Shown: positions 1-63,028 of the stretch, piece after piece | How the letters are laid out: each line of letters begins with the position of its first letter | Numbering within the stretch: position 1 is the first letter of the stretch | Source of the DNA: a virus | Length of the DNA: 63,028 nt | Strand: one strand, 5' to 3' | IMG/VR virus record: IMGVR_UViG_3300035188_000849 | Coordinates: 1 to 63,028 of that record | Notes under the pieces: model-generated | Seen by the model: the letters and a program-made list of their open reading frames with translations, nothing else | What the model was told of the DNA's origin: nothing | Databases searched by the model: none | Translations under genes and position numbers: made by a program

Positions 1-1
1 T

Positions 2-604
2 CATAATCCAATATCACACGAAGTGAAAGCATTGGGGTTTTTCATCAACAAACCAGAACACAAAAACGGAGTTGCAAATTATTCTGTCAGTGGAAACTAC
101 AGAGGCAATGAAATTCTTACCCATCAACTGGGTATTGGAAAATCCTTGATTCCCCTACCACAGCACCATCCAACACAGGAACATTCTGTTCGACATTTGG
201 TTGACAGGGCTTTTTCAAAAAAACCAACTAAGTATCTAAAGTACTTGAAGACTATTCATACTGGTCTTACAAATACCATAGAAGCACACAGACAAAAATG
301 GAATGACTCTCATAAGGCTGCTACAGAGTCTTTTCGTTCCATGAAACAAAAGACAGTGAATTCATTGAGTAATTCTGTTCCTATCGGTAGTACAATAGAA
401 CAACACCAACTGATGGCGCATCATCACTCTGAGACTGCGGCACAGCACGAAAGAAATATAAGAGAACTAGAGTTACATCGACAAACCATAACAAGACATG
501 CAAATGCCTTGGGTAGAATCTTTGGAGTTGATGCATCAGAGCAATCATCCGGTGATTTAAATTCAAGAAAAATAGTTTCCGGGGTATGGGATGAGGTTCT
601 ATAA
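2..604 (+). CDS. Hypothetical phage protein, 5' truncated by the window edge
   Basis: The reading frame is open from the first bases, so the start lies upstream; an internal GTG at 23 is not needed as a start. About 200 residues are visible. They are rich in His, Gln and Lys and mostly helical in character, with a central stretch of long charged helices (about residues 75-165). I see no recognisable domain, signal peptide or membrane segment. The stop overlaps the next start (TAATG at 602-606), so the two are translationally coupled. Function unknown. The composition resembles the 558-aa J-domain protein at 3484, but I cannot show homology. Confidence 0.6.
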   Translation, partial: HNPISHEVKALGFFINKPEHKNGVANYSVSGNYRGNEILTHQLGIGKSLIPLPQHHPTQEHSVRHLVDRAFSKKPTKYLKYLKTIHTGLTNTIEAHRQKWNDSHKAATESFRSMKQKTVNSLSNSVPIGSTIEQHQLMAHHHSETAAQHERNIRELELHRQTITRHANALGRIFGVDASEQSSGDLNSRKIVSGVWDEVL

Positions 605-933
605 TGATTGGGTTAGTCCGAGATAGATCATATAGAATAGTAAACAAACTATTCAATCCATCTTTGGATTGGATGAAAGACCAACTAGAAAAAAATGTTT
701 GTTTGGTTTTGTTCAAGAAAAAATTAAATGGGCAATATCGTTCGATGAAATGTACAAGGGATCTATCGAAATTGCCAAGAAACAGAAAAACCATGATTAG
801 CACTATTGAAAATCCTCACGGTTATGATAATATCATTACCGTATGGGAAGTAGAGAGCAGAGAATGGAAAAGTTTTTACTATGAATCCGTTCACTCTTTT
901 ACTGTGCTTCTAGAAACTTTGGAGAAAAAATAA
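604..933 (+). CDS. Small Sm-like/SH3-barrel phage protein (WYL_2-like)
   Basis: This 109-aa protein has the layout of a phage family of small beta barrels: an 'L-F-K-K' strand, a conserved 'MKCTRDLSKLP' element near the middle, and a C-terminal 'ITVWEVESREWKSF' strand pair. That matches what I recall of WYL_2/Sm-like SH3-fold phage proteins. The biochemical role of that family is unclear; nucleic-acid binding is inferred from the fold. The start overlaps the preceding stop, and the next gene follows without a gap, so it sits in a tight early operon. Confidence 0.55.
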   Translation: MIGLVRDRSYRIVNKLFNPSLDWMKDQLEKNVCLVLFKKKLNGQYRSMKCTRDLSKLPRNRKTMISTIENPHGYDNIITVWEVESREWKSFYYESVHSFTVLLETLEKK

Positions 934-1203
934 ATGGAAAATTTAGAATATGTACAAACTCCTGTAGCCAAATTAGTTGAAGTTGGCAATCGTTGTGTTT
1001 TAATTCTTGAAGATTGGAACACAGAGGAAGCAATAGATGGCTACAGCCAAGAAGAAGTAAAGAGTTTGATTGAAATGTTACAGCAATCTCTTGATATAAT
1101 GTCTAGATACAATAGAGTGAACGATAAAATGCCACTCTTCGAAAATTGGGAGGAATCACAACCAAATGTTCAACAAGACTCCTCACCAACCAGAGTGGAT
1201 TGA
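934..1203 (+). CDS. Hypothetical protein, 89 aa
   Basis: It begins directly after the preceding stop. The protein is acidic with no cysteine cluster: an N-terminal beta-like half (about residues 8-30) followed by a helix 'EEVKSLIEMLQQSLDIM'. I do not recognise the family. Its last 38 bases overlap the next gene in another frame, an overlap style typical of compact phage operons, and the uniform amino-acid usage supports it being real. Confidence 0.5.
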   Translation: MENLEYVQTPVAKLVEVGNRCVLILEDWNTEEAIDGYSQEEVKSLIEMLQQSLDIMSRYNRVNDKMPLFENWEESQPNVQQDSSPTRVD

Positions 1204-1387
1204 TAAACTTATCGAAGCGTCTGTGGATGCCGTAAAAGGCTATGAAGATTATTTGTTAGACAAAATCAAATACAATGATTTGGCTAAAATAATGAAAAAA
1301 CTTCATAATGCAATTCCAGACGAAAATCAACAACCACAAAAAGCAAAACGTATAGACCCAAAAGATTATAAACACTACTTTGATTAA
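1166..1387 (+). CDS. Hypothetical protein, 73 aa
   Basis: This small Lys/Asp-rich, largely helical protein starts inside the end of the previous gene and ends 2 bases before the GMP reductase gene, so it is likely co-translated. No motif or membrane segment is visible. An alternative is that only the part after the overlap is meaningful, but the ATG at 1166 is the only good start in the frame. Confidence 0.5.
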   Translation: MFNKTPHQPEWIDKLIEASVDAVKGYEDYLLDKIKYNDLAKIMKKLHNAIPDENQQPQKAKRIDPKDYKHYFD

Positions 1388-1389
1388 TT

Positions 1390-2439
1390 ATGAAAATAGA
1401 AGATGAAGTGAAGTTAGATTTTTCTGATGTATTAATTCGCCCCAAAAGAAGTGAATTAGAATCAAGAAATGAAGTATCGTTATTCCGCCGTTTTACATTT
1501 AACAATACGGTGTGGGAAGGCGTTCCAATTGCAGCAGCAAACATGGCTGGAGTTGGAACATTCGATGTTGCACAGAAACTATCGGCACACAGAATACTGA
1601 CTTGCATTCACAAATTTTATTCTGCCGAGAGTTGGGTTGACAACTACTATCAACAATATGCGATCAATCCAGATGTAGATTGCCTTGTCTATAGCATGGG
1701 AATGGGTGCGAATCCATACGAAGAATTACAAAAAGCAGAAGCAGTATTGGATAAATGTTCTTTTGTAAAATTCATTTGCATTGATGTTGCCAATGGATAT
1801 ACACAGAAGTTTGCAAACTATGTCAAGACTGTGCGAAAACATTTTCCAGACAAGATCATAATTGCGGGAAATGTTGTGACTAGAGAGATGACAGAAGCAT
1901 TGATTCTCTCTGGTGCAAACATTGTGAAGGTAGGTATTGGTCCTGGATCAGTATGCACAACAAGAAAAGTAACTGGAGTTGGTTATCCTCAATTGTCTGC
2001 GATCATGGAATGTGCAGATGCAGCACATGGTTTGGGTGGGCATGTAATGGCTGATGGTGGTTGCACTTGCCCTGGCGATGTTGCAAAGGCATTTGGTGCT
2101 GGTGGAGATTTCGTTATGTTGGGTGGTATGTTTGCCGGAACAGACGAAGCCGCCCAGTACGAGGTTGGAGAAGACGGAACAGAAACTAGAGTTTTCTATG
2201 GTATGTCCTCCGATGTGGCCATGAATAAGTTTAGTGGTGGTGTTGCATCGTATCGTGCATCCGAAGGAAAGAAAGTTGTTGTTCCGGAGTCAGGTCCAAT
2301 CGATGGGGTTGTGCAACAGATACTTGGTGGTCTTCGTTCTGCTTGCACATATATTGGAGCAAAACACTTGAAAGATTTCCCAAAATGTTGTACATTTATT
2401 CGTGTCAATCGTCAACTTAATACGATTTATGGAGTTTAA
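1390..2439 (+). CDS. guaC: GMP reductase (GuaC-type)
   Basis: GMP reductase converts GMP to IMP with NADPH, releasing ammonia, and so links guanine to adenine nucleotide pools. The 349-aa length matches E. coli GuaC, and similarity runs end to end. The N-terminal 'DFSDVLIRPKRS' matches, the nucleotide/active-site loop 'GIGPGSVCTTR' carries the catalytic Cys at about residue 189, and 'MADGGCTCPGDVAKAFGAG' and 'GGLRSACTYIGA' follow the TIM-barrel order. One oddity: the usually conserved 'NMDTVG' reads 'NMAGVG' (residues 51-56). It sits in a tight early operon with small unknown genes. It is probably an auxiliary metabolic gene retuning purine pools during infection. IMP dehydrogenase is the related alternative, but there is no CBS insert and the length fits GuaC. 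Confidence 0.93.
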   Translation: MKIEDEVKLDFSDVLIRPKRSELESRNEVSLFRRFTFNNTVWEGVPIAAANMAGVGTFDVAQKLSAHRILTCIHKFYSAESWVDNYYQQYAINPDVDCLVYSMGMGANPYEELQKAEAVLDKCSFVKFICIDVANGYTQKFANYVKTVRKHFPDKIIIAGNVVTREMTEALILSGANIVKVGIGPGSVCTTRKVTGVGYPQLSAIMECADAAHGLGGHVMADGGCTCPGDVAKAFGAGGDFVMLGGMFAGTDEAAQYEVGEDGTETRVFYGMSSDVAMNKFSGGVASYRASEGKKVVVPESGPIDGVVQQILGGLRSACTYIGAKHLKDFPKCCTFIRVNRQLNTIYGV

Positions 2440-2441
2440 TT

Positions 2442-2606
2442 ATGAATAGCACAGATAGAAAAAATAAATTAAAAGTTTCTCGCCGTCGCAAGTTAAAGAA
2501 GCAAAGACTTCAACTTGAACTATTGAATGCCAGCAAAAAGACACTGGATCGTCTAGACAGACAGGGCTCGCTTCCAAAGATTGTAAAGCAAAAACTAGGT
2601 CGATGA
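2442..2606 (+). CDS. Small basic hypothetical protein, 54 aa
   Basis: ATG at 2442 follows the guaC stop by 2 bases, and the stop overlaps the next start in an ATGA arrangement (2603-2606). The product is extremely basic: its first 25 residues contain eleven Lys/Arg, including 'VSRRRKLKKQR', followed by a Leu-rich amphipathic helix. That composition suggests nucleic-acid or ribosome binding, which is inference only. No family recognised. Confidence 0.6.
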   Translation: MNSTDRKNKLKVSRRRKLKKQRLQLELLNASKKTLDRLDRQGSLPKIVKQKLGR

Positions 2607-3172
2607 ATATCTTTGTCTTAGACCAGAATCCTATTGTTGCTGCACAGCACATGTGTAACAAACATGTTGTCAAGATGATTGTTGAGTCTTGTCAACTGCT
2701 GTCAACAGCACACCATGTGTTGGATGGTAATAAGATTACCAGAGTTGCAAAAAATGGTCGCAACTATTCAACATATGAATGTGTGAATGATTTGTTTACT
2801 CCAAACATTCTTCGTTGTACTATGGTAAATCATCCTTGTACAATTTGGGTTCGATCCAGCCACATGGCATATAATTGGTTATGGTTACATGTAAGAGAAA
2901 TGTTGAATGTGTACAGCGAAAGATATGAGAAGATTCATTCCTATTATTCTTTGGTTCAATTTACTCTGATAAAGCATCCAAAAAATATTCCCCATGTTCC
3001 AATAGAACCATTTGCCCAAGCAATGCCAGATAAGTACAAAAATAACGATGCTGTAAATGCATATCGTGCCTATTACATAGGCGAAAAAAGTCGGTTTGCT
3101 AAGTGGCCTGACGGAAAAACCCCAAGTTGGTATCTTGACGGAATCAAACAACCTGCTATAATTTCAGCATGA
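2603..3172 (+). CDS. Conserved phage protein of the 'MNIFVLDxxPxxAAxxxCxKHVVKM' type
   Basis: The 189-aa protein opens with 'MNIFVLDQNPIVAAQHMC' followed by 'NKHVVKMIVESCQLL'. I recall this N-terminus from a family common in T4-like and other phages, sometimes loosely annotated near pyrimidine-dimer glycosylases. Further family-like elements are 'NHPCTIWVRSSHMAYNWLWLH' in the middle and 'FAQAMPDKYK' plus 'AYRAYY' near the C-terminus. The conserved His and Cys residues suggest an enzyme, but the activity is not established. It is coupled to the basic 54-aa gene upstream, and the promoter of the following tRNA lies inside its 3' end. Confidence 0.6.
   Translation: MNIFVLDQNPIVAAQHMCNKHVVKMIVESCQLLSTAHHVLDGNKITRVAKNGRNYSTYECVNDLFTPNILRCTMVNHPCTIWVRSSHMAYNWLWLHVREMLNVYSERYEKIHSYYSLVQFTLIKHPKNIPHVPIEPFAQAMPDKYKNNDAVNAYRAYYIGEKSRFAKWPDGKTPSWYLDGIKQPAIISA
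3135..3162 (+). promoter_or_regulatory. Sigma70-type promoter for tRNA-Leu(CAA)
   Basis: TTGACG (3135-3140), 16 bp spacer, TATAAT (3157-3162) with an extended -10 TG (3154-3155). It lies at the end of the upstream CDS and points at the tRNA that begins 15 bases after the -10. Confidence 0.8.
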
Positions 3173-3177
3173 CATAC

Positions 3178-3260
3178 GGGATTGTGGCGGAACTGGCAGA
3201 CGCAGCAGACTCAAAATCTGCCGCCCTTAAAGCGTGTGGGTTCGATTCCCACCTGTCCCA
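3178..3260 (+). tRNA. tRNA-Leu(CAA)
   Basis: 83-nt cloverleaf: acceptor GGGATTG/CTGTCCC with one T-T mismatch, anticodon stem GCAGA/TCTGC with loop CTCAAAA (anticodon CAA), a long class II variable arm, and T arm GTGGG-TTCGATT-CCCAC. Discriminator A; CCA is not encoded. It reads UUG. Confidence 0.92.
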
Positions 3261-3315
3261 CTATGGAGACTGAGATGATTTACTAATTATGGACTATACT
3301 TGTATTATATTATAA

Positions 3316-3466
3316 GGAGTCTGCTCGCCTAAAGGCAGTTGGTGTTGATTGGTTTAGAGATATCCAAGCAGCACCGAAACTAAAACTCTCGTCGTAAGGA
3401 GAATCGACGCCTCCCCTGTAAGTACTAGGTAAACGACTTCCCCAGTAGCAATACTGGGGTTTTTTT
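3316..3466 (+). ncRNA. Unidentified structured RNA upstream of the J-domain gene
   Basis: The gene-free stretch 3261-3483 folds into a multi-branched shape. GGAG (3316-3319) can pair with CTCC (3411-3414), enclosing three hairpins: CTGC/GCAG (3321-3338), a 12-bp stem 3341-3352/3364-3375 with one mismatch and one wobble, and GTCG/CGAC (3391-3408). An intrinsic terminator follows. A possible -10 (TATACT, 3295-3300) lies upstream, or it may be read through from the tRNA-Leu promoter. It contains no ORF. It could be a free-standing small RNA or a 5' leader/attenuator for the gene at 3484. It matches no family I recognise. Confidence 0.5.
3440..3466 (+). terminator. Intrinsic terminator
   Basis: CCCCAGTA (3440-3447), 4-nt loop, TACTGGGG (3452-3459), followed by seven T. 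It ends 17 bases before the next start codon, so the gene at 3484 needs its own signal or read-through. Confidence 0.9.
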
Positions 3467-3483
3467 ATTTCTAAATATATTAT

Positions 3484-5160
3484 ATGAAGAATAAACGGCT
3501 AAAATTATTAAAATCATTAATGGAGCAAACACAAACATTTGATCCTGATGCGAATCAACATTTTTCAAAACTTTCACCAGAAGATCAAACTAAGGCAAGA
3601 GAAAGATTTGAAAGATTTGCTAGAGTTGGAGCCATAAACCCAAACACCGCGACTCCATTTGGTTGGAGGAGAGCAACAGGGCCTGTTCATGATCGTGATT
3701 TTCATGGAAGAACCACGGAAGACTATAAAAAAATATATCATGCAAATCGAAGAAGCGGTGCTTCACACGAAGAAGCATTGCAACATGTTCAGGGAATGAG
3801 AAAAAAAGCACATGAAGAGGGACTTGCTGCAATAAAAACTGGTAGAGCAGAACATCTTCGTGGCGAAAGAAATGCTAGAAATTTAACAGCAGCAGATCAA
3901 ATTAAAAGAGATAGTAGGGAATCTACTGACTTATTTCATGCAGCAATGGGCGCAGCCGGTAAAGCTCATGAGTATTTTACCAATGCTACTCAATCTTGGG
4001 ACAAACTATCTCCAGAGGCTACCAAACACCTTTCTTCCATTACACGAATGGCAAGACACGTTATACACAATACGGTTATCGGTGGTTTGAGAAAGGTTTC
4101 TGGTGATTTTGTAAAACACGCACAAGATAGATTTACTTCCAATTTTTCTGGAGTTAGACCTTCAGATTTTGGTTATAGTAAACCACATGACATTGTTCCA
4201 AGTTTAATACGACCAACAAGAGTTCAGCAAATACTAAAAAATTATTCTAATCTGTCCGGTTATCATGGACCCCATAAAGAATATGTTCATGATTTGTATC
4301 AGGGGCCCGATAGAGATGGTTTTGATCCCGGTGGCACTGACAGTAAACGAATGCATGATGTAGCATCACATATTGGTGAACTTGGAGACATACATCCATT
4401 CGCAAGACACCTTCATTTGGGTGCAAGCCATAGAACATCGTCCTCTACTTCTGCAATGCACCACTTTGAAGATATTATAGGTCATCATATGACCAGTCAT
4501 AGATCTTTAGCAGGAACTAGCGATACACCACACGAAGGATTCAGTAGACAGTGGACTAGTAGTTCTCCTATAGGTGCTTATAAATTTACACCACAACACG
4601 GAGATGTTGGAAGCAGAGTTGACGCAGAAAAAAGAAAAGATGTAGATCAGACTATTAGATCTGGAATGCATGATGTTATAGGCCACATTTGGGCAATACC
4701 AAATTTGTCTAGAAGTGATAGAAGAAATTTAATGAAACATTTTGAAGTACAAATGAGGCATCATAATGTAGCAGCAATGGCAAATCCTCGTATGTACGCT
4801 GAACATCACGCAGGGAAAGCAGCACAAGAAGCCGAAGCAGCAGCCAGCCAACGAGAACAAGCCAGAGAAAGAGCCAGGCAAAGAGCAAGTGCTGGTGGCT
4901 CTGGTGAAGCACCACCACCAAGAAGAAGTAGATGGGCTCATAGAGAACAACCACATGAGATTTTGGGTATTGGTCCAAATGCTTCTCCTGCTGAAATTAA
5001 AAGAGCATTCAGAAAATTATCATTACAGCACCATCCAGATCAGGGTGGAAGTGCTGAAATGTTTAAAAAGATAAACGATGCTCATGCACATATGAGTGGC
5101 AAGTTAAATGAAATGGTAATGATGCTTGCCGAATGGATCACAAAAAGATATAAAAAATAA
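3484..5160 (+). CDS. Large phage protein with C-terminal J-domain
   Basis: The first ~480 residues of this 558-aa protein are His-, Arg- and Ala-rich with no known domain; residues ~430-480 form an Ala/Glu/Gln/Arg-rich helix that looks like a coiled coil. Residues ~487-540 are a J-domain: 'HEILGIGPNASPAEIKRAF', the diagnostic HPD at 517-519, and 'FKKINDAHAHM'. J-domains stimulate Hsp70 (DnaK) ATPase, so the protein probably brings a client or virion component to the host chaperone. The G/F and zinc regions of true DnaJ are absent. It stands alone between a terminator and a tRNA promoter. A weak late-promoter-like CTAAATA lies at 3471-3477. Confidence 0.8.
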   Translation: MKNKRLKLLKSLMEQTQTFDPDANQHFSKLSPEDQTKARERFERFARVGAINPNTATPFGWRRATGPVHDRDFHGRTTEDYKKIYHANRRSGASHEEALQHVQGMRKKAHEEGLAAIKTGRAEHLRGERNARNLTAADQIKRDSRESTDLFHAAMGAAGKAHEYFTNATQSWDKLSPEATKHLSSITRMARHVIHNTVIGGLRKVSGDFVKHAQDRFTSNFSGVRPSDFGYSKPHDIVPSLIRPTRVQQILKNYSNLSGYHGPHKEYVHDLYQGPDRDGFDPGGTDSKRMHDVASHIGELGDIHPFARHLHLGASHRTSSSTSAMHHFEDIIGHHMTSHRSLAGTSDTPHEGFSRQWTSSSPIGAYKFTPQHGDVGSRVDAEKRKDVDQTIRSGMHDVIGHIWAIPNLSRSDRRNLMKHFEVQMRHHNVAAMANPRMYAEHHAGKAAQEAEAAASQREQARERARQRASAGGSGEAPPPRRSRWAHREQPHEILGIGPNASPAEIKRAFRKLSLQHHPDQGGSAEMFKKINDAHAHMSGKLNEMVMMLAEWITKRYKK

Positions 5161-5161
5161 G

Positions 5162-5189
5162 TTGATTGGCTTGCGTTGAGCGTTATAAT
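5162..5189 (+). promoter_or_regulatory. Sigma70-type promoter for tRNA-Lys/tRNA-Glu
   Basis: TTGATT (5162-5167), 16 bp spacer, TATAAT (5184-5189), placed 15 bases before tRNA-Lys and immediately after the J-domain gene. Confidence 0.75.
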
Positions 5190-5204
5190 TGGAGTCGTTA
5201 ATGC

Positions 5205-5278
5205 GCCTCCATAGCTCAGTCCGGTAGAGCAGTTGACTTTTAATCAATTGGTCCTAGGTTCGAATCCTAGTGGGGGCA
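5205..5278 (+). tRNA. tRNA-Lys(TTT)
   Basis: Acceptor GCCTCCA/TGGGGGC, anticodon loop CTTTTAA (anticodon TTT), T arm CTAGG-TTCGAAT-CCTAG, discriminator A, no encoded CCA. Confidence 0.95.
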
Positions 5279-5291
5279 CTTACAATTGAAT

Positions 5292-5367
5292 ACGCGCTCA
5301 TAGATTAACTGGCTAAATCCCCGCCCTTTCAAGGCGGTGAGTCGGGGTTCGAGTCCCCGTGGGCGTA
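5292..5367 (+). tRNA. tRNA-Glu(TTC)
   Basis: Anticodon stem CCGCC/GGCGG with loop CTTTCAA (anticodon TTC); T arm CGGGG-TTCGAGT-CCCCG. The acceptor ACGCGCT/TGGGCGT has two mismatches (positions 5 and 7), so the tRNA may be edited, weak or slightly degenerate. The next CDS starts 2 bases downstream. Confidence 0.85.
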
Positions 5368-5369
5368 TT

Positions 5370-5540
5370 ATGAAGACATCTGAGATTCATGTTACTTTTG
5401 TCGATGATAACGAGAAAGATATTATCTTTTTTGTTTTGTGTTTCAAGGATGAAACTATCGTGAAGAAATTTGCTTTCAAGAACAGAGACAAGGCAGAAGA
5501 GACTGCACTTTCTTGGAACAATTCTGTTGACAATAACTAA
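5370..5540 (+). CDS. Hypothetical protein, 56 aa
   Basis: I chose ATG 5370 because upstream in-frame codons lie inside tRNA-Glu. The short protein looks like a compact alpha/beta unit: 'IHVTFVDDNEKDIIFFVLCF' (strands), then 'FAFKNRDKAEETALSWNN' (strand plus helix). No family recognised. No clear Shine-Dalgarno is present because the tRNA ends right before the start. It is probably carried on the tRNA transcript. Confidence 0.55.
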   Translation: MKTSEIHVTFVDDNEKDIIFFVLCFKDETIVKKFAFKNRDKAEETALSWNNSVDNN

Positions 5541-5554
5541 AAAAAGTTTATAAT
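5527..5554 (+). promoter_or_regulatory. Consensus sigma70 promoter for the HTH gene
   Basis: A perfect TTGACA (5527-5532), 16 bp, perfect TATAAT (5549-5554). The start site should fall near 5561, producing a ~75-nt leader before the HTH gene. Confidence 0.85.
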
Positions 5555-5565
5555 GTGTTTTGTAA

Positions 5566-5616
5566 AGAAGTGAGGGTTGATGAGACTTACTCCCACTTCT
5601 TGAGTGAACAAGTCTC
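5566..5616 (+). promoter_or_regulatory. Two mutually exclusive leader hairpins
   Basis: Hairpin X pairs 5566-5572 with 5594-5600 (AGAAGTG/CACTTCT) and extends by three more pairs past a bulge. Hairpin Y pairs 5582-5592 with 5602-5616 (GAGACTT/AAGTCTC plus inner ACTC/GAGT). They share bases 5590-5593, so only one can form. Y ends three bases before the likely ribosome site AAGGA (5620-5624). It may control translation of the next gene. Confidence 0.5.
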
Positions 5617-5635
5617 AAAAAGGATTCTTTTTACT

Positions 5636-5905
5636 ATGGCTAATACTCTTAGCAAGACTCGCAAGGTCATCAACTATCTTGCAAACGGTAATTCAATTAC
5701 CGCTGCCGAGGCTCGCGCCCGCTTTGGCGTTCGCAACCTCCGCGCCACGATCAGCAACATTCGTGAACTGGTCGAGCGTTTTGGAAATTGGGAGATCGAC
5801 ACTGACGTTTCTCCCACGGGCAAGACCCGTTACACCATGGTCGACACTCATCCGGGTGATCGCGCCTATGGTTTCCGTGCAGACGGTACTCGTTACCTAC
5901 TCTGA
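5636..5905 (+). CDS. Helix-turn-helix phage protein (HTH_39-like)
   Basis: ATG 5636 was chosen over an upstream in-frame start because of AAGGA at 5620 and the leader hairpins. The 89-aa product has 'SKTRKVINYLANGNSITAA' leading into 'EARARFGVRNLRATISNIR', the pattern of a winged-helix HTH family frequent in phages, so DNA binding is the likely role. It has its own consensus promoter, structured leader and terminator, making it an independent, probably early, transcription unit. Its base composition is distinctly more GC-rich than its neighbours (many GCC/CGC codons), suggesting separate origin or expression-driven codon choice. Confidence 0.7.
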   Translation: MANTLSKTRKVINYLANGNSITAAEARARFGVRNLRATISNIRELVERFGNWEIDTDVSPTGKTRYTMVDTHPGDRAYGFRADGTRYLL

Positions 5906-5952
5906 AAAACTAAGACTGCCCTCCTAATCGATCCATAGTGATTACAGTCATT

Positions 5953-5985
5953 GGGGTGCTGCTAGAGGGAGCAGCACCCTTTTTA
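5953..5985 (+). terminator. Intrinsic terminator of the HTH unit
   Basis: GGGTGCTGC (5954-5962), 8-nt loop, GCAGCACCC (5971-5979), then a T-rich tail. Confidence 0.92.
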
Positions 5986-5991
5986 TTTTGT

Positions 5992-5999
5992 CATAAATA
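5992..5999 (+). promoter_or_regulatory. T4-type late promoter (CATAAATA)
   Basis: CATAAATA lies 16 bases before the start codon at 6015, just after a terminator. It matches the TATAAATA late consensus at all but the first position. Confidence 0.65.
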
Positions 6000-6014
6000 T
6001 TTTGGAGGATTTAT

Positions 6015-6236
6015 ATGGAACCAAAGTATTTTTATGCTAAAGTAGAAATAGATGGACGTTGTGTTGATTTGCTATTGACTAACTCTGAAACTGTCAGAGC
6101 ATATAGTAGAGCAAAAGAAAATCCTTCTATGGTTAGTGATGTTCGTGGATATACAGAACTTTGCTGCGAAGTTCCTGTAGAAACTCGTAAGTGCAGCATT
6201 TGGGAAAAACTTTTAGGCAAATGTAATTGCCAATAA
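6015..6236 (+). CDS. Hypothetical protein, 73 aa, Cys-containing C-terminus
   Basis: It starts with a strong Shine-Dalgarno (TTGGAGG at 6001) behind a late promoter. The N-terminal half looks like a beta sheet ('YFYAKVEIDGRCVDLLL'). The C-terminus carries three cysteines in 'CSIWEKLLGKCNCQ'. I do not recognise a family. The next gene follows 10 bases later, so the two are probably expressed together. Confidence 0.6.
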   Translation: MEPKYFYAKVEIDGRCVDLLLTNSETVRAYSRAKENPSMVSDVRGYTELCCEVPVETRKCSIWEKLLGKCNCQ

Positions 6237-6246
6237 TGGAGATAAT

Positions 6247-6588
6247 ATGTCATCGATTAAAATGGTTCGTTTGAGTTCTGGTGAAGAAATTATTTGTAAG
6301 TGGAGAGTTGATAAAGATGCAGATTCCAAGATTCATATTTTAAAGGATGCTGCAATTCTTTTCCCAATGGGACAAGGTAAGTTGGCATTTGCAAAGTGGA
6401 TGCCTTATGTTTCAGAAGAGCAACATAAGTATGGTATAACTGTTCCTGAGAAATTTGTGATGTTTGTTGTTGATATTGATGCTGAAATGGAAAAGCAATA
6501 CCAATCAATGATTAGTGGTCTTGTTGTTCCAAGCAATGGATCAGTAAGTGGTGGACCACTCGGAGCAGGATTGAAACTTACGACTTGA
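6247..6588 (+). CDS. Sm-like (LSM) small phage protein
   Basis: This 113-aa protein opens 'IKMVRLSSGEEIICKW', an Sm1-like beta motif ('G-E-x-I' turn), continues with 'ILKDAAILFPMGQGKLAFAKWMPY', and ends in a flexible Gly/Ser tail. That layout is common in small Sm/Hfq-like proteins of T4-like phages. RNA binding is the family's expected role, but no substrate is known here. The tRNA-cluster promoter lies inside its last codons (6585-6612). Confidence 0.6.
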   Translation: MSSIKMVRLSSGEEIICKWRVDKDADSKIHILKDAAILFPMGQGKLAFAKWMPYVSEEQHKYGITVPEKFVMFVVDIDAEMEKQYQSMISGLVVPSNGSVSGGPLGAGLKLTT

Positions 6589-6612
6589 CAGGAATCGAAC
6601 AACAGATATAAT
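6585..6612 (+). promoter_or_regulatory. Consensus sigma70 promoter for the four-tRNA cluster
   Basis: Perfect TTGACA (6585-6590), 16 bp, perfect TATAAT (6607-6612), ten bases before tRNA-Arg. The -35 overlaps the stop of the preceding gene. Confidence 0.85.
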
Positions 6613-6622
6613 TTTGTTGTCG

Positions 6623-6696
6623 GTTCCCGTAGCTCAGTTGGATAGAGCATTCGCCTTCTAAGCGAATGGTCAGTGGTTCGAATCCACTCGGGAACG
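6623..6696 (+). tRNA. tRNA-Arg(TCT)
   Basis: Acceptor GTTCCCG/CGGGAAC, anticodon stem TTCGC/GCGAA with loop CTTCTAA (TCT), T arm AGTGG-TTCGAAT-CCACT, discriminator G. Reads AGA. Confidence 0.95.
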
Positions 6697-6697
6697 T

Positions 6698-6770
6698 TCC
6701 TCTGTAGCTCAGTAGGTAGAGCGGGAAGCTGTTAACTTCCATGTCACTGGTTCGATTCCAGTCGGAGGAG
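6698..6770 (+). tRNA. tRNA-Asn(GTT)
   Basis: Acceptor TCCTCTG/CGGAGGA, anticodon stem GGAAG/CTTCC with loop CTGTTAA (GTT), T arm ACTGG-TTCGATT-CCAGT, discriminator G. One base separates it from tRNA-Arg. Confidence 0.95.
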
Positions 6771-6777
6771 TTTGAGC

Positions 6778-6849
6778 GCCACTTTAGCTCAACGGTAGAG
6801 CCTTGCTTTTGTAAAGCAGAGGTTGCGGGTTCGAATCCCACAGGTGGCT
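6778..6849 (+). tRNA. tRNA-Thr(TGT)
   Basis: Acceptor GCCACTT/AGGTGGC, anticodon stem TTGCT/AGCAG with loop TTTGTAA (TGT), T arm GCGGG-TTCGAAT-CCCAC with one mismatch, discriminator T. Confidence 0.92.
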
Positions 6850-6851
6850 TG

Positions 6852-6933
6852 GCGAGTATACTCAAGCGGTCAACGAGGTCTGACTGTAAATCAGATGGCA
6901 GCGCCTACGGGAGTTCGAATCTCTCTGCTCGCA
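6852..6933 (+). tRNA. tRNA-Tyr(GTA)
   Basis: Class II tRNA with a long variable arm: acceptor GCGAGTA/TGCTCGC, anticodon stem TCTGA/TCAGA with loop CTGTAAA (GTA), T arm GGGAG-TTCGAAT-CTCTC, discriminator A. Confidence 0.93.
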
Positions 6934-6949
6934 TTGTGTAGGAGGTTTT

Positions 6950-7069
6950 ATGGAAGGAAAACATGGAGCCGGAAAAGGCGATTCGTATAGACCAGTAAAT
7001 TATAAAAAATGGTCTGATAATTGGGACAAGATATTTAAAAAGAAATCTAAGAAGGAGAAAAAGAAATGA
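6950..7069 (+). CDS. Small conserved 'KGDxYRPVNYKKW' phage protein, 39 aa
   Basis: A perfect GGAGG at 6941-6945 precedes ATG 6950, and the stop overlaps the next start (ATGA). The product reads 'GKGDSYRPVNYKKWSDNWDK' followed by a Lys-rich tail. I recognise this from many unrelated phages as a short conserved protein of unknown function ending in a basic 'IFxKKK' stretch. It is likely co-transcribed with the tRNA cluster. Confidence 0.75.
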   Translation: MEGKHGAGKGDSYRPVNYKKWSDNWDKIFKKKSKKEKKK

Positions 7070-7278
7070 ACTATAGACCAGGTGAAGGTTACGATAAAGG
7101 ATATACTTGCAGAATGAGTGGTGGATCTAAGCCAGTACAAGCGGCTACACCATCTGATGCATATTGGCAAGAATATTCCACAGGGTGGGAAGATGCCAAT
7201 GAAAAGATCATCAATGAAGCAAGAGCAAGAAATGGTATGCTGAATGAACACGGAAAACAGCAATTCTTGCAAGACTGA
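7066..7278 (+). CDS. Hypothetical protein, 70 aa
   Basis: It starts in an ATGA overlap with the preceding small gene, with AAGGAG upstream at 7051. The protein is hydrophilic and rich in Gly, Tyr and charged residues ('YRPGEGYDKGYTC', 'AYWQEYSTGWEDANEKI'). No motif recognised. The next small reading frame starts inside its 3' end. Confidence 0.6.
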   Translation: MNYRPGEGYDKGYTCRMSGGSKPVQAATPSDAYWQEYSTGWEDANEKIINEARARNGMLNEHGKQQFLQD

Positions 7279-7405
7279 AGAATCTGTACTAAAAAATCAT
7301 CCTCTCTACCAAAATAGAGAGGATGATTTGCTTTATAGATTGATGAAAGAAAACGAAGAACTTAAGACTGAATTAGAGTATTGGAGCAAAAATTGTTCCA
7401 ATTAA
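7244..7405 (+). CDS. Possible small hypothetical protein, 53 aa
   Basis: ATG 7244 overlaps the end of the previous gene by 35 bases, and the frame runs to TAA at 7405, across the tail end of the convergent gene. The product is hydrophilic with an acidic C-terminal helix ('LMKENEELKTELEYW') that resembles a coiled coil. There is no strong Shine-Dalgarno and a perfect 15-bp hairpin lies inside it, so it may be non-functional. The amino-acid pattern looks genuine. Confidence 0.45.
   Translation: MNTENSNSCKTEESVLKNHPLYQNREDDLLYRLMKENEELKTELEYWSKNCSN
7294..7329 (-). terminator. Terminator of the convergent minus-strand gene
   Basis: Perfect 15-bp inverted repeat (7294-7308 with 7315-7329) and 6-nt loop. 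Read on the minus strand it is followed by a T run (complement of 7291-7296), and it lies ~45 bases past the stop of the minus-strand gene. In the plus direction it lacks a T tract. Confidence 0.75.
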
Positions 7406-9793
7406 ATGACCATTAGCCAAATATACATTTATATTATTTTGTTGCTTTGTACAATAAGCCAAAACATAAGTTGCTGGTATTTCTCTAGCAACTAAAGAAT
7501 TAATTGGGGATTTTTCTCTCCCTCGTGTCAAAAAATTATTTTGACCAGAACCAGATAATATGGGTTGGTCAAACAGATTCGATGGACCACTTTCTTTTTC
7601 AACTCTAAACGATAAAAATTCTCTAGAGTCAAATAAAACATTTCTATCTGCGCCACATGGTGAATTTGTACTAGATCCATTTGAATTGTCTTTGAGATCT
7701 GAGTATTCATTGCATGAAATTAAATTGATTGTATCAATTTTTGGAACAATTATTAAATATTGATTTTCATTTAAATTTTTTAATTCTGAGTTATCAATTA
7801 ACATAAAATTATTCATTAATTTTATAAAACTTAAATCATAATAATCGTTGCCACCAATATTGACATAATCATCTATTGTTCCTTCTGTCCTTCTGACTCC
7901 TCTTTGTTTAGAATGCAACATATACCAACCTTCATTTGTGTTAATCTCATAATTAACTACTCCATTTATAGTTCTGGAATTTAAAGACACCAAATCTTTA
8001 GAAATTGGTATAATTTTATTAACACGATAAAATCCGTTAAATAAATTATCTCTTTGTGATGTTCCCAGTATATCAATATTTGAAGATATTAAAAATTCTT
8101 TACTCAACCAATTTTTATTATACTCAATAAATAAACTTTGGTTTTTATAAAATTTTTCTTGTAATTCGTTTAGTTCAGATGCTTGAAGCATTCTTTTTTC
8201 TTTAAAATCTATTAAATTTGCATTTTGATATATTGAATTTGTAGATTCTCTAGAAAAGTAAGGATTGTTTTTAAGCGGGAAGTTAAATTCTGATTCTTGA
8301 GATAAATTTGGTAAATTTGCAGATTCTTCAATAAACAAAGGACCAAAACTATATGTGGCAATTTCTGGTTTTTGTATTGATCTCAGAAATGTATTTTGTC
8401 TATAAGTAATTGATCCAAATGACCCATCTCCAAAACCTATTAGTTCTAGAGGATCATTATCTGGATAGCCTGGAATTGATTCTTCGGGATGATATATATT
8501 AGGCAAACACCAAGTGTTTATATCTACAGTTTTAGTTTCATCGTTTAAATAAAATATATTTTCTGGATTACATCTATTTAAATCTGGAGTTCCAATATTT
8601 TTTCTAGCGGCCCCGTGTTTGTGATTGGAAAATCCAAGAAATAGAGTTTCTCCCTCATTTGATACAGTAAAAACTGATGCACCATCATCACCCTGTCCTC
8701 CGGTGTGTATCCAATCATTCATTACCCAATTGTCCTCAAACTGCGTTATGCCCCAAAACGTTCCAAATCCATAAGTTTCTGGTAAATTTCTGTCGGGTCT
8801 TCCAACATAAGAACCACTTGAATTTTTCTTAATTATTGCTTTTGTTACAGTTGCATTTTGACTGACACCATAAGTAGGAAAGTTTTCTTTGACTTTTCCA
8901 ACTAAAACTTTATATCTTTTTATTCTTTGGGGTATTGGTTCTTGTCCTTTTTTCATTCTGAATAAAGTAAAAGGCTCTTCATTTATTATTATTGTACCGA
9001 TGCCATAATTATCACATGTGTCTGGTGGATCAAGAATAACATCAAATGCTTTACAAGCACACTCAAATACTCTAGTAATAAATTCATTTATTTCTGGATC
9101 AAAGAATGAAGCCGTTGTATCAGCGCACGGTGGACCTACTGAGTGACCAATTCTATAAAGGTATTCCTCTCCACCATCTTCATATGAAGGTCCTGTATTT
9201 TCTAGCAATACTGCACCAGAAAGAAGAAACGACCCGTTGAACCATAAATTCATATCATTCCAATATTCTGCGCTTTCTATATCCGTTGGTTTTATTATTC
9301 TAGATGGATATCTTAGTCCGTCATCTGGTGCTTTTAATCCAAAATTTTCTAAACATTCTGGAACCGTACCCCCTGAATTTTCTACAGCAGTTCCGTATAA
9401 GTTACAACTCCAAAACGCTCCGCTGCATTGGCCAATTTGATCGCTTAATTTAGAATAGGAGTATTGAGCAGCACATCTAGGCCATGGTAAAGCTTGACAT
9501 ACATTATATCCTTCATAACATTCTGGTAAATCAAGATCATAACACGGTCTACAATAAACCGATCCACCATCTCCTAATCTTCTTATACCAAATATAACAC
9601 CACTAAAGTCTAATTGTAATGGTATTGTTTCTCCATCTACAGTTATTGTTTCAGAATTGGTAAATATATTTTCATTCAAAGATATTGGATATGCTGTTCT
9701 GTATTGTGGATAAACTTGTGGTGTTGTATTATAGTTAAATATACTAACTTTATTCAATACAGAAGGTGTGTTTAGTCTGTGAATCCATGTCAT
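7373..9793 (-). CDS. Large virion/tail-fibre-like protein, Cys-rich N-terminal half
   Basis: I chose the internal start 'MTWIHRLNTPSVLNK' (806 aa); an in-frame ATG at 9814 would add seven hydrophobic residues. The N-terminal half has many cysteines (e.g. 'YCRPCYDLDLPEC', 'CSGAFWSC'). Residues ~550-580 contain 'QASELNELQEKFYKNQ', the same motif style as the baseplate-associated protein at 34881 ('LQAQELNEIQ'), which suggests a tail or baseplate attachment module. There is no signal peptide, enzyme motif or obvious Shine-Dalgarno. It is isolated on the minus strand and faces the early genes. Its role is inferred from the shared motif and composition. Confidence 0.6.
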   Translation of the reverse strand: MTWIHRLNTPSVLNKVSIFNYNTTPQVYPQYRTAYPISLNENIFTNSETITVDGETIPLQLDFSGVIFGIRRLGDGGSVYCRPCYDLDLPECYEGYNVCQALPWPRCAAQYSYSKLSDQIGQCSGAFWSCNLYGTAVENSGGTVPECLENFGLKAPDDGLRYPSRIIKPTDIESAEYWNDMNLWFNGSFLLSGAVLLENTGPSYEDGGEEYLYRIGHSVGPPCADTTASFFDPEINEFITRVFECACKAFDVILDPPDTCDNYGIGTIIINEEPFTLFRMKKGQEPIPQRIKRYKVLVGKVKENFPTYGVSQNATVTKAIIKKNSSGSYVGRPDRNLPETYGFGTFWGITQFEDNWVMNDWIHTGGQGDDGASVFTVSNEGETLFLGFSNHKHGAARKNIGTPDLNRCNPENIFYLNDETKTVDINTWCLPNIYHPEESIPGYPDNDPLELIGFGDGSFGSITYRQNTFLRSIQKPEIATYSFGPLFIEESANLPNLSQESEFNFPLKNNPYFSRESTNSIYQNANLIDFKEKRMLQASELNELQEKFYKNQSLFIEYNKNWLSKEFLISSNIDILGTSQRDNLFNGFYRVNKIIPISKDLVSLNSRTINGVVNYEINTNEGWYMLHSKQRGVRRTEGTIDDYVNIGGNDYYDLSFIKLMNNFMLIDNSELKNLNENQYLIIVPKIDTINLISCNEYSDLKDNSNGSSTNSPCGADRNVLFDSREFLSFRVEKESGPSNLFDQPILSGSGQNNFLTRGREKSPINSLVAREIPATYVLAYCTKQQNNINVYLANGHLIGTIFAPIL

Positions 9794-9811
9794 AGTAAAA
9801 ATATGTATAAA

Positions 9812-9819
9812 CATAAATA
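9812..9819 (+). promoter_or_regulatory. T4-type late promoter (CATAAATA) before a structured RNA
   Basis: CATAAATA on the plus strand at the 5' edge of the divergent gene. Transcription would start near 9826, right at the structured RNA described next. Confidence 0.5.
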
Positions 9820-9825
9820 CAAGTA

Positions 9826-9922
9826 CAAGACGGGCTCGCGAACTACGCTGTTCGTGCGAAAAAGGAACTTCGCTACCTTTCGACCGTCAGGGGGGGATTC
9901 GGGTAATCCCCCCTATCTTTTT
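9826..9922 (+). ncRNA. Unidentified structured small RNA
   Basis: This is a compact, GC-rich element in an AT-rich genome. GACGG (9829-9833) pairs with CCGTC (9884-9888), closing a three-way junction. Inside are a 7-bp stem CGCGAAC/GTTCGTG (9837-9843/9850-9856) with a 6-nt loop and a stem AAAGG/CCTTT (9861-9865/9876-9880) with a 10-nt loop. A very strong intrinsic terminator follows immediately, and a late-type promoter precedes it. It contains no ORF. It may be a trans-acting phage RNA or a leader of the gene at 9937. I know of no matching family. Confidence 0.6.
9890..9921 (+). terminator. Very strong intrinsic terminator
   Basis: GGGGGGATT (9891-9899), loop CGGGT, AATCCCCCC (9905-9913), then TATCTTTTT. 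It ends ~15 bases before the next start codon. Confidence 0.9.
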
Positions 9923-9936
9923 CTACATATAGTAAC

Positions 9937-11301
9937 ATGGCAGAAGAAATAGCAAACATAAAAGTAATTCCAGTTGTTTATGAAAAAGGCACAACGGGTT
10001 CCTATGTCTTAGATTTGCGTGGGGAAAAGAAAATAATAAAATTTGGCGATAATGTTGAAAAAAATGATGATTGGGAATCAATTGTCTATTCTGAATTCAC
10101 TGGTTCTCCGAGAGTTGACATTGTTACAAATTTGGCAGATCCAACAATACCAAAATTATTTTTGGATGTAATCGTTCCAGAACTACAGGAAAATAGAATA
10201 GAAGCAGGTCTAGTTCTTTATGAAAATTGGGCAGATTTACCTTCAATCTATCCAGATCATCCTAATGGAATTTCTTTTAACTCGGCTTTGTTTAAAACTA
10301 ATTTACAAACAGAATTAGATAAATGGTCTGGTGTAACAAATTATCAAACATTCTTTAATAATTATCCTCATGATATTGAAGTAGGATATGAATCATATGT
10401 CTCTGGAAAAATAAACGGATATACTGGTGATGGTGTAGATATTCCTGGCATAACAGGGCCATTAGTTTTAAATGGTATTACTTTACTTAGTCTTACTTTG
10501 ACTGCTGCAAAGGAATTATCTCCTTCTTCTAGGGTTTATGAATACCACGCACCAGTTCTACCTTATAATTTTCCAAGTCCTGCTTTGGGGGCGGATTGGT
10601 ATCAAAGAAGCAATATTGGATATACAGAGAGTGATCAAGCATATGCAGATTTCAAGATAATGGCTCTGCAAAGATTTTCAGATAAAGTGAATCTTATAAA
10701 AGGAAGTTCGGATCTGATAAATCTTGAGGTTTATCCAAAACACTTTGCTGGATACACTTATCCGATGGGTGAATTTGAGTTTGGTTATCCAGATCAATTT
10801 GCGCTCAAAGCAAATGGAACAAAGGAATATACCTATGTTTCAATCAAGGGTGCATATGATAATATTCCAACTAGTAAAAGAGTACAGTTGCAAACCAGTC
10901 CGGTGATTTATAATGGATCTGGTTATTTAATATCTCAACTTACATCTGTTGCTGCTGTTCAGCAATTGGATGCCTTAATTTGGACTAATGAGTTTCTAGC
11001 AAATTACATTATAAAACCAGCAAAGGATGCCGGAGCCAGAAGTATGTTTATTTGGCATCCTTGGTATCAAGATACAATAATAGCCGGCAGACCATTAACT
11101 GGTATATGGAATTCTGACGGTGATAATTTAACACTAGTGACAAGAAAACTAATTAATGATTTATTTACTGACACTGGATATACAGGCACTATAGGGCTGA
11201 CAAATGATTCTGCATGGGCAGCACAAAGTACAAAAATATACGCATTGACGGCTGCCACAGAAAAGACAGTTTCTATGGCTGATCTTTTCAGACAACTTTA
11301 A
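9937..11301 (+). CDS. Unknown 454-aa protein, possibly a TIM-barrel or virion enzyme
   Basis: I do not recognise the family. The sequence alternates hydrophobic strands and helices spaced like an alpha/beta barrel: 'IEAGLVLYENWADLP', 'DIEVGYESYVSG', 'SRVYEYHAPVLPY', 'LINLEVYPKHF', 'YTYVSIKGAYD' and 'RSMFIWHPWYQ'. Acidic residues at strand ends are reminiscent of glycoside hydrolases. The N-terminal ~85 residues look like a separate beta domain ('IKVIPVVYEKGTTGSYVLDL'). No signal peptide and no clear Shine-Dalgarno are seen. It sits between a strong terminator and an early promoter. A structural or cell-wall-active role is a guess. Confidence 0.5.
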   Translation: MAEEIANIKVIPVVYEKGTTGSYVLDLRGEKKIIKFGDNVEKNDDWESIVYSEFTGSPRVDIVTNLADPTIPKLFLDVIVPELQENRIEAGLVLYENWADLPSIYPDHPNGISFNSALFKTNLQTELDKWSGVTNYQTFFNNYPHDIEVGYESYVSGKINGYTGDGVDIPGITGPLVLNGITLLSLTLTAAKELSPSSRVYEYHAPVLPYNFPSPALGADWYQRSNIGYTESDQAYADFKIMALQRFSDKVNLIKGSSDLINLEVYPKHFAGYTYPMGEFEFGYPDQFALKANGTKEYTYVSIKGAYDNIPTSKRVQLQTSPVIYNGSGYLISQLTSVAAVQQLDALIWTNEFLANYIIKPAKDAGARSMFIWHPWYQDTIIAGRPLTGIWNSDGDNLTLVTRKLINDLFTDTGYTGTIGLTNDSAWAAQSTKIYALTAATEKTVSMADLFRQL

Positions 11302-11303
11302 TA

Positions 11304-11331
11304 TTGATTTTTATCATTAGTTTGTTATAAT
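11304..11331 (+). promoter_or_regulatory. Sigma70-type promoter for the deaminase-like gene
   Basis: TTGATT (11304-11309), 16 bp, TATAAT (11326-11331) with extended -10 TG at 11323-11324. It lies only 7 bases before the start codon at 11339, so the transcript is nearly leaderless. Confidence 0.75.
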
Positions 11332-11338
11332 TCGTGTC

Positions 11339-11716
11339 ATGCAAGTTTGTCGTGCTGAAGAATATCTTCAATTGGCATATCCAATGTGTCTTAGTATTCC
11401 TAGACAGAAGAAGCATGTCTCTTTGATCATTTGCAAAAAGAGAATTATTTCTGTTGGTATGAATTACTTCAAGACCCATCCAAAAGCAAAAGAGATTGGA
11501 TATCAATACGAGGAAATGCATTCTGAACTTGATGCCTTTCGCAAACTAGACAAGCAAGATAGGCAAAAAAAACTACATCTCATTAATGTCCGTTTCAATC
11601 GATTCGGTCAAATGAGAATGTCAAAGCCGTGTGAAAAATGTTTACCGTGGTGTATTGAAGTTTTTCACACAATTCACTATACTACTGATAACGGTGTTAT
11701 CCGTCTTAACTACTAA
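11339..11716 (+). CDS. Cytidine/dCMP deaminase-like zinc protein
   Basis: The zinc-dependent deaminase signature is present: 'MHSELDAF' (HxE; His61 as ligand, Glu63 as the catalytic acid) and 'SKPCEKCLPW' (PCxxC; Cys98 and Cys101). T4-like phages use dCMP deaminase to feed dTTP synthesis. This 125-aa protein is shorter than T4 Cd (~193 aa) and has a Lys/Arg-rich linker between the motifs, so substrate (dCMP, cytidine or tRNA base) cannot be fixed. A promoter lies immediately upstream. With such a short leader, translation may start without a strong Shine-Dalgarno. Confidence 0.7.
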   Translation: MQVCRAEEYLQLAYPMCLSIPRQKKHVSLIICKKRIISVGMNYFKTHPKAKEIGYQYEEMHSELDAFRKLDKQDRQKKLHLINVRFNRFGQMRMSKPCEKCLPWCIEVFHTIHYTTDNGVIRLNY

Positions 11717-11727
11717 AAGGAGTAATT

Positions 11728-12030
11728 ATGATTTATCGTACTAGACTGTTTGGATCTGTTGAATCTTTTGTTTGCGCTCTTGTAACCGCTGGTCTTTTTG
11801 TTCACTTTTCTGGTGCAAATTTCGACAATGTTTTGGCTGTAGTTATGGCTATTGCTTCTGTTGGATTTGTTTATCTTGGTATTTCATCCTACAAGGATAA
11901 GAACGAAGATCTTCGTAGTGAACTTCGTGTTGAGCGTGAGTTCACCGCCCAAGAGGATACTAAGCGCGAACTGAATGATCGAATTGCTGGTCTTGAGCGT
12001 GAGTTCAATAATCTAGCAAACAAGAACTAA
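11728..12030 (+). CDS. Small membrane protein with C-terminal coiled coil
   Basis: Two hydrophobic segments (about residues 10-30 and 34-52) precede a strongly charged helix 'DKNEDLRSELRVEREF' that continues as a heptad-like coil to the C-terminus ('DRIAGLEREFNNLA'). The likely topology is two membrane passes with the coil in the cytoplasm. AAGGAG upstream at 11716 supports the start. It is probably co-transcribed with the deaminase-like gene. A role in membrane remodelling or lysis control is possible but unproven. Confidence 0.65.
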   Translation: MIYRTRLFGSVESFVCALVTAGLFVHFSGANFDNVLAVVMAIASVGFVYLGISSYKDKNEDLRSELRVEREFTAQEDTKRELNDRIAGLEREFNNLANKN

Positions 12031-12040
12031 TCTTGTTGTT

Positions 12041-12114
12041 GGCACGGTAGACCAATAGGCAGAGTCAATAGACTTAAAATCTGTGTAGTGTGGGTTCGAG
12101 TCCCACCCGTGCTA
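12041..12114 (+). tRNA. tRNA with Leu anticodon TAA but no long variable arm
   Basis: 74 nt: acceptor GGCACGG/CCGTGCT (G-T first pair), anticodon stem ATAGA/TCTGT with loop CTTAAAA (anticodon TAA), variable loop of only 5 nt, T arm GTGGG-TTCGAGT-CCCAC, discriminator A. Leucine tRNAs normally carry a long variable arm, which is missing here, so charging identity is uncertain. Confidence 0.85.
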
Positions 12115-12129
12115 TTTTAGGAGATGCAA

Positions 12130-12357
12130 ATGTTTCGACTTCATATTGATATTCCACTTTCAATGACAGAACAAGATTCAGTTTCTATTTCTCAGAAGAT
12201 TATCGACCTTCTAGAAAAAGAAAAGATGTTGACTTTTGGTGTGGAACAGGTAAATTATCGTTTGGGACACGACGAAGATCGTCAAAAGAGCAATTACTTG
12301 ATCAAGAATGAAAATGGTCATGTCTCAAACAAAAAGTGTCACATTTATTGGATGTGA
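12130..12357 (+). CDS. Hypothetical protein, 75 aa
   Basis: I preferred ATG 12130 to ATG 12124 because AGGAG (12118-12122) is seven bases upstream of the former and only one base from the latter. The product starts with a strand 'FRLHIDIPL', then a helix 'VSISQKIIDLLEKEKM', then a strand 'FGVEQVNYRLG', and ends with 'KKCHIYWM'. That beta-alpha-beta plan resembles a small ferredoxin-like fold. No family recognised. tRNA-Ile begins 6 bases after its stop. Confidence 0.6.
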   Translation: MFRLHIDIPLSMTEQDSVSISQKIIDLLEKEKMLTFGVEQVNYRLGHDEDRQKSNYLIKNENGHVSNKKCHIYWM

Positions 12358-12363
12358 CTTCAT

Positions 12364-12436
12364 GGGATGTGGGGGTCTGGGAGGCCCAGCCTTGCTTATA
12401 ACGAGGTGGCAGTAGGTTCGAATCCTATACATCCTA
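12364..12436 (+). tRNA. tRNA-Ile(TAT)
   Basis: Acceptor GGGATGT/ACATCCT (G-T first pair), anticodon stem CCTTG/CGAGG with loop CTTATAA (anticodon TAT), T arm GTAGG-TTCGAAT-CCTAT, discriminator A. A TAT anticodon reads AUA directly; bacteria more often use a lysidine-modified CAT. Confidence 0.88.
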
Positions 12437-12439
12437 TTT

Positions 12440-12447
12440 TATAAATA
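12440..12447 (+). promoter_or_regulatory. T4-type late promoter (TATAAATA)
   Basis: Perfect TATAAATA, 18 bases before the start codon at 12465 and directly after tRNA-Ile. Confidence 0.75.
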
Positions 12448-12464
12448 AGGTACGGAGAATTAAT

Positions 12465-12890
12465 ATGGCCAAATTTTCAGTACCAGCCGGTTGTAGAGAT
12501 GCGATGACAAACCTTCATAACGCCCACAATGAGCGTTATAACCGCATAAAAACAAAACTAACTCAAGCAAGAGTAGACGCAAAGGAAAGTGATCGTCTAA
12601 TCGGTGCATATATGGACACCCATAATGTTCTGCATGGCGCAGTCCAAAAAGCATTATCTGCAAAGGTAACAGAAATGCCCGACACAGTTAGAGACACACT
12701 ACATGCCGCTAGTGTTCATGCCGGTGATGTTCATTCGTCATTGACAAAAGGCCAAAGAGGCGCTGATATTGGAAGACAAACTGTTGCTGGAAAGCCAGTA
12801 GGATCTAAAATGGCTGGACAAAAAGTAGATCCACAGACACATCTACTAAAAGTAATTTCCGATATTAGAACTAGACACGGCAAACAGTAA
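12465..12890 (+). CDS. Late-expressed hypothetical protein, 141 aa
   Basis: A perfect late promoter and GGAGAA Shine-Dalgarno precede the gene. The protein is helical and His/Ala/Lys-rich ('TNLHNAHNERYNRIKTKL', 'ESDRLIGAYMDTHNVLHGAV'), with a Gly/Gln-rich linker near residue 100. Late timing suggests a virion or assembly role. Its composition is close to the N-terminal part of the window's first gene and the J-domain protein, so these could be related internal or head-associated proteins. No family recognised. Confidence 0.6.
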   Translation: MAKFSVPAGCRDAMTNLHNAHNERYNRIKTKLTQARVDAKESDRLIGAYMDTHNVLHGAVQKALSAKVTEMPDTVRDTLHAASVHAGDVHSSLTKGQRGADIGRQTVAGKPVGSKMAGQKVDPQTHLLKVISDIRTRHGKQ

Positions 12891-12900
12891 ACGTTATACT
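12872..12900 (+). promoter_or_regulatory. Possible sigma70 promoter for the small-gene operon
   Basis: TAGACA (12872-12877), 17 bp, TATACT (12895-12900), 7 bases before ATG 12908. It is weaker than the other early promoters, but has the same short distance to the gene. Confidence 0.5.
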
Positions 12901-12907
12901 GTTTGAC

Positions 12908-13048
12908 ATGAAAAACAAAAACTACTTAGAAAAGGTGCTTATTAATTCATTTGCATTTCTTTTGGTGTCTTTTGGTATAACAATGATGATTCTTTCTTTT
13001 TCATTCATGTGTGACACCATTAAAAAGATTGAAATTTACACAAAATGA
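12908..13048 (+). CDS. Single-pass membrane protein, 46 aa
   Basis: ATG 12908, just downstream of a possible promoter; the stop overlaps the next start (ATGA at 13045-13048). A short basic N-terminus ('MKNKNYLEK') is followed by a hydrophobic helix of ~23 residues ('INSFAFLLVSFGITMMILSF') and a Lys-rich tail. It is probably an inner-membrane protein of unknown role. Confidence 0.55.
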   Translation: MKNKNYLEKVLINSFAFLLVSFGITMMILSFSFMCDTIKKIEIYTK

Positions 13049-13227
13049 TAGACATTGAAATTCGATTAATGGAATTGGCCAATAAATGGCGATATGCAAA
13101 CCAAGAAGTATATGATGTTTGCAGAGATGCCGTTGAACAAATTCGTTTGTTGAGAGTCACTAACCCAAAGAAAACAATGCCATATGATCCCGGAACCAGT
13201 GGTTGGGGTAAGGGTAAAGATGAATAA
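13045..13227 (+). CDS. Hypothetical protein, 60 aa
   Basis: The start overlaps the previous stop and the stop overlaps the following gene, so it is embedded in a four-gene coupled string. The N-terminal two thirds is helical ('IEIRLMELANKWRYAN', 'VCRDAVEQIRLL'). The C-terminus is Gly/Pro-rich ('PYDPGTSGWGKGK'). No family recognised. Confidence 0.55.
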   Translation: MIDIEIRLMELANKWRYANQEVYDVCRDAVEQIRLLRVTNPKKTMPYDPGTSGWGKGKDE

Positions 13228-13390
13228 CGAGAAAAAATATTTTACCTACTACGATGCATTATTTGCAACCGCAATTTTGTGCATAACATTCTTTATGCAA
13301 CTCATAGTATTTGAACGTTTGGAAACTCGCGTTAAGGATCTTGAAATCAAAATTTCAGCATATGAATTCCGAAACTCGCAATTTGATTGA
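13220..13390 (+). CDS. Single-pass membrane protein, 56 aa
   Basis: ATG 13220 overlaps the preceding gene's end; upstream in-frame codons exist but lie inside that gene. A charged N-terminus ('MNNEKKYFTYYD') is followed by a hydrophobic helix ('ALFATAILCITFFMQLIVF') and a charged helix. The layout resembles phage spanin- or holin-sized membrane proteins, but nothing specific supports lysis. Its 3' end overlaps the methylase gene. Confidence 0.5.
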   Translation: MNNEKKYFTYYDALFATAILCITFFMQLIVFERLETRVKDLEIKISAYEFRNSQFD

Positions 13391-13922
13391 TCACTACCAC
13401 TACTGGAACACAGATGCCATCATTGCTGATCTTGAGACTAAGCGGTTTAACTATAGTGTTTTGTGTTGCAATATTGGCAACGATTTTAATATCGCAACTG
13501 TGGTACGCAATGCGAATGCATTTTTGGCGAAGGAAGTAGTGATCTATGGCAATAAGAAATACGATAGACGGGGGACTGTCGGTACTCATCACTACACCAA
13601 ATTCCGTCATGTTAAAGGCATTGAAGATCTCGGCTCCTACATTGAAGAAACTATTTCCAAGTATGAAGGCAAAGTTAAATTATTGGGAATTGACAATGTA
13701 CCTGAAGCAAAAGATGTAAACACATTTGATTTTGATCCAAGTGTGCATTATATTATGATTTTTGGTCAGGAACAAATTGGAATTCCTGCCAATGTTTTGT
13801 CTATGTGTGATGATCTTCTTTACATTCCCCAGTACGGCTCTGTGAGAAGCATCAATGTTGGTACTGCCTCTGGTATTATAATGAACAATTATTGTGCCAA
13901 GGTTCACTCCTTCGTGGTGTAA
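13362..13922 (+). CDS. TrmH/SpoU-type RNA 2'-O-methyltransferase
   Basis: This is a SPOUT-class enzyme that would transfer a methyl group from S-adenosylmethionine to a ribose 2'-OH in tRNA or rRNA. All three TrmH motifs are visible in the 186-aa product: motif 1 'NIGNDFNIATVVRNA' (38-52), motif 2 'FGQEQIGIP' (134-142) and motif 3 'IPQYGSVRSINVGTASG' (155-171), which form the knotted SAM site. I chose ATG 13362 because family homology begins there; an upstream in-frame ATG (13311) lies deep in the preceding gene. Its last five codons and stop lie inside the tRNA-Gln gene. The setting among tRNA genes suggests a tRNA substrate. Confidence 0.85.
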   Translation: MNSETRNLIDHYHYWNTDAIIADLETKRFNYSVLCCNIGNDFNIATVVRNANAFLAKEVVIYGNKKYDRRGTVGTHHYTKFRHVKGIEDLGSYIEETISKYEGKVKLLGIDNVPEAKDVNTFDFDPSVHYIMIFGQEQIGIPANVLSMCDDLLYIPQYGSVRSINVGTASGIIMNNYCAKVHSFVV

Positions 13923-13978
13923 TGGTAGCACAAGAGGCTTTGAACCTCTTTGTCTAAGTTCGAATCTTAGCGAAGGAA
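13908..13978 (+). tRNA. tRNA-Gln(TTG), overlapping the methylase 3' end
   Basis: Acceptor TCCTTCG/CGAAGGA, anticodon stem AGAGG/CCTCT with loop CTTTGAA (TTG), T-loop TTCGAAT, discriminator A. The first 15 bases overlap the upstream CDS, whose TAA falls in the D arm. Confidence 0.93.
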
Positions 13979-13980
13979 TT

Positions 13981-14256
13981 ATGAAAGACACTTTTAAATC
14001 TCGTTATAATCAAAAGCGCACAATCACAGAACAAGGTGATGGTTCTTACTTGGTTGAGGGAGAGAGCCGGTATTATCGCTGTGGTGCTAATGAAGGAGAG
14101 GATAGCATTTGGATGGTAGACTTTGAAGGTGGTCCATTTATTGCTGTTGGCGATCCTTTGCTTGGTTCCAAGAAAGAATATGGAACAGTAACTAGAATCG
14201 AAATTCTTAAAGAACAAAAAGAAGGTAGTTTTGCCGTAAAAGTATTTTGTGAATAA
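13981..14256 (+). CDS. Hypothetical protein, 91 aa
   Basis: I chose ATG 13981 because the tRNA ends two bases before it; GAAGGA of the tRNA acceptor may double as its Shine-Dalgarno. The product looks like an all-beta barrel: 'RTITEQGDGSYLVEGES', 'YYRCGANEGEDSIWMVDFEG', 'YGTVTRIEILKE' and 'SFAVKVFCE'. No family recognised. The next gene's late promoter overlaps its stop. Confidence 0.6.
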   Translation: MKDTFKSRYNQKRTITEQGDGSYLVEGESRYYRCGANEGEDSIWMVDFEGGPFIAVGDPLLGSKKEYGTVTRIEILKEQKEGSFAVKVFCE

Positions 14257-14259
14257 ATA
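14252..14259 (+). promoter_or_regulatory. T4-type late promoter (AATAAATA)
   Basis: AATAAATA overlaps the preceding stop codon and lies 6 bases before the start at 14265. The distance is short, so the message would be nearly leaderless or this copy is inactive. Confidence 0.4.
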
Positions 14260-14264
14260 CTTGT

Positions 14265-14645
14265 ATGGCTGATCAATTTTCTTTCAATATCGATCCATCA
14301 TTACTAGAAGGTGATTTTGGCTTTAGCACAGTAAACCAAGAAGAACTTGGTAGTTTGCTTTCTCCTAGTCTGACTGAGCCAGAAGAAATATCTGCTATTA
14401 AGTCAAAACTAGATTTGATTTTAGAGATGAATTCCACATGCGAAGGTGCAATGGCTGTAAAGTCTCAATATGACGAATTGCTCAAAGCCAGAATGACCGA
14501 AATCGAAAAAGTAATACTACCTCTTCTCGCTAGTCTTAAAAAGAACAAAGCAAAAGATTATATCTTTTGGCCAGGCGCACAGAGAGAAGCCCAGTGTGAT
14601 CTTCAAATTCAAAAACTTTTATCCTTGACTCGCGCAAAACTTTGA
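14265..14645 (+). CDS. Hypothetical protein, 126 aa
   Basis: Acidic N-terminus ('FSFNIDPSLLEGDFGF', 'LTEPEEISAIKSKLDLIL') followed by long helices ('SQYDELLKARMTEIEKVILP') and a basic C-terminus. The helical middle suggests a coiled coil. Nothing identifies the function. The promoter of tRNA-Gly lies inside its last codons. Confidence 0.6.
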   Translation: MADQFSFNIDPSLLEGDFGFSTVNQEELGSLLSPSLTEPEEISAIKSKLDLILEMNSTCEGAMAVKSQYDELLKARMTEIEKVILPLLASLKKNKAKDYIFWPGAQREAQCDLQIQKLLSLTRAKL

Positions 14646-14653
14646 ATTATAAT
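14625..14653 (+). promoter_or_regulatory. Sigma70-type promoter for tRNA-Gly
   Basis: TTGACT (14625-14630), 17 bp, TATAAT (14648-14653), eight bases before tRNA-Gly. Confidence 0.8.
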
Positions 14654-14661
14654 TCAGTTGT

Positions 14662-14733
14662 GCGGGTGTAACTCAGTGGTAGAGTGTTGGTTTTCCAAAC
14701 CAATTGTCGAGGGTTCGATCCCCTTCTCCCGCT
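14662..14733 (+). tRNA. tRNA-Gly(TCC)
   Basis: Acceptor GCGGGTG/CTCCCGC with one T-T mismatch, anticodon stem TTGGT/ACCAA with loop TTTCCAA (TCC), T arm GAGGG-TTCGATC-CCCTT, discriminator T. Confidence 0.92.
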
Positions 14734-14739
14734 TACTAT

Positions 14740-14820
14740 GCGTAGTTCAGTGTGTGATGCTGACTAGGATCATTGGTTGCAAACAGTGATTGAGTATGGG
14801 TGCAGGCCCCACGCTACGCT
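14740..14820 (+). tRNA. Degenerate tRNA-Cys-like element (GCA)
   Basis: A full 7-bp acceptor (GCGTAGT/GCTACGC) encloses a D-like arm TCAG/CTGA, a long stem ATCATTG/CAGTGAT with an 8-nt loop holding GCA, and a T-like arm TGGG/CCCA. The T loop is TGCAGGC rather than TTCGAAT, and six extra bases separate the D and anticodon arms. It follows tRNA-Gly on the same transcript. It could be a decayed tRNA-Cys or a tRNA mimic. Confidence 0.5.
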
Positions 14821-14822
14821 TT

Positions 14823-15170
14823 ATGAATACATTATTTGTTGAAAATAGAACTGAAGAGTGGCAAAAATATAATAGTTATTGTGGTACTAATAAATGGTTT
14901 GCTGGCTGGGCTATTAATTATAATGCCGCTACAAATGGTTTAGGTTATCAAAATTATGATTATGTTGTAATTGGAGACACACTCGGAGATGGTGAATCCC
15001 CGGTGTCTTTTGTGAAATACATTATCGATAATCGTATAAAAATTGGTACAATATTATTGTTCATAGAAAATAGTCATTTAAGGCAGACTATTGAAGATGA
15101 ATTTCTTAAAAACTTTTATTCAGTAAAAATTTTTACCAATTCTTGGGAAGAAACTTTTGCTAATAAATAA
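14823..15170 (+). CDS. Receiver-like small protein (possible cREC relative)
   Basis: I chose ATG 14823 because earlier in-frame codons lie in the tRNA-like element. The 115-aa order 'MNTLFVENRTEEW', 'YDYVVIGDTLGDGESPVSF' and 'GTILLFIENSHLRQTI' follows the strand layout of the small receiver-like (cREC) phage proteins I recall. The usual acidic residues are partly replaced (ENR for DD, GDT for DHD), so any catalytic function may be lost. There is no Shine-Dalgarno. A late-promoter-like element overlaps the stop and points at the tmRNA. Confidence 0.45.
   Translation: MNTLFVENRTEEWQKYNSYCGTNKWFAGWAINYNAATNGLGYQNYDYVVIGDTLGDGESPVSFVKYIIDNRIKIGTILLFIENSHLRQTIEDEFLKNFYSVKIFTNSWEETFANK
15162..15169 (+). 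promoter_or_regulatory. Late-promoter-like element before the tmRNA
   Basis: AATAAATA at the very end of the preceding CDS. A start 6-8 bases downstream (~15176) would coincide with the 5' end of the tmRNA acceptor piece. No sigma70 -35/-10 pair fits here. Confidence 0.45.
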
Positions 15171-15175
15171 CTTTG

Positions 15176-15440
15176 GTATTGTTGATCTCGGATAGAAACA
15201 CGAACAGCACTGGGGTTCGAATCCCCACGACTCCATTAGCCTAACCGAAGGATTCTGCAATTCCTTAGAGATGGCGAGACAAGTCCTCGTAGCAGCGGGG
15301 CACAATTAGGGGTCGAAAGGAATCGACTGGCGTAGAGTATTGAAGAAGGAGATACCCGACACGGGTAACAAGTGTCGTAAATAAACAGTTGCAACAACAA
15401 AAGCCGCACCAATGCGGATGGCTGCTTAAAGCAGTGGGGT
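15176..15440 (+). ncRNA. ssrA: Circularly permuted (two-piece) tmRNA
   Basis: The 3' acceptor piece comes first: T arm TGGGG-TTCGAAT-CCCCA (15211-15227), acceptor strand CGACTCC (15228-15234) and A (15235), with no encoded CCA. After a ~73-nt intervening loop comes the 5' piece: acceptor GGGGTCG (15309-15315), fully paired with CGACTCC, and the tmRNA D-region AAAGGAATCGACTGG. A pseudoknot follows (TACCC/GGGTA with GACAC/GTGTC, 15353-15376), 14 nt before a tag frame 15391-15429 encoding ATTKAAPMRMAA and stop, whose TAA sits in hairpin CTGC/GCAG (15422-15434). GAGAT (15349-15353) can pair with ATCTC (15185-15189) as helix 2. It would rescue stalled ribosomes with SmpB. The ends are approximate. 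Confidence 0.88.
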
Positions 15441-15442
15441 TT

Positions 15443-15478
15443 CCCGGTTTTCCCGCGACTGAAAAACCGGGTTTTTTA
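15443..15478 (+). terminator. Intrinsic terminator of the tmRNA
   Basis: CCCGGTTTT (15443-15451), 11-nt loop, AAAACCGGG (15463-15471), then TTTTTTATT, immediately after the mRNA-like piece. Confidence 0.9.
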
Positions 15479-15506
15479 TTGAATGCCAATTTAGTTTTAG
15501 TATAAT
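15479..15506 (+). promoter_or_regulatory. Sigma70-type promoter for the DksA/TraR-like gene
   Basis: TTGAAT (15479-15484), 16 bp, TATAAT (15501-15506), six bases before the start codon at 15513. Confidence 0.75.
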
Positions 15507-15512
15507 ACAATT

Positions 15513-15868
15513 ATGCCAAAACGAGTATGGGATAACATTGACGAAGAAGCAGTTTCTCAAGGTAATGCATTTCGTCGGCAACTCACTCAGATTGCCAAAC
15601 GAGCAATGGGTAAGCAAATTATCAAACAACGCAAAATGCACCTAGACGGTGTTTATGTCGTTCAACGCAAACTTGTGGGTGTGAAATTCCTGCCGCTAGG
15701 ATTGAAGCACTACCATATACCACTAAATGTGTCAAGTGTTCTGATGCCAAGCCATATGTTGGCTTCATGGATTGGTATCATAAGACAGCACCCGAACTTG
15801 TTATGATCAACTCAGGAGATAAAGAAAATCTCCGAAGAGCGCAACGAGTCTCAAACAGAGCCCGCTAA
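15513..15868 (+). pseudogene. DksA/TraR-like zinc-finger protein, split by a frameshift
   Basis: The frame from ATG 15513 gives a helical N-terminus ('VWDNIDEEAVSQGNAFRRQL', then 'YVVQRK') but loses family resemblance after about 15670. The -1 frame, open from 15614 to the TAA at 15866-15868 but without a start codon, encodes 'TCGCEIPAARIEALPY' and 'TTKCVKC', the DksA/TraR zinc-finger signature. Joining 'QRK' to 'TCGCEIP' at 15669-15671 restores one ~118-aa protein, as one extra A in the AAA run would do. Such proteins bind the RNA polymerase secondary channel. Either a real inactivating deletion, a sequencing error or a non-canonical frameshift explains it. Read straight, the first frame ends at 15806 as a 97-aa product. 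Confidence 0.65.
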
Positions 15869-15883
15869 ACAGCGGGTTTTTTA
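15861..15883 (+). terminator. Intrinsic terminator
   Basis: CCCGCT (15861-15866), AAAC loop, AGCGGG (15871-15876), six T. It overlaps the end of the zinc-finger frame. It lacks a T run in the minus direction, so the convergent gene has no matching terminator here. Confidence 0.85.
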
Positions 15884-17224
15884 TTTCACATTAATTTTGA
15901 TCGATAACTTTCTATCGGCAGATGTCAGATAGAAAGTTGTATTCTTTTGGCCTGTTTTTATTGATATGTAAGAATTTGAAGTTCCTGGCAGACCAATATT
16001 CAACACATCTTCCGTGATTCTTGTTATCTTGGAATTTGGTTCTGTTGATGAAAAGGTAAATAAATTGTTCAATAGAGTTGGGCTTGTGAGTATAAATTTA
16101 AGAGTTGTGTTTTTATCTACTTGTAATTCGGAAATGACGCCACTATTGCTTGCTAGCGTGTTATTTGTCTTTTTCAGTTCGATGATATTGAATTTGGTCT
16201 TTGGTCTGACATAAGAAACAGATTCAACCACCCCCACCGTTTCTTCTGTGGTGGTTTGTGCTGAAGAAGTAATTCCGGCTATAAACTGTTGAGATTGTTG
16301 GCTAATTATTTCAATATCAACATCTTCACATGTTGTGTTCGCTGTGTATGTTGATAGTATTGCGTTTAGTTGTTTTTTCCGTTCATCACACAAAAACATA
16401 TTTTGGCAAGGTATGCAAACGGGGCTTCCCTGTGGGAAGTTCAATACGCATGTTCCATATGTTTTATCATTTATATTAGCATTTGTTTTTGATTCGCCTT
16501 GAAGATACAAATTAACTAAGATAGGCGAACCAATTAAATTTTCATTTGCTATAGTCTGATCTACTTGTAAATTTTCAAAGCCATCTGAATCTACAAATAT
16601 GTTCATAACCTTGAACTTTTTATTTTGATTGCTTTGAGAGCCACTAAATTCAATATAGTCCCCTATTCGTACTCCCATTTTGGTAAATGAGAAAAGACCA
16701 TTAGACAGGGTATTTTTGATTAAGTTTTTTCTTTGATTTGAAGAAGAAACCGTGGTGGAAACCTTTGAGAGTTGTGGTGTTGTGACAAAAAACTTTGGAT
16801 TATATAAATCCTTTTTTGTTGAAACGTTAGTAGCAGACACCAACTCTGCTCGTATTATTGTGTTCTGATCAAATGATTTGAATGTATAGATTCCAGATAA
16901 ATTTGATTTTACATTATTAGAATCTTCAACATAGTTTGCGTTTGAAAATTCAAATGTTATACCAGATTGAACTGAATTAAAGAACGAAGAAATAAAAGCC
17001 AAATCGTCTGGATTTTTAGAATTGCTGTAATCTATTACAACCTTTGTCTGTGAATCATAAAACAAAAATGAGGGTGTTGTGGTTAATGACCTATTTTTCT
17101 TGAATGTATAGTCTTCTGTTGATGAAAAAATTAATCCAAAGAATACATCACTTGCAACCAGATAAAATGATCTAGTGTCTAAGTTTGTAAATGCTCTTTT
17201 GGTATTTTTTCTAAAACCAGACAT
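15881..17224 (-). CDS. Unknown structural-type protein, 447 aa
   Basis: I chose ATG 17224 (TAATATG junction with the upstream gene's stop) over a TTG at 17236. The protein is Ser/Thr/Asn-rich and beta-prone, typical of tail appendages. The N-terminus is 'MSGFRKNTKRAFTNLDTRSF'. A four-cysteine cluster occurs near residues 255-270 ('PVCIPCQNMFLCDERKK') and two Cys-poor beta domains flank it. It is translated after the 419-aa gene, in a two-gene minus-strand operon. No family recognised; a virion role is inferred from composition and its partner. Confidence 0.5.
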   Translation of the reverse strand: MSGFRKNTKRAFTNLDTRSFYLVASDVFFGLIFSSTEDYTFKKNRSLTTTPSFLFYDSQTKVVIDYSNSKNPDDLAFISSFFNSVQSGITFEFSNANYVEDSNNVKSNLSGIYTFKSFDQNTIIRAELVSATNVSTKKDLYNPKFFVTTPQLSKVSTTVSSSNQRKNLIKNTLSNGLFSFTKMGVRIGDYIEFSGSQSNQNKKFKVMNIFVDSDGFENLQVDQTIANENLIGSPILVNLYLQGESKTNANINDKTYGTCVLNFPQGSPVCIPCQNMFLCDERKKQLNAILSTYTANTTCEDVDIEIISQQSQQFIAGITSSAQTTTEETVGVVESVSYVRPKTKFNIIELKKTNNTLASNSGVISELQVDKNTTLKFILTSPTLLNNLFTFSSTEPNSKITRITEDVLNIGLPGTSNSYISIKTGQKNTTFYLTSADRKLSIKINVK

Positions 17225-17225
17225 A

Positions 17226-18485
17226 TTAAGAGCCAATATAACTTAGTTGCTGAGTTCCCTCCACAGAACGAGCATATAAGGCACTAACGTTACTGCACTC
17301 TATGTAAATGCTTTCTCCTGGCTCTAACGGATATCCATCTATTGGATTTCTAGTTAAATTTCCACCACCAATATAAACTATCGCAGTGTTTGAACTACTT
17401 GCCTTCAGTGTAACACCAACTTGTAGTGGAGTATTTGAGTTTACTTGTGTTACTGATGGAGTCAAAGAAATTGTTGCGCTTGACACCTTAGATGGTCTGG
17501 TGATTTCGCTAATCCTTGCTCGTAGATTTCCGCTTGTTATATCGGTTCTAATGTTTGATATAGGAGATGTGTTTGTTTTGATGTCAGTCAATCTCCCAAT
17601 CAAATTGCTGTTTTCGCCGGATAGAGCAGCAACTATAGCAGAATCATCAATAGAAATTTCATTAGTTACATCTACGTTTAGCGGAGTTGTTGCAGTAACT
17701 TCTATTGCATCTCCGTTTTCACCTTTAACAATTATTGCACCACCAGAGGTTGTTCCGGCAACAACTAGTGGAATGTTATTGTTATTGAAAACACCAACGC
17801 TTGCTCCTACATTTACTGTTGCTGTAAATCCAGCATTAGTCATATAAACATTGAGTGCATTTGATGTTGAATTTAGTGTTGTACCAGATGAATCATAAAG
17901 TCTGGTTAGGACTTTGGAACCCAAGTCAGAGCCCAACACAGATACAGTATCTGTTACTGCGTTCAGTGCTCTTCCACCACTTACAGTAACGGTTCCAGTT
18001 ACTCTTACGCTATCGTTAGATGAAGATAGATATCTTCCACCAGTTATTGTGATTGGATTTACTGTTATACCCCCAGAACCGGCACCACCGATAATAACTG
18101 GTTGTGAAATATTAACTGTGCCTGTTACTCCAACTAGAGTTCCATTAGTAATTCCCTGAACTCTGGCTGTTACTGGAAGTTCATAGCCAGTACTACCTCT
18201 CACATAAACAAAACTTCCTGTGGTTCCAGTATTTGTAACTGTTACAGCGCCGCTAATTGTTCCTGTAATTCCAACTCTAGTTGCTGGATTTGCTGAATAA
18301 ATATTTACTGGTAGTGGTGTTGTTTGTGAGACTCTGAATGATTCTGCACTGGCACCCCATACTAGTTTTGTTAGTTGAACGTGAGCAGCATCTGCGCTTA
18401 AACCATTGACAAATAGATAATCCGTGGCTATACTTGCAGTGTTTCCTGAAACATCAATGGTCAGATCTTTATCGGTGTCTGGCAT
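17226..18485 (-). CDS. Beta-repeat structural protein, likely tail appendage
   Basis: GGAG upstream supports the start. The 419-aa protein has many short beta repeats of the type 'VTGTVTVSGG' and 'VGVTGTVNIS', Gly/Thr/Val-rich and almost free of cysteine, as in phage fibre shafts. The C-terminal ~110 residues ('VTLKASSSNTAIVYIGGGNL', 'YPLEPGESIYIECSNVSALY') form a distinct globular beta module resembling the small beta-sandwich cap often seen in virion decoration or fibre proteins. It is divergent from gp33. No exact counterpart in T4 is known to me. Confidence 0.6.
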   Translation of the reverse strand: MPDTDKDLTIDVSGNTASIATDYLFVNGLSADAAHVQLTKLVWGASAESFRVSQTTPLPVNIYSANPATRVGITGTISGAVTVTNTGTTGSFVYVRGSTGYELPVTARVQGITNGTLVGVTGTVNISQPVIIGGAGSGGITVNPITITGGRYLSSSNDSVRVTGTVTVSGGRALNAVTDTVSVLGSDLGSKVLTRLYDSSGTTLNSTSNALNVYMTNAGFTATVNVGASVGVFNNNNIPLVVAGTTSGGAIIVKGENGDAIEVTATTPLNVDVTNEISIDDSAIVAALSGENSNLIGRLTDIKTNTSPISNIRTDITSGNLRARISEITRPSKVSSATISLTPSVTQVNSNTPLQVGVTLKASSSNTAIVYIGGGNLTRNPIDGYPLEPGESIYIECSNVSALYARSVEGTQQLSYIGS

Positions 18486-18538
18486 TAAAAATCTCCGTAT
18501 TAAGTAAAGTATGTATAACTATAGAAATAGGACAGTAA

Positions 18539-18766
18539 ATGATATTTGATATTGAAAAGCAACAGCAGTTTTGTAAAAAAGTAGAAAACCATGTCAAAAA
18601 ATGGGACTGTACCTATTTAGAGGCAGTCATAGCAGTCACAGAGGATATGGAAATTGAACCAGAGGTATCTGCCAAGTTTTTGACAAAACCAATTATTGAG
18701 AAGATTCAAGAAGAGGGTAGGCAGATAAATCTTCTACCAAAAATAAAAAATAAACTTCCAATCTAG
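18539..18766 (+). CDS. 33: Late transcription co-activator, gp33-like
   Basis: gp33 bridges RNA polymerase and the sliding clamp so that the phage late sigma (gp55) can use TATAAATA promoters. The 75-aa product shows the co-activator pattern 'TYLEAVIAVTEDMEIEPEVS' then 'AKFLTKPIIEKIQEEGRQIN', and it sits just before gp32, as gene 33 lies near gene 32 in T4. It is shorter than T4 gp33 (112 aa) but of the size seen in other marine T4-likes. The late promoters in this window support a working late system. gp55 is not in the window. Confidence 0.75.
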   Translation: MIFDIEKQQQFCKKVENHVKKWDCTYLEAVIAVTEDMEIEPEVSAKFLTKPIIEKIQEEGRQINLLPKIKNKLPI

Positions 18767-18783
18767 CAATAATCTGTTATAAT
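18756..18783 (+). promoter_or_regulatory. Extended -10 promoter of gp32
   Basis: TATAAT (18778-18783) with TG one base upstream (18775-18776). The -35 TTCCAA (18756-18761), 16 bp away, is weak. Confidence 0.7.
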
Positions 18784-18796
18784 TACTTATGTTCGT

Positions 18797-18841
18797 GGCG
18801 GGGAGTTCCCGTCTTTCACACTAGCAGTGGGTAGATCCCAC
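18797..18841 (+). promoter_or_regulatory. Structured gp32 leader
   Basis: Two hairpins fill the 5' leader: GGCGGG/CCCGTC (18797-18802/18808-18813) and GTGGG/CCCAC (18827-18831/18837-18841). The second abuts the Shine-Dalgarno AAAGGA (18842-18847). T4 gp32 represses its own translation through a leader pseudoknot; a similar role here is inferred. Confidence 0.5.
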
Positions 18842-18852
18842 AAAGGATTTAG

Positions 18853-19770
18853 ATGTCATCATTTAGCGATTTTAAAAAGAAGGCAAAGTCTAGCATTAGC
18901 GACTTAACCAAGGCTTTAGAAAGCCTTGATGGAAAGAAGGATTACAAGGATGATCGTTTGTGGAGGCCTGAGCCAGATAAGTCTGGTAACGGCTATGCGG
19001 TTATTCGCTTCCTACCCGCTCCGAAGAACGAAGAACTCCCATTTGTGAAGATGTATTCACATGCCTTTCAGGGCAAGGGTGGTTGGTTCATTGAAAATTG
19101 TCTAACAACTAACGGTGGTAAGTGCCCCGTTTGCGAATTGAACAATGAACTTTGGAACAGCGGCATTGAAACAGACAAGAATATTGCAAGAGAGAGAAAG
19201 CGTAAGTTGACTTATATCTCTAACATTCTTGTGGTTAAGGATGAAGCAAATCCACAAAATGAAGGTAAGGTTTTCTTATTCAAGTATGGAGTTAAGATCT
19301 TTGATAAGATCAAAGAAGCCATGTATCCTGAATTCAAGGATGAGCAAGCAATTGATCCATTTAACTTTTGGTCTGGTGCGGACTTTAAGTTGAAGATTCG
19401 TAAGGTGGCTGGATACACCAATTACGATAAGTCAGAATTTGCAGCATCATCTCCACTATTCGGTGGCGACGATGCAAAACTTGAGGCCCTTTGGAATAAG
19501 CAATATTCTCTACAGGATTTTGTCGCACCAAAGAATTTCAAGGAGTATTCTGCACTGAAGTCTCGTCTGTATGAAATTCTTGGCGACGATATTCGTTCTA
19601 CTCTAATGGAGAACACAAGTCGAGCCGAAGACGAGACAGAAGAACCAAACCCTTTTGATGCTCCCAGTCGCACCAAACCTTCACCAAAGAAGCAAGAACC
19701 GGCTCCAACAGATGAGCCGGGCGAGGAAATGGATTCCTTGTCTTACTTCCAGAAATTGGCTGAAGAGTAA
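18853..19770 (+). CDS. 32: Single-stranded DNA-binding protein gp32
   Basis: gp32 coats single-stranded DNA at the replication fork and coordinates replication, recombination and repair. The 305-aa length matches T4 gp32 (301 aa). The basic N-terminal cooperativity region ('FSDFKKKAKSSISDL') is followed by the DNA-binding core with the zinc ligands His70, Cys83, Cys91 and Cys94 ('SHAFQGKGGWFIENCL' and 'KCPVCELNNELW'). The acidic C-terminal tail that docks partner proteins is also present ('EEMDSLSYFQKLAEE'). It has its own promoter, structured leader and terminator. Base composition is a little richer in GC than the neighbours, as expected for a highly expressed gene. Confidence 0.95.
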   Translation: MSSFSDFKKKAKSSISDLTKALESLDGKKDYKDDRLWRPEPDKSGNGYAVIRFLPAPKNEELPFVKMYSHAFQGKGGWFIENCLTTNGGKCPVCELNNELWNSGIETDKNIARERKRKLTYISNILVVKDEANPQNEGKVFLFKYGVKIFDKIKEAMYPEFKDEQAIDPFNFWSGADFKLKIRKVAGYTNYDKSEFAASSPLFGGDDAKLEALWNKQYSLQDFVAPKNFKEYSALKSRLYEILGDDIRSTLMENTSRAEDETEEPNPFDAPSRTKPSPKKQEPAPTDEPGEEMDSLSYFQKLAEE

Positions 19771-19771
19771 G

Positions 19772-19800
19772 AAAAAACCCCGCGAAAGCGGGGTTTTTTT
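19772..19800 (+). terminator. Bidirectional intrinsic terminator after gp32
   Basis: CCCCGC (19778-19783), GAAA tetraloop, GCGGGG (19788-19793), seven T downstream and six A upstream, so it also works for the convergent gene ending at 19803. Confidence 0.93.
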
Positions 19801-19802
19801 AT

Positions 19803-21338
19803 TTAACCATATTCTCGTCTATAGTTTGGAAGCATAAAGGAGTCTTCGGCAGTCTTCTTATAAATGTCATATTGATATGCAATGTTCGTGACATTTACAG
19901 TAGAACCACCTGTCTGTAAAACAACATTTGCTTTTTTATCTTGATCATCTTTTTTCTGAGAAGCACCGAAAAGAGATTGCATCAAAGCAAATCCCGGACT
20001 CATCATGGCCGCTGCTCCTAATCCTGCACCAAGACCAGAAGCAACACCACCTATAGCAGAACCAATTCCTTGAAGAGCACCACCGACAACACTGCCCACA
20101 CCACTACCACTTTCTGGTTTTTGTGATTCAATTGTTGATTGTGCGTCTTCACCAATGTCATCTGTTGCTTCTTTTCTCTGAAGACCACCAGAGGATTGTT
20201 GCATTGCAGAGAATTGTGCAGATGACTGTTTTTGTTTTTCTAGTTCCGCACCCAAGTCTTTTGATTCTTCTTTTGTTGCTGCTTTGACGGAGGCACCAGA
20301 GGAACCAGAGACAGAGGACATCAATCCCTGAACTTTACCCACTTGTTTTTCTACTTCTTCTTTAACGACTTCTGTGCCTTCTCTCATTGCTGCTTTTGCT
20401 GCTTTTAATCCCGTTTTTGCTAAACCACCCAAGCCTTTAGCGATTCCACCTGCGGCTTTCATTCCGGCTTTTGCTACTTTAGCAACTTTGGCAGCACCAG
20501 TAACCACTCCCAAGAAATGTGCTGGAGTTTCAATTTGAATTGCTCCTGTTTCATTAATCGATGGTTTATTTTGAAGTTGTCCTGATTGAACCATATTAAT
20601 AAGACTCATTTTATCGTGTCTTGCCAAAAGAACAGAACTCTGTTGATTTAATCCGTCTGTTGCCAAAATTTTTAATCCAGATTCTTTTTGCTTTGGTTCT
20701 TGTTGTTTTAATCTTTGCATCATTTCAACTGGTATTACAGAACCAGTATCTTGGTCAATTATTTCTTTTCCTGCCTCCCCAACCAAAGCCGCTTCTTTCT
20801 TACCGGGTTTATCTGTATTGAGAAACACTATTTTTGGTGGTTCGTTTCCACCAGCAGTAGTTGCATTTGGTTCTAATTTTGCTTTTATTTGTTCTATGTT
20901 TTTTCTGGTTGGGACTAGACTGTTAGAAAAATCAGATTTTACACCAATTTTTCCAGACTTATACGCAGGAATTGATAACAAATTATTGTTGAATTTATCC
21001 GTTTTTATTTTATTTGTAAGTGTTCCAATTTTGAATACAGATAGTAATTGTTTTTCTTCATTTTTTGGAAGAAGAACTGAGTAATTTGTTTCAATTTTTG
21101 CAAAATTTGGTTTCTTTGGAGAAGTATTAGTGTTTGTTTCCACTAAAACTTGTTTTAATTCTGGGGAATCTTCCATAGATTCTTCTGGTTTTATTAATTT
21201 TGGTAAAACTTCTATGGTTTTTTGATAAATTTTTTCAACAATAGGAGAAACTTTATTTAATTTCAAAAAAGGCAAAACTTTTTTCTTAAGTTCTTGCGTC
21301 AAGAATTTTTTAATTTGAGTTTTTTGTGCCTTTTTCAT
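19803..21338 (-). CDS. Tape-measure/baseplate-hub-like protein (gp29-like)
   Basis: It is the last gene of the minus-strand tail operon after gp26 and the gp51-like frame. In T4 that place is filled by the hub block 27-28-29, where gp29 sets tail length. The 511-aa protein has a basic helical N-terminus, a central 'AALVGEAGKEIID' element seen in many tape-measure proteins, a long Ala/Gly/Lys amphipathic stretch ('AGMKAAGGIAKGLGGLAKTG') and hydrophobic Gly/Ala runs near the C-terminus ('GGVASGLGAGLGAAA'). These fit a tape measure that can insert into the host membrane. The size matches T4 gp29 (590 aa) only roughly, so the call rests on position and composition. Confidence 0.5.
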   Translation of the reverse strand: MKKAQKTQIKKFLTQELKKKVLPFLKLNKVSPIVEKIYQKTIEVLPKLIKPEESMEDSPELKQVLVETNTNTSPKKPNFAKIETNYSVLLPKNEEKQLLSVFKIGTLTNKIKTDKFNNNLLSIPAYKSGKIGVKSDFSNSLVPTRKNIEQIKAKLEPNATTAGGNEPPKIVFLNTDKPGKKEAALVGEAGKEIIDQDTGSVIPVEMMQRLKQQEPKQKESGLKILATDGLNQQSSVLLARHDKMSLINMVQSGQLQNKPSINETGAIQIETPAHFLGVVTGAAKVAKVAKAGMKAAGGIAKGLGGLAKTGLKAAKAAMREGTEVVKEEVEKQVGKVQGLMSSVSGSSGASVKAATKEESKDLGAELEKQKQSSAQFSAMQQSSGGLQRKEATDDIGEDAQSTIESQKPESGSGVGSVVGGALQGIGSAIGGVASGLGAGLGAAAMMSPGFALMQSLFGASQKKDDQDKKANVVLQTGGSTVNVTNIAYQYDIYKKTAEDSFMLPNYRREYG

Positions 21339-21344
21339 TTATGT

Positions 21345-21530
21345 TTACGCTTGTTTTAGTTTTTCGTTCATTTCTTCTATGTGTTTTCTCATCATTTCTA
21401 CAAAAAGTGTTCTCTCCCACGGTATCATTCTTTCAATTTGATCAATTGGTACTTTATGTTCAAAGAATATTTGAAAATTTATCTTTAGAACTTCTACTAA
21501 ATTTGCATAACCAAAAATAATTCTAAAAAA
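21345..21530 (-). CDS. 51: gp51-like extension read in the -1 frame of gp26
   Basis: In the -1 frame, past the slippery site in gp26, the sequence stays open to TAA at 21345. It encodes 'RMIPWERTLFVEMMRKHIEE' and 'MNEKLKQA', which resembles the short hub-assembly catalyst gp51 of T4-like phages ('PWER..' then 'HIEE'). This frame has no ATG, GTG or TTG start close to the conserved region, so it is most simply made as a gp26-51 fusion of about 297 aa. In T4, gene 51 is separate and directly follows 26. Confidence 0.65.
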   Translation of the reverse strand, partial: FFRIIFGYANLVEVLKINFQIFFEHKVPIDQIERMIPWERTLFVEMMRKHIEEMNEKLKQA

Positions 21531-22234
21531 TCGGAAAATCCTCGTATTGTAATGTCTCTTTTTACACCATCTTTTGTGGTGTATTCTATTTTTTGCTCAA
21601 TTGTGGGTATTTCTTTCAAAAAGTTTAGCAAATTTTTAAATTGTTTTGCTGTAAGTGTTTCCAAAAACTGTATAACTTCTTCATGAGGCACGTCTTTTGT
21701 ATAATATTGTTCTTCTCCGGACTGAATTTCTTCTATACACAGAGATAAAAGTTCTAAAACACCAGTTTCGTCTTCTTGGATATTGAATTTATTAAGTTTT
21801 AGATACACATCAAGAGTCGGTTGTGCTAAAACTACAGAAATTGAAGAATCTAATGCTATTTTGTTCTTAGGTTTCTTGTTTGTGACTTTAGTATTTCTTA
21901 AATCTACAAATGATTGTACTTTTTCGTTAGTAACTGGACATGTAATATAACATTCCACTACTTCACCAACAGATTTTTCTCTTATTTTCAAAAATAAGTA
22001 TTCTAAATCACAAAATGGCAAATTTTTACAGTCGTTGTCTGGTAAACCAGTAACACACGAATTTATAACCTCTTGTATGGTTGTCATCAAGTTGTCGAAT
22101 GAAGAAGTTTCTTTTGCTATCAATAGATTCTTCTCTTCCCTGACAACAAATGGTCTATAAGTTACTCTTTTTTGTGTAATTGGCAAAATTTCAGTATACT
22201 TTGGTGTTTTTTCTATTAACAGTTCTTTTAGCAT
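21497..22234 (-). CDS. 26: Baseplate hub assembly protein gp26
   Basis: The 245-aa protein matches the T4 gp26 baseplate family: N-terminal 'RVTYRPFVVREEKNLLIA', a middle 'LPFCDLEYLFLKIREKSVGE' followed by a Cys-containing beta ribbon ('ITCPVTNEK'), and a helical C-terminus. It is an assembly factor for the baseplate hub, analogous in genome position to tail assembly chaperones. A late promoter lies 22 bases upstream. Its 3' end contains the heptamer T-TTT-TTA, aligned to the reading frame, which would divert some ribosomes into the gp51-like frame. Confidence 0.85.
   Translation of the reverse strand: MLKELLIEKTPKYTEILPITQKRVTYRPFVVREEKNLLIAKETSSFDNLMTTIQEVINSCVTGLPDNDCKNLPFCDLEYLFLKIREKSVGEVVECYITCPVTNEKVQSFVDLRNTKVTNKKPKNKIALDSSISVVLAQPTLDVYLKLNKFNIQEDETGVLELLSLCIEEIQSGEEQYYTKDVPHEEVIQFLETLTAKQFKNLLNFLKEIPTIEQKIEYTTKDGVKRDITIRGFSDFLELFLVMQI
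21524..21530 (-). promoter_or_regulatory. Programmed -1 ribosomal frameshift site
   Basis: On the minus strand the gp26 codons read GAT TTT TTA GAA, so T-TTT-TTA is an X-XXY-YYZ slippery heptamer in the zero frame. Slipping back one base enters the gp51-like frame, open for ~60 more codons. I see no clear stimulatory hairpin. Confidence 0.65.
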
Positions 22235-22255
22235 TATAATTTCACTTTCTTATGA

Positions 22256-22263
22256 TATTTATT
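22256..22263 (-). promoter_or_regulatory. T4-type late promoter (AATAAATA, minus strand)
   Basis: AATAAATA on the minus strand, 22 bases before the gp26 start, in the gap after the tail-tube-fold gene. Confidence 0.6.
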
Positions 22264-22271
22264 TTTCAAGT

Positions 22272-22841
22272 TTAAGATTGTCCCGGTAAATATTGATAAC
22301 TGGTATAGAAAATATTTACGCTAAATCTGACAACTGAATTCATTTCTATTGCATCAAACTTGGCTGGCAATATTTCTAGGGGAATACATTCTTTTAATAA
22401 TATTGTGTAATTTATTTCGTTGGTTTGTGACAATGCTTCTATTTTTATATCTCTTTTTATGTCATCAAAATAACCAACTCTATTGACTAACGTTCCTCCG
22501 GTTCCTAAACCAGATAATCCATTTGCATCTATTGTTGCGATAGTTTGCCAGTCTTCGAAGTATTTTCTGCTATTCCAGTTTCCTTCGATTGCAAAATCAA
22601 ACAAATTATTATTGTATTCTATGCCATATATTGCTGGTATTGGTGACATGGCACCGGACAGAAAATCACCATATGCTTTAAGTTTCTTAGATGGTATTTG
22701 TGCTAAAGGACAAAGAAATACCTGTTGACTTCCATTTGGTGGGATTATAATCACTCTATATCTACTAGAAGTCTGTACTCCATTGTTTTGTTTTAAATAT
22801 TCAAATAAACCACCCGGATTTCCGGGAAATAGGGATGACAT
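22272..22841 (-). CDS. Tail-tube-fold baseplate protein (gp54-like)
   Basis: The 189-aa protein has the size and strand pattern of the tail tube protein at 58584: 'SSRYRVIIIPP', 'CPLAQIPSKKLKAYGDF', 'NNLFDFAIEGNWNSRKYFED' and a C-terminal beta strand 'VVRFSVNIFYTSY'. It is probably a tube-initiating baseplate ring protein, as gp48 and gp54 are in T4. It lies between gp4 and gp26 on the minus strand. Assignment to gp54 rather than gp48 is tentative; T4 gp54 is longer (320 aa). Confidence 0.55.
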   Translation of the reverse strand: MSSLFPGNPGGLFEYLKQNNGVQTSSRYRVIIIPPNGSQQVFLCPLAQIPSKKLKAYGDFLSGAMSPIPAIYGIEYNNNLFDFAIEGNWNSRKYFEDWQTIATIDANGLSGLGTGGTLVNRVGYFDDIKRDIKIEALSQTNEINYTILLKECIPLEILPAKFDAIEMNSVVRFSVNIFYTSYQYLPGQS

Positions 22842-23282
22842 TTAATTTTTTCCTCTGAAAAGATTATTTTCGGTTAAAACCATGAATTTCCATCCGTTTT
22901 TTGAGCAAAATTTAGATGCAGAGTCCCACTTAGATTTATTTATCTGATATTGAACCATCTCTGTTAAAAATGTTCTATTACTCTTCTCGCCACGCTTTGG
23001 TTCTTTTGTCTGTTTATCTGGTTTTATTTCTACAACTATTGTTTCTATTTCATTTTGTTTTTTAACTTCAAAAAGAAAATCAGGATAATACATGTGAACT
23101 TTATTATCTACTGGAGAAACATAAGGAATCTGTAGTTCTTCGCTAGACCATCTAATTACATTAGAATTTTCGTCCAAATATTTACAGAAGGTTCTTTCCC
23201 AAAGAGACCTACATATAATGTTGTCGGGGTTGCCGACGTACTTTTGTGGATTTTTTGGTTTATATTTACTCTTGTAGGCCAT
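22842..23282 (-). CDS. 4: Head completion protein gp4
   Basis: gp4 seals the packaged head before neck attachment and has a nuclease-like fold. The 146-aa protein aligns along its length with T4 gp4 (150 aa): 'YKPKNPQKYVGNPDNIICRS', 'LWERTFCKYLDENSNVIRW', 'YYPDFLFEVKKQ', 'IVVEIKPDKQTKEP' and 'GWKFMVLTENNL'. The D-x(n)-E-x-K arrangement of PD-(D/E)xK nucleases is retained ('YPDF...VEIKP'). It starts 9 bases from the divergent gp48-like gene and has no evident Shine-Dalgarno. Confidence 0.9.
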   Translation of the reverse strand: MAYKSKYKPKNPQKYVGNPDNIICRSLWERTFCKYLDENSNVIRWSSEELQIPYVSPVDNKVHMYYPDFLFEVKKQNEIETIVVEIKPDKQTKEPKRGEKSNRTFLTEMVQYQINKSKWDSASKFCSKNGWKFMVLTENNLFRGKN

Positions 23283-23291
23283 AGGAATCTA

Positions 23292-24086
23292 ATGTCAAAT
23301 ACAGTTCAGTATCCAACCTCTAATACTTATCAATCCAGAGTAGCAGCTTGGGTATCTTTTACACCACAAAATTTTAGCACTAGATCAGACACAAAAAAAG
23401 CAGTAAAAAATGGTGGGGGTTCTGGATATATGCTTCCCCTTCAAAGATATTCTAGCCCAAATTCTGCTGGTTATGCAGAAGTTGAGCCATCTGGAATAGA
23501 ACAAATAGGAATGGGAATACGAGATCTAGTAACAGGGGGTGGTGTTGGTAGATTGTCTAATACAATTGACTCAGTTATTAGCGTGGTAAATCCACTTGGA
23601 TTTGGTGTTGGCGATGTAACAAATGTTCTATCTGGTATGAAAGGCTCGGCTCTACAGGAAGTTTCCAACAGTGATTTATTATTTCAGCAAACTGCTAAAA
23701 GGCCACACTCATTTGGTTTTAGTTTATATGCAAAAAATAAAGCAGATGCTCAAGCCATAGACACAATAGTAAATGGATTTCAAACTAGACTATACCCATT
23801 CATGGAAACCAGAACACTGAATCGGGTTTCTCCTCCTCCAATGTGGGGAATAAAAATAATACCAAATGGAGGAGCCTCTAATTCTTTGGTTTTAGAAAAT
23901 TCAATACAACCGTCTGTTTTGGTAAATTGCTCCATAACTCGTTTGGATGCAAATGCACCAGTATTAACTAGAGATAATTATTATATGGGCATTGATTTAA
24001 CTTTATCTTTCACAGAAATCGAACCAGCCTATAGGTCATATGACAATCCAGAAAAACTATTCATGCGTTCAGACTTTGTTTGGTAA
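23292..24086 (+). CDS. 48: Baseplate tail-tube cap-like protein (gp48-like)
   Basis: I chose ATG 23292 (MSNTVQYPTS) with AGGAA at 23283; an upstream in-frame start lies inside the divergent gp4 gene. The 264-aa protein begins the rightward baseplate block and has the layout of T4-like gp48: a 'GYMLPLQRYSSPNSAGYAEV' segment, a Gly-rich helix-breaking middle and a C-terminal beta domain ('PPPMWGIKIIPNG', 'DNYYMGIDLTLSFTEIEP') like tail-tube proteins. Neighbour gp53 supports the assignment. Confidence 0.6.
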   Translation: MSNTVQYPTSNTYQSRVAAWVSFTPQNFSTRSDTKKAVKNGGGSGYMLPLQRYSSPNSAGYAEVEPSGIEQIGMGIRDLVTGGGVGRLSNTIDSVISVVNPLGFGVGDVTNVLSGMKGSALQEVSNSDLLFQQTAKRPHSFGFSLYAKNKADAQAIDTIVNGFQTRLYPFMETRTLNRVSPPPMWGIKIIPNGGASNSLVLENSIQPSVLVNCSITRLDANAPVLTRDNYYMGIDLTLSFTEIEPAYRSYDNPEKLFMRSDFVW

Positions 24087-24091
24087 TACCA

Positions 24092-24988
24092 ATGAGATAT
24101 TTTTCCTTACTTCCCACAATTAAGTATAAATTTACAAATGGAGAGTACACCATTGTAGATTTATTTTCTAAAGTTGGTTTCAATGAAGAGTTTTTTAAAA
24201 ACACAACACTTTATTATGAAGAACAAAGAGATAATATTTTATCCCCAGAGAGACTATCTTTAGAAAAGTATGAAACTTTTGATTACTACTGGTTATTAAT
24301 GATGGCAAATAAAGTAGTGGATGTCAACACAGATTGGCCAACAATTCAAGAAGATTTTGGAACTTTATTGGAAACCGAATCCAAGAAAACAACATATTAC
24401 ATTTATGAAAATGCAAACATCATAGAAAACGACATTTTATATGTCGATGAAACTTCATACGGTGTGATTGAATCTTGGAATCCTTTCTATAAAGCAATTG
24501 TAATAAAAGAAAACTATAATTTACCAACAGATCTAACTGGAACAGAGTTTGAAATACGAAGATTAGATGGATCTGGTGGTTTTATAAGCATTGTCAATTA
24601 TTGCAATCCCTCCTCAAATGCATTTAGTTCTTTTGGTTCAATGCCTTATTTGCAATCAATTAATAGAATAAGAAGAGGAGAAGGATGCTGTCTAAATCCT
24701 TTTCTTAAGGTAGTTTCTAACGAGGTCACTGACGAACTATTACTCAATACTTGTGAACAGACTGCAAAAACTGCATTTGAGCAAAGTGTAATATACAAAA
24801 TAGTTAATAATATTCAAGTAAATGGTATTTCAGTAAGAACACAAGAACAAAGATTGACTTCAGAATATGTGGATAAAATCAAACTAAACATCATTAATCC
24901 ACAATTGATGGGAAGTTTGGAAGATAAGATAAAACTGCTATTCAATGATAAAAGTGAAACAGCAAATAATATTTTTAGGATTGGTTAA
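24092..24988 (+). CDS. 53: Baseplate wedge protein gp53
   Basis: I chose ATG 24092 (MRYFSLLP); a TTG 12 bases upstream would overlap the previous gene. gp53 clamps adjacent wedges in the baseplate. The N-terminal ~100 residues match the family: 'LPTIKYKFTNGEYTIVDLFS', 'YYEEQRDNILSPERLSLEKY' and 'YYWLLMMANKVVDVNTDWPT'. The C-terminal two thirds is longer than T4 gp53 (196 aa) and includes a beta insertion and a helical tail with 'VDKIKLNIINPQLMG'. Confidence 0.85.
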   Translation: MRYFSLLPTIKYKFTNGEYTIVDLFSKVGFNEEFFKNTTLYYEEQRDNILSPERLSLEKYETFDYYWLLMMANKVVDVNTDWPTIQEDFGTLLETESKKTTYYIYENANIIENDILYVDETSYGVIESWNPFYKAIVIKENYNLPTDLTGTEFEIRRLDGSGGFISIVNYCNPSSNAFSSFGSMPYLQSINRIRRGEGCCLNPFLKVVSNEVTDELLLNTCEQTAKTAFEQSVIYKIVNNIQVNGISVRTQEQRLTSEYVDKIKLNIINPQLMGSLEDKIKLLFNDKSETANNIFRIG

Positions 24989-24990
24989 AA

Positions 24991-27900
24991 ATGCCTGATC
25001 AAACAAGTGAAATAACACAAGAATTTATTAATCTAAAAATTCACGAAATAAAGATTATTGGAAAAGATAATCAAGTTTATGAAATTTATCCAAAAAGTCC
25101 AAACTTTGGTTATCAGTCAATGACAATAACCGAAGGTATGTTCGAGGCTTCTTTGCATGGTACTCTTTCTTTAAGAGATATAAATTCTACACCTGAGCAA
25201 ATTAATTTTTCTGCATTTGATGATATCGTCATCAAGATGGAAAATCCAGAAATACCAAATTCATTTAAATCTCTTAGATTTAAGATTTATAATGTAAAGG
25301 CATATGGAGATCAAATTAAAGAAAATTTGATAAAAGAAGAATCAAACATTCCCAAAATAGAGTTAAAAGTTGATTTTGTTTCTTATGAACATTATCTACT
25401 TACATATAAAGAATTTTCAGAATTGGCTGGTTTAACTGGTGCGGATATTATCACAAAAATTTCCACAAGTAGTCTTGGTTCTTCCCAACAAGTTGGTTTA
25501 GTTAATAGCATTAATGACAGGTTTTTTAAAACAGGAAAGACCAATTCTGACACCACACAAAAACCAATGTACATCGAAGAGTCGAGAAATTGGGTTTGGT
25601 ATAAACAAAACCAATCAATGTATCCTTGGGGTAAACTTAATAGACCACTTAAAGCGGCTCAACTTTTGCAATTTTTGGCAGAATATGCTGTTTCCGATTC
25701 TAATCCTAATGCATGTAACTTTATGTTTTGGCAGGATATGGATCGATGGAATTTTAGAAGTATAGAGTCTTTATTAAGAGAACCAGTCGTTAGACAGTAT
25801 TTTGTTTCAAACATACCAACACAAGTAGGAAACATTTATAGCCTTAAAATTGTAAATGAATCTAATTTTTTAAGACTATTTGAATCAAATGCATTTGCTG
25901 CCAAATATTACTTGGTTGAACCAAAGTGGAATCAACCATATAGAGAATACCTTGATTATAATGAATCACATTCCATAACAGAAGTAGTTTACAATTATTT
26001 TAGAGATTATAATAAATGGTTAAAGGTAGAAAAATATCCACTGCTTCCTTCTGGAATAACAACCGAACCAACAGCAGCAAATGTAATAAACGACAATGTT
26101 TCTGGTTACTTCTCCAAGTCTTTTAACAATAGAGATAAAACTGTTGCATGGGATCATCATGGTTATACCTTTTCTAATAGAGAGGGAACAATTACATGGC
26201 AACCAATGTTTGATCAGGTAGATCTTGATGGAGAAGTTTGCAGAAAAATCCAAAAAGACATTAAGCAAAAATTAAAAGATAAAAGAATAGAATATGCCAA
26301 TAAGAAAAATCTAAAAGAAAAATGGAAAGTATATAAGTGTAGTATCTGTTGTGATTCTTCTTCATTAGAACCAGAAGGAACAGAAGTTTTTAGTTCGGAG
26401 TATGGTATTGTTGCCGCTGGTGCCTTTACTGACTTGGTAAACTACAATAAGTCTGAAGGTTTTAGTGGATCTAGGCAATTCCCAATTGGTTTGACATTTA
26501 GTTATGATTTGTCGCAGGAACCATTCAATAAGACCATTGGAAACTTGATGTATCTTCGTGAAGTTCCAGACATACAAACAAAATATTTGTATGATTTAGA
26601 ACTAAAGAGAATTGATATTGCTAGAGAACGATTAGAAAAACAAATTCAATACCTAGAATCTGCCAAACAAAATGCATTAGAAAAACCAGTATGTGAAGAG
26701 GATGAAAACACACAACCTTGGGAATATTGTGATAATGCAAATAGTGCATTAAATCCATTAGTAAGTTGCTTCTGCACTCAAGAGAAAAAAGATGAGTACA
26801 TAGAAATTTACTATAATGCCCCAATTAGAAATAGACAAGAACTATTGGCATCTGATTATTTTACAAAAATGAAAGATATTATTGAAGAAGAAAAAACAAA
26901 CTTCTCGACAATATATGAACAATATAAAGGAAGAACTGCCTTCTTTGTTTCAAGTGAATTAGGATTTACCGCAGATAATTCCGAGCAAAATCTTTTTAAT
27001 GTCAAATCAATAACTAGAATTCCAATTAGGGGCAGTAAATACGAGAAACTGGCAAAAAAGAGAGTTTTAGAGGAATTTGTAAAAAACTCTGGTGTTACTT
27101 TTACATTTAAGGGTTTTTCTCCGGGGACAACTTCATATTATCCATATGAAATTTTTTACAATAATGATTCATCAATTGATCCGTCTGTAAAACATCCCCA
27201 CTACGATTCTGGTTATAATTTTGATATAGGATTTGGTGCAAATCCACATTTTTCAGTTTTTGATGAAATCGGAGGACCAAACTCTGGATCTCCTCTGGGA
27301 AATGATCCATATCTTTCTTTATTGTATTATGTTTCTATTAGGGCAAAAATAGTTAGTAAGTTTGTTGAAAAAACTGCCATTTTAATTAATGAAAATAATG
27401 GGTGCGATTCATCGAATCTTAAAATTGGTGGTTATTCTTCTGAATCAACAGACTTTTTTAACTACACATACGTTGATTCAAATCCTGCAAAATTAAGTCA
27501 ACCTGAAATAGTTAAAAGAATTTTAAAAGAAAGAATAACAGGGGAATTATTATCCTATGATATAGAGTATACTAACAATGGAGCAATATTAAAAAGAATT
27601 TCTCCAGAAGTTTGTAACAGACCAAACGAAAAAACTATAGAAATAACAATAGAATATGATGAAGTATATTCTAATAATCTAGGAAATTCTTACTTAACAC
27701 AATTTGATTCATCAAATCCAACCGCAATATGTGTACATACTCCGTTTGGGTTAGAACGGTTGGACTTTGATCCAATTGAATATCTAAATTCTAGAAATTT
27801 GATCGATCTGCGTGAACCAGAAGAGGGAGAGGAACCAAAAAGACCGATTGAGAAAATTTTGGAAGAAATAGAAAGTTTTGTTCGTATTGAGTTCCAAACC

Positions 27901-29658
27901 CCAATTGGAGTAAATACTGTTTATGATTTTCCAAAAGGATTTTACGATACCCCCGGTTCAGAATATTATTTACCATATCATGTTTTCCTAAATGCCGGTC
28001 CTTTTGGTGCAAAGTCTGTAGATTACAACATCTCAGTATTGGGACAAGATCCTTATGGTTTTGATGTTGCAGTAAAAAGAATAAACAAAAAGAAACACGA
28101 ATTAAAGCCAGAAAATAAAGCATTAGTTAATAATAAAGATTATCATATTGTTGAAAATGGATACTACAAAAATACTTCTTTAAATTTGTTCACCAATTGG
28201 CAACAGCAACCAATAACTTATGGTTTTTCTCCTACAATTTCTTATAATTCTGTTCCAAACCCATATAACTATTATTCCAAAAAATCCGACACTTATTTAA
28301 ATTTTGGTTTAAACAAACTAGACTCGGATGAACACAGAATTAGACAAACTGATTTCACTTATGGTGATTATATTGGAACTAATTTGTCTGAAATCTTTTA
28401 CCACGATTTGCTAAGTAGTATTACTAGAAAAAATCCTTTATCTTTACCTAATTCTTACTTTGAATTTAGTAATTCGAGATTAGATGGAACTGCCATATCT
28501 GCAAATTCAAGATGGAGACAAACAGTTAGTCTACCAGATTTTGGAGAGGGTGACTATACAAAACAAAATGAAAGCTTTGGCAGAACTAATGGAAGTGATG
28601 AAATCTATGAGAATAAACAAATTCAAATAACAAATGATAAATTGTTGTCAGATATTTTATTGCCAGGAAACGTCTTTGGTTATTACCAACCGCAAGAAAA
28701 TTCTCCACTACCAATATCTACAGATTATTTTAAATCATTTGCATCATATAATCCATCAGAAAACGGAAAAACTGGTTGGCTTTCTTTCTTTGAATTAGAT
28801 CTAAGAAACAGAAACATAAGAGAAGACAAAGATACACCAGAGCAAGAAACAACTTTCTATGGTAATTATTACGGTGTTGCAATTTGGAGTCACCCTCAAA
28901 TACCACAAGAAATGTCTCATGTTTGGAAAAATGATATTTCTGGAGAAACTGAGTATGGACTAGTAGGTCCAGAATTAGAACCAGAGGACTCCACATTTGA
29001 CAGAAACTTTGCTGCTCAATTTATGGTGATATCTAGACAAACACCAGAAAACAATCCATGTAAAGACTATCCTTGTTCCAACCCAGAGCCGGTTGATAAT
29101 TCTACTTGCCCAGATAATGATCCTATCTGCAATTGTCCTTGTCAGGAACTCAGACCTGACAAAATGACAGTTGGTTTTACTGGGCCAGAACCAACATATG
29201 CCGAACTTAGACAATTAGAACAAGAGATAAAAGAATGTGATCTAATCGAGAATGTCTTAGGGGAAGACTGGTTAGGTTGTGTTTGGGGTAAACCCAACGA
29301 TCTATTGAATTGTGATTGTCCATGTATTGGCACAAAGTTCTTGGATTATTTGAAGTATTCTCAAACATATTGCACATTCTGGCAAACACCACCAGAAAGA
29401 CCTCTTCTTCGTAATGCACAAATGATGCAAATCAACGCTAATAAAATAGTGATATCCCTGAATGGTGATTTTACCCTAAGACCAGGAACAAAAATAAGTC
29501 TAAATTTAGGAACAAAGAGATATTCGGGAACTTGGCTGGTTCAAAGCATAGTCCATGATATTGCAAAGACAAAACATTACATGGATGTGGTATTGATTCG
29601 AGACACAGAATATCTAAATCCAAACACAAGATCAGAAAAATTGGTACTAAATAACTAA
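24991..29658 (+). CDS. Giant baseplate hub protein, 1555 aa
   Basis: It follows gp53, where T4 has gp5, but shows no lysozyme motif. The N-terminal ~110 residues ('INLKIHEIKIIGKDNQVYEI', 'MTITEGMFEASLHGTLSLRD') and C-terminal ~75 residues ('ANKIVISLNGDFTLRPGTKI', 'YSGTWLVQSIVHDIAKTKHY') have the beta pattern of gp27-type hub proteins, as if the hub domain were split by a huge insertion. The middle contains coiled-coil stretches ('RLEKQIQYLESAKQ'), Tyr/Asn-rich beta regions and Cys clusters at ~residues 445, 585 and 1360-1450. It is probably the central tail spike/hub; whether the insert is enzymatic is unknown. Confidence 0.6.
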   Translation: MPDQTSEITQEFINLKIHEIKIIGKDNQVYEIYPKSPNFGYQSMTITEGMFEASLHGTLSLRDINSTPEQINFSAFDDIVIKMENPEIPNSFKSLRFKIYNVKAYGDQIKENLIKEESNIPKIELKVDFVSYEHYLLTYKEFSELAGLTGADIITKISTSSLGSSQQVGLVNSINDRFFKTGKTNSDTTQKPMYIEESRNWVWYKQNQSMYPWGKLNRPLKAAQLLQFLAEYAVSDSNPNACNFMFWQDMDRWNFRSIESLLREPVVRQYFVSNIPTQVGNIYSLKIVNESNFLRLFESNAFAAKYYLVEPKWNQPYREYLDYNESHSITEVVYNYFRDYNKWLKVEKYPLLPSGITTEPTAANVINDNVSGYFSKSFNNRDKTVAWDHHGYTFSNREGTITWQPMFDQVDLDGEVCRKIQKDIKQKLKDKRIEYANKKNLKEKWKVYKCSICCDSSSLEPEGTEVFSSEYGIVAAGAFTDLVNYNKSEGFSGSRQFPIGLTFSYDLSQEPFNKTIGNLMYLREVPDIQTKYLYDLELKRIDIARERLEKQIQYLESAKQNALEKPVCEEDENTQPWEYCDNANSALNPLVSCFCTQEKKDEYIEIYYNAPIRNRQELLASDYFTKMKDIIEEEKTNFSTIYEQYKGRTAFFVSSELGFTADNSEQNLFNVKSITRIPIRGSKYEKLAKKRVLEEFVKNSGVTFTFKGFSPGTTSYYPYEIFYNNDSSIDPSVKHPHYDSGYNFDIGFGANPHFSVFDEIGGPNSGSPLGNDPYLSLLYYVSIRAKIVSKFVEKTAILINENNGCDSSNLKIGGYSSESTDFFNYTYVDSNPAKLSQPEIVKRILKERITGELLSYDIEYTNNGAILKRISPEVCNRPNEKTIEITIEYDEVYSNNLGNSYLTQFDSSNPTAICVHTPFGLERLDFDPIEYLNSRNLIDLREPEEGEEPKRPIEKILEEIESFVRIEFQTPIGVNTVYDFPKGFYDTPGSEYYLPYHVFLNAGPFGAKSVDYNISVLGQDPYGFDVAVKRINKKKHELKPENKALVNNKDYHIVENGYYKNTSLNLFTNWQQQPITYGFSPTISYNSVPNPYNYYSKKSDTYLNFGLNKLDSDEHRIRQTDFTYGDYIGTNLSEIFYHDLLSSITRKNPLSLPNSYFEFSNSRLDGTAISANSRWRQTVSLPDFGEGDYTKQNESFGRTNGSDEIYENKQIQITNDKLLSDILLPGNVFGYYQPQENSPLPISTDYFKSFASYNPSENGKTGWLSFFELDLRNRNIREDKDTPEQETTFYGNYYGVAIWSHPQIPQEMSHVWKNDISGETEYGLVGPELEPEDSTFDRNFAAQFMVISRQTPENNPCKDYPCSNPEPVDNSTCPDNDPICNCPCQELRPDKMTVGFTGPEPTYAELRQLEQEIKECDLIENVLGEDWLGCVWGKPNDLLNCDCPCIGTKFLDYLKYSQTYCTFWQTPPERPLLRNAQMMQINANKIVISLNGDFTLRPGTKISLNLGTKRYSGTWLVQSIVHDIAKTKHYMDVVLIRDTEYLNPNTRSEKLVLNN

Positions 29659-29659
29659 T

Positions 29660-30064
29660 ATGGCATCACCAAAATACAGAGACTTGAACATTTTCTTCAA
29701 CAAAAATCAAGAAACCGGGGATATATCATTTTCTACCGGAAACTCTTCCATTGTTCAATCTATAAAAAATATAGTATTGACTAAAAAGGGAGAAAGACCA
29801 TTTAATCAATATTTTGGAACAAGATTGACTGATATTTTGTTTGATTCACCAACATATGCGGAGTTGGCTTTACTTAGAAGCGAAATAAGAACTGCTCTTG
29901 ATTCATTAGAACCAAGAATAAAAGTAAATTCTGTTGACATACTATACCCAATAATGGAGTCAACTGAAAGTTCAGACATTAAAATAAATATTAAGTATGT
30001 CTTAAATCAGGGGTCAGTAAACACACAAGAGCAAACTTTAATACTAACGGTAAACGAACTATGA
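29660..30064 (+). CDS. 25: Baseplate wedge protein gp25
   Basis: This 134-aa protein matches the gp25 family (T4 gp25, 132 aa), which caps the sheath-baseplate junction. It has 'YRDLNIFFNKNQETGDIS', 'SIVQSIKNIVLTKKGERPFN', the conserved 'GTRLTDILF' and the helix 'LALLRSEIRTALDSLEPRI'. Its end overlaps the gp6 start by four bases. Confidence 0.9.
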   Translation: MASPKYRDLNIFFNKNQETGDISFSTGNSSIVQSIKNIVLTKKGERPFNQYFGTRLTDILFDSPTYAELALLRSEIRTALDSLEPRIKVNSVDILYPIMESTESSDIKINIKYVLNQGSVNTQEQTLILTVNEL

Positions 30065-31815
30065 CAACAATTAACTTATCAGAACTAGATTTTGGTAATA
30101 TCCGGGCATCTCTTGTCAATTATTTGAAAAAACAAGACACCGTAAAAGACTTAAACTTTGAAGGTTCGGCCGTAAATTTTCTATTAGATTTATTAGCATA
30201 TAACACATTATATTATGCGCACTTTGCGAATATGATATCAGGTGAGGCATTTTTAGATACTGCTCAACTAGAAAGATCTGTTGTATCTCTGGTAAAACCT
30301 TTAGGTTATGTTTTACCAACGAAAACTAGTTCTGTTGGAAGAATAAAATTAACTAATGTTACCACCAGCACAGTTTTAAAGCCATTTACTGTTAATGTTG
30401 TTGGTTCCACACCAGAAGGAATTCGTTATCAGTTCTGGAACGTTGATGAGTTGTTAGTTGGTCCCAATAACGAAACTGAATATTTTAGCATTTATGAGGG
30501 AACTTATGTTTCTTTGGGATTTGGGGGAGATGGTTTTGACTTCCCAGAACAAAGAATACTAATTCCAGACTTAAACATGGATATAAAAACTCTTAAAGTC
30601 TCTGTAAAAAGAGCACAAGATGAAGAATATTTGTATTGGAATTTAATTGATACTTATTCTGGTGGGTATGTTGATCAAACATCTAATTTATATTCATTGG
30701 AGAGAACAACATCTGGGTTTGTTGTTAAGTTTCAGGTAACAGCAAATGCAAATTATAATTTAGTCGCAGGTGATTTGGTTAAAGTTGAATACTTGTCATC
30801 AAATGGATCTAATTCAAATAATTCATCCAACTATACTGGTGGTTTAATTCCAAGTGGTTCGTCTATTGTGTTTTTACAACCATCATTTGGTGGATTAGAC
30901 TCCCCAAATTTAAGTTCAGCAAAAACTGTTGCTCCTCTAGTTTTTTCAGCACAGCAAAGATTAGTGACAAAATTAGATTATATTGGGTTTTTGGCTCAAT
31001 TAGGATATTCTAATGGCGTTAATGTTTGGGGTGGAGAAGAAAACACACCACCAATGTATGGAAGACTTTTATTTTCTATTAATGGAATACAAACAGCAGA
31101 TAATAGTCTAGTAAAACAATTATTAAGCAAGATAAAAGAAAGATCTATAGTTACTATATTACCAGAGTATATTCCTCCAGTTTCTTTGGTTGTTAACTTA
31201 ACTTTACAGACAACATATAATTCAGAAACTGTCACTATTATGCCGGAAGAGGCTATAGATCTTATTGTTAATGATATCAACAGTGAATATAAAATTGGTT
31301 CCTTTAATAATAACCTAACAGAAGATAAAATCAGAAACACAGTTCAAAAATATCCCGGCTACTTTTTAACTAGAATATCTGATGTTGAGTTAGAATATAC
31401 AGTAGTTCCTTCTACTAGAAGTGTAACATTAAATTACAAAAATCAAATTAATCGGGTAGAATCAACAACAGCAGGAAATGGTATTACATCAACTTTGTTT
31501 GAAAGTCCATATTTCCCAACATCTAAAGTACAAATATACGATGTCCCAATCTTATATCCGGCAAATTCAATAAATCCACCAGTTATTGGAAAATTAAAAT
31601 TATTTTCCAGAGATGAAAATACAAATAATGTTGATGATTTAAATGTGGTGGTTGGGGAAATTGATTATAAAACAGGAATAGTTTCACTTTATCCGGGCAT
31701 CTCAACCCAATCTTTCAAATTATATGCAAAACCAAAGGCAGCAACTACGGTTTTAGCAAAAGATGAAGTGTATTTAACACTGAATATAAATGCAGAACAA
31801 CCACAAGAAATTTGA
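30061..31815 (+). CDS. 6: Baseplate wedge protein gp6
   Basis: gp6 forms the inner baseplate ring. The 584-aa protein (T4 gp6: 660 aa) has the family's N-terminal 'FEGSAVNFLLDLLAYNTLYY' and 'EAFLDTAQLERSVVSLVKPL' and a middle helical domain with 'LLSKIKERSIVTILPEYIPP'. The C-terminal beta part is similar to J-like proteins of other contractile tails. It directly follows gp25 and is coupled to the gp7-like gene by TGATG. Confidence 0.88.
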   Translation: MTTINLSELDFGNIRASLVNYLKKQDTVKDLNFEGSAVNFLLDLLAYNTLYYAHFANMISGEAFLDTAQLERSVVSLVKPLGYVLPTKTSSVGRIKLTNVTTSTVLKPFTVNVVGSTPEGIRYQFWNVDELLVGPNNETEYFSIYEGTYVSLGFGGDGFDFPEQRILIPDLNMDIKTLKVSVKRAQDEEYLYWNLIDTYSGGYVDQTSNLYSLERTTSGFVVKFQVTANANYNLVAGDLVKVEYLSSNGSNSNNSSNYTGGLIPSGSSIVFLQPSFGGLDSPNLSSAKTVAPLVFSAQQRLVTKLDYIGFLAQLGYSNGVNVWGGEENTPPMYGRLLFSINGIQTADNSLVKQLLSKIKERSIVTILPEYIPPVSLVVNLTLQTTYNSETVTIMPEEAIDLIVNDINSEYKIGSFNNNLTEDKIRNTVQKYPGYFLTRISDVELEYTVVPSTRSVTLNYKNQINRVESTTAGNGITSTLFESPYFPTSKVQIYDVPILYPANSINPPVIGKLKLFSRDENTNNVDDLNVVVGEIDYKTGIVSLYPGISTQSFKLYAKPKAATTVLAKDEVYLTLNINAEQPQEI

Positions 31816-33119
31816 TGTTAACAACATTAATTAAAACTTCTGCTCAAACACAACCTTTACCAACAGTATTGGAACAGGCTATAGCATTTAGAAGTTATGC
31901 TGTAGAGGTTTCTGGTGAAAATTTTTGTACTTCTCCTGTTGGAATAGAAGGACAGATACCATTTTGGTTAAAACAAAATTATGGTAATAATAGCAACGAT
32001 AGTTATTTAATAGATTTTATCAAAAGTTATTATAATTGGCTTTACTGTGGGTTTAAAAAAGATCAATCAAGTTTAACTCCATATGAAATAGAAGATTTAT
32101 TTGACATTGATAAAGTTCCAGATGCTTTTATTGAACAATATATTAAAACTTATGCTCCATTCATATCAATTTCAATAATACAGAAAAATTCTGATGATTT
32201 TAATGAAATTACATTACAAAATGTTAGATCTTTTATCAAATCAATCAAAAATGATTTTTTAATTTCTAAAGGCACAGAAGGAGCATATCGTTATTTGCTC
32301 AAGACTTTATTTGATATAAAAAATGTTAACATAGATTATCCTAAAAAATATTTAATGAGATTAAATGGTGGTAAATTTAGCAATATTAGTTGGGATTTAG
32401 TACCAAACTCTATAATAGATTTACCTGATAATTTCGATCCAAATAATCCAATACAAAACGACATATTGGCTGAAAATGTAGGATATAATACGGAAAATAG
32501 ACCTAATTTATTTGGCTCTGCATTAAACGAATCTATTCTTCCTGATGATAATTTTTGGCAAGAATACTCTTATATTTTAACATCTGATGCTTCAGTTGAT
32601 GAAGTAATAAATTACAAAAACACAGTTCTAGCTGGTACTCATCCTGTTGGTACTGTTAGTTTCTTTGAACAATATGTTTCTATCGGAGACACAACTATTC
32701 CATCTGATTCTCCCTTGGGGGGAATTATTGATGTAGATTATTCTGAACTACCAATTATTGAAAAATATTTATTGTTATATCCAAACATATCAACAGATGT
32801 CATTTCTGATCCTAATTATGTTACTACTTTTTATGAACAATATTATACTGTACCCCCAGAAATTTCTCCTTGCACTCATATTGCAACATATGTTTGTTAC
32901 TGTTGTGTATTTAACTGCAATCCATCTGGTATTACTGGTTTTTTTACTCAGCATCTATTTCCAAATTGGGACCCAGAAATAAAAACAGAAATAGAAAAAC
33001 CAAATGGAACATTGGGTGACATGACTATTGGAAGTTTTTTAGAACTTTCTGGAAATTTACCAAGTCCAAATATACCATACAAGGAGTGTATAAACGATTG
33101 CCCAACATGTTTCTTATAA
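31815..33119 (+). CDS. Baseplate wedge protein, gp7-like
   Basis: I chose ATG 31815, overlapping the gp6 stop, over a TTG three bases upstream. It occupies the gp7 position between gp6 and gp8. The N-terminal 180 residues carry 'VRSFIKSIKNDFLISKGTEG', 'AYRYLLKTLFDIKNVNIDYP' and 'KKYLMRLNGGKFSN', a pattern I recall from gp7-like proteins. At 434 aa it is much shorter than T4 gp7 (1032 aa), and the C-terminus has eight or more cysteines ('CYCCVFNC', 'CINDCPTCFL'). Assignment rests on position and the N-terminal pattern. Confidence 0.6.
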   Translation: MLTTLIKTSAQTQPLPTVLEQAIAFRSYAVEVSGENFCTSPVGIEGQIPFWLKQNYGNNSNDSYLIDFIKSYYNWLYCGFKKDQSSLTPYEIEDLFDIDKVPDAFIEQYIKTYAPFISISIIQKNSDDFNEITLQNVRSFIKSIKNDFLISKGTEGAYRYLLKTLFDIKNVNIDYPKKYLMRLNGGKFSNISWDLVPNSIIDLPDNFDPNNPIQNDILAENVGYNTENRPNLFGSALNESILPDDNFWQEYSYILTSDASVDEVINYKNTVLAGTHPVGTVSFFEQYVSIGDTTIPSDSPLGGIIDVDYSELPIIEKYLLLYPNISTDVISDPNYVTTFYEQYYTVPPEISPCTHIATYVCYCCVFNCNPSGITGFFTQHLFPNWDPEIKTEIEKPNGTLGDMTIGSFLELSGNLPSPNIPYKECINDCPTCFL

Positions 33120-33144
33120 GCATGACATGTTTCTAAAGCATCAA

Positions 33145-33152
33145 TATAAATA
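33145..33152 (+). promoter_or_regulatory. T4-type late promoter (TATAAATA)
   Basis: Perfect TATAAATA directly before GGAAAAAT and the start codon at 33161. Confidence 0.8.
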
Positions 33153-33160
33153 GGAAAAAT

Positions 33161-34879
33161 ATGAGTAATATTAATCAAATAAAATCGTATACATCAAACT
33201 CTATAAAAAAAGAAATTACTAACTTTTTTGTATTTTTGGGTGGTGTTTCTGGTGGAAGTGAAACAGTTGCAGATGAAACTGATATTTCTGTTTTATCTAG
33301 AATAACAAAAAATGATGTATCATTAGTAACAAATAGAGTTAATTGGGCACGAGGCGCAGAATACACTCCATTTTATATTGGTTCTTCTGGTGACAATACT
33401 TATGTGTATAATAAAACAACAGATATGGTTTACTTGTGTGTTGGTAAAAATCAACCAATCGGATTAATTGGAGAAACTACAATTTTATCAACAAACGAAC
33501 CAAACCATTATGTTGGTGTTAAAACTTACTCTGATGGATACTCTTGGATGTCTTTGTATCGTTTGGATTTTTTCTTGAGTAAGTTTTTAACTTTAACCGA
33601 ACTACCAATAAACAGCCTGTATGATTTTTCCTCAGAACCAACTTCCATTTCCTATACAACAAAATATGATTCAATTTGTGCCGGTGGTGATGCTGGAGCC
33701 ACCGGAGATTGTTATTTTTATTACAACGAAGACAGCAAAGATCCAATAACTTCTCAAATTTATAAAAAAGGAGACAGAGTTTCTGGAATAGGAGAAGAAA
33801 ACTGGATATGTGCAACTTGTCATAGTGTTGGTTCTTTGTTAAATTACAAATCGGTTCATATAATTGGTTCCTTACAGTCTGAAATTGAAAGAAATTCACT
33901 AGATCAATTAGAATTAAAAATTAATGAAAATCAACTAGATGTAAATGATAAATTTTATATCCAATATCTAAATTACGATTATTATAGACAAACAAATAAA
34001 GGTCTAATTTCTTTACAATTAGATGTTTCATCTTTATCGATAGAAGATAGAATTGTTAAAGAAGAAAAACCAGAAATAACTATTTTAGATCCAATTGGAT
34101 TTGAGGCATCTGCAAATATAGAAACCTATTATGACATTCGTAGAAATGCTTTTATTGCAAACGGAATAACTTTACGAAGTTCTGGTAGAGATTTTATTAA
34201 TCCATCATTTGTTATACCAAATGCCATTAGTTCAAAGTTACAAAATTCAATAAAAGCTGTAATATTACCAGACATTTCCGATCCCTCTGTATTTTTGCCA
34301 AATGTTAAAATTTCAGTGATAAAACAATTAACTTCGGTAGATTTACAAGAAATTGGGTCAAATCAAGAAGTATTTACTAAAACCGGAATAGTATCTAATG
34401 TAAGGGGACTAGATGATTCTAACCCAGTATTTGATTTGGATCAAAATGAACCACTTAGAGGAAGAACAACATCTAAAATAAAACTAGAGCCAACTTCTTC
34501 AGAATTACCAACTCTAGTCGAAGGTGAAGTTTTTATAGACTCTATTGGAGCATCAGAAACTATAACTATTAAAAATCAAAAATCAAAAGCAAATTCTTTA
34601 GATTATACTTCAAAATTAGTTTCTAAATTGGATGAATTCGTGGAATCAACTCCTGTATCATCTACCCTAGAAATTTCTGGAGTTGATGAATTGTTATTAG
34701 GTTTTAATGGAAAATTGAGAGTCAATATAGATAACACAGAATATGTAATTACTGAAGTTTCTTTACCAGAATATAAGATAGATAATATAGAATATGTTGC
34801 TACTAGGAATTTAGATAAAAACATAATATTAGAACAAACTGGTTCCCAATCCTCAATAAAATTATCATTTATCTTCTAA
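33161..34879 (+). CDS. 8: Baseplate wedge protein gp8-like
   Basis: A perfect late promoter precedes it, and it follows the gp7-like gene as gene 8 does in T4. The N-terminal half matches the gp8 plan: 'NRVNWARGAEYTPFYIG', 'DMVYLCVGKN' and the conserved 'YSDGYSWMSLYRLDFFLSKF'. The C-terminus ends in a hydrophobic strand 'IKLSFIF', like T4 gp8. It is longer (572 vs 334 aa) because of an added beta-rich domain (about residues 240-500). Confidence 0.7.
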   Translation: MSNINQIKSYTSNSIKKEITNFFVFLGGVSGGSETVADETDISVLSRITKNDVSLVTNRVNWARGAEYTPFYIGSSGDNTYVYNKTTDMVYLCVGKNQPIGLIGETTILSTNEPNHYVGVKTYSDGYSWMSLYRLDFFLSKFLTLTELPINSLYDFSSEPTSISYTTKYDSICAGGDAGATGDCYFYYNEDSKDPITSQIYKKGDRVSGIGEENWICATCHSVGSLLNYKSVHIIGSLQSEIERNSLDQLELKINENQLDVNDKFYIQYLNYDYYRQTNKGLISLQLDVSSLSIEDRIVKEEKPEITILDPIGFEASANIETYYDIRRNAFIANGITLRSSGRDFINPSFVIPNAISSKLQNSIKAVILPDISDPSVFLPNVKISVIKQLTSVDLQEIGSNQEVFTKTGIVSNVRGLDDSNPVFDLDQNEPLRGRTTSKIKLEPTSSELPTLVEGEVFIDSIGASETITIKNQKSKANSLDYTSKLVSKLDEFVESTPVSSTLEISGVDELLLGFNGKLRVNIDNTEYVITEVSLPEYKIDNIEYVATRNLDKNIILEQTGSQSSIKLSFIF

Positions 34880-34880
34880 C

Positions 34881-35615
34881 ATGACTACAGTTAATATATC
34901 AACAAATTTAGGTTCGCATCCAAACTTTGCTCCTCCAACGTTTGGTGTTATTGATTTTGGTACACCAACTACCGGACCATTTTCTGTTGGTTATAAAATG
35001 ATAGCATTTGAGCCTGGAAAAATTTTACAGGCACAAGAATTAAACGAAATTCAATTTAGAATGAACGTTCACCAAACATTAACCATGCAAATGACTTCAA
35101 ATTGGTTAAATGAAATTATAGTGTTTGGAACCACAGATTCATTTGGTCCTGGGTGGGACGGGGCTACTCCAATTAAACCAAATAATATACTTTATAACAG
35201 ATTAACAGATACTTTATTTTTTGAAAAAAGACAGTGGTATTTGTGTAAAGCAAATTCAAATGGTTTGTTTTTTTGGTTATATTTAAGTGCTACTAATGAA
35301 ATTTTCTATGATGCTTCTGCGGTTTCTCCAAATAATTATATTGGTTTTACTCTAAACACCACAGCAGACGGAGAATATACTGGTGAATTGGTAAATTGCA
35401 ATACTGTTGGAAATATAAATTCTCAGGGAGCAGTAACAAAGCATCAGTTAACTCTTAAAAATTCTTCTGTCTGTGGTTCTTCAAGATATTACTTAAGAAT
35501 AACAGGAATAACAGAATCTGTAAACCAAATAACTAATGAATTTGTAGGAATTGTTCAAAAAAGACAAGACGGTTATTATTACCTAAATAATATTAAAGTA
35601 AGAGAAACCACATAA
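34881..35615 (+). CDS. Baseplate/fibre adaptor protein with 'LQAQELNEIQ' motif
   Basis: The 244-aa protein has an N-terminal disordered part, then 'EPGKILQAQELNEIQFRMN', a motif common at the head of phage tail appendages, and a C-terminal beta domain ('YYLRITGITESVNQITNEFV', 'KRQDGYYYLNNIKV'). It lies between gp8 and the first long fibre, so it probably anchors fibres to the wedge as gp9/gp10 do in T4. The same motif occurs in the minus-strand protein ending at 7373. Confidence 0.6.
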   Translation: MTTVNISTNLGSHPNFAPPTFGVIDFGTPTTGPFSVGYKMIAFEPGKILQAQELNEIQFRMNVHQTLTMQMTSNWLNEIIVFGTTDSFGPGWDGATPIKPNNILYNRLTDTLFFEKRQWYLCKANSNGLFFWLYLSATNEIFYDASAVSPNNYIGFTLNTTADGEYTGELVNCNTVGNINSQGAVTKHQLTLKNSSVCGSSRYYLRITGITESVNQITNEFVGIVQKRQDGYYYLNNIKVRETT

Positions 35616-35616
35616 T

Positions 35617-37623
35617 ATGTCAGACTATCCCGGTATAACAACACTTAATTTAGGCAATACCTTTGGTGCTTGGTATAACAAGACAAATGAATTAATAACC
35701 AGAACCAATACACTTCAGGTTGGAAGTATAACAGCCGGTGATGGTTTAATTGTGTCAAAACACCCAAGTATAGCCGGCGGTTATACTCTGTCAATATCAA
35801 ATACTATCAACAAAAATGTGACTTTTTTGGGAGATGTTGATATTCAAGGCACATTGAGTTATGCCTATGGCGGAGAAGCAACAATATCTGCCATTGCGCT
35901 TTCTGTTCCAATAGATTCGGGTATTACAGTTGGAAACATAGTTTATATTGACTCTGACGGAATAGCACAGAAAGCAATTGCAAACGATGAATGCTCTGCC
36001 GAAGTATTGGGAATAGTAGTAGGATTTACTGGCTCTAATGCACAGGTTGCAGTTTCTGGAAAAATATCTGGATCTTCCACCATTGCAAATTTCCTAGGAA
36101 TTACTGGTGGAACTTTACAAAAAGGAACAGTATATTTCTTGAGTTCCGGTATATCTGGAGCAGGAACTACTTTACAACCAAATGCAATAGAGAACGTTTC
36201 AAAACCAGTCTTATTAGGAATAACATCAGATGTTGGAATAATTCTTCCATATAGAGGATTCAAGGGAGTTACTTCAAGTGGTAGTTTCACTAGTTATGGT
36301 GGTTTATGTGGGGGTTATTCTGGACCAATAGTAACAAGCATCAATTCTGCAAATTCATACCGCAGTTCTTCACAAAGAGATTATGAACAGGGAATATCAA
36401 GAACTTCTGGAGATGTACTCGGAATAAATTCGATCACTTATTTTTACGATGGAGGAGAAGGTACTGTTACTATCGATAGTTATGGGCTATTATTTGACAG
36501 GATAAACTATGTGATTCCTTGGGGTGGATTTGCAAATTACATTTCTAATCCTCTTAATTCTGGTAAGCGTGGATGGAGGCAGTCTCAAACAACTTCTGCT
36601 GGAGTTAAAGAAATTGAGTTAGAAGTACCAAAAACAAATATTAAAAGATATAATTTGTTTTCAACTTCTGGAATTACCACAGATGTTTGGAGATTGAAAA
36701 ACATTAAAGTTCATGTGGAAGAGACACCACTAAGGTCTTTTTCATTTTCATTAATTAGAGTTATAAATCGTTTAGGAAACACAAATTATTCATTTAATAC
36801 TAATTCAGACACTTCTGGAGTTGAAGAGGCACCCGGAAAACTCGGAATTAGATTTGGTATTCAAGAAATATCTGGAATAAATGCTAGAGTTTCCGTGAAT
36901 GGTAGTGCAAATTCGATTACCTCTTTAACTATTTTAGAACCAAAAACTATTTTGCCATTTAAAGTTTTCTTTGATGGTGTTACCTATTCTGGTGATGGTT
37001 CTACCGCCGGAGATCTAAGAATTACTCCAAACTGGTCAACATTTAGTGGTGCTATAACAACTAATGATGGTCGCATTTTATACGGTCAACAAAATCCAAC
37101 GCCAGGAAATGGTAAATATCCAATAATATATGGAGCAGAAAATCTCTCTTTGAGCAATCTCGATGATGTAGTTTCTACACTTTCTAACAGAAATTATACA
37201 TGGATCATTAATAGTCACATAGTAGGAAATACTGGAGATCAAAAATTAGTATCAGAAATAATAAAAAGTTCAGTAGAGGGAAATTCGATAGATTTTGATG
37301 GAACTTTGAGTGGAATTACTATGGATACAGCAATTTTAGGATGGAATGCAACTTATGGAGCAGTATCAGAAGGATTATACATTCATTTATATGATTCAGA
37401 AATAACCAAACCAATTGCTGGTATTGGAACAATAGATGGAACTGAACACCAGAAAACTGGAACAATTTATTTGGAAATGACAAAATTAGATATTAATACT
37501 CTAACAGAGTCTGGACCGGTAATAATTCCAGTAAGATTTGAAAGAGATTTACATTATATTAAAAATTCTGGTAAAGATATCACCACAGATAATAGAAGAT
37601 TCCCACCCGGAACAGAACTATGA
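35617..37623 (+). CDS. Tail fibre protein, 668 aa
   Basis: The N-terminus ('LNLGNTFGAWYNKTNELITR', 'FLGDVDIQGTL') is typical of fibre shafts that attach to a baseplate adaptor. It continues with Gly/Ser/Thr-rich beta repeats ('GIVVGFTGSNAQVAVSG') to about residue 230, then two larger beta domains with 'STFSGAITTNDGRILYGQ' and 'TIYLEMTKLDINTLTESG'. There is no enzymatic motif. Its end overlaps the next gene by four bases. Confidence 0.7.
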   Translation: MSDYPGITTLNLGNTFGAWYNKTNELITRTNTLQVGSITAGDGLIVSKHPSIAGGYTLSISNTINKNVTFLGDVDIQGTLSYAYGGEATISAIALSVPIDSGITVGNIVYIDSDGIAQKAIANDECSAEVLGIVVGFTGSNAQVAVSGKISGSSTIANFLGITGGTLQKGTVYFLSSGISGAGTTLQPNAIENVSKPVLLGITSDVGIILPYRGFKGVTSSGSFTSYGGLCGGYSGPIVTSINSANSYRSSSQRDYEQGISRTSGDVLGINSITYFYDGGEGTVTIDSYGLLFDRINYVIPWGGFANYISNPLNSGKRGWRQSQTTSAGVKEIELEVPKTNIKRYNLFSTSGITTDVWRLKNIKVHVEETPLRSFSFSLIRVINRLGNTNYSFNTNSDTSGVEEAPGKLGIRFGIQEISGINARVSVNGSANSITSLTILEPKTILPFKVFFDGVTYSGDGSTAGDLRITPNWSTFSGAITTNDGRILYGQQNPTPGNGKYPIIYGAENLSLSNLDDVVSTLSNRNYTWIINSHIVGNTGDQKLVSEIIKSSVEGNSIDFDGTLSGITMDTAILGWNATYGAVSEGLYIHLYDSEITKPIAGIGTIDGTEHQKTGTIYLEMTKLDINTLTESGPVIIPVRFERDLHYIKNSGKDITTDNRRFPPGTEL

Positions 37624-38723
37624 CTAACAATCTTTTAATAAACGGAAATTTCGACTTATGGCAAAAAGGAACTACATTTAGTATACCTTGGGACCATCCT
37701 GACAGTTTTACAAGTTACACTGCTCCCAATTTAAAAATAGCAGACAGATGGTATGTTCATGACACACTGGGGCGAGGTGTTGGCAGCACTGGTTCTGTCT
37801 ATTTTTACAGAGAAACATTTTCTCAAAATTCTCAATTCTCATCATTTGCAAATTATTATTTAACCATTCAAAATCAATTAACAGACATTGAAAGTGGTTT
37901 TTTATACATCGAAAACAAACAAGAAGATTGCAAAAAATATTCAAATATTCCTCTCAGTTTTTCGTTTTATGCAAAAACATTGAACGGAGTTACTGGAATA
38001 ACAATGTCATGTTATTACAGACAGGCTATTCACCCAGATAATAAAGAAGTGGGTGTTGTGTTTTCTGAAAACATAGAATTACAGCCACAGTGGAATTTTT
38101 ATTCTTTCAATTTTACACCATTTGCTTCTAATTTTTCTGGAATATCTGGTGATCATTATTTTTCAGTTGGTTTTAGAGCCAACCCAAATTCTAATTTTAG
38201 TATAGCAAATGTTCTTTTACAAGAAAACAAAAACGACAATAATAGTTTTATTTTATTAACAGATCCTGAAGAGGAAAAGAAAAGACAAGAAAAATATTAC
38301 AAAACTTCATATCCAATTGGGTTTACTGCTGGTTCTGTTACTATTACAAACGAAAACGACACATCTGCTGTTTTTATAACAACAACTCCTAATTATTCTA
38401 GTAATTATACCTTCGATGTACCAATGAGAAAAATACCAACGATTACAACATATTCTCCAAAAAGTGGTACACAAAATGATGCTTATAACAAAACTGCCAC
38501 AAAGGATATGAGATTAACATCTGGAACTAGGGGTTGGAATCAAGCAACAAGATTTTCACCAACCGGAGCAGAGACAATTTCTTCTATAGGAAATACATAT
38601 GGCATACAATTTAATATTTCATCCGGTGCAGTAGTTTTTGATGATTTGTTGGTTCATTTTGTTGCGGATGCGGATATTGATACTGGTTCGTCTGATAGAG
38701 GATTAGAAACATTAGATTTTTAA
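37620..38723 (+). CDS. Carbohydrate-binding tail protein ('LLINGNFDLWQKG')
   Basis: The 367-aa protein starts 'NNLLINGNFDLWQKGTTFS' followed by 'YTAPNLKIADRWYV', the signature of a beta-sandwich sugar-binding module common in phage tail proteins. 'SFSFYAKTLNGVTGI' and 'VGFRANPNSNFSIANVLLQE' complete the sandwich (about residues 1-205). The C-terminal half ('EEKKRQEKYYKTSYPIG' onward) is a second beta domain often found after it. It probably binds cell-surface polysaccharide. Confidence 0.75.
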   Translation: MTNNLLINGNFDLWQKGTTFSIPWDHPDSFTSYTAPNLKIADRWYVHDTLGRGVGSTGSVYFYRETFSQNSQFSSFANYYLTIQNQLTDIESGFLYIENKQEDCKKYSNIPLSFSFYAKTLNGVTGITMSCYYRQAIHPDNKEVGVVFSENIELQPQWNFYSFNFTPFASNFSGISGDHYFSVGFRANPNSNFSIANVLLQENKNDNNSFILLTDPEEEKKRQEKYYKTSYPIGFTAGSVTITNENDTSAVFITTTPNYSSNYTFDVPMRKIPTITTYSPKSGTQNDAYNKTATKDMRLTSGTRGWNQATRFSPTGAETISSIGNTYGIQFNISSGAVVFDDLLVHFVADADIDTGSSDRGLETLDF

Positions 38724-38735
38724 AAGAGGATATAA

Positions 38736-39956
38736 ATGTCATCTTGCACAAATAATTCAATAATCTCCGCAACATTTGTTCCCTCAACAGACGCCACTAA
38801 TGGCAGAAGAATTTCCTTTCAACAAAAAACAGATACTAACTGGGACCCAACCATTCAAGCCGGTAATGTAATTAGATTCGATGTTGACGAAGTAATTTTT
38901 ACAAAGTCAATAGCAAATCCATATATTAATGAAGAACCAGATTTGTCTGTTGCAGAAGTTGTTGGTATAGTAGAATCTATATCACAAATAAACGGAGTTA
39001 CTTATGCCACTGTAGTAACACATGGTTTGATAAACTATCCAGGTCTAACTTTTAATTCTACTGATGGTGGTGCTGGTGGCACTGATATATTCTTTCTCAG
39101 TCCGACTACTTTAGGTGGAATAACATCAGGAGTAGAAGAAAGCCGTGGTTATGTTATAAAACCTGTTCTTCAGGTTTGTCCTGTTTCTGAAACAGATTAT
39201 AACAGCATAGTTGTAAACTACCTTGGTTATGAATCTTCTGAATCAGAAGCAGCCACTCTTAGACTTGGTGAATCAACAGTAGGAGATATAAAGGTTGTAG
39301 ATGCAAATGCAGAATTGCCAAGAGGATGGATAGAGGGAAGTCTTCCACAATATCTTCCTGTAAGGGAATACTCAGAGGCATATCAAATTTATTCAACAAC
39401 ATATGGTTCACACGAAACATTAACAGTAAATGGAACTTCTAGTTTTGTTTCGTCATTATTAAACGCATCAATAAGACCAATAGATCCAACAACTGGTAGA
39501 GGGGTTCAAAATTTCTTTAAAGTAATTTCTGTTGACACCTTAACTAATAAAATAGTAACAGAACACACAACAAATAAACATGAATTTTGGAAACCACAAT
39601 ATACCAAATATGAAATATTAAACTATGTGTCTCCTCAACCAGCGTTACCAAATGATAGGCCAACTATAGTCCGTATAAATGTTACAAACGGAGAAATAAC
39701 ACATTTTAAAACTCCAAAAATTGAAACTAATTTAGTTGTAAATTCAGGAAACGAAGATCAATTGGTATCATTTAATACAAAGACACTATTGAGAGTTAAA
39801 AGAGATACTTCTGCCGCTTATTTACCAGAACAAATATTGTTTACTAATGTGGATGTTGGTGGAGTAATAAAAACCAAAAATATTTCAGATTTGGATCAAA
39901 AACTAGTAGAAATTGAGACAAGAATAGTTGCATTAGAACAAGCGTTAGGATTATAA
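38736..39956 (+). CDS. Structural protein, 406 aa, with C-terminal trimerising coil
   Basis: GAGG upstream at 38726 supports the start. The body is beta-rich and Thr/Asn/Val-rich with no enzyme motif ('NVIRFDVDEVIFTKSIANPY', 'AEVVGIVESISQINGVTYAT'). The C-terminus 'DLDQKLVEIETRIVALEQAL' is an ideal short coiled coil, suggesting an oligomeric fibre or connector. It precedes the large Cys-rich adhesins and may be their base. Confidence 0.65.
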   Translation: MSSCTNNSIISATFVPSTDATNGRRISFQQKTDTNWDPTIQAGNVIRFDVDEVIFTKSIANPYINEEPDLSVAEVVGIVESISQINGVTYATVVTHGLINYPGLTFNSTDGGAGGTDIFFLSPTTLGGITSGVEESRGYVIKPVLQVCPVSETDYNSIVVNYLGYESSESEAATLRLGESTVGDIKVVDANAELPRGWIEGSLPQYLPVREYSEAYQIYSTTYGSHETLTVNGTSSFVSSLLNASIRPIDPTTGRGVQNFFKVISVDTLTNKIVTEHTTNKHEFWKPQYTKYEILNYVSPQPALPNDRPTIVRINVTNGEITHFKTPKIETNLVVNSGNEDQLVSFNTKTLLRVKRDTSAAYLPEQILFTNVDVGGVIKTKNISDLDQKLVEIETRIVALEQALGL

Positions 39957-39957
39957 A

Positions 39958-42804
39958 ATGGCTTCAATACGGGGTAGTAGCCAATTTAGACAGTTAAAGG
40001 GAGCAACCGTATTTGGTATAACCGGACCTGTAGGGCCCACAGGTGCAACCGGAGCAAATAATCCAGGACCAACTGGTGCTACTTCTGAAAAATATGCCAT
40101 AGACATAGATATCACTGGTTCTTATATTTTAAGAACTCAGTTCTATGATGGTGATCGTATAGCGGCATCTGGAAAATTATACGGCATAACAGGAAATACA
40201 GTAGTAATATTAGATGGTAAAACCGGACCTACTGGTAGTGGATATGTTTTTGCAGGATCATCTGCTGCAAATAGAGAAGTAACACTAAGAGGAATAACTG
40301 GGAGCACTGGATTTAGAGCATTTGTTGGGGTTACTTCAGACAATGAAACAATAACAATTTTTGTTGAAAAATATGATGGTGAATATACTCTTTTCTCTGG
40401 AACATTTACAGACATAATTGCAACAGATAATTCTTTAAATTTAATTGGAATTACTTCTGCAAAATATGGAGAGTTTACTCAAACTCTATTGATAAGAAAA
40501 GCAAATGTTTTTGAAAAAGTAAAATCTCAAGCAGGAAATACAGGATCTCTTACATATACTGCTCAACAATTTGGTTCGTTTCCTATTGAAACTTTAAACA
40601 TTAATTTAGATCCTGTTAATTCTTATAACAACAATAAAGATAGAAATTCTAGATCAAAGGTATTTTCTATTGACTTAAATTCATTTGGCTACCAATTAAT
40701 ACAAATAAACATAACAGACCCACCAGTAGATGAACCAATTGGTTTTAGTCTTCATTTACAAAATGGTCCAGGATATAATCCTTCAAGTGTATCAACAGAA
40801 ACAGTTTTATTTAAATCTGTTAGTGGTAAGCCAATTCAATTTCCATTAAATAAACAGCCATGTGTTTATCTACAGAATAAAAGTTATGTAATTCATTTTG
40901 TTTCAATAAAAGATACATGGTATGCATATGTGTTTGGAAGCGATTCTGGAGATGAATCTTTTTTCTGTGATAGTGAAGAATATTTTGCTTATTCATCAAA
41001 TCAATCTAATGTACTAAATGATTATTATGGAATAACTGGTGCATGTTGTACTCCAACTGGTTGTACTTTAACAACACTTTATGGTTGCACTGGATACTTT
41101 GTAGGAGCCGGTAGTACCTGTGGAACAATAGGAACTAATAGTATCTGTTCTGAGCAACTGGGTTCATGTTGTGTTAAAAACATAGTTGATGGAAAAGTAA
41201 ATCAATATTGTATTGATGATATTAGTGCAATTGATTGTCTTTCTTTGAGAGATAATTCAACAGACACAACTTTTGGTGGTATTGGAAAAACATGTTTAGA
41301 TTTAAATTGTTCAAATTCGTTTGATACTATTGGTGGCTGTTGTGATGGGTTTGGCAATTGTTCTGAGTTAGAAGAAACTCAATGTATTTTAAGTGGCGGA
41401 AACTACTTGGGTGATGGAGTTTTATGTTATTCTGAAAATAAACAACCAACTTGTTCAACTGGTATTGGTGCTTGTTGCAAATCTGGAATATGCACAGAAG
41501 AAACAATAACTAGTTGCTTACAGTCTGGGGGCAGATACTATGGCTCTGGTATAAGTTGTGGAGATGTCATGTGTTCTGCTGCATCTCTTTCGTGTGGTGA
41601 ATCTATAGGAGTTCCCATTAAGCCAGGAGATGTTATTGGTGGTGGTGTTGTTGTTGGCATTTACAACCCAAAACAATCTAAATTACTGGGAGCAGCACAT
41701 GCGTTTTCTTCTACCGGAATTACATCAACCTTCATGTTTGGCGGAGAAACCTTAGCAAAGTATTATCAAAGTGAAATTGATTATGTTGGTTATGGTTTAA
41801 CCGGAGAACAATGCGATGTTACAACAGGACAGCAATTAGATTCATATTATTTGATTGTTTCTTTGAATCATGCCGCAGTTAATTCTAACGGAGATTTGAT
41901 TAATCCAACTGAAGAAAGTTCTTCAAAGGAACAATTTGTTTGGTACGGATCTGGCATTGGTTGGGGTCCAATTTTAAATCTTCAAACTTATAGACCTGAT
42001 GATTTTACATTTTTGAACCAAACTTATGATTCTCTTTATATGAGATATGGAGAGGGTTATTATGGAATAACCGGGGAATCTTTAGACATAATAATAGAAA
42101 CTACATTCCAAACCTGTTATGAGACTAGAAAAAACGGAACTGATCCAGTTGCTAGACTATTTACTAGAAATATAAAAACATCAAATGGTATATGGAACAG
42201 AAACTGGGGGTTGTACAATACTATTCGCATGATTTCCGCTGATAACGCACATTACTTAAAATTAAAGAAATCTGGAATTTACACAGAAACTGATTTTGAT
42301 TGTGGGCAGAATATAACTTCTATTCAAGTGTGTAGTTTGTTTGATTCTACTGATACAACAAACTCGGTTGGTTTGACAGCAAATCCATCTGGATTGTCTG
42401 ATTGGTATTTACCAAGTCATGATGAACTTGCTTTTATTGCCGCTAATGTTGTTACAGATTCTACAAATTCTTATAATGGTTTTGATCTGAATTCAGCAAT
42501 TCTTCAACAAAACGGAACTCCAATTTATGGCTGGTATTGGTCTTCTACTGGATCTTTTGATATAACTAATAAAGAAGAGGGAGTTTATATTAATGGAAAA
42601 CCAAATCATGGATCTGTTGCGTGGGCAATTTATTTTGATGAAAATGGATCTTCCTCTAATTTTAAGGTAAAAAAAGAAGACAGACAAAAAGAATTAAAGG
42701 TTAGACCAATACGAGCAATTCGATGTGATGGAGTTATTCCAAATACAAATAAACCAGAATATAAATTATGGAAATTACCAAAATTATTAAGAGATAATAT
42801 CTAA
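39958..42804 (+). CDS. Large adhesin: collagen-like start, Cys modules, Lcl-like C-terminus
   Basis: The 948-aa protein starts with a short collagen-like run ('GPVGPTGATGANNPGPTGAT', residues ~23-42). After a beta domain come four cysteine modules (nt ~41038-41580) of the form GACC-x(n)-GxC-x(n)-C-x(n)-G-x-G-xxC, e.g. 'GACCKSGICTEETI' and 'GGRYYGSGISC'. The C-terminal ~300 residues end in a DUF1566/Lcl-like domain ('LSDWYLPSHDELAFIA', 'YWSSTGSF', 'VRPIRAIRC'). Legionella Lcl has the same collagen-plus-Lcl-C plan and is an adhesin. It is probably a receptor-binding tail fibre. First of four related genes. Confidence 0.75.
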   Translation: MASIRGSSQFRQLKGATVFGITGPVGPTGATGANNPGPTGATSEKYAIDIDITGSYILRTQFYDGDRIAASGKLYGITGNTVVILDGKTGPTGSGYVFAGSSAANREVTLRGITGSTGFRAFVGVTSDNETITIFVEKYDGEYTLFSGTFTDIIATDNSLNLIGITSAKYGEFTQTLLIRKANVFEKVKSQAGNTGSLTYTAQQFGSFPIETLNINLDPVNSYNNNKDRNSRSKVFSIDLNSFGYQLIQINITDPPVDEPIGFSLHLQNGPGYNPSSVSTETVLFKSVSGKPIQFPLNKQPCVYLQNKSYVIHFVSIKDTWYAYVFGSDSGDESFFCDSEEYFAYSSNQSNVLNDYYGITGACCTPTGCTLTTLYGCTGYFVGAGSTCGTIGTNSICSEQLGSCCVKNIVDGKVNQYCIDDISAIDCLSLRDNSTDTTFGGIGKTCLDLNCSNSFDTIGGCCDGFGNCSELEETQCILSGGNYLGDGVLCYSENKQPTCSTGIGACCKSGICTEETITSCLQSGGRYYGSGISCGDVMCSAASLSCGESIGVPIKPGDVIGGGVVVGIYNPKQSKLLGAAHAFSSTGITSTFMFGGETLAKYYQSEIDYVGYGLTGEQCDVTTGQQLDSYYLIVSLNHAAVNSNGDLINPTEESSSKEQFVWYGSGIGWGPILNLQTYRPDDFTFLNQTYDSLYMRYGEGYYGITGESLDIIIETTFQTCYETRKNGTDPVARLFTRNIKTSNGIWNRNWGLYNTIRMISADNAHYLKLKKSGIYTETDFDCGQNITSIQVCSLFDSTDTTNSVGLTANPSGLSDWYLPSHDELAFIAANVVTDSTNSYNGFDLNSAILQQNGTPIYGWYWSSTGSFDITNKEEGVYINGKPNHGSVAWAIYFDENGSSSNFKVKKEDRQKELKVRPIRAIRCDGVIPNTNKPEYKLWKLPKLLRDNI
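41038..41580 (+). repeat. Four cysteine-rich modules
   Basis: Tandem modules each open with G-A/S/G-C-C and carry about five or six Cys at conserved spacing: GACCTPTGC, GSCCVKN, GGCCDGFGNC, GACCKSGIC. Sequence between cysteines has diverged strongly, so the copies are old. Confidence 0.8.
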
Positions 42805-45743
42805 TGCCATCAATCGGTTCATCTTCAATTTTAAGAGGTCTGGTAATAGGAAATTCAACCTATATTACTGGACCAACTGGCCCAACAGGGCCCACTGGTG
42901 CAACCGGACTGTCTATAACCGGACCAACAGGACCAGATGGTATAAAATTTGAATCAATAGAATTGGTTGGAAATACACTACACATAAATTATAGCGATGA
43001 TAATGTTTTTTATATTGGTGTTACTGGACCATCTGGTAGTTTAAAAAGATTAGATAATCCAAATTTTATTGTATCTTTTACTGGTGCTTCTGAATTTGTA
43101 AATCCATTTGCTGGAATATCTTTAAATGATCCATATCTCTTTTATTTTAAAACACTCAAAGTAGTAGGAGAGGCAACTGCTGGTATTAGTTTAGATTCAA
43201 TTTATATTGCTAGTCCAATTTTTCCAGATTTGGTTCCACCAGCATATCCAGTAGGACCAACTGGTTCTTTGTTATATGTAAATGCAACCAATGCCTCACT
43301 AATAGATTTTACAAAAGATACTCATACAAAATATTTTAGATCAATAATTTCTAGACAGCCCGGAAGCGAATTGGGAATTACTCTTGATACTTTCTCTTTT
43401 AAAGAAAGCCAAGATTATATAACCCAATTTAAAAATAATCAAAATTTTAATTTTAACTGGTACAATACAACAAAAACCAATATAGATTCTTATCTTAATT
43501 CAGTTGATGTTACTTATTCAATTTTGCCATGTGGAATAACTGGAACATGTCAAAGAACAGATCAATCTATTTTTATATTTGCAAGAGATGAAGATAGAAA
43601 TGTTTATCCCAAAATGTCGTTTAGAGCAGAGGGTATAACACTATATCCAACTTCCTCTGGATTGACTGGCTACACCGGACCTCTGACTATTAATGTCGTA
43701 GGAAAAGGAATAACTTATACTTCTCAAACATATTCTTCATCTAGGATAGGATCTTGTTGTTATTGTAGTGTAGATGCAGAGTCACAAGACCCTAGTTTGG
43801 TTCAGAGATCTTGTATAGACTATGCAACACAAGATTTTTGCAATTCAATAAATGGAAATTTTAGTTTTAACTCGTGTACATCGAGATATCTGACTGGAGA
43901 TTGTTATTCTGGTGGTGCGTGCTGTGTTAATGGAACATGCCTAGAAACAAATAAAGAATTTTGTGAAAAAGTTTATGGAACATTTTATTCTAATATTAGA
44001 TGTTCCGAATTAGATGGATGTCCTAATACTTGTTCCTTAGAGGCTTCTTGTTGTGTAGAAGGAAACTGTTATTCACTTCCAAGTGGAGAATCTTCTGAAC
44101 AGATTTGCCGACAACTCAATGGAAAGTATTCAGAAGAATCATGCGAGGACAGAAATTGCTGTTTAGATGGATTTTTAGGAGCATGTTGTTTTGGTTCTAC
44201 AGACTGTAAGGATGATTACACACCAAAACAATGTGCAGAAGAGAACGGGTTTTATCAAGGAGCAGGAAGTTTGTGTTCTGCCTCAACCTGTTGCAAAGAT
44301 ACTTTACAACAAAGTCAATCTTTAAATTTTCAAACACAAGAAAGTAGAGATATTAACTTTGACATAAAAGTTGGTGATTACTTTGAGGGTGGAATTGTAG
44401 CAGGATTTGTTGGTTATCCACCCCCAAGCCAATTTGTCGAAGATTTATATTTTGCAAAGGGCGAAGTAATATCTGAAATAGAAAACTATACAAATACTTC
44501 TGTCTCTCGTTATGTTGCCGTTAATGGTGTCTATAATGGAAGTTTAAAATGCAATTGTTCTAATTTTTCACCATCACGGTATATCACCATAGAAGATTTA
44601 GGAAAATCAAATGGAAAAGCAGTTGCATCTGCCATTAAATCTTTATCCGGTGTTAATGATCAATTGAACTTAACATTCTACAACCGTTTAACTGATGCTT
44701 GTTTGTTGGATGAAGGAAAAGTATGTAATTTTAAATCTGTAGAAAGTAAAAAATACGGATTTAATCCGGTACTTGCTTATAAAAAATTATCTCAACAAAT
44801 TCACGGGGAAAGCATACCAAGTGCTTGGGTTTTAATTGTTGCACCGGAAGATTTTGGCACAGAAAATTTATCTTTTGGAATGAGCATGTCAGTAAACGGA
44901 TATGCGGTTCCATCTGGATTTGAAACATTTAAAGATTCTTTGTGGCAAGATATGATGATTGCACCATATGGAACCAGTGTATTTGATGGACTAATTAATA
45001 CCAGATTGTTTGATTACACTACAATTGAAAGAAATACTTGGTTCATTCCATCAAATTATACTTTATCTGGAAGTCTACAAACAATAGATCCTCTAGCATA
45101 TTACAGATTCAAACACCCTAAACTTAACTACTGGTCAGCAGATATTAATCAACAACTATTAACCACAAACTCAGAGTATTTTAAAGAAAAATACAGAGAT
45201 ATGTGGAATTCTGTAAATACAGAAACTACGGCTTTATATCAAATTAGTAATAAAAATAAAAACGGTTATAATGGTTACTCTGATTGGTATATTCCAAGTG
45301 CTCTGGAATTAAACATTATATACTATAATTTAAACAAAATAAACAATGGAATTGTATATAACTCAGAAAGTACATGGAGAACTATTTCAAATACTGCCAA
45401 ATATTGGACATCAACAACTGGTGGTAAGTTAACAAATGTTAAAAACTATGTCTCTGGAAACTCCGGAGTAAAAACATACGAACAATATGATAACAATCTA
45501 GAGGGTATAATAACAACCGGAATTCCAGAAGTTGATTCTTGGAGAAGATATAAACTTGCACAGGCGCATAGGGCATATTCTCAAAACTTTTTGTCTGGAA
45601 AAATGGAATCTATTTTAAAAACCACAAGAGGAGCAAAATTAAGGGCTTGCAGAATGGTTCCTATATATTTTAAACCTGTCAATTTAGAAAATCAATTTGA
45701 ATATAGTTTTAAAACATTGAATAGTTGCTCATCCTGTAGGTAA
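42804..45743 (+). CDS. Large adhesin paralogue 2: collagen-like, Cys modules, Lcl-like
   Basis: It starts in TAATG overlap with paralogue 1. The 979-aa protein has two collagen-like runs in residues ~21-48 ('GPTGPTGPTGATGLSITGPT'), a beta domain, four cysteine modules (nt ~43747-44295; 'GACCVNGTCLETNKEFC', 'GACCFGSTDCKDDYTPKQC') and a C-terminal Lcl/DUF1566-like part. That part has 'GDYFEGGIVAGF' at its start, 'NGYSDWYIPSALELNIIYYN', 'YWTSTTGGK' and 'LRACRMVP'. It is likely a trimeric fibre whose collagen part sets the shaft and whose C-terminus binds the receptor. Confidence 0.75.
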   Translation: MPSIGSSSILRGLVIGNSTYITGPTGPTGPTGATGLSITGPTGPDGIKFESIELVGNTLHINYSDDNVFYIGVTGPSGSLKRLDNPNFIVSFTGASEFVNPFAGISLNDPYLFYFKTLKVVGEATAGISLDSIYIASPIFPDLVPPAYPVGPTGSLLYVNATNASLIDFTKDTHTKYFRSIISRQPGSELGITLDTFSFKESQDYITQFKNNQNFNFNWYNTTKTNIDSYLNSVDVTYSILPCGITGTCQRTDQSIFIFARDEDRNVYPKMSFRAEGITLYPTSSGLTGYTGPLTINVVGKGITYTSQTYSSSRIGSCCYCSVDAESQDPSLVQRSCIDYATQDFCNSINGNFSFNSCTSRYLTGDCYSGGACCVNGTCLETNKEFCEKVYGTFYSNIRCSELDGCPNTCSLEASCCVEGNCYSLPSGESSEQICRQLNGKYSEESCEDRNCCLDGFLGACCFGSTDCKDDYTPKQCAEENGFYQGAGSLCSASTCCKDTLQQSQSLNFQTQESRDINFDIKVGDYFEGGIVAGFVGYPPPSQFVEDLYFAKGEVISEIENYTNTSVSRYVAVNGVYNGSLKCNCSNFSPSRYITIEDLGKSNGKAVASAIKSLSGVNDQLNLTFYNRLTDACLLDEGKVCNFKSVESKKYGFNPVLAYKKLSQQIHGESIPSAWVLIVAPEDFGTENLSFGMSMSVNGYAVPSGFETFKDSLWQDMMIAPYGTSVFDGLINTRLFDYTTIERNTWFIPSNYTLSGSLQTIDPLAYYRFKHPKLNYWSADINQQLLTTNSEYFKEKYRDMWNSVNTETTALYQISNKNKNGYNGYSDWYIPSALELNIIYYNLNKINNGIVYNSESTWRTISNTAKYWTSTTGGKLTNVKNYVSGNSGVKTYEQYDNNLEGIITTGIPEVDSWRRYKLAQAHRAYSQNFLSGKMESILKTTRGAKLRACRMVPIYFKPVNLENQFEYSFKTLNSCSSCR
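43747..44295 (+). repeat. Four cysteine-rich modules
   Basis: Copies start GSCCYCSVD, GACCVNGTC, ASCCVEGNC and GACCFGSTDC, the last followed by a closing TCC. Same spacing plan as in the neighbouring paralogues. Confidence 0.8.
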
Positions 45744-45746
45744 AAT

Positions 45747-48700
45747 ATGCAAGACGATATCGGTTACAGTTCAATTTTTCCTACCAGCGGCGCCGGATTT
45801 GCTGGTTCAAAAGGGCCAACAGGGCCAACTGGTTCTCCTCAACCAATTCCAGGCTCAACTGGAGCAACTGGTTCTGATTCTTCTTATATTGTTTCCATCG
45901 AAGTTAATCAAGATGGTCAAATAGAAGCCTTATCATCTGATGATATCATATCTGTTACTGGTACTCTAAAGGGGCCAACCGGAATATATGCAGGTCTTAC
46001 TGCTTTATCTGTAGGAAATGGTATCCCTTTCATTAAAGGTGTCTGTGGTGGAATAACTTTTGATTTTTATAATATAAGAACTTCCGGAAGTTTGGGTATA
46101 ACTTATAGCGAAGACGGAAGTTTAAAAATAACTATATCACAAACAAACAGTGAATCTGGTGGAATATCAGCATCAACTGAACCAAATAGAATAGTTTATA
46201 TACAAAGAAACACACACATAATGTCAACTGACCTGATTCCACAGGTTTCCACCAATTCAAATAGAATAGGTAGTTTAAATTATAGTTATGTAAATTTTGG
46301 AGGAGAAACCGCAGGAAGAAATGTAGTTTCTGATATTAGAGAAACAATTCTTTCAGCAGGACCTATTAGAATTGGTGAAAAAATAGTAACTTTGGATAAC
46401 TTTTATGATCATGGTGGTGCCGATGGTATAACTTTAGATGTTTCTAGAGCAACTGTCTTTGAATTAACAACCCCAATTGGAATAAAAGCATTTAAACATA
46501 ATCCAATACCAGAGGGACAGATAATGTCTGTTACTATGGTTGTTCACGGTGAAGATGTTTGGAATTTTCCAAATGACGTTGTTTTTGACCAAAGTAGTTC
46601 TCCAGTTTTTTATCCCGGTACTAATATATTACATTTATGGAAATCTTCAGATAGTTCAATATGGAGAGCCAATTTTTCTGCTAGAGGATTTGGCGTTTCA
46701 GAAATAACTGATCCTGGCTCTAAAGGTTCTTGTTGTTATTACGATGCTGATGGAACTAGAAGATGTGTTGAATATGCAACACAGACATATTGTAATGAAA
46801 AAAATGGAACATTTGCTGCATTTACTTCTTGTACAAATAATCCCTGTGTTACTAGTGACGATAATGGTGAGTTTAATGGTATTTGCTGTTCTGAAGGAAG
46901 ATGCATACCAAATATAGACATTAACCTGTGTCAAGCAATAAATGGCTATTTTATTGAAGGTATAACTTGTGGTCAATTTGGTTTATATCCTGACGATGAT
47001 GCTTCCAATCTTTCAACCGAAGAAAATATATCAGGACTTTGTTACAATAAATGCAAAGAACCCTCTATTTGCTGCAAAGATGGATTATGTTTAGGAAATT
47101 TAACACAGGAACACTGCGAACAAGTTTTAGGTGGAAAAATAGTAGCAGCGAGTAATTGCGTAACTGCTTCTTGTTGTGATCATGTAAACGCACCCGGTGC
47201 TTGCTGCAAAGCAAATGAAGATAATACTTATGAGTGCTCCCAAGTAAATACTCCGTTTGAATGTTTATCTTCTGGTGGAATTTACATGGGAAGAAACAGT
47301 TCATGTGAAACAATTAATTGTTCTTGCGACATCAACGAAACTACAACTTGCTATAGATGTGATCAAGGAACTAATGGTTGCAACTGTGTGCCAGAATTAA
47401 TAAGTTCCGGAACTTGTAATAGTTTTGGTTATTATGATACACCAACAGAATGCTCAAATAATTGTATACAAAAAACCTGTTATAAATGCAATGGTACAGT
47501 GTGTGAACAAACAACCAGTTGTAGCACTTGCCCTGATGGGTATACAGAGGGATCTTGTATACAAGATATAACATGTCAAACAAAAACATGCTATAAGGAG
47601 TGTGAAAATTGTCAATGTGACAGTCAAATAGTTTCTGCCGATGAACAATGTCCAGATGAATATGAAAATAGTTCATGCGATTGTGATACTTCAATATGTG
47701 ATAGACAAATTGCTTGTTTTTGGTGTTTTCCTCAGACAAATTCAAATATTGCTAACTTGTCACCACTAACTTCTGGTGGATGGGCAACTCTCGCAGCAAG
47801 ACATATGCAAGCACCATACAGAGCAGTTGCATTTTTAAATAGCGAAGGAATAACAAGATTAAATAACCATACAAGTCAATCAGAACAACTAAGTATTACA
47901 TTACCATCACTAGATGGCTCAACTACCAGAATTGTAAATGTATTAACTGAACAATATACAGAAGATGGAACTACATATGAGATTCCTTATTTTGTTGAAA
48001 CTCTAACTTCTAATACAAATATAAATGTTGCCAACCTACCAACAGCACCAGCAACTATTCATTCTAATCCACTTAGCGTAACTGGTTCATACAGATGTTA
48101 TTATATTGGTTCTTATCAACATTCTACAGCAAATCCAATAGAAAACAGAACTAGATGTTTAAATGCATTTGGTTATCAAAACGTAAATCAACAAAAATGT
48201 AAACTGTGTGATAAGATGGAAGAAATTAATTACGAACTATTACCAACCCCAGACTTTCCAGAAGGTACTTACAATATAAGTTCTGTTGAACCTTATAGTG
48301 TAATAATTAATGATTACTCTGCTTATGCACCATTTCCACCTTTATGGGGGAGAATGACACAGGCTTGGGAAACACAATTTTGTGGTTTGGGTTTATATTT
48401 TAGACAAACTTTGAATTTAAGATTGATGAGTGATCAAAGAATATTAGAAATGTGTCATTCTGCAAGAACCGGACAATTAAAAGGTTTTATGCATAAATTA
48501 ATGCAAAAATTTAAATCTGGTTATCAAGGTAAAAATGAAATATTGAATGACATGGTAGCAGGTATGAATACTGCTCTGGGAAGACCAGAATATGTAGGTC
48601 CTCATGTAAATACCATATTTTCTGCTTTCCCCGCGAGCCATTTTATACAGTACGATCCATATTTATTATCCACCATTGTTCCTGAAACTTATGGGTCTCC

Positions 48701-49682
48701 TTTGCAAATTGCGTATCATAAATCAACAAACACAAATAATCTACCGCTTCATGTTAGTTGTGCTAGAGATGGAACTGCGGAATGGACTAACTGGAATAAC
48801 GATAATATAATTGATCCAGAAGATCCCGGTACAGTTTTTGAATCTACTAATTGGTGGCAAAGATTAAGAGGTTGGTATTTGCCGTGGTATAATGAAAGAA
48901 TTGGTGCATATGGAGAATCATTAGCAGAGATTGATAATTATGATAATTGGAGTGATGAAACTAAATTAAGAATTTTATCATATTATTATCCACTACAAGA
49001 CGGTTCTCCCATTTTAGATGAAAGTTCTGAGGGAACTTTAGATCAATTAACTGGAGAATTATTTTTCTATAAACCCGAAGATCAGGAATTTGGTCCAATA
49101 CAAGGTGGAGCAAGTTTAATTGCAATTCCACCACCAATTGGAACACCACCAGAAGCCTATGGAACAACAGCAACAAAAAATGTTCCTATTAATGGTGTAT
49201 CAAAAGGTTTACCCAGAGGAATTTTTGGAAGAAACCTAAGATATAATCTAGACAAATTTAGAACAGCAACCGTGTTTTACCATGAGGAAAACGGTGTTTT
49301 AGTACAAACTATGCCATTTGTTCCTCTTGGAGACAAACATGTTTCTGTTCCAGTTCTTTATATTAATGGATGGTTTGATTCTTCTGCGGAATGTACTACT
49401 TCGTGGGGTCCTCAGTGTATAGGTCTAGGAGGTCCTTGTAGTAATTCTCCGCCTTGCACTGCAACTCCGGGATGTTGGGGTTGTGCCGGAACTGGTGGTG
49501 GAAATGGAAGTAATTGGTTTGCTAATGTAGGACTAATTGGAACTTCTTATGATTTTACTTCGGAAACAGCACCACTAGTTCAAAATTCAACAACCAATAG
49601 TAAAACAAAAAATGTTAAAATTGCAGATGGAATCTGTGTAAATATGTTATGTCCAGAATGTGATTCATACGAAAGTTGCTAA
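45747..49682 (+). CDS. Largest adhesin paralogue: collagen-like, seven Cys modules, unique C-terminus
   Basis: 1311 aa. The N-terminus has collagen-like 'GSKGPTGPTGSPQPIPGSTG', then a beta domain. About seven cysteine-rich modules follow (nt ~46723-47727); the last three switch style to 'CYRCDQGTNGCNC', 'CYKCNGTVCEQTTSCSTC' and 'CYKECENCQC'. From residue ~665 on there is no Lcl domain but a ~640-aa region unlike its siblings: 'SGGWATLAARHMQAPYRAVA', 'WGRMTQAWETQFCGLGLYFR' and 'GYQGKNEILNDMVAGMNTAL'. This could be an enzymatic or receptor-binding domain; I recognise no catalytic motif. A Cys/Gly-rich knob closes the protein ('GCWGCAGTGGGNG'). Confidence 0.7.
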   Translation: MQDDIGYSSIFPTSGAGFAGSKGPTGPTGSPQPIPGSTGATGSDSSYIVSIEVNQDGQIEALSSDDIISVTGTLKGPTGIYAGLTALSVGNGIPFIKGVCGGITFDFYNIRTSGSLGITYSEDGSLKITISQTNSESGGISASTEPNRIVYIQRNTHIMSTDLIPQVSTNSNRIGSLNYSYVNFGGETAGRNVVSDIRETILSAGPIRIGEKIVTLDNFYDHGGADGITLDVSRATVFELTTPIGIKAFKHNPIPEGQIMSVTMVVHGEDVWNFPNDVVFDQSSSPVFYPGTNILHLWKSSDSSIWRANFSARGFGVSEITDPGSKGSCCYYDADGTRRCVEYATQTYCNEKNGTFAAFTSCTNNPCVTSDDNGEFNGICCSEGRCIPNIDINLCQAINGYFIEGITCGQFGLYPDDDASNLSTEENISGLCYNKCKEPSICCKDGLCLGNLTQEHCEQVLGGKIVAASNCVTASCCDHVNAPGACCKANEDNTYECSQVNTPFECLSSGGIYMGRNSSCETINCSCDINETTTCYRCDQGTNGCNCVPELISSGTCNSFGYYDTPTECSNNCIQKTCYKCNGTVCEQTTSCSTCPDGYTEGSCIQDITCQTKTCYKECENCQCDSQIVSADEQCPDEYENSSCDCDTSICDRQIACFWCFPQTNSNIANLSPLTSGGWATLAARHMQAPYRAVAFLNSEGITRLNNHTSQSEQLSITLPSLDGSTTRIVNVLTEQYTEDGTTYEIPYFVETLTSNTNINVANLPTAPATIHSNPLSVTGSYRCYYIGSYQHSTANPIENRTRCLNAFGYQNVNQQKCKLCDKMEEINYELLPTPDFPEGTYNISSVEPYSVIINDYSAYAPFPPLWGRMTQAWETQFCGLGLYFRQTLNLRLMSDQRILEMCHSARTGQLKGFMHKLMQKFKSGYQGKNEILNDMVAGMNTALGRPEYVGPHVNTIFSAFPASHFIQYDPYLLSTIVPETYGSPLQIAYHKSTNTNNLPLHVSCARDGTAEWTNWNNDNIIDPEDPGTVFESTNWWQRLRGWYLPWYNERIGAYGESLAEIDNYDNWSDETKLRILSYYYPLQDGSPILDESSEGTLDQLTGELFFYKPEDQEFGPIQGGASLIAIPPPIGTPPEAYGTTATKNVPINGVSKGLPRGIFGRNLRYNLDKFRTATVFYHEENGVLVQTMPFVPLGDKHVSVPVLYINGWFDSSAECTTSWGPQCIGLGGPCSNSPPCTATPGCWGCAGTGGGNGSNWFANVGLIGTSYDFTSETAPLVQNSTTNSKTKNVKIADGICVNMLCPECDSYESC
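46723..47727 (+). repeat. About seven cysteine-rich modules
   Basis: Copies 1-4 keep the GxCC opening (GSCCYYD, GICCSEGRC, SICCKDGLC, GACCKANED). Copies 5-7 open TCYRC, TCYKC and TCYKEC and look like a second module type expanded locally. Confidence 0.75.
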
Positions 49683-52247
49683 ATGTCAATCCAATTTAGA
49701 ACAAAATCTCGAACATCAATAAATTATTCTAGTTTCATTGGAAACAGCGGATTGACTGGCTGTTGCTATGTTTACGAAAATAATGAAGTTGTTCAGAATC
49801 AAAATTATACATTATCACAATGCAATCAACAAGACGGACTATTTAAACCCGGAACATGTGATCCAACTTTTAACTTATTACCATCTTCGATGGGTTGCTG
49901 CTGTGCATGTTCATTAAAAGAAGAAACCGGAAATCCACTATCCTCACTTACACTCTGTGAATGTGAAAGTATAAGTGGCAAATGGACACTGGGTTCATGT
50001 GATAATTTAACTGAAAATGAATATTGTATATCTGGAACTCAAGAACAATCAAACACAATAGATTTTAGAAACAAAAAAGCATGTTGTCATCCAAGCATAT
50101 CAGAGGATGGAACTGTTTTTTCTGATTGCACTGACGTTTGTAGCGAAAAGGAGTGTGCAGAAAAAGCAATAGTTCCTTATACTGCCACATATTACAACAA
50201 CGGAAGAGTGTGTGATGTTGAAGTTGGTTCTGCCGCATCTGTGAGAGATGAATGTAAATTATCTGAATCTAGCAAAGTAATATTAAATTCTTGTGAAAAT
50301 GGAACAAATTTGTTTTGTTGGAACAAGGGTGGTCAGAATAGATGTGATTTTAAATACGAATTTAGTGATATTTTATTACAATCTTTATATCCGGGAAGTT
50401 ATTTTGAAAATGTAAATCAATACGTTGTTCAATTGAAGAATTTTTCATCTCCACAAAATTTAAGTATTGCCATATTGGGTTCACAATATGGATCATCTTT
50501 TCCAGACATAGAAGATTTTGCAAAATCTCTTCTAATTAGAATAAAAAAAATATGTCCGGGAAGTTTGTCGTTCGATAATTCAATATCCGAGCCAGATAAG
50601 TGGATTGATGGATATTTTGCCTTAATGGACAATAACAACATTCCACGTTATTATTCTTCTCCGAATTATATTTCTAATAATTTTGAAAATTCTGCCAACT
50701 CTCCAATTCCAACCCAAACACCAATAGCGCCAGTAAAGGATTTAATTGCGACTAGAACATTTAGTGCTTGGATTGATTCATCAAATAATGTCAAAATTTT
50801 TGGAAGATTTTATTCTGGAAGTTTAAATCAATACAAAACATTTAGTATAAGCACAAAACTTAAAAAAATATACCAACACAATTTGGCGCCAGTGGGTTTT
50901 GATACTCATCAATCTATACCAGAATATTCTACAGTAGGATTTGTTGGACAGAAGTTGGATGGAACTTTTGAATATTTTTCTCCATTTATTTCACAAATTC
51001 AACAACTTCAACAGATACAACAAATAATCAGAAGTTTACCACCAAAGGATTATGTTAATGCATCTTTTGGAAACAGTACTTTCTGCGGAATAGAAGCAGA
51101 TGGAACAATGTCTTGTGTTTCTCTAAACAACGAACTATTACAAAAATATCCGATAAACAAAAAGTATAAATTGGTTTCTTGCACCAGTGCTCTTTCCAGT
51201 GAGTTCTCAGGAATAAACAACCCAAACAATGAATATTGTTTTGCCGTAGACGAAGATAATAAATTTGTAAAAATGTCATCCCAACTATTTGAGTTCTACA
51301 GAGAACCTTCTTCATCAAATACTGATGTAATTGGTTTGTCTTGTTACAATAATTATTGTTTGTCTGTAGTTGAGCCTGATGAGAATATTTGTAACAGCCA
51401 ATTACTGGGAAGTTGCTGTACATGTACAGAAGACATAACAAATTGCATTCAAACAATTCAAGGAACTTGTTTAGAACTGGGTGGTGATTTTACAAGCGGC
51501 GGAATATGTTGTAATTTAAATCAAACAGAAAATTGTATTAATTGCTCTAATATTCCAAACTGCAACAATTTTACAATAATATCTTCTACTAGTTCTGAAT
51601 CAGACCTTCCAACCTCAGAATTGACATATTATAAAGATGGATTATATGTTGGCATTTTTGAACCGGGAAGTCCAATAAATCAACAGGGATCTATTGTAAA
51701 CGGAAACCCATATACTGGAAATGCACTTAACTATAAACCTAATGTAGTTGGTTATGGTACTACTTCCAAAAAATGGGCAATCATAGTGTCTCCAAGTGAT
51801 TATGAATTGAATTATTTAAATGAAGATTCGGAGAATCAAGAAATAATACCAGCATCAATGTATGATGGTCTTTGGAATACTTACGGAAACAATAATGAAT
51901 ATTTTGGAATTATGTCCAAAACAATGCAAACTTTACGAGAAAAATCTAGGCTTTCTGGGTGGTATCTACCTTCTAAAAATGAATTAGAGTTTATCAATAA
52001 ACAAATAAATCATGGATTTTTTATACCAGAGATATTTAAATCTTTAAAGAATGAAATTTACTTGACCTCTACACCATATTTTAAAATAAATTCTGATACA
52101 ATATTTGACATAGATAAACAAATATTTGAAGGCAATTCGTTTATGTATGGTCAAAATTTTAGTAAATTAGATTATGGTACTATATACTTAGTACCAAGAA
52201 CTAAAAATGTAAATGTTCGTCTTATAAGACGAATTGAATTGGAGTAA
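49683..52247 (+). CDS. Large adhesin paralogue 4: Cys modules, RCC1-like middle, Lcl-like C-terminus
   Basis: The 854-aa protein lacks the collagen-like run and starts almost at once with cysteine modules (nt ~49761-50213: 'GCCYVYENNE', 'GCCCACSLKEE', 'ACCHPSISEDGTV'). The middle (~residues 340-560) has 'FCGIEADGTMSCVSLNN' and 'EYCFAVDEDNKFVKMSS', reminiscent of RCC1-type beta-propeller blades. One more Cys module follows ('GSCCTCTEDITNC'). The C-terminus is Lcl/DUF1566-like ('SGWYLPSKNELEFINKQ', 'RTKNVNVRLIRRIELE'). Probably another receptor-binding appendage. Confidence 0.7.
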   Translation: MSIQFRTKSRTSINYSSFIGNSGLTGCCYVYENNEVVQNQNYTLSQCNQQDGLFKPGTCDPTFNLLPSSMGCCCACSLKEETGNPLSSLTLCECESISGKWTLGSCDNLTENEYCISGTQEQSNTIDFRNKKACCHPSISEDGTVFSDCTDVCSEKECAEKAIVPYTATYYNNGRVCDVEVGSAASVRDECKLSESSKVILNSCENGTNLFCWNKGGQNRCDFKYEFSDILLQSLYPGSYFENVNQYVVQLKNFSSPQNLSIAILGSQYGSSFPDIEDFAKSLLIRIKKICPGSLSFDNSISEPDKWIDGYFALMDNNNIPRYYSSPNYISNNFENSANSPIPTQTPIAPVKDLIATRTFSAWIDSSNNVKIFGRFYSGSLNQYKTFSISTKLKKIYQHNLAPVGFDTHQSIPEYSTVGFVGQKLDGTFEYFSPFISQIQQLQQIQQIIRSLPPKDYVNASFGNSTFCGIEADGTMSCVSLNNELLQKYPINKKYKLVSCTSALSSEFSGINNPNNEYCFAVDEDNKFVKMSSQLFEFYREPSSSNTDVIGLSCYNNYCLSVVEPDENICNSQLLGSCCTCTEDITNCIQTIQGTCLELGGDFTSGGICCNLNQTENCINCSNIPNCNNFTIISSTSSESDLPTSELTYYKDGLYVGIFEPGSPINQQGSIVNGNPYTGNALNYKPNVVGYGTTSKKWAIIVSPSDYELNYLNEDSENQEIIPASMYDGLWNTYGNNNEYFGIMSKTMQTLREKSRLSGWYLPSKNELEFINKQINHGFFIPEIFKSLKNEIYLTSTPYFKINSDTIFDIDKQIFEGNSFMYGQNFSKLDYGTIYLVPRTKNVNVRLIRRIELE

Positions 52248-52253
52248 TAAATT

Positions 52254-52838
52254 ATGAGTGAAAATTCTTCGTGTTCAAATAAACCAAATCCAATCGAATT
52301 TAGAACTGTAGCAGTCCCAGACAATAAAAGTGTTATCTCCAAAAAGATAGGGATGATTCAAAGTTTTGCCATGTCTTTGACTTCTAGAGGATTAAACGAG
52401 AAAAAAATCAACCGGGCAACTAAGCAACTCAGAGTATTAAGTTGTTTTGGAGATAAGCACCTAAACGGTGTAGTTCCTCCATGCGAACACCTAAAGGAAA
52501 GCAAAACAGAGGGACAATACTTCTGTGGTGGATGTGGTTGCGGAGATAGACAAGGAACTTGGTTGGTAGCCAACGGAAACGACTACAGTAAACTAGATTA
52601 TCCAAAACTTAATTGCCCAATAACTATGCCAGGGTTTACTAATTATACCCCAAGTAAACCAGATGAAGCAGTTGCACCAATAACTAGAAAATATTACATT
52701 GAAAATATTGCTTTTGAGGATCTTAATAAGATGCCTGTCACTTTACCAGATATGCCAGAAGCAATGCGTAAAGTAATGGACGAACGAGAAGCCAAGATGT
52801 TGGAGCAAAATAAACTGAATAGTCAACCACTTCAGTAA
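52254..52838 (+). CDS. Small zinc-binding protein, 194 aa
   Basis: A Cys/His cluster, 'SCFGDKHLNGVVPPCEHL' then 'FCGGCGCGDRQGTW' and 'LNCPITMPGF', has the C..C / CGxCGC / CP layout of small zinc-ribbon proteins found in phages. The C-terminal helix is charged. It sits between the last adhesin and gp13, at the site where T4 has wac (fibritin), but lacks a fibritin coiled coil. Function unknown; possibly an assembly chaperone or a minor collar protein. Confidence 0.55.
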   Translation: MSENSSCSNKPNPIEFRTVAVPDNKSVISKKIGMIQSFAMSLTSRGLNEKKINRATKQLRVLSCFGDKHLNGVVPPCEHLKESKTEGQYFCGGCGCGDRQGTWLVANGNDYSKLDYPKLNCPITMPGFTNYTPSKPDEAVAPITRKYYIENIAFEDLNKMPVTLPDMPEAMRKVMDEREAKMLEQNKLNSQPLQ

Positions 52839-52848
52839 TATTTAAAGC

Positions 52849-52856
52849 CATAAATA
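52849..52856 (+). promoter_or_regulatory. T4-type late promoter (CATAAATA) for the neck/packaging genes
   Basis: CATAAATA lies 17 bases before the gp13 start, followed by a Shine-Dalgarno AAGGAG. Confidence 0.75.
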
Positions 52857-52872
52857 ACTTTAAGGAGAATTT

Positions 52873-53679
52873 ATGGCAGCACCAAACTCAAGACAAACCC
52901 TAATTGAGTATGCTTTAAGACAACTTGGAGCACCAGTTGTTGATATCAATGTGGATTGGCAACAATGTGAAGATCGTCTTGATGATGCACTTCAATACTT
53001 CTCAGAGAGACACTTTGACGGAGTAGAAAGAGCATATTTCCTGTATACGTTAACTGAACAGGACATGACAAACGAATACATCAACACGGATGATTTGGGA
53101 CCAGTGAATGGTTTTGGTGGTGATGGTCCTACCGGAAAAGATATTCTCAGTGTCGTCAAAGTATTTCAGTTTGGCCCATTTAGCAATATTTCGATGTTTG
53201 ATGTTCGATATCAAATGGCTCTAACTGACTATTTTGGTATCAATACAAATCTTATGTCTAGCAGAAATATGGGTCTTGCACAATATGACAGCACAAAGAG
53301 ATATATCAATATGATTCAAGATCTCTTTCAACCAGAAAAAACTGTTAGATTCAGCAAAGTAACAAATAAACTTCAAATCGAAATGAATTGGAGAGAAGAG
53401 TTAACAGTTGGTAGAAAAATTATAATTGAAGCCTATGTTTCATTAGATCCACAAAAATTTCCAGAGATCTACAATGATCGCCTATTGAAAAAATATGTAA
53501 CAGCACTTATCAAGAAACAATGGGGAATGAATATGGCTAAGTTTGGTGGTGTTCAACTACCTGGCGGTGTTACTCTTCGTGGTCCAGAGATAGTTGCAGA
53601 AGCAATTGGAGAAATTCAATTAATTGAAGCACAAGTTCAACTTGAATACGAACTACCAATTAACTTCATGATGGGTTAA
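52873..53679 (+). CDS. 13: Neck protein gp13
   Basis: gp13 and gp14 close the head and receive the tail. The 268-aa protein shows the gp13 family pattern: 'LIEYALRQLGAPVVDINVDW', 'CEDRLDDALQYFSERHFDGV', 'RAYFLYTLTEQD' and a C-terminal helix 'EAIGEIQLIEAQVQLEYELP'. It is a little shorter than T4 gp13 (309 aa). It is the first gene of the neck-to-portal late operon, behind its own late promoter. Confidence 0.9.
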   Translation: MAAPNSRQTLIEYALRQLGAPVVDINVDWQQCEDRLDDALQYFSERHFDGVERAYFLYTLTEQDMTNEYINTDDLGPVNGFGGDGPTGKDILSVVKVFQFGPFSNISMFDVRYQMALTDYFGINTNLMSSRNMGLAQYDSTKRYINMIQDLFQPEKTVRFSKVTNKLQIEMNWREELTVGRKIIIEAYVSLDPQKFPEIYNDRLLKKYVTALIKKQWGMNMAKFGGVQLPGGVTLRGPEIVAEAIGEIQLIEAQVQLEYELPINFMMG

Positions 53680-53682
53680 TAA

Positions 53683-54594
53683 ATGGCTAAAAATCCCTAC
53701 TTCAAAGATTATTCAGGTGAACAAAATATCATCGAAGATCTCTCAATTGAGATCATTAAAACGATGGGTAGGGAGATGCTTTATATTCCGAGAGAACAAT
53801 ATAACGGAATAACAGAATTCGGCGAAGCACAATATAAGTACACCAAAATTTTTCCTTTGGAAATGTATATTGCCTCAGTAAATGGTTTTGAAGGACAGGG
53901 AGATATAATTTCTAAATTTGGTCTTGAAGTAAGAGATAAAGTAAACTTAATAGTATCAAGAAAAAGATTTGATCAAGAGGTAGGGGAAAGATACGGTATT
54001 ACCAGACCGCGAGAAGGAGATTTAATTTACTTTCCCCTCAGCAAAGGATTGTTTGAAATAAACTTTGTTGAACATGAAAATCCATTTTATCAAGCAGGAA
54101 AATTGTACACTTATTTTCTAGTATGTGAACTCACCACAATTGACGGTGATGAGTTTAGAACCGAAAATAGTGAAGTTGATATAGTACAAGACGAAATAAA
54201 AACAAAAATTTACGAATTGTCTATTACTACTAGTGTAAATTCAGTATCTAGATATGCCGATGGTGAGACTGTTTATCAGGTGTACGGAGTTACTGGTGGT
54301 TCCTACTCAACGGCAACCGGAGAAGCAACTCTAATAAGACATGACTTTACAAACAGCAAATTATTGATTGCCGGCATAAGTGGTTCTTTTAACTATGCGG
54401 GACAAACAATCAGGGGAAGAAGATCTGGTGCAGAATTCTACGTTACCGGAATGACTGGAACAAATATAGTCATACCAATATCTCCAGTTACAAATGAAAC
54501 ACTGGGAGACAATGAAGTTATAGAAATGGACAAAGACTTTAATGAAATTTATGATTTTACTGACATTGATCCATTCTCGGAGGGTAATTACTAA
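53683..54594 (+). CDS. 14: Neck protein gp14
   Basis: It matches T4 gp14 in the N-terminal 170 residues: 'EIIKTMGREMLYIPREQYNG', 'MYIASVNGFEGQGDIISKFG', 'PREGDLIYFPLSKGLFEINF' and 'ENPFYQAGKLYTYFL'. It is longer (303 vs 256 aa) because of a C-terminal beta insertion with two 'VTGGSYSTATGEATLI'-type repeats. It forms the neck with gp13. The next start overlaps its last base. Confidence 0.9.
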   Translation: MAKNPYFKDYSGEQNIIEDLSIEIIKTMGREMLYIPREQYNGITEFGEAQYKYTKIFPLEMYIASVNGFEGQGDIISKFGLEVRDKVNLIVSRKRFDQEVGERYGITRPREGDLIYFPLSKGLFEINFVEHENPFYQAGKLYTYFLVCELTTIDGDEFRTENSEVDIVQDEIKTKIYELSITTSVNSVSRYADGETVYQVYGVTGGSYSTATGEATLIRHDFTNSKLLIAGISGSFNYAGQTIRGRRSGAEFYVTGMTGTNIVIPISPVTNETLGDNEVIEMDKDFNEIYDFTDIDPFSEGNY

Positions 54595-55259
54595 TGTTTG
54601 ATTATTTTTACAACGAAACTCTTCGAAAAATTACTTTAGCGTTTGGTGGACTGTTTGATGAAATATACATCGAAAAGAAAACACCAGAAGACACAATAGA
54701 AAGAGTCAGAGTTCCTTTGACTTATTCTAGTAAAGAAAAATTCATAAGAAGACTAAACGAGGCAAGTTCTATTTCAAATAATGTAAAAATTGAAACGTAT
54801 TTGCCAAAAATGTCATTTAGTATGGTAAACATGGGTTATGATGTTTTGCGAAAAGTAAACAAAGTAAATAGAAAGTTCAAAGTAACTGGTACAGGAGAAA
54901 ACAGTAAAACATATCAAGGTTTTACAGAAGTTCCGTATAATGTTCAATTTGAAGTTGGTGTTTATACAAGAAATGTAGAAGATAACTTACAAATTATAGA
55001 ACAAATCATTCCTTACTTTTCTCCAGAATTTATTGTGACTTTAAAAATGAATAAATTAGATACCCACGTTGATGTGCCTATAGTATTAACAGGTATCAAT
55101 TTTACAGACACATATGATGGAGATTTTTTAACAAGAAGAATGGTAACATCAAATTTAAACTTCATAGCAAAGGCTCATGTGTTTGCAAAAGTTGTTGAAG
55201 GTGGTTCTGGAATAATTAAAGAAGTTGATGTTAATGTTTTTGAGGATGATGAACTATGA
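54594..55259 (+). CDS. 15: Tail terminator/sheath stabiliser gp15
   Basis: gp15 caps the finished tail tube and sheath and joins them to the neck. The 221-aa protein aligns well with T4 gp15 (272 aa): 'MFDYFYNETLRKITLAFGGL', 'RVPLTYSSKEKFIRRLNEAS', 'VKIETYLPKMSFSMVNMGYD' and 'EIIPYF'-type 'EQIIPYFSPEFIVTL'. It lacks T4's C-terminal Pro-rich tail. The stop overlaps the gp16 start (ATGA). Confidence 0.92.
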   Translation: MFDYFYNETLRKITLAFGGLFDEIYIEKKTPEDTIERVRVPLTYSSKEKFIRRLNEASSISNNVKIETYLPKMSFSMVNMGYDVLRKVNKVNRKFKVTGTGENSKTYQGFTEVPYNVQFEVGVYTRNVEDNLQIIEQIIPYFSPEFIVTLKMNKLDTHVDVPIVLTGINFTDTYDGDFLTRRMVTSNLNFIAKAHVFAKVVEGGSGIIKEVDVNVFEDDEL

Positions 55260-55711
55260 ATGATAAAGTTCCACCGATATTTGACACAATTTCTGAAAGT
55301 CTCGGAGTCGAGTTCAATCCAAGCAAAAAAGAAATCACTTTACCAAAAGAAAAACTTGAAGAGCACGAAGAAAGAAAAGTTGAATCTGATTTTGAATATG
55401 CAAGAAAGAATCTTAAAGAACTTATCGATAAAGGAATGATAAGTTTAGAAAATGCAATTTCGTTGGCAGAAAGTCTAGATCAGCCTCGTGGTTTTGAGGT
55501 GGTATCCACCTTTGCAAAGCAACTAGCAGAAATGAACAAAGATTTAATGGATCTCCACAAGCAAAAGAAAGAGATTCAAAAAGAAAACATCACAGTAAAT
55601 AACAACACAACAAATGCCATATATGTTGGTTCGACAAGTGATCTCCAAGATCTTATAAACAAAGATCGGAGCAGAAAGAAGGCATTAGGTAATGGGGAAG
55701 AACAAAGATAA
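55256..55711 (+). CDS. 16: Small terminase subunit gp16
   Basis: gp16 assembles into rings that recognise DNA and regulate the packaging motor. The 151-aa length fits T4 gp16 (164 aa). The central helical hairpin ('YARKNLKELIDKGMISLENA', 'FEVVSTFAKQLAEMNKDLMD') matches the family's coiled-coil oligomerisation core. The C-terminus ('TSDLQDLINKD') is the gp17-contacting tail. It overlaps gp17 by 20 bases. Confidence 0.88.
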   Translation: MNDKVPPIFDTISESLGVEFNPSKKEITLPKEKLEEHEERKVESDFEYARKNLKELIDKGMISLENAISLAESLDQPRGFEVVSTFAKQLAEMNKDLMDLHKQKKEIQKENITVNNNTTNAIYVGSTSDLQDLINKDRSRKKALGNGEEQR

Positions 55712-57359
55712 AAGTTATCTAGGAAACCCAAACTTAAAGGGACCTGGTGTATCAATTGAGTTCACAAAAGAACAAATTGATGAATATGTTAAGTGTGCAA
55801 ACGATCCAATCTATTTCGTAAAAAATTACGTTAAGATTGTAACTCTAGACAGAGGTTTAGTACCCTTTGAACTATACGACTACCAAGAAGACATGGTTCG
55901 TAAGTTCCACGACAATCGTTATATCATAGCAAAATTACCCAGACAGTCTGGTAAATCTACAACAGTAATTGGATATATTCTACATTACATACTCTTTAAT
56001 CAAAATATGAGCGTGGCAATGTTGGCAAATAAACAATCAACTGCTCGCGAAATGTTATCAAGATTAAAACTTGCATATGAGTATTTACCAAAGTGGTTAC
56101 AACAGGGCATCCTAGAATGGAACAAAGGTTCTATTCAATTGGAAAACGGATCAAAGATTTTGGCATCTTCTACTTCGGCTTCCGCTGTTCGTGGTGGATC
56201 GTACAATATGTTGTTTTTGGACGAGTTCGCATTCGTTCCACAAAATATTGCTGAAGAGTTTTTTAGTTCAGTGTTCCCAACTATTACTTCAGGTATCAGC
56301 ACAAAGGTACTGATTATTTCAACCCCTAACGGCTTGAATATGTTCTATAAACTATGGAAAGGTGCAAATAAAAAAGCCGGAGATCCCGGTAAAAATGAAT
56401 ATGTTCCAATAGAAGTACACTGGTCGCAAGTTCCAATCACAGCCGGTGGAAAATTAAGGGATCAAAAATGGAAAGAAGAGATGATAAAGCAAACATCGGA
56501 AAAGCAATTTGAATCCGAGTTTGAATGTAACTTTTTAGGATCTTCTAATACTTTAATATCAACAGCAAAATTAAATTCAATGTCTTGGTCTGATCCAATA
56601 TTACTAACAAAAGAAGGATTGACTGTTTATGAAGAACCAAAAGAAGATCATTTATATTTTATAACAGTTGATACTGCCAGAGGACAAGGTAGAGACTATA
56701 GTGCATTTACTGTAATCGACGCAACATCTTCTCCTTATAAATTGGTTTGTAAATTTAGAAACAATTTAATATCTCCTATGCTTTTTCCAACGGTCATAGA
56801 AAAAACAGGACACAAATATAATAAAGCATATGTGTTTGTAGAAATTAATGATATTGGTGGACAAGTTGCAGATATTTTACATAGCGAATTAGAATATGAA
56901 CACATACTTATGTCTAGCATGAAAGGCAGAAAAGGACAAGTTGTAACTGGTGGATTTGGTAAAGGAGAAGCAGTATTTGGAGTTAGAACCACCAGTCAAG
57001 TCAAACGACTTGGTTGTTCTGTTTTAAAAAATTTAATAGAACAAGATAAATTGCTTTTAGAAGACTACGACATATTAAATGAACTAATGTCATTTGTTAG
57101 TAAAGCCCAAAGTTACTCGGCCGAAGATGGACACACAGATGATTTAGTTATGTCTTTGGTTTTGTTTGCTTGGTTGTCTCGTCAACCATATTTTAAGGAA
57201 CTAACCAATTTGGATACTAGATTGGCTCTATTTAAGAACGAAATCAAACAATTAGAGGAAGATTTGGCACCATTTGGGTTTATTTCTACCTATGACGAAG
57301 AAGATACAAAGACTTTTACTGATGGTAATGATATTTGGAGTACAGAAAGACTAAAATAA
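55692..57359 (+). CDS. 17: Large terminase gp17 (packaging ATPase-nuclease)
   Basis: gp17 pumps DNA into the prohead and cuts concatemers. The 555-aa protein (T4: 610 aa) has Walker A 'LPRQSGKST' (about residues 82-90), Walker B with catalytic Glu 'MLFLDEF' (~173-179) and the coupling motif region 'LIISTPNG'. A C-terminal RNase-H-like nuclease carries acidic ligands 'FITVDTARGQGRDYS' (~323) and 'HTDDLVMSLVL' (~480). It starts inside the gp16 gene. It lacks the T4 N-terminal extension. Confidence 0.95.
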   Translation: MGKNKDKSYLGNPNLKGPGVSIEFTKEQIDEYVKCANDPIYFVKNYVKIVTLDRGLVPFELYDYQEDMVRKFHDNRYIIAKLPRQSGKSTTVIGYILHYILFNQNMSVAMLANKQSTAREMLSRLKLAYEYLPKWLQQGILEWNKGSIQLENGSKILASSTSASAVRGGSYNMLFLDEFAFVPQNIAEEFFSSVFPTITSGISTKVLIISTPNGLNMFYKLWKGANKKAGDPGKNEYVPIEVHWSQVPITAGGKLRDQKWKEEMIKQTSEKQFESEFECNFLGSSNTLISTAKLNSMSWSDPILLTKEGLTVYEEPKEDHLYFITVDTARGQGRDYSAFTVIDATSSPYKLVCKFRNNLISPMLFPTVIEKTGHKYNKAYVFVEINDIGGQVADILHSELEYEHILMSSMKGRKGQVVTGGFGKGEAVFGVRTTSQVKRLGCSVLKNLIEQDKLLLEDYDILNELMSFVSKAQSYSAEDGHTDDLVMSLVLFAWLSRQPYFKELTNLDTRLALFKNEIKQLEEDLAPFGFISTYDEEDTKTFTDGNDIWSTERLK

Positions 57360-57366
57360 CCAAAAC

Positions 57367-57374
57367 AATAAATA
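57367..57374 (+). promoter_or_regulatory. T4-type late promoter (AATAAATA) for the sheath gene
   Basis: AATAAATA, 31 bases before the sheath start codon, in the 45-bp gap after gp17, with AGGAG at 57393. Confidence 0.65.
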
Positions 57375-57404
57375 AAAGCAGTAAGGCATCTCTAGGAGAT
57401 TAAC

Positions 57405-58556
57405 ATGGCAACAAGACCTAATGTACAAGTATCTGTAGTAGACAATTCATTCGTCATAGTAGGCGCAGAGGGAGCAAGCACACACGTTTCCGGTATGTTT
57501 AGCCTAACCACACCCTCGCTAGTTGATATATTCGGAACCACCGCAGAAAACGATCAAGGATACATGACAGTCACCTCTTTGGGTGACTGGGTAACTAGAC
57601 TCAATGGTACAACTTATGGTGGAGTAACCGGACAAGGACCAACTGGTGGTTGGAAAACAGATTGGTATTCTGCATATAATTACTTGACATATGGTGGTGC
57701 TCTAAACATAGCAGAATCAGCAACTACATTCTTTGATACCTCTATTCTTCTAGATTCTGTCTTCACATCAACTCTAACTCAATCACAAGCAACAGCAGTC
57801 GAAAACACTGTCTCGGATAGAGCAGATTTAGTTGGAATTATTGGTGTAACTTACGCAGGATATACCGCCGGTGGCACCGTACCATCGGGTGTAACTTCCT
57901 CATTCACCCTAGCAGCAGATTCGAATATCTTTGCTGTTGGTGGAGAAAAAGTTATGTTGGGTCTTTCAAATAGCACAGTTGGCGAAAACTTTGTAACCAT
58001 TCCACTCGCTTCTGATGCCGCTGGTTGCTTTGCTAGAACGGATAGAGATGCAAATGCTTGGTTCTCACCAGCAGGAACCCGCCGAGGTAGAATTCTTAAC
58101 ACAGTTCGTTTGATAAAAAATCCAAAGAACCTAGAACAAGATTACCTTTATACAGCCAAAATTAACTCTGTAATTGGAGTACCGGGTGAGGGAACATTCT
58201 TGTTTGGTGACATAACTCAAGAAGGAACTGCTTCTTCTTCTCTAACTAGAGTTAATGTAGTTAGACTCATCAATTATATCAAGAAGGTTTTAGGAAATAC
58301 TGCAAGAACAGTTCTATTCGAAGTAAATGATTCTGCAACTCGTTCGTTGTTTGGAAATGCTGCAAACGGATTCCTTCAAACCATCAAAGAAGGAAGAGGT
58401 TTGTTTAACTACAGAGTAGTTTGTGATGAAACAAACAATCCAGCAAATATCATAGACGCAAATCAATTTGTTGCCGATATTTACATTCAACCAACCAAGT
58501 CCATCAATTACGTTAAAATTACTATAACTAATCTAAATACTAGCGTACAACTATAA
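57405..58556 (+). CDS. 18: Tail sheath protein gp18 (short form)
   Basis: gp18 polymerises around the tube and contracts. The conserved C-terminal domain is clear: 'LNTVRLIKNPKNLEQDYLYT', 'EGTASSSLTRVNVVRLINYI', 'NGFLQTIKEGRGLFNYRVVC' and 'FVADIYIQPTKSINYVKITI'. At 383 aa it is far shorter than T4 gp18 (659 aa); the variable outer domains appear to be absent or much reduced, leaving the interaction core. It has its own late promoter and is followed by the tube gene. Confidence 0.9.
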   Translation: MATRPNVQVSVVDNSFVIVGAEGASTHVSGMFSLTTPSLVDIFGTTAENDQGYMTVTSLGDWVTRLNGTTYGGVTGQGPTGGWKTDWYSAYNYLTYGGALNIAESATTFFDTSILLDSVFTSTLTQSQATAVENTVSDRADLVGIIGVTYAGYTAGGTVPSGVTSSFTLAADSNIFAVGGEKVMLGLSNSTVGENFVTIPLASDAAGCFARTDRDANAWFSPAGTRRGRILNTVRLIKNPKNLEQDYLYTAKINSVIGVPGEGTFLFGDITQEGTASSSLTRVNVVRLINYIKKVLGNTARTVLFEVNDSATRSLFGNAANGFLQTIKEGRGLFNYRVVCDETNNPANIIDANQFVADIYIQPTKSINYVKITITNLNTSVQL

Positions 58557-58583
58557 GTAATTTAACACACGGAGAAATAACAC

Positions 58584-59129
58584 ATGAGTATTCATTCAAT
58601 CTCAACATTTACTAGTAATTTTAACGGAGGAACAAGACCAAACCGTTTTAGAATTACTGGTTCAATTCCAGGCCTTGGAAACGCACAAGCATTTCATGAA
58701 ACAGGTATTTACTGCTTGGCATCAACAATGCCCGAAAGCACAGTTGGTATAATTCCAATTCCATTTCGCGGAAGAATTTACAAATTTCCAGGCGATAGGC
58801 AATATTCTGAATGGAATGCAACACTCTTAGATGATACAGGAAATAATGCAACTTGGCAACTTTGGCACGAATGGTCACAAAGATTTAATAGTCACGAAGA
58901 CAACATTGCAGCAGATAGAACTCATATTTCAGAGTTCTGTGCTGATCTAACCATTGAACAACTAGATCACCAATCTGATGCAGTTATTAAATCTACTCAA
59001 TTAGTCAATGCTTGGCCTGTTGTGGTTGGACCAATTGCATTTGACATGGGTTCAGCAAATACACTAACACAATTCCAAGTAACTGTTGCATATAGTCACT
59101 ACACAAGTCCAACCGTAAGAAATCCGTAA
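58584..59129 (+). CDS. 19: Tail tube protein gp19
   Basis: The 181-aa protein (T4 gp19: 163 aa) shows the tube fold: 'RPNRFRITGSIPGLGN', 'YCLASTMPESTVGIIPIPFR', 'GRIYKFPGDRQYSEWNATLL' and 'QFQVTVAYSHYTS'. GGAG at 58571 precedes the start. It stacks as hexameric rings inside the sheath. It directly follows gp18, as in T4. Confidence 0.93.
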   Translation: MSIHSISTFTSNFNGGTRPNRFRITGSIPGLGNAQAFHETGIYCLASTMPESTVGIIPIPFRGRIYKFPGDRQYSEWNATLLDDTGNNATWQLWHEWSQRFNSHEDNIAADRTHISEFCADLTIEQLDHQSDAVIKSTQLVNAWPVVVGPIAFDMGSANTLTQFQVTVAYSHYTSPTVRNP

Positions 59130-59151
59130 GGATTAAGAAAGTTCTTATATT

Positions 59152-60723
59152 ATGGCATTACCTGATATATTTGGGTTTAGTTTTGGTAAAAAGAAGGAGC
59201 AGGAACCTAATCTAGAATCAACTCAGATTCCAGTAACACCTGAGCCTTACGACGGAACTTATACATTTGAAACTGGAGGAGTCTTTGGTACATCCATTGA
59301 CTTCTCCGGTTCTATTAGGGACGAGAATCAATTAATAAACCAATATAGGGGAATGGCACTACATCCAGAGGTAGATGCCGCTGTAGAGGATATAGTTAAT
59401 GAATCTATTGTTTCTGGTGAAGACAGAAAACCAATCAAACTAAATTTGGATTATGTCAATCTACCAGATACAATTAAGACAAAACTATATTTTGAATACA
59501 ATCAAATATTAAAACTTTTAGACTTTACAAACAAATCACACGAAATTTTTAGAAGATGGTATATCGATAGCAAAATTTATTATTATAAGGAAATAGATAA
59601 ACAAAATCCACAAAAAGGATTGGTTTCTTTAATTCCTATTGATCCAGTAAAGATCAAAAAAGTAAGAAAGATTGAAAAAGAAAGATCAAGAGTAGCAAAT
59701 GGTCAAATTATACCATTTGTAAAAAAGATCGAAGAGTATTATGTTTATACAGACACCGACAAGGAAGCATTATATCCAACTACACCATCTGGGTATAAAT
59801 TTAGTGTAGATTCAATTTCTTACTGTCATTCTGGAATTGTTGATGCTGTAACAAAACGAGTAGTTGGATATTTGCAAAAAGCAATTCGTCCATTGAACAT
59901 GTTACGGCAAATTGAAGATGCGGTTGTAATCTATAGAATATCTCGCGCACCTGAACGTAGAATTTTCTATGTCGATGTTGGTAACTTACCAAAACAAAAA
60001 GCCGAGCAATATCTTAGAGAGATAATGAATCGGTATCGCAACAAATTAACTTATGATTCTGCTACCGGACAAATAAGAGATGACAGAAACCATCTTCATA
60101 TGTTAGAAGATTTCTGGATGCCTAGAAGAGAAGGTGGTCGTGGTACTGAAATTACCACTCTAGATGGTGGTCAAAACTTGGGAGAAATGGAAGACGTTCT
60201 ATATCTCCAAAAGAAACTCTATAGAGCACTAAACGTTCCTATCTCTCGTCTTGAATCTGAAACAGGATTCAATATGGGTAGATCAGCAGAAATAACAAGA
60301 GATGAAGTTAAGTTCTATAAGTTTATAGAAAGACTTCGTTTGAAATTTGCATCTCTGCTAACAGATCTTCTAAAAACACAAGTTATTCTCAAGGGAATAA
60401 TGACTGAGGAAGAATGGAATAAAGTTCAACAAGATATTGCATTTAAATTCAACAAAGATTCATATTTTAACGAACTAAAAGAAAACGACATACTTCGTGA
60501 CCGCTTAGAGATGCTAAATAATCTGTCGGTGTTTGTTGGAAGATATTACTCAGATGAATTCATCCGAAAGAATGTCTTAAAGCAAACAGACGAAGAGATT
60601 ATTGAAATTAACGGTCAGATTGCTAAAGAACAGCAAGAAGCCTTAATCAAAACTGTGGAACAACAACAACAGATGTTGGCTTTGGGAATTCAACCACAAC
60701 CAGAAGAAGGCGAACAACAATAA
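59152..60723 (+). CDS. 20: Portal protein gp20
   Basis: gp20 forms the dodecameric DNA gate. The 523-aa length matches T4 gp20 (524 aa). Family segments are 'YRGMALHPEVDAAVEDIVNE', 'HEIFRRWYIDSKIYYYKEID', 'IYRISRAPERRIFYVDVGNL', 'EDFWMPRREGGRGTEITTLD' and 'LYRALNVPISRLESETGFNM'. The C-terminus is a Gln-rich tail. Its stop overlaps the next start. Confidence 0.95.
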   Translation: MALPDIFGFSFGKKKEQEPNLESTQIPVTPEPYDGTYTFETGGVFGTSIDFSGSIRDENQLINQYRGMALHPEVDAAVEDIVNESIVSGEDRKPIKLNLDYVNLPDTIKTKLYFEYNQILKLLDFTNKSHEIFRRWYIDSKIYYYKEIDKQNPQKGLVSLIPIDPVKIKKVRKIEKERSRVANGQIIPFVKKIEEYYVYTDTDKEALYPTTPSGYKFSVDSISYCHSGIVDAVTKRVVGYLQKAIRPLNMLRQIEDAVVIYRISRAPERRIFYVDVGNLPKQKAEQYLREIMNRYRNKLTYDSATGQIRDDRNHLHMLEDFWMPRREGGRGTEITTLDGGQNLGEMEDVLYLQKKLYRALNVPISRLESETGFNMGRSAEITRDEVKFYKFIERLRLKFASLLTDLLKTQVILKGIMTEEEWNKVQQDIAFKFNKDSYFNELKENDILRDRLEMLNNLSVFVGRYYSDEFIRKNVLKQTDEEIIEINGQIAKEQQEALIKTVEQQQQMLALGIQPQPEEGEQQ

Positions 60724-61160
60724 TGACTCTTAGACCAGAATTCACTGCGCTTATCTCAGAAGACAAAGAAGCATTCAAAACCGAATTGACTTCTTTGATT
60801 CAAGTTAAGTTAACTGAAAAGATGGGTGAATTATACGTTAAAGAATGTGCATTGCTGTTCGAAAAGACTAAAGTTTTACCAAAGAAAAAAGAAGAAAAAG
60901 TAGAAATCCAAGAAAACACCGCAGTTGTTTATATGCCAATTGACGAGATCAATAACGCTATAAACACCAACAGAACTAACTGGATGGTTGCTAAGGATGG
61001 TTCTCAACTTGAAGTAACCCCACAAATGGCAAAATATTTGGCAGAACTTTACAAAACTCTAAATAATTCACATAAGGACAAGTTAGTAAACCTCATTCTT
61101 GAATCCGATCATGGATTTAAGAAAGCAGTAAAAACTGCGGAAAAGTTATACCGGAGATAA
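60723..61160 (+). CDS. Probable prohead core protein, 145 aa
   Basis: It lies between the portal and the protease, where T4 has the core genes 67 and 68. The N-terminal 60 residues are helical and charged ('LISEDKEAFKTELTSLIQVK') and contain a Lys-rich stretch 'LPKKKEEKVEI'. The C-terminal part ('QMAKYLAELYKTLNNSHKDK') is also helical. No sequence-level match to T4 gp67 or gp68 is evident, so the call rests on position and composition. Confidence 0.5.
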   Translation: MTLRPEFTALISEDKEAFKTELTSLIQVKLTEKMGELYVKECALLFEKTKVLPKKKEEKVEIQENTAVVYMPIDEINNAINTNRTNWMVAKDGSQLEVTPQMAKYLAELYKTLNNSHKDKLVNLILESDHGFKKAVKTAEKLYRR

Positions 61161-61162
61161 AA

Positions 61163-61723
61163 ATGGACACCAATAACCTAATCAAAAGCGTAATTCAAGA
61201 AAACATCGTAGAAACCAAAAAGATCGCCCATGAACTTCTAATGCAGAAGTTATCCGAAAGACTTCAATCGAAGTTTGATGAGTACGCTCCCGCTAATTTC
61301 CTAGACGAGTCTGAAGAGGTTGAAGAACAACCAGATTCAGTAGAAGCCGAAAATGAAGAAGAAGAAATTGATGAGGAAATCAATTCTCGTCGTGCTGAAC
61401 TAGCCTCTTTGTTGGAAAAGAAAAAGCACAAGAAAGAAAAAGAGGAAGAGGAGAAAGAGGAAGAAGACGAGGAAGAGAAGGAAATGGGTGAGTATGGACA
61501 CGATGACGAGGAAATGGGTGAAGATGGACTTGTTTATGAAGACGAGTGCGAAGACTGCAAAGAACAAGAAAATGATGCAGAACAAATGAACAAGAAAGCC
61601 TTTGGTATCGCCGAAGGACTTGTTGGTAAACAACACAAACTAGATGTTGCTAAACCAAAGGGAAAACTTACTTCCGCTGATTTCAAGGCACTAAGAAGTA
61701 AAAGAAAAGGAAAGAAAAATTAA
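61163..61723 (+). CDS. Prohead core protein, gp67/68-like, highly acidic
   Basis: Residues ~50-140 of this 186-aa protein are an extreme Glu/Lys low-complexity stretch ('EENEEEEIDEE'-like runs, 'EKEEEEKEEEDEEEKEMGEY'), as in T4-like internal core proteins that are degraded by the gp21 protease. The N-terminal 40 residues are a helix ('KKIAHELLMQKLSERLQSKF') and the C-terminus is basic ('FKALRSKRKGKKN'). A Cys pair, 'CEDC', sits near residue 130. The stop overlaps the protease start (TAATG). Confidence 0.65.
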   Translation: MDTNNLIKSVIQENIVETKKIAHELLMQKLSERLQSKFDEYAPANFLDESEEVEEQPDSVEAENEEEEIDEEINSRRAELASLLEKKKHKKEKEEEEKEEEDEEEKEMGEYGHDDEEMGEDGLVYEDECEDCKEQENDAEQMNKKAFGIAEGLVGKQHKLDVAKPKGKLTSADFKALRSKRKGKKN

Positions 61724-62367
61724 TGAAACTCATTACAGAAACAATAGAAGATATTAATTACCTCGTAGAAGGCACAGGTGATAAAAAGTCCCTCTTTATT
61801 GAGGGAGTCTTTATGGTTTCTGATGAGGTAAATCGAAACGGTAGAGTCTATCCATATGATACTCTAAACAAAGAGGTTGGAAGATATATTACCGAATTCG
61901 TACATTGCAATCGTGCCTTTGGTGAACTTGGTCACCCATCGGGTCCAACTGTTAACTTGGATAGAGTTAGTCACAGAATCATTATGTTAGAGTTCCGTAA
62001 GAACAAAGTTTACGGAAAGGCTAAGATAATGGAAAATACTCCAATGGGTAAAATTGCATATGAACTAATTAACGAGGGAGCAAAACTTGGAGTTAGTTCT
62101 AGAGCAATGGGTTCATTGGTTGAACAAAATGGTAAGAAAATAGTTCAAGGTGATTTGATGCTTTCTGCTGTTGACATCGTTGCAGATCCATCTGCTCCCG
62201 GTGCATTTGTCAATGGAATCATGGAAGGCAAAGAATGGGTTTGGAACAATGGATCTTGGTTGGAAAAAGATCTAATTGAAGCCAAAAACATGATTAAGAA
62301 AACATCATCAAAAAATCTAGAGAAAAAAGCATTAACACTGTTTGAAACATTTATCAAAAATCTTTAA
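61723..62367 (+). CDS. 21: Prohead maturation protease gp21
   Basis: gp21 cleaves core and capsid proteins during head maturation. The 214-aa protein (T4: 212 aa) has the Ser protease pattern of this family: catalytic His71 in 'FGELGHPSG', catalytic Ser in 'GVSSRAMGSL' (residues 125/126) and a conserved acidic 'SAVDIVADPSAPGAF'. The N-terminal 'IEGVFMVSDEVNRNGRVYPY' is typical. Its stop overlaps the next start. Confidence 0.93.
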   Translation: MKLITETIEDINYLVEGTGDKKSLFIEGVFMVSDEVNRNGRVYPYDTLNKEVGRYITEFVHCNRAFGELGHPSGPTVNLDRVSHRIIMLEFRKNKVYGKAKIMENTPMGKIAYELINEGAKLGVSSRAMGSLVEQNGKKIVQGDLMLSAVDIVADPSAPGAFVNGIMEGKEWVWNNGSWLEKDLIEAKNMIKKTSSKNLEKKALTLFETFIKNL

Positions 62368-63028
62368 TGCTTCGTTTTTCAAAATACATTTCTGAACAGC
62401 CTGTCTCTGGTGCAGAGGCGGCCGCGGCGGCCAGAGCAAGAACATCTGGAGTCGAAGATATAGATCTAGATGTGTCTTCTCCTGCAAATCAAGCAAGAAG
62501 ATTGCAAGACATCAGAAGTGGTAGATTTGCATCAACAACAAATTTGTCTGCTGTAGAGAGATCGTTGATGCAGCCAAATCCACGCAATACACAAAATCGC
62601 AGGACTGGTAATGTAGTAATTGATCCAACAGAAAACCCAACTTTTTTTAATAACAACCCATTAGTAAATACAGCAAATTTAGGCAGATCTATTAATTCCC
62701 AGAGAAATAGAATTGAAGGAGGTTCAGAAGTAAATGTTCCTCCTATGTTAGATCCTTCCGTTTTAGGAAGACCCGCTGTTAGTGCCGCATTGGGAAGAGA
62801 GGGAAGAACTCCTACCCAATTTGCTGTTCCTCAAACAGTCGGAAACCAAGGAACTGGTTTTAGTGGTGTTGGTATAAGAGCACAAAATAGACAAGCCGCT
62901 GCTGCACGACTAGGACAAATTCAAACATCAAAAGGAATGGGTATAATGAGGACCCTACTTGGTGCTGTTGCTTCTTCGATGCAAAGACAAGACATTAAAG
63001 CAAGAAAATTTGGAGCGAGCGATAGAGC
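62367..63028 (+). CDS. Unknown protein downstream of gp21, cut by the window edge
   Basis: The ATG at 62367 overlaps the gp21 stop (TAATG) and the frame stays open to the last base (220 codons seen). The start 'MLRFSKYISEQPVSGAEAAA' is followed by a Gln/Arg/Asn/Ser-rich, disordered sequence with repeats of 'GRxGRTPTQF' type and a more hydrophobic segment 'MGIMRTLLGAVASS' near the edge. In T4 the scaffold gp22 follows gp21, but this sequence lacks gp22's long Glu/Lys helices, so it may be a different head-core or internal protein. Confidence 0.5.
   Translation, partial: MLRFSKYISEQPVSGAEAAAAARARTSGVEDIDLDVSSPANQARRLQDIRSGRFASTTNLSAVERSLMQPNPRNTQNRRTGNVVIDPTENPTFFNNNPLVNTANLGRSINSQRNRIEGGSEVNVPPMLDPSVLGRPAVSAALGREGRTPTQFAVPQTVGNQGTGFSGVGIRAQNRQAAAARLGQIQTSKGMGIMRTLLGAVASSMQRQDIKARKFGASDR

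Follow-up and report, generated by a model that had tools for sequence, protein, structure and literature searches.

What do four adjacent, cysteine-rich genes contribute to a virus that carries them among its structural genes? The window (the whole 63,028-base virus record analyzed here) derives from an uncultured virus infecting bacteria, a member of an uncultured T4-like phage clade. Four ORFs, designated A, B, C and D, were found at exactly the coordinates (39958-52247) at which the original prediction had placed four adjacent genes; all lie on the + strand and overlap or abut:

39958..42804, + strand: gene A, 948 aa, adhesin-like fibre protein with 32 Cys, four modules and an Lcl-like tip
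42804..45743, + strand: gene B, 979 aa, with 37 Cys, four modules and an Lcl-like tip
45747..49682, + strand: gene C, 1311 aa, with 69 Cys
49683..52247, + strand: gene D, 854 aa, with 40 Cys and an Lcl-like tip, without a collagen run

The answer we consider probable is that A-D, conserved as a set in this T4-like clade, serve as adhesin fibres of the virion, their spacers stiffened by disulfides and their tips of lectin type. Evidence comes from the position of the genes, their divergence, their cysteine modules and their C-terminal domains.

The right half of the window is a T4-like structural cluster, with the following landmarks:

23-35 kb of the window: baseplate cap and wedge genes
52873: head-tail adaptor gp13
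53683: head closure gp14
55692: terminase gp17
57405: sheath
59152: portal

A-D are flanked by baseplate wedge genes on one side and by gp13, gp14, gp17, sheath and portal on the other: as for T4-like tail fibres, they sit in the late structural cluster beside baseplate and neck genes. The closest named relatives are cyanomyoviruses (terminase 58%, portal 52%), and these also carry large genes in the same slot upstream of gp13, encoding giant fibre or YadA-domain proteins (annotated as a tail fiber protein in Synechococcus phage S-H38, and as a YadA-domain structural protein in P-SSM4 and S-ShM2). However, the cyanophage giant fibres contain just 0-0.6% Cys, lack the modules and show no similarity to A-D. 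The gene psbA, taken as a test of a cyanobacterial host, is absent from 27 relative records, all of them fragments, and the T4-type late promoter TATAAATA is not enriched. Searches (tblastn) of 50,697 GenBank phage records with A, the A Cys array, a D homologue and a giant C homologue returned no match; a hand-written module consensus likewise returned nothing from the same records. In all these searches a low-complexity filter may hide module-only matches.

Viral contigs were scanned with gp13 and with alignments of A, B and D. The order A-B-C-D recurs at 53 loci on 30 contigs, and the set is thus shared by at least 30 related virus fragments. Identity within the close clade is 84-88% for gp13 and 86-91% for gp17, against mostly 37-66% for A-D. 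In one contig (L004), gp13, gp14 and gp17 are 98-100% identical (gp13 100%, dS 0.02), yet D is 81% identical with a dS of 1.13. The D allele has thus been replaced between near-identical phages. Ratios of dN/dS between alleles are well under 1 (about 0.1-0.25) and so give no direct sign of positive selection. Fast divergence combined with allele replacement is how receptor-binding genes behave. The same data bear on a different role, in which A-D decorate the neck, whisker-fashion, or act as scaffold, with tips that aid fibre assembly or bind environmental glycans weakly and non-specifically rather than recognizing a host. T4 fibritin is also encoded just upstream of gp13, D nearly always adjoins gp13 with one small gene between, and the folds matched among viral proteins belong to diverse collagen-repeat and tail proteins. 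Set against the neighboring genes, however, the fast divergence and the replacement of alleles suit receptor-binding proteins better than scaffolds, and we regard a decorative role as unlikely.

Candidate attachment and stalk regions recognized toward the N-termini are:

39958..40095, + strand: A, IRGSSxF peptide at the N-terminus, possibly anchoring the protein in the virion, and the collagen-like run GITGPVGPTGATG
42861..42947, + strand: B, collagen-like run GPTGPTGPTGATGLSITGPTG
45795..45878, + strand: C, collagen-like run
40519..40947, + strand: A, beta domain (residues 188-330; 188-334 in the structure comparison) resembling domains of T4 gp10, gp9 and tailspike TSP4

A, B and C, together with most orthologues inspected, start M-x-x-I-G-S-S-x-I followed by a GxTG run. 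The GPTG collagen-like starts predicted for three of the genes are present, though short: the GxY runs begin at residue 20 (A), 23 (B) and 17 (C) and extend over roughly 4-9 triplets, with a Pfam Collagen match in B only (E 0.29, below cut-off). Similarity of the A beta domain (in an AlphaFold2 model) to T4 gp10, gp9 and TSP4 is middling (Z 4.7-5.4). A simple scan detected no signal-like N-terminus in A, B, C or D. Short collagen-like segments comparable to those of A-C occur in phage tail fibres, for example 80alpha FibU (PMC7048315) and E. coli prophage proteins (PMC3368898), for which the passages and abstracts consulted mention neither Cys modules nor an Lcl-type tip.

The cysteine-rich regions are:

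41026..41592, + strand: A, four GxCC six-Cys modules (residues 357-545; pLDDT mostly 70-90)
43746..44300, + strand: B, Cys modules (residues 315-499)
46719..47324, + strand: C, four GxCC modules (residues 325-526)
47325..47726, + strand: C, region dense in CxC/CxxC (residues 527-660), its Cys almost unchanged among orthologues
49755..50357, + strand: D, Cys-rich N-terminal part with degenerate modules (residues 25-225)
51405..51572, + strand: D, canonical GxCC module (residues 575-630)

Cysteine accounts for 3.4% (A), 3.8% (B), 5.3% (C) and 4.7% (D) of residues, against less than 2.5% in nearly all of 36 other window genes checked (exceptions are the genes at 1390, 3.2%; 2603, 2.6%; and 52254, 3.6%). 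The GxCC module is a regular six-Cys pattern (CC..C..C..C..C); 13 copies were aligned and five Cys columns are invariant. The spaced pattern occurs 4 times in A, 3 times in B and 4 times in C, compared to shuffle means of 0.1-0.5, with the real count reached by none of the shuffles for A and B and by a fraction of 0.0015 for C; the single occurrence in D is not above chance (fraction 0.27). A profile HMM built solely from the 13 window modules gives 119 (A), 131 (B), 119 (C) and 28 bits (D) for the proteins on which it was trained, and no more than 4.2 bits for composition-preserving shuffles. The module is thus common to all four proteins, as had been proposed, with D the weakest member: it contains one canonical module plus degenerate Cys groups. 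In the Cys-rich parts of orthologues the identity of Cys positions is 0.81-1.00 compared to 0.28-0.48 for other residues, showing that the cysteines are under strong constraint. A PDB sequence search with the Cys array gave nothing better than E > 0.05. Weak alignments of the A modules with three-finger toxins (Z about 2.7) were taken as chance.

Relatives of the module were sought in 84,980 species genomes using the hand-written consensus, a choice of query that may bias the taxonomic result: 20 of the 22 loci recovered are from Planctomycetota, with one each from Gemmatimonadetes and Eisenbacteria. Four of these bacterial proteins reach 184-388 bits with the window-only HMM, compared to no more than 3.7 bits for shuffles, and the planctomycete resemblance noted from the sequence alone is upheld. 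In five genomes the same HMM finds 88, 53, 20, 11 and 2 copies, the two largest numbers being planctomycete. Neither Pfam nor NCBIfam holds a model for the module: an uncatalogued six-Cys unit is thus common to exported planctomycete proteins and adhesin-like phage proteins. A signal-like N-terminus is evident (by simple scan) in 14 of 18 bacterial module proteins, most of the others being cut at the locus edge; the bacterial relatives are therefore mostly exported, which points to an oxidising compartment. A planctomycete protein may consist of little besides the array (30 modules in one case, L091), unlike the phage arrays, which are spacers between fibre domains and lack a signal peptide.

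Export of the relatives also bears on the chemistry of the arms. The arms would be metalloproteins if zinc or some other metal organized the folding of the modules in the reducing cytoplasm; phage proteins do fold in the cytoplasm, and C has CxC and CxxC pairs, a part that could bind metal. The canonical module, however, is without CxxC pairs and its best relatives are mostly exported, a location that, by analogy, favours disulfides over metal. We consider metalloprotein arms doubtful, with a probability that is low. Lower still is the probability we attach to a more elaborate scenario, in which the hosts are planctomycetes, or similar bacteria whose protein surface is rich in Cys, and the phages took the module from exported host proteins and, besides using it as a spacer, lock covalently onto that surface through thiol-disulfide exchange. 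Planctomycete cell walls are known to hold other Cys-rich (YTV) proteins (PMC8567305). The modules provide a lead to the hosts of these phages. A search of 392 planctomycete genomes for the phage terminase gave one good match (in G218), on an 18.8-kb pelagiphage-like T4 contig (L222, G218:C205; HTVC008M 71%) within a planctomycete assembly. This contig carries no Cys-rich ORFs, is probably mis-binned and was rejected as evidence of host.

The C-terminal domains of A, B and D are:

41593..42726, + strand: A, Lcl-CTD / C-type-lectin-like C-terminal domain (residues 546-923)
44373..45668, + strand: B, Lcl-like C-terminal domain (residues 524-955)
51600..52244, + strand: D, Lcl-like C-terminal domain (residues 640-854)

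Matches to Pfam Lcl_C (PF07603, DUF1566) were obtained for A residues 809-919 (E 4.8e-4), B 808-893 (1.5e-5) and D 758-849 (6.8e-3), at 17.1-25.7 bits, below the gathering cut-off of 34.9 bits; C gave no match, and relatives of A and D also match weakly. Structure prediction for A (AlphaFold2, 30 sequences) gave a pLDDT of about 70-90 for the modules and of 80-95 for most of the C-terminal domain, which aligns with the Legionella Lcl-CTD (8q4e_A) over 127 of 131 residues (Z 8.6, rmsd 3.5) and with a Bacteroides fimbrial protein at Z 11.1. Further matches, at Z 4-6, are to formylglycine-generating enzyme, phage Mtd (5.3) and C-type lectins (about 5). Profile-profile comparison shows that A, B and D share homologous C-termini (97-99%; hhalign B-D 98.4%, B-A 96.8%), to which that of C is unrelated. 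Structure prediction, the check suggested for Lcl/DUF1566-like ends in three of the proteins, therefore points to the Lcl-CTD fold directly in the A model and, for B and D, through profile homology to A. That A-D are targets of a diversity-generating retroelement (DGR) is most improbable: DUF1566 and C-type-lectin folds are typical DGR targets (as are many DUF1566 proteins; PMC4159848, PMC8143477) and Mtd matches the A model, but no reverse transcriptase (RVT_1) was found in the window or in 17 relatives, whose records are fragments, and the A tip is well conserved rather than hypervariable.

How far, then, do these proteins mirror Lcl, as the original prediction had it? The parallel holds for the parts: as in Lcl (PF07603, PDB 8q4e), a collagen-like GxY run precedes a C-terminal DUF1566-type, C-type-lectin-like domain. 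It fails for the whole. Lcl is a bacterial protein with a route of secretion, its collagen rod is long and its C-terminal domain contains no disulfides (PMC11162425), whereas the window proteins are products of phage late genes in which a simple scan found no signal peptide, the collagen run is short, and a beta domain and Cys modules intervene, the Cys-module spacer being the dominant element. With Lcl_C scores below the cut-off and no signal peptide found, the set has an Lcl-like part list but does not belong to Lcl. We found no description of A-D proteins in the open-access literature, which is weak evidence; as far as our searches reach, joining these parts to planctomycete-type Cys modules is new, and the kind – phage receptor-binding fibres – is known.

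Taken as adhesin fibres, A-D might work as follows; virion location, trimerisation, disulfides and receptor binding are all inferred. A, B and C would dock on the baseplate or tail through their shared xxIGSSxI peptide at the N-terminus, and the short GxTG run plus the gp10/tailspike-type beta domain would trimerise the fibres. The six-Cys GxCC array would fold as a compact spacer and, once lysis releases it into oxic water, form disulfides that make the arm stiff and resistant to proteases. In A, B and D the Lcl-related tip of C-type-lectin fold would bind host-surface glycans or proteins, a function that in C would fall to a different, fast-changing tip. D – which lies beside gp13 and has no collagen stalk – may attach at another site. 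Disulfide-rich arms, if real, would be an unusual route to fibre stability for proteins that fold in a reducing cytoplasm.

Gene C ends differently:

47727..49682, + strand: C, fast-diverging C-terminal region, ending GICVxMLCPxCxSYESC, without Lcl similarity

AlphaFold2 modelled C residues 642-1311 with low confidence (pLDDT 45), and no structure matched the model at Z 2 or above. Orthologues of C agree over the N-terminal 400-530 residues and diverge thereafter; the largest (L075:1315-7737) is 2141 aa with 228 Cys. Pfam gave no match for this protein, in which a von Willebrand A-like insert (SILISLDNSSSMS...FFSDGDPSD) is recognizable by eye. In D, residues about 458-570 (51054-51392) are RCC1-like by eye (FCGIEADGTMSC), a stretch missing in distant D orthologues.

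Several further genes of the window deserve mention. A 194-aa gene (52254-52838) with a CGGCGCG motif and 3.6% Cys separates D from gp13 in nearly all relatives; it is 84-90% identical within the close clade, has no match in GenBank phages and no PHROG, and is a possible assembly partner of the A-D cassette. Directly upstream of A is a 406-aa gene (38736-39956), similarly without match in GenBank phages, whose position is kept in relatives. In the left part of the window, a gene at 1390-2439 encodes an IMP dehydrogenase/GMP reductase domain (Pfam E 2e-72), which is unusual for a phage, and eleven tRNA genes lie between positions 3178 and 14733.
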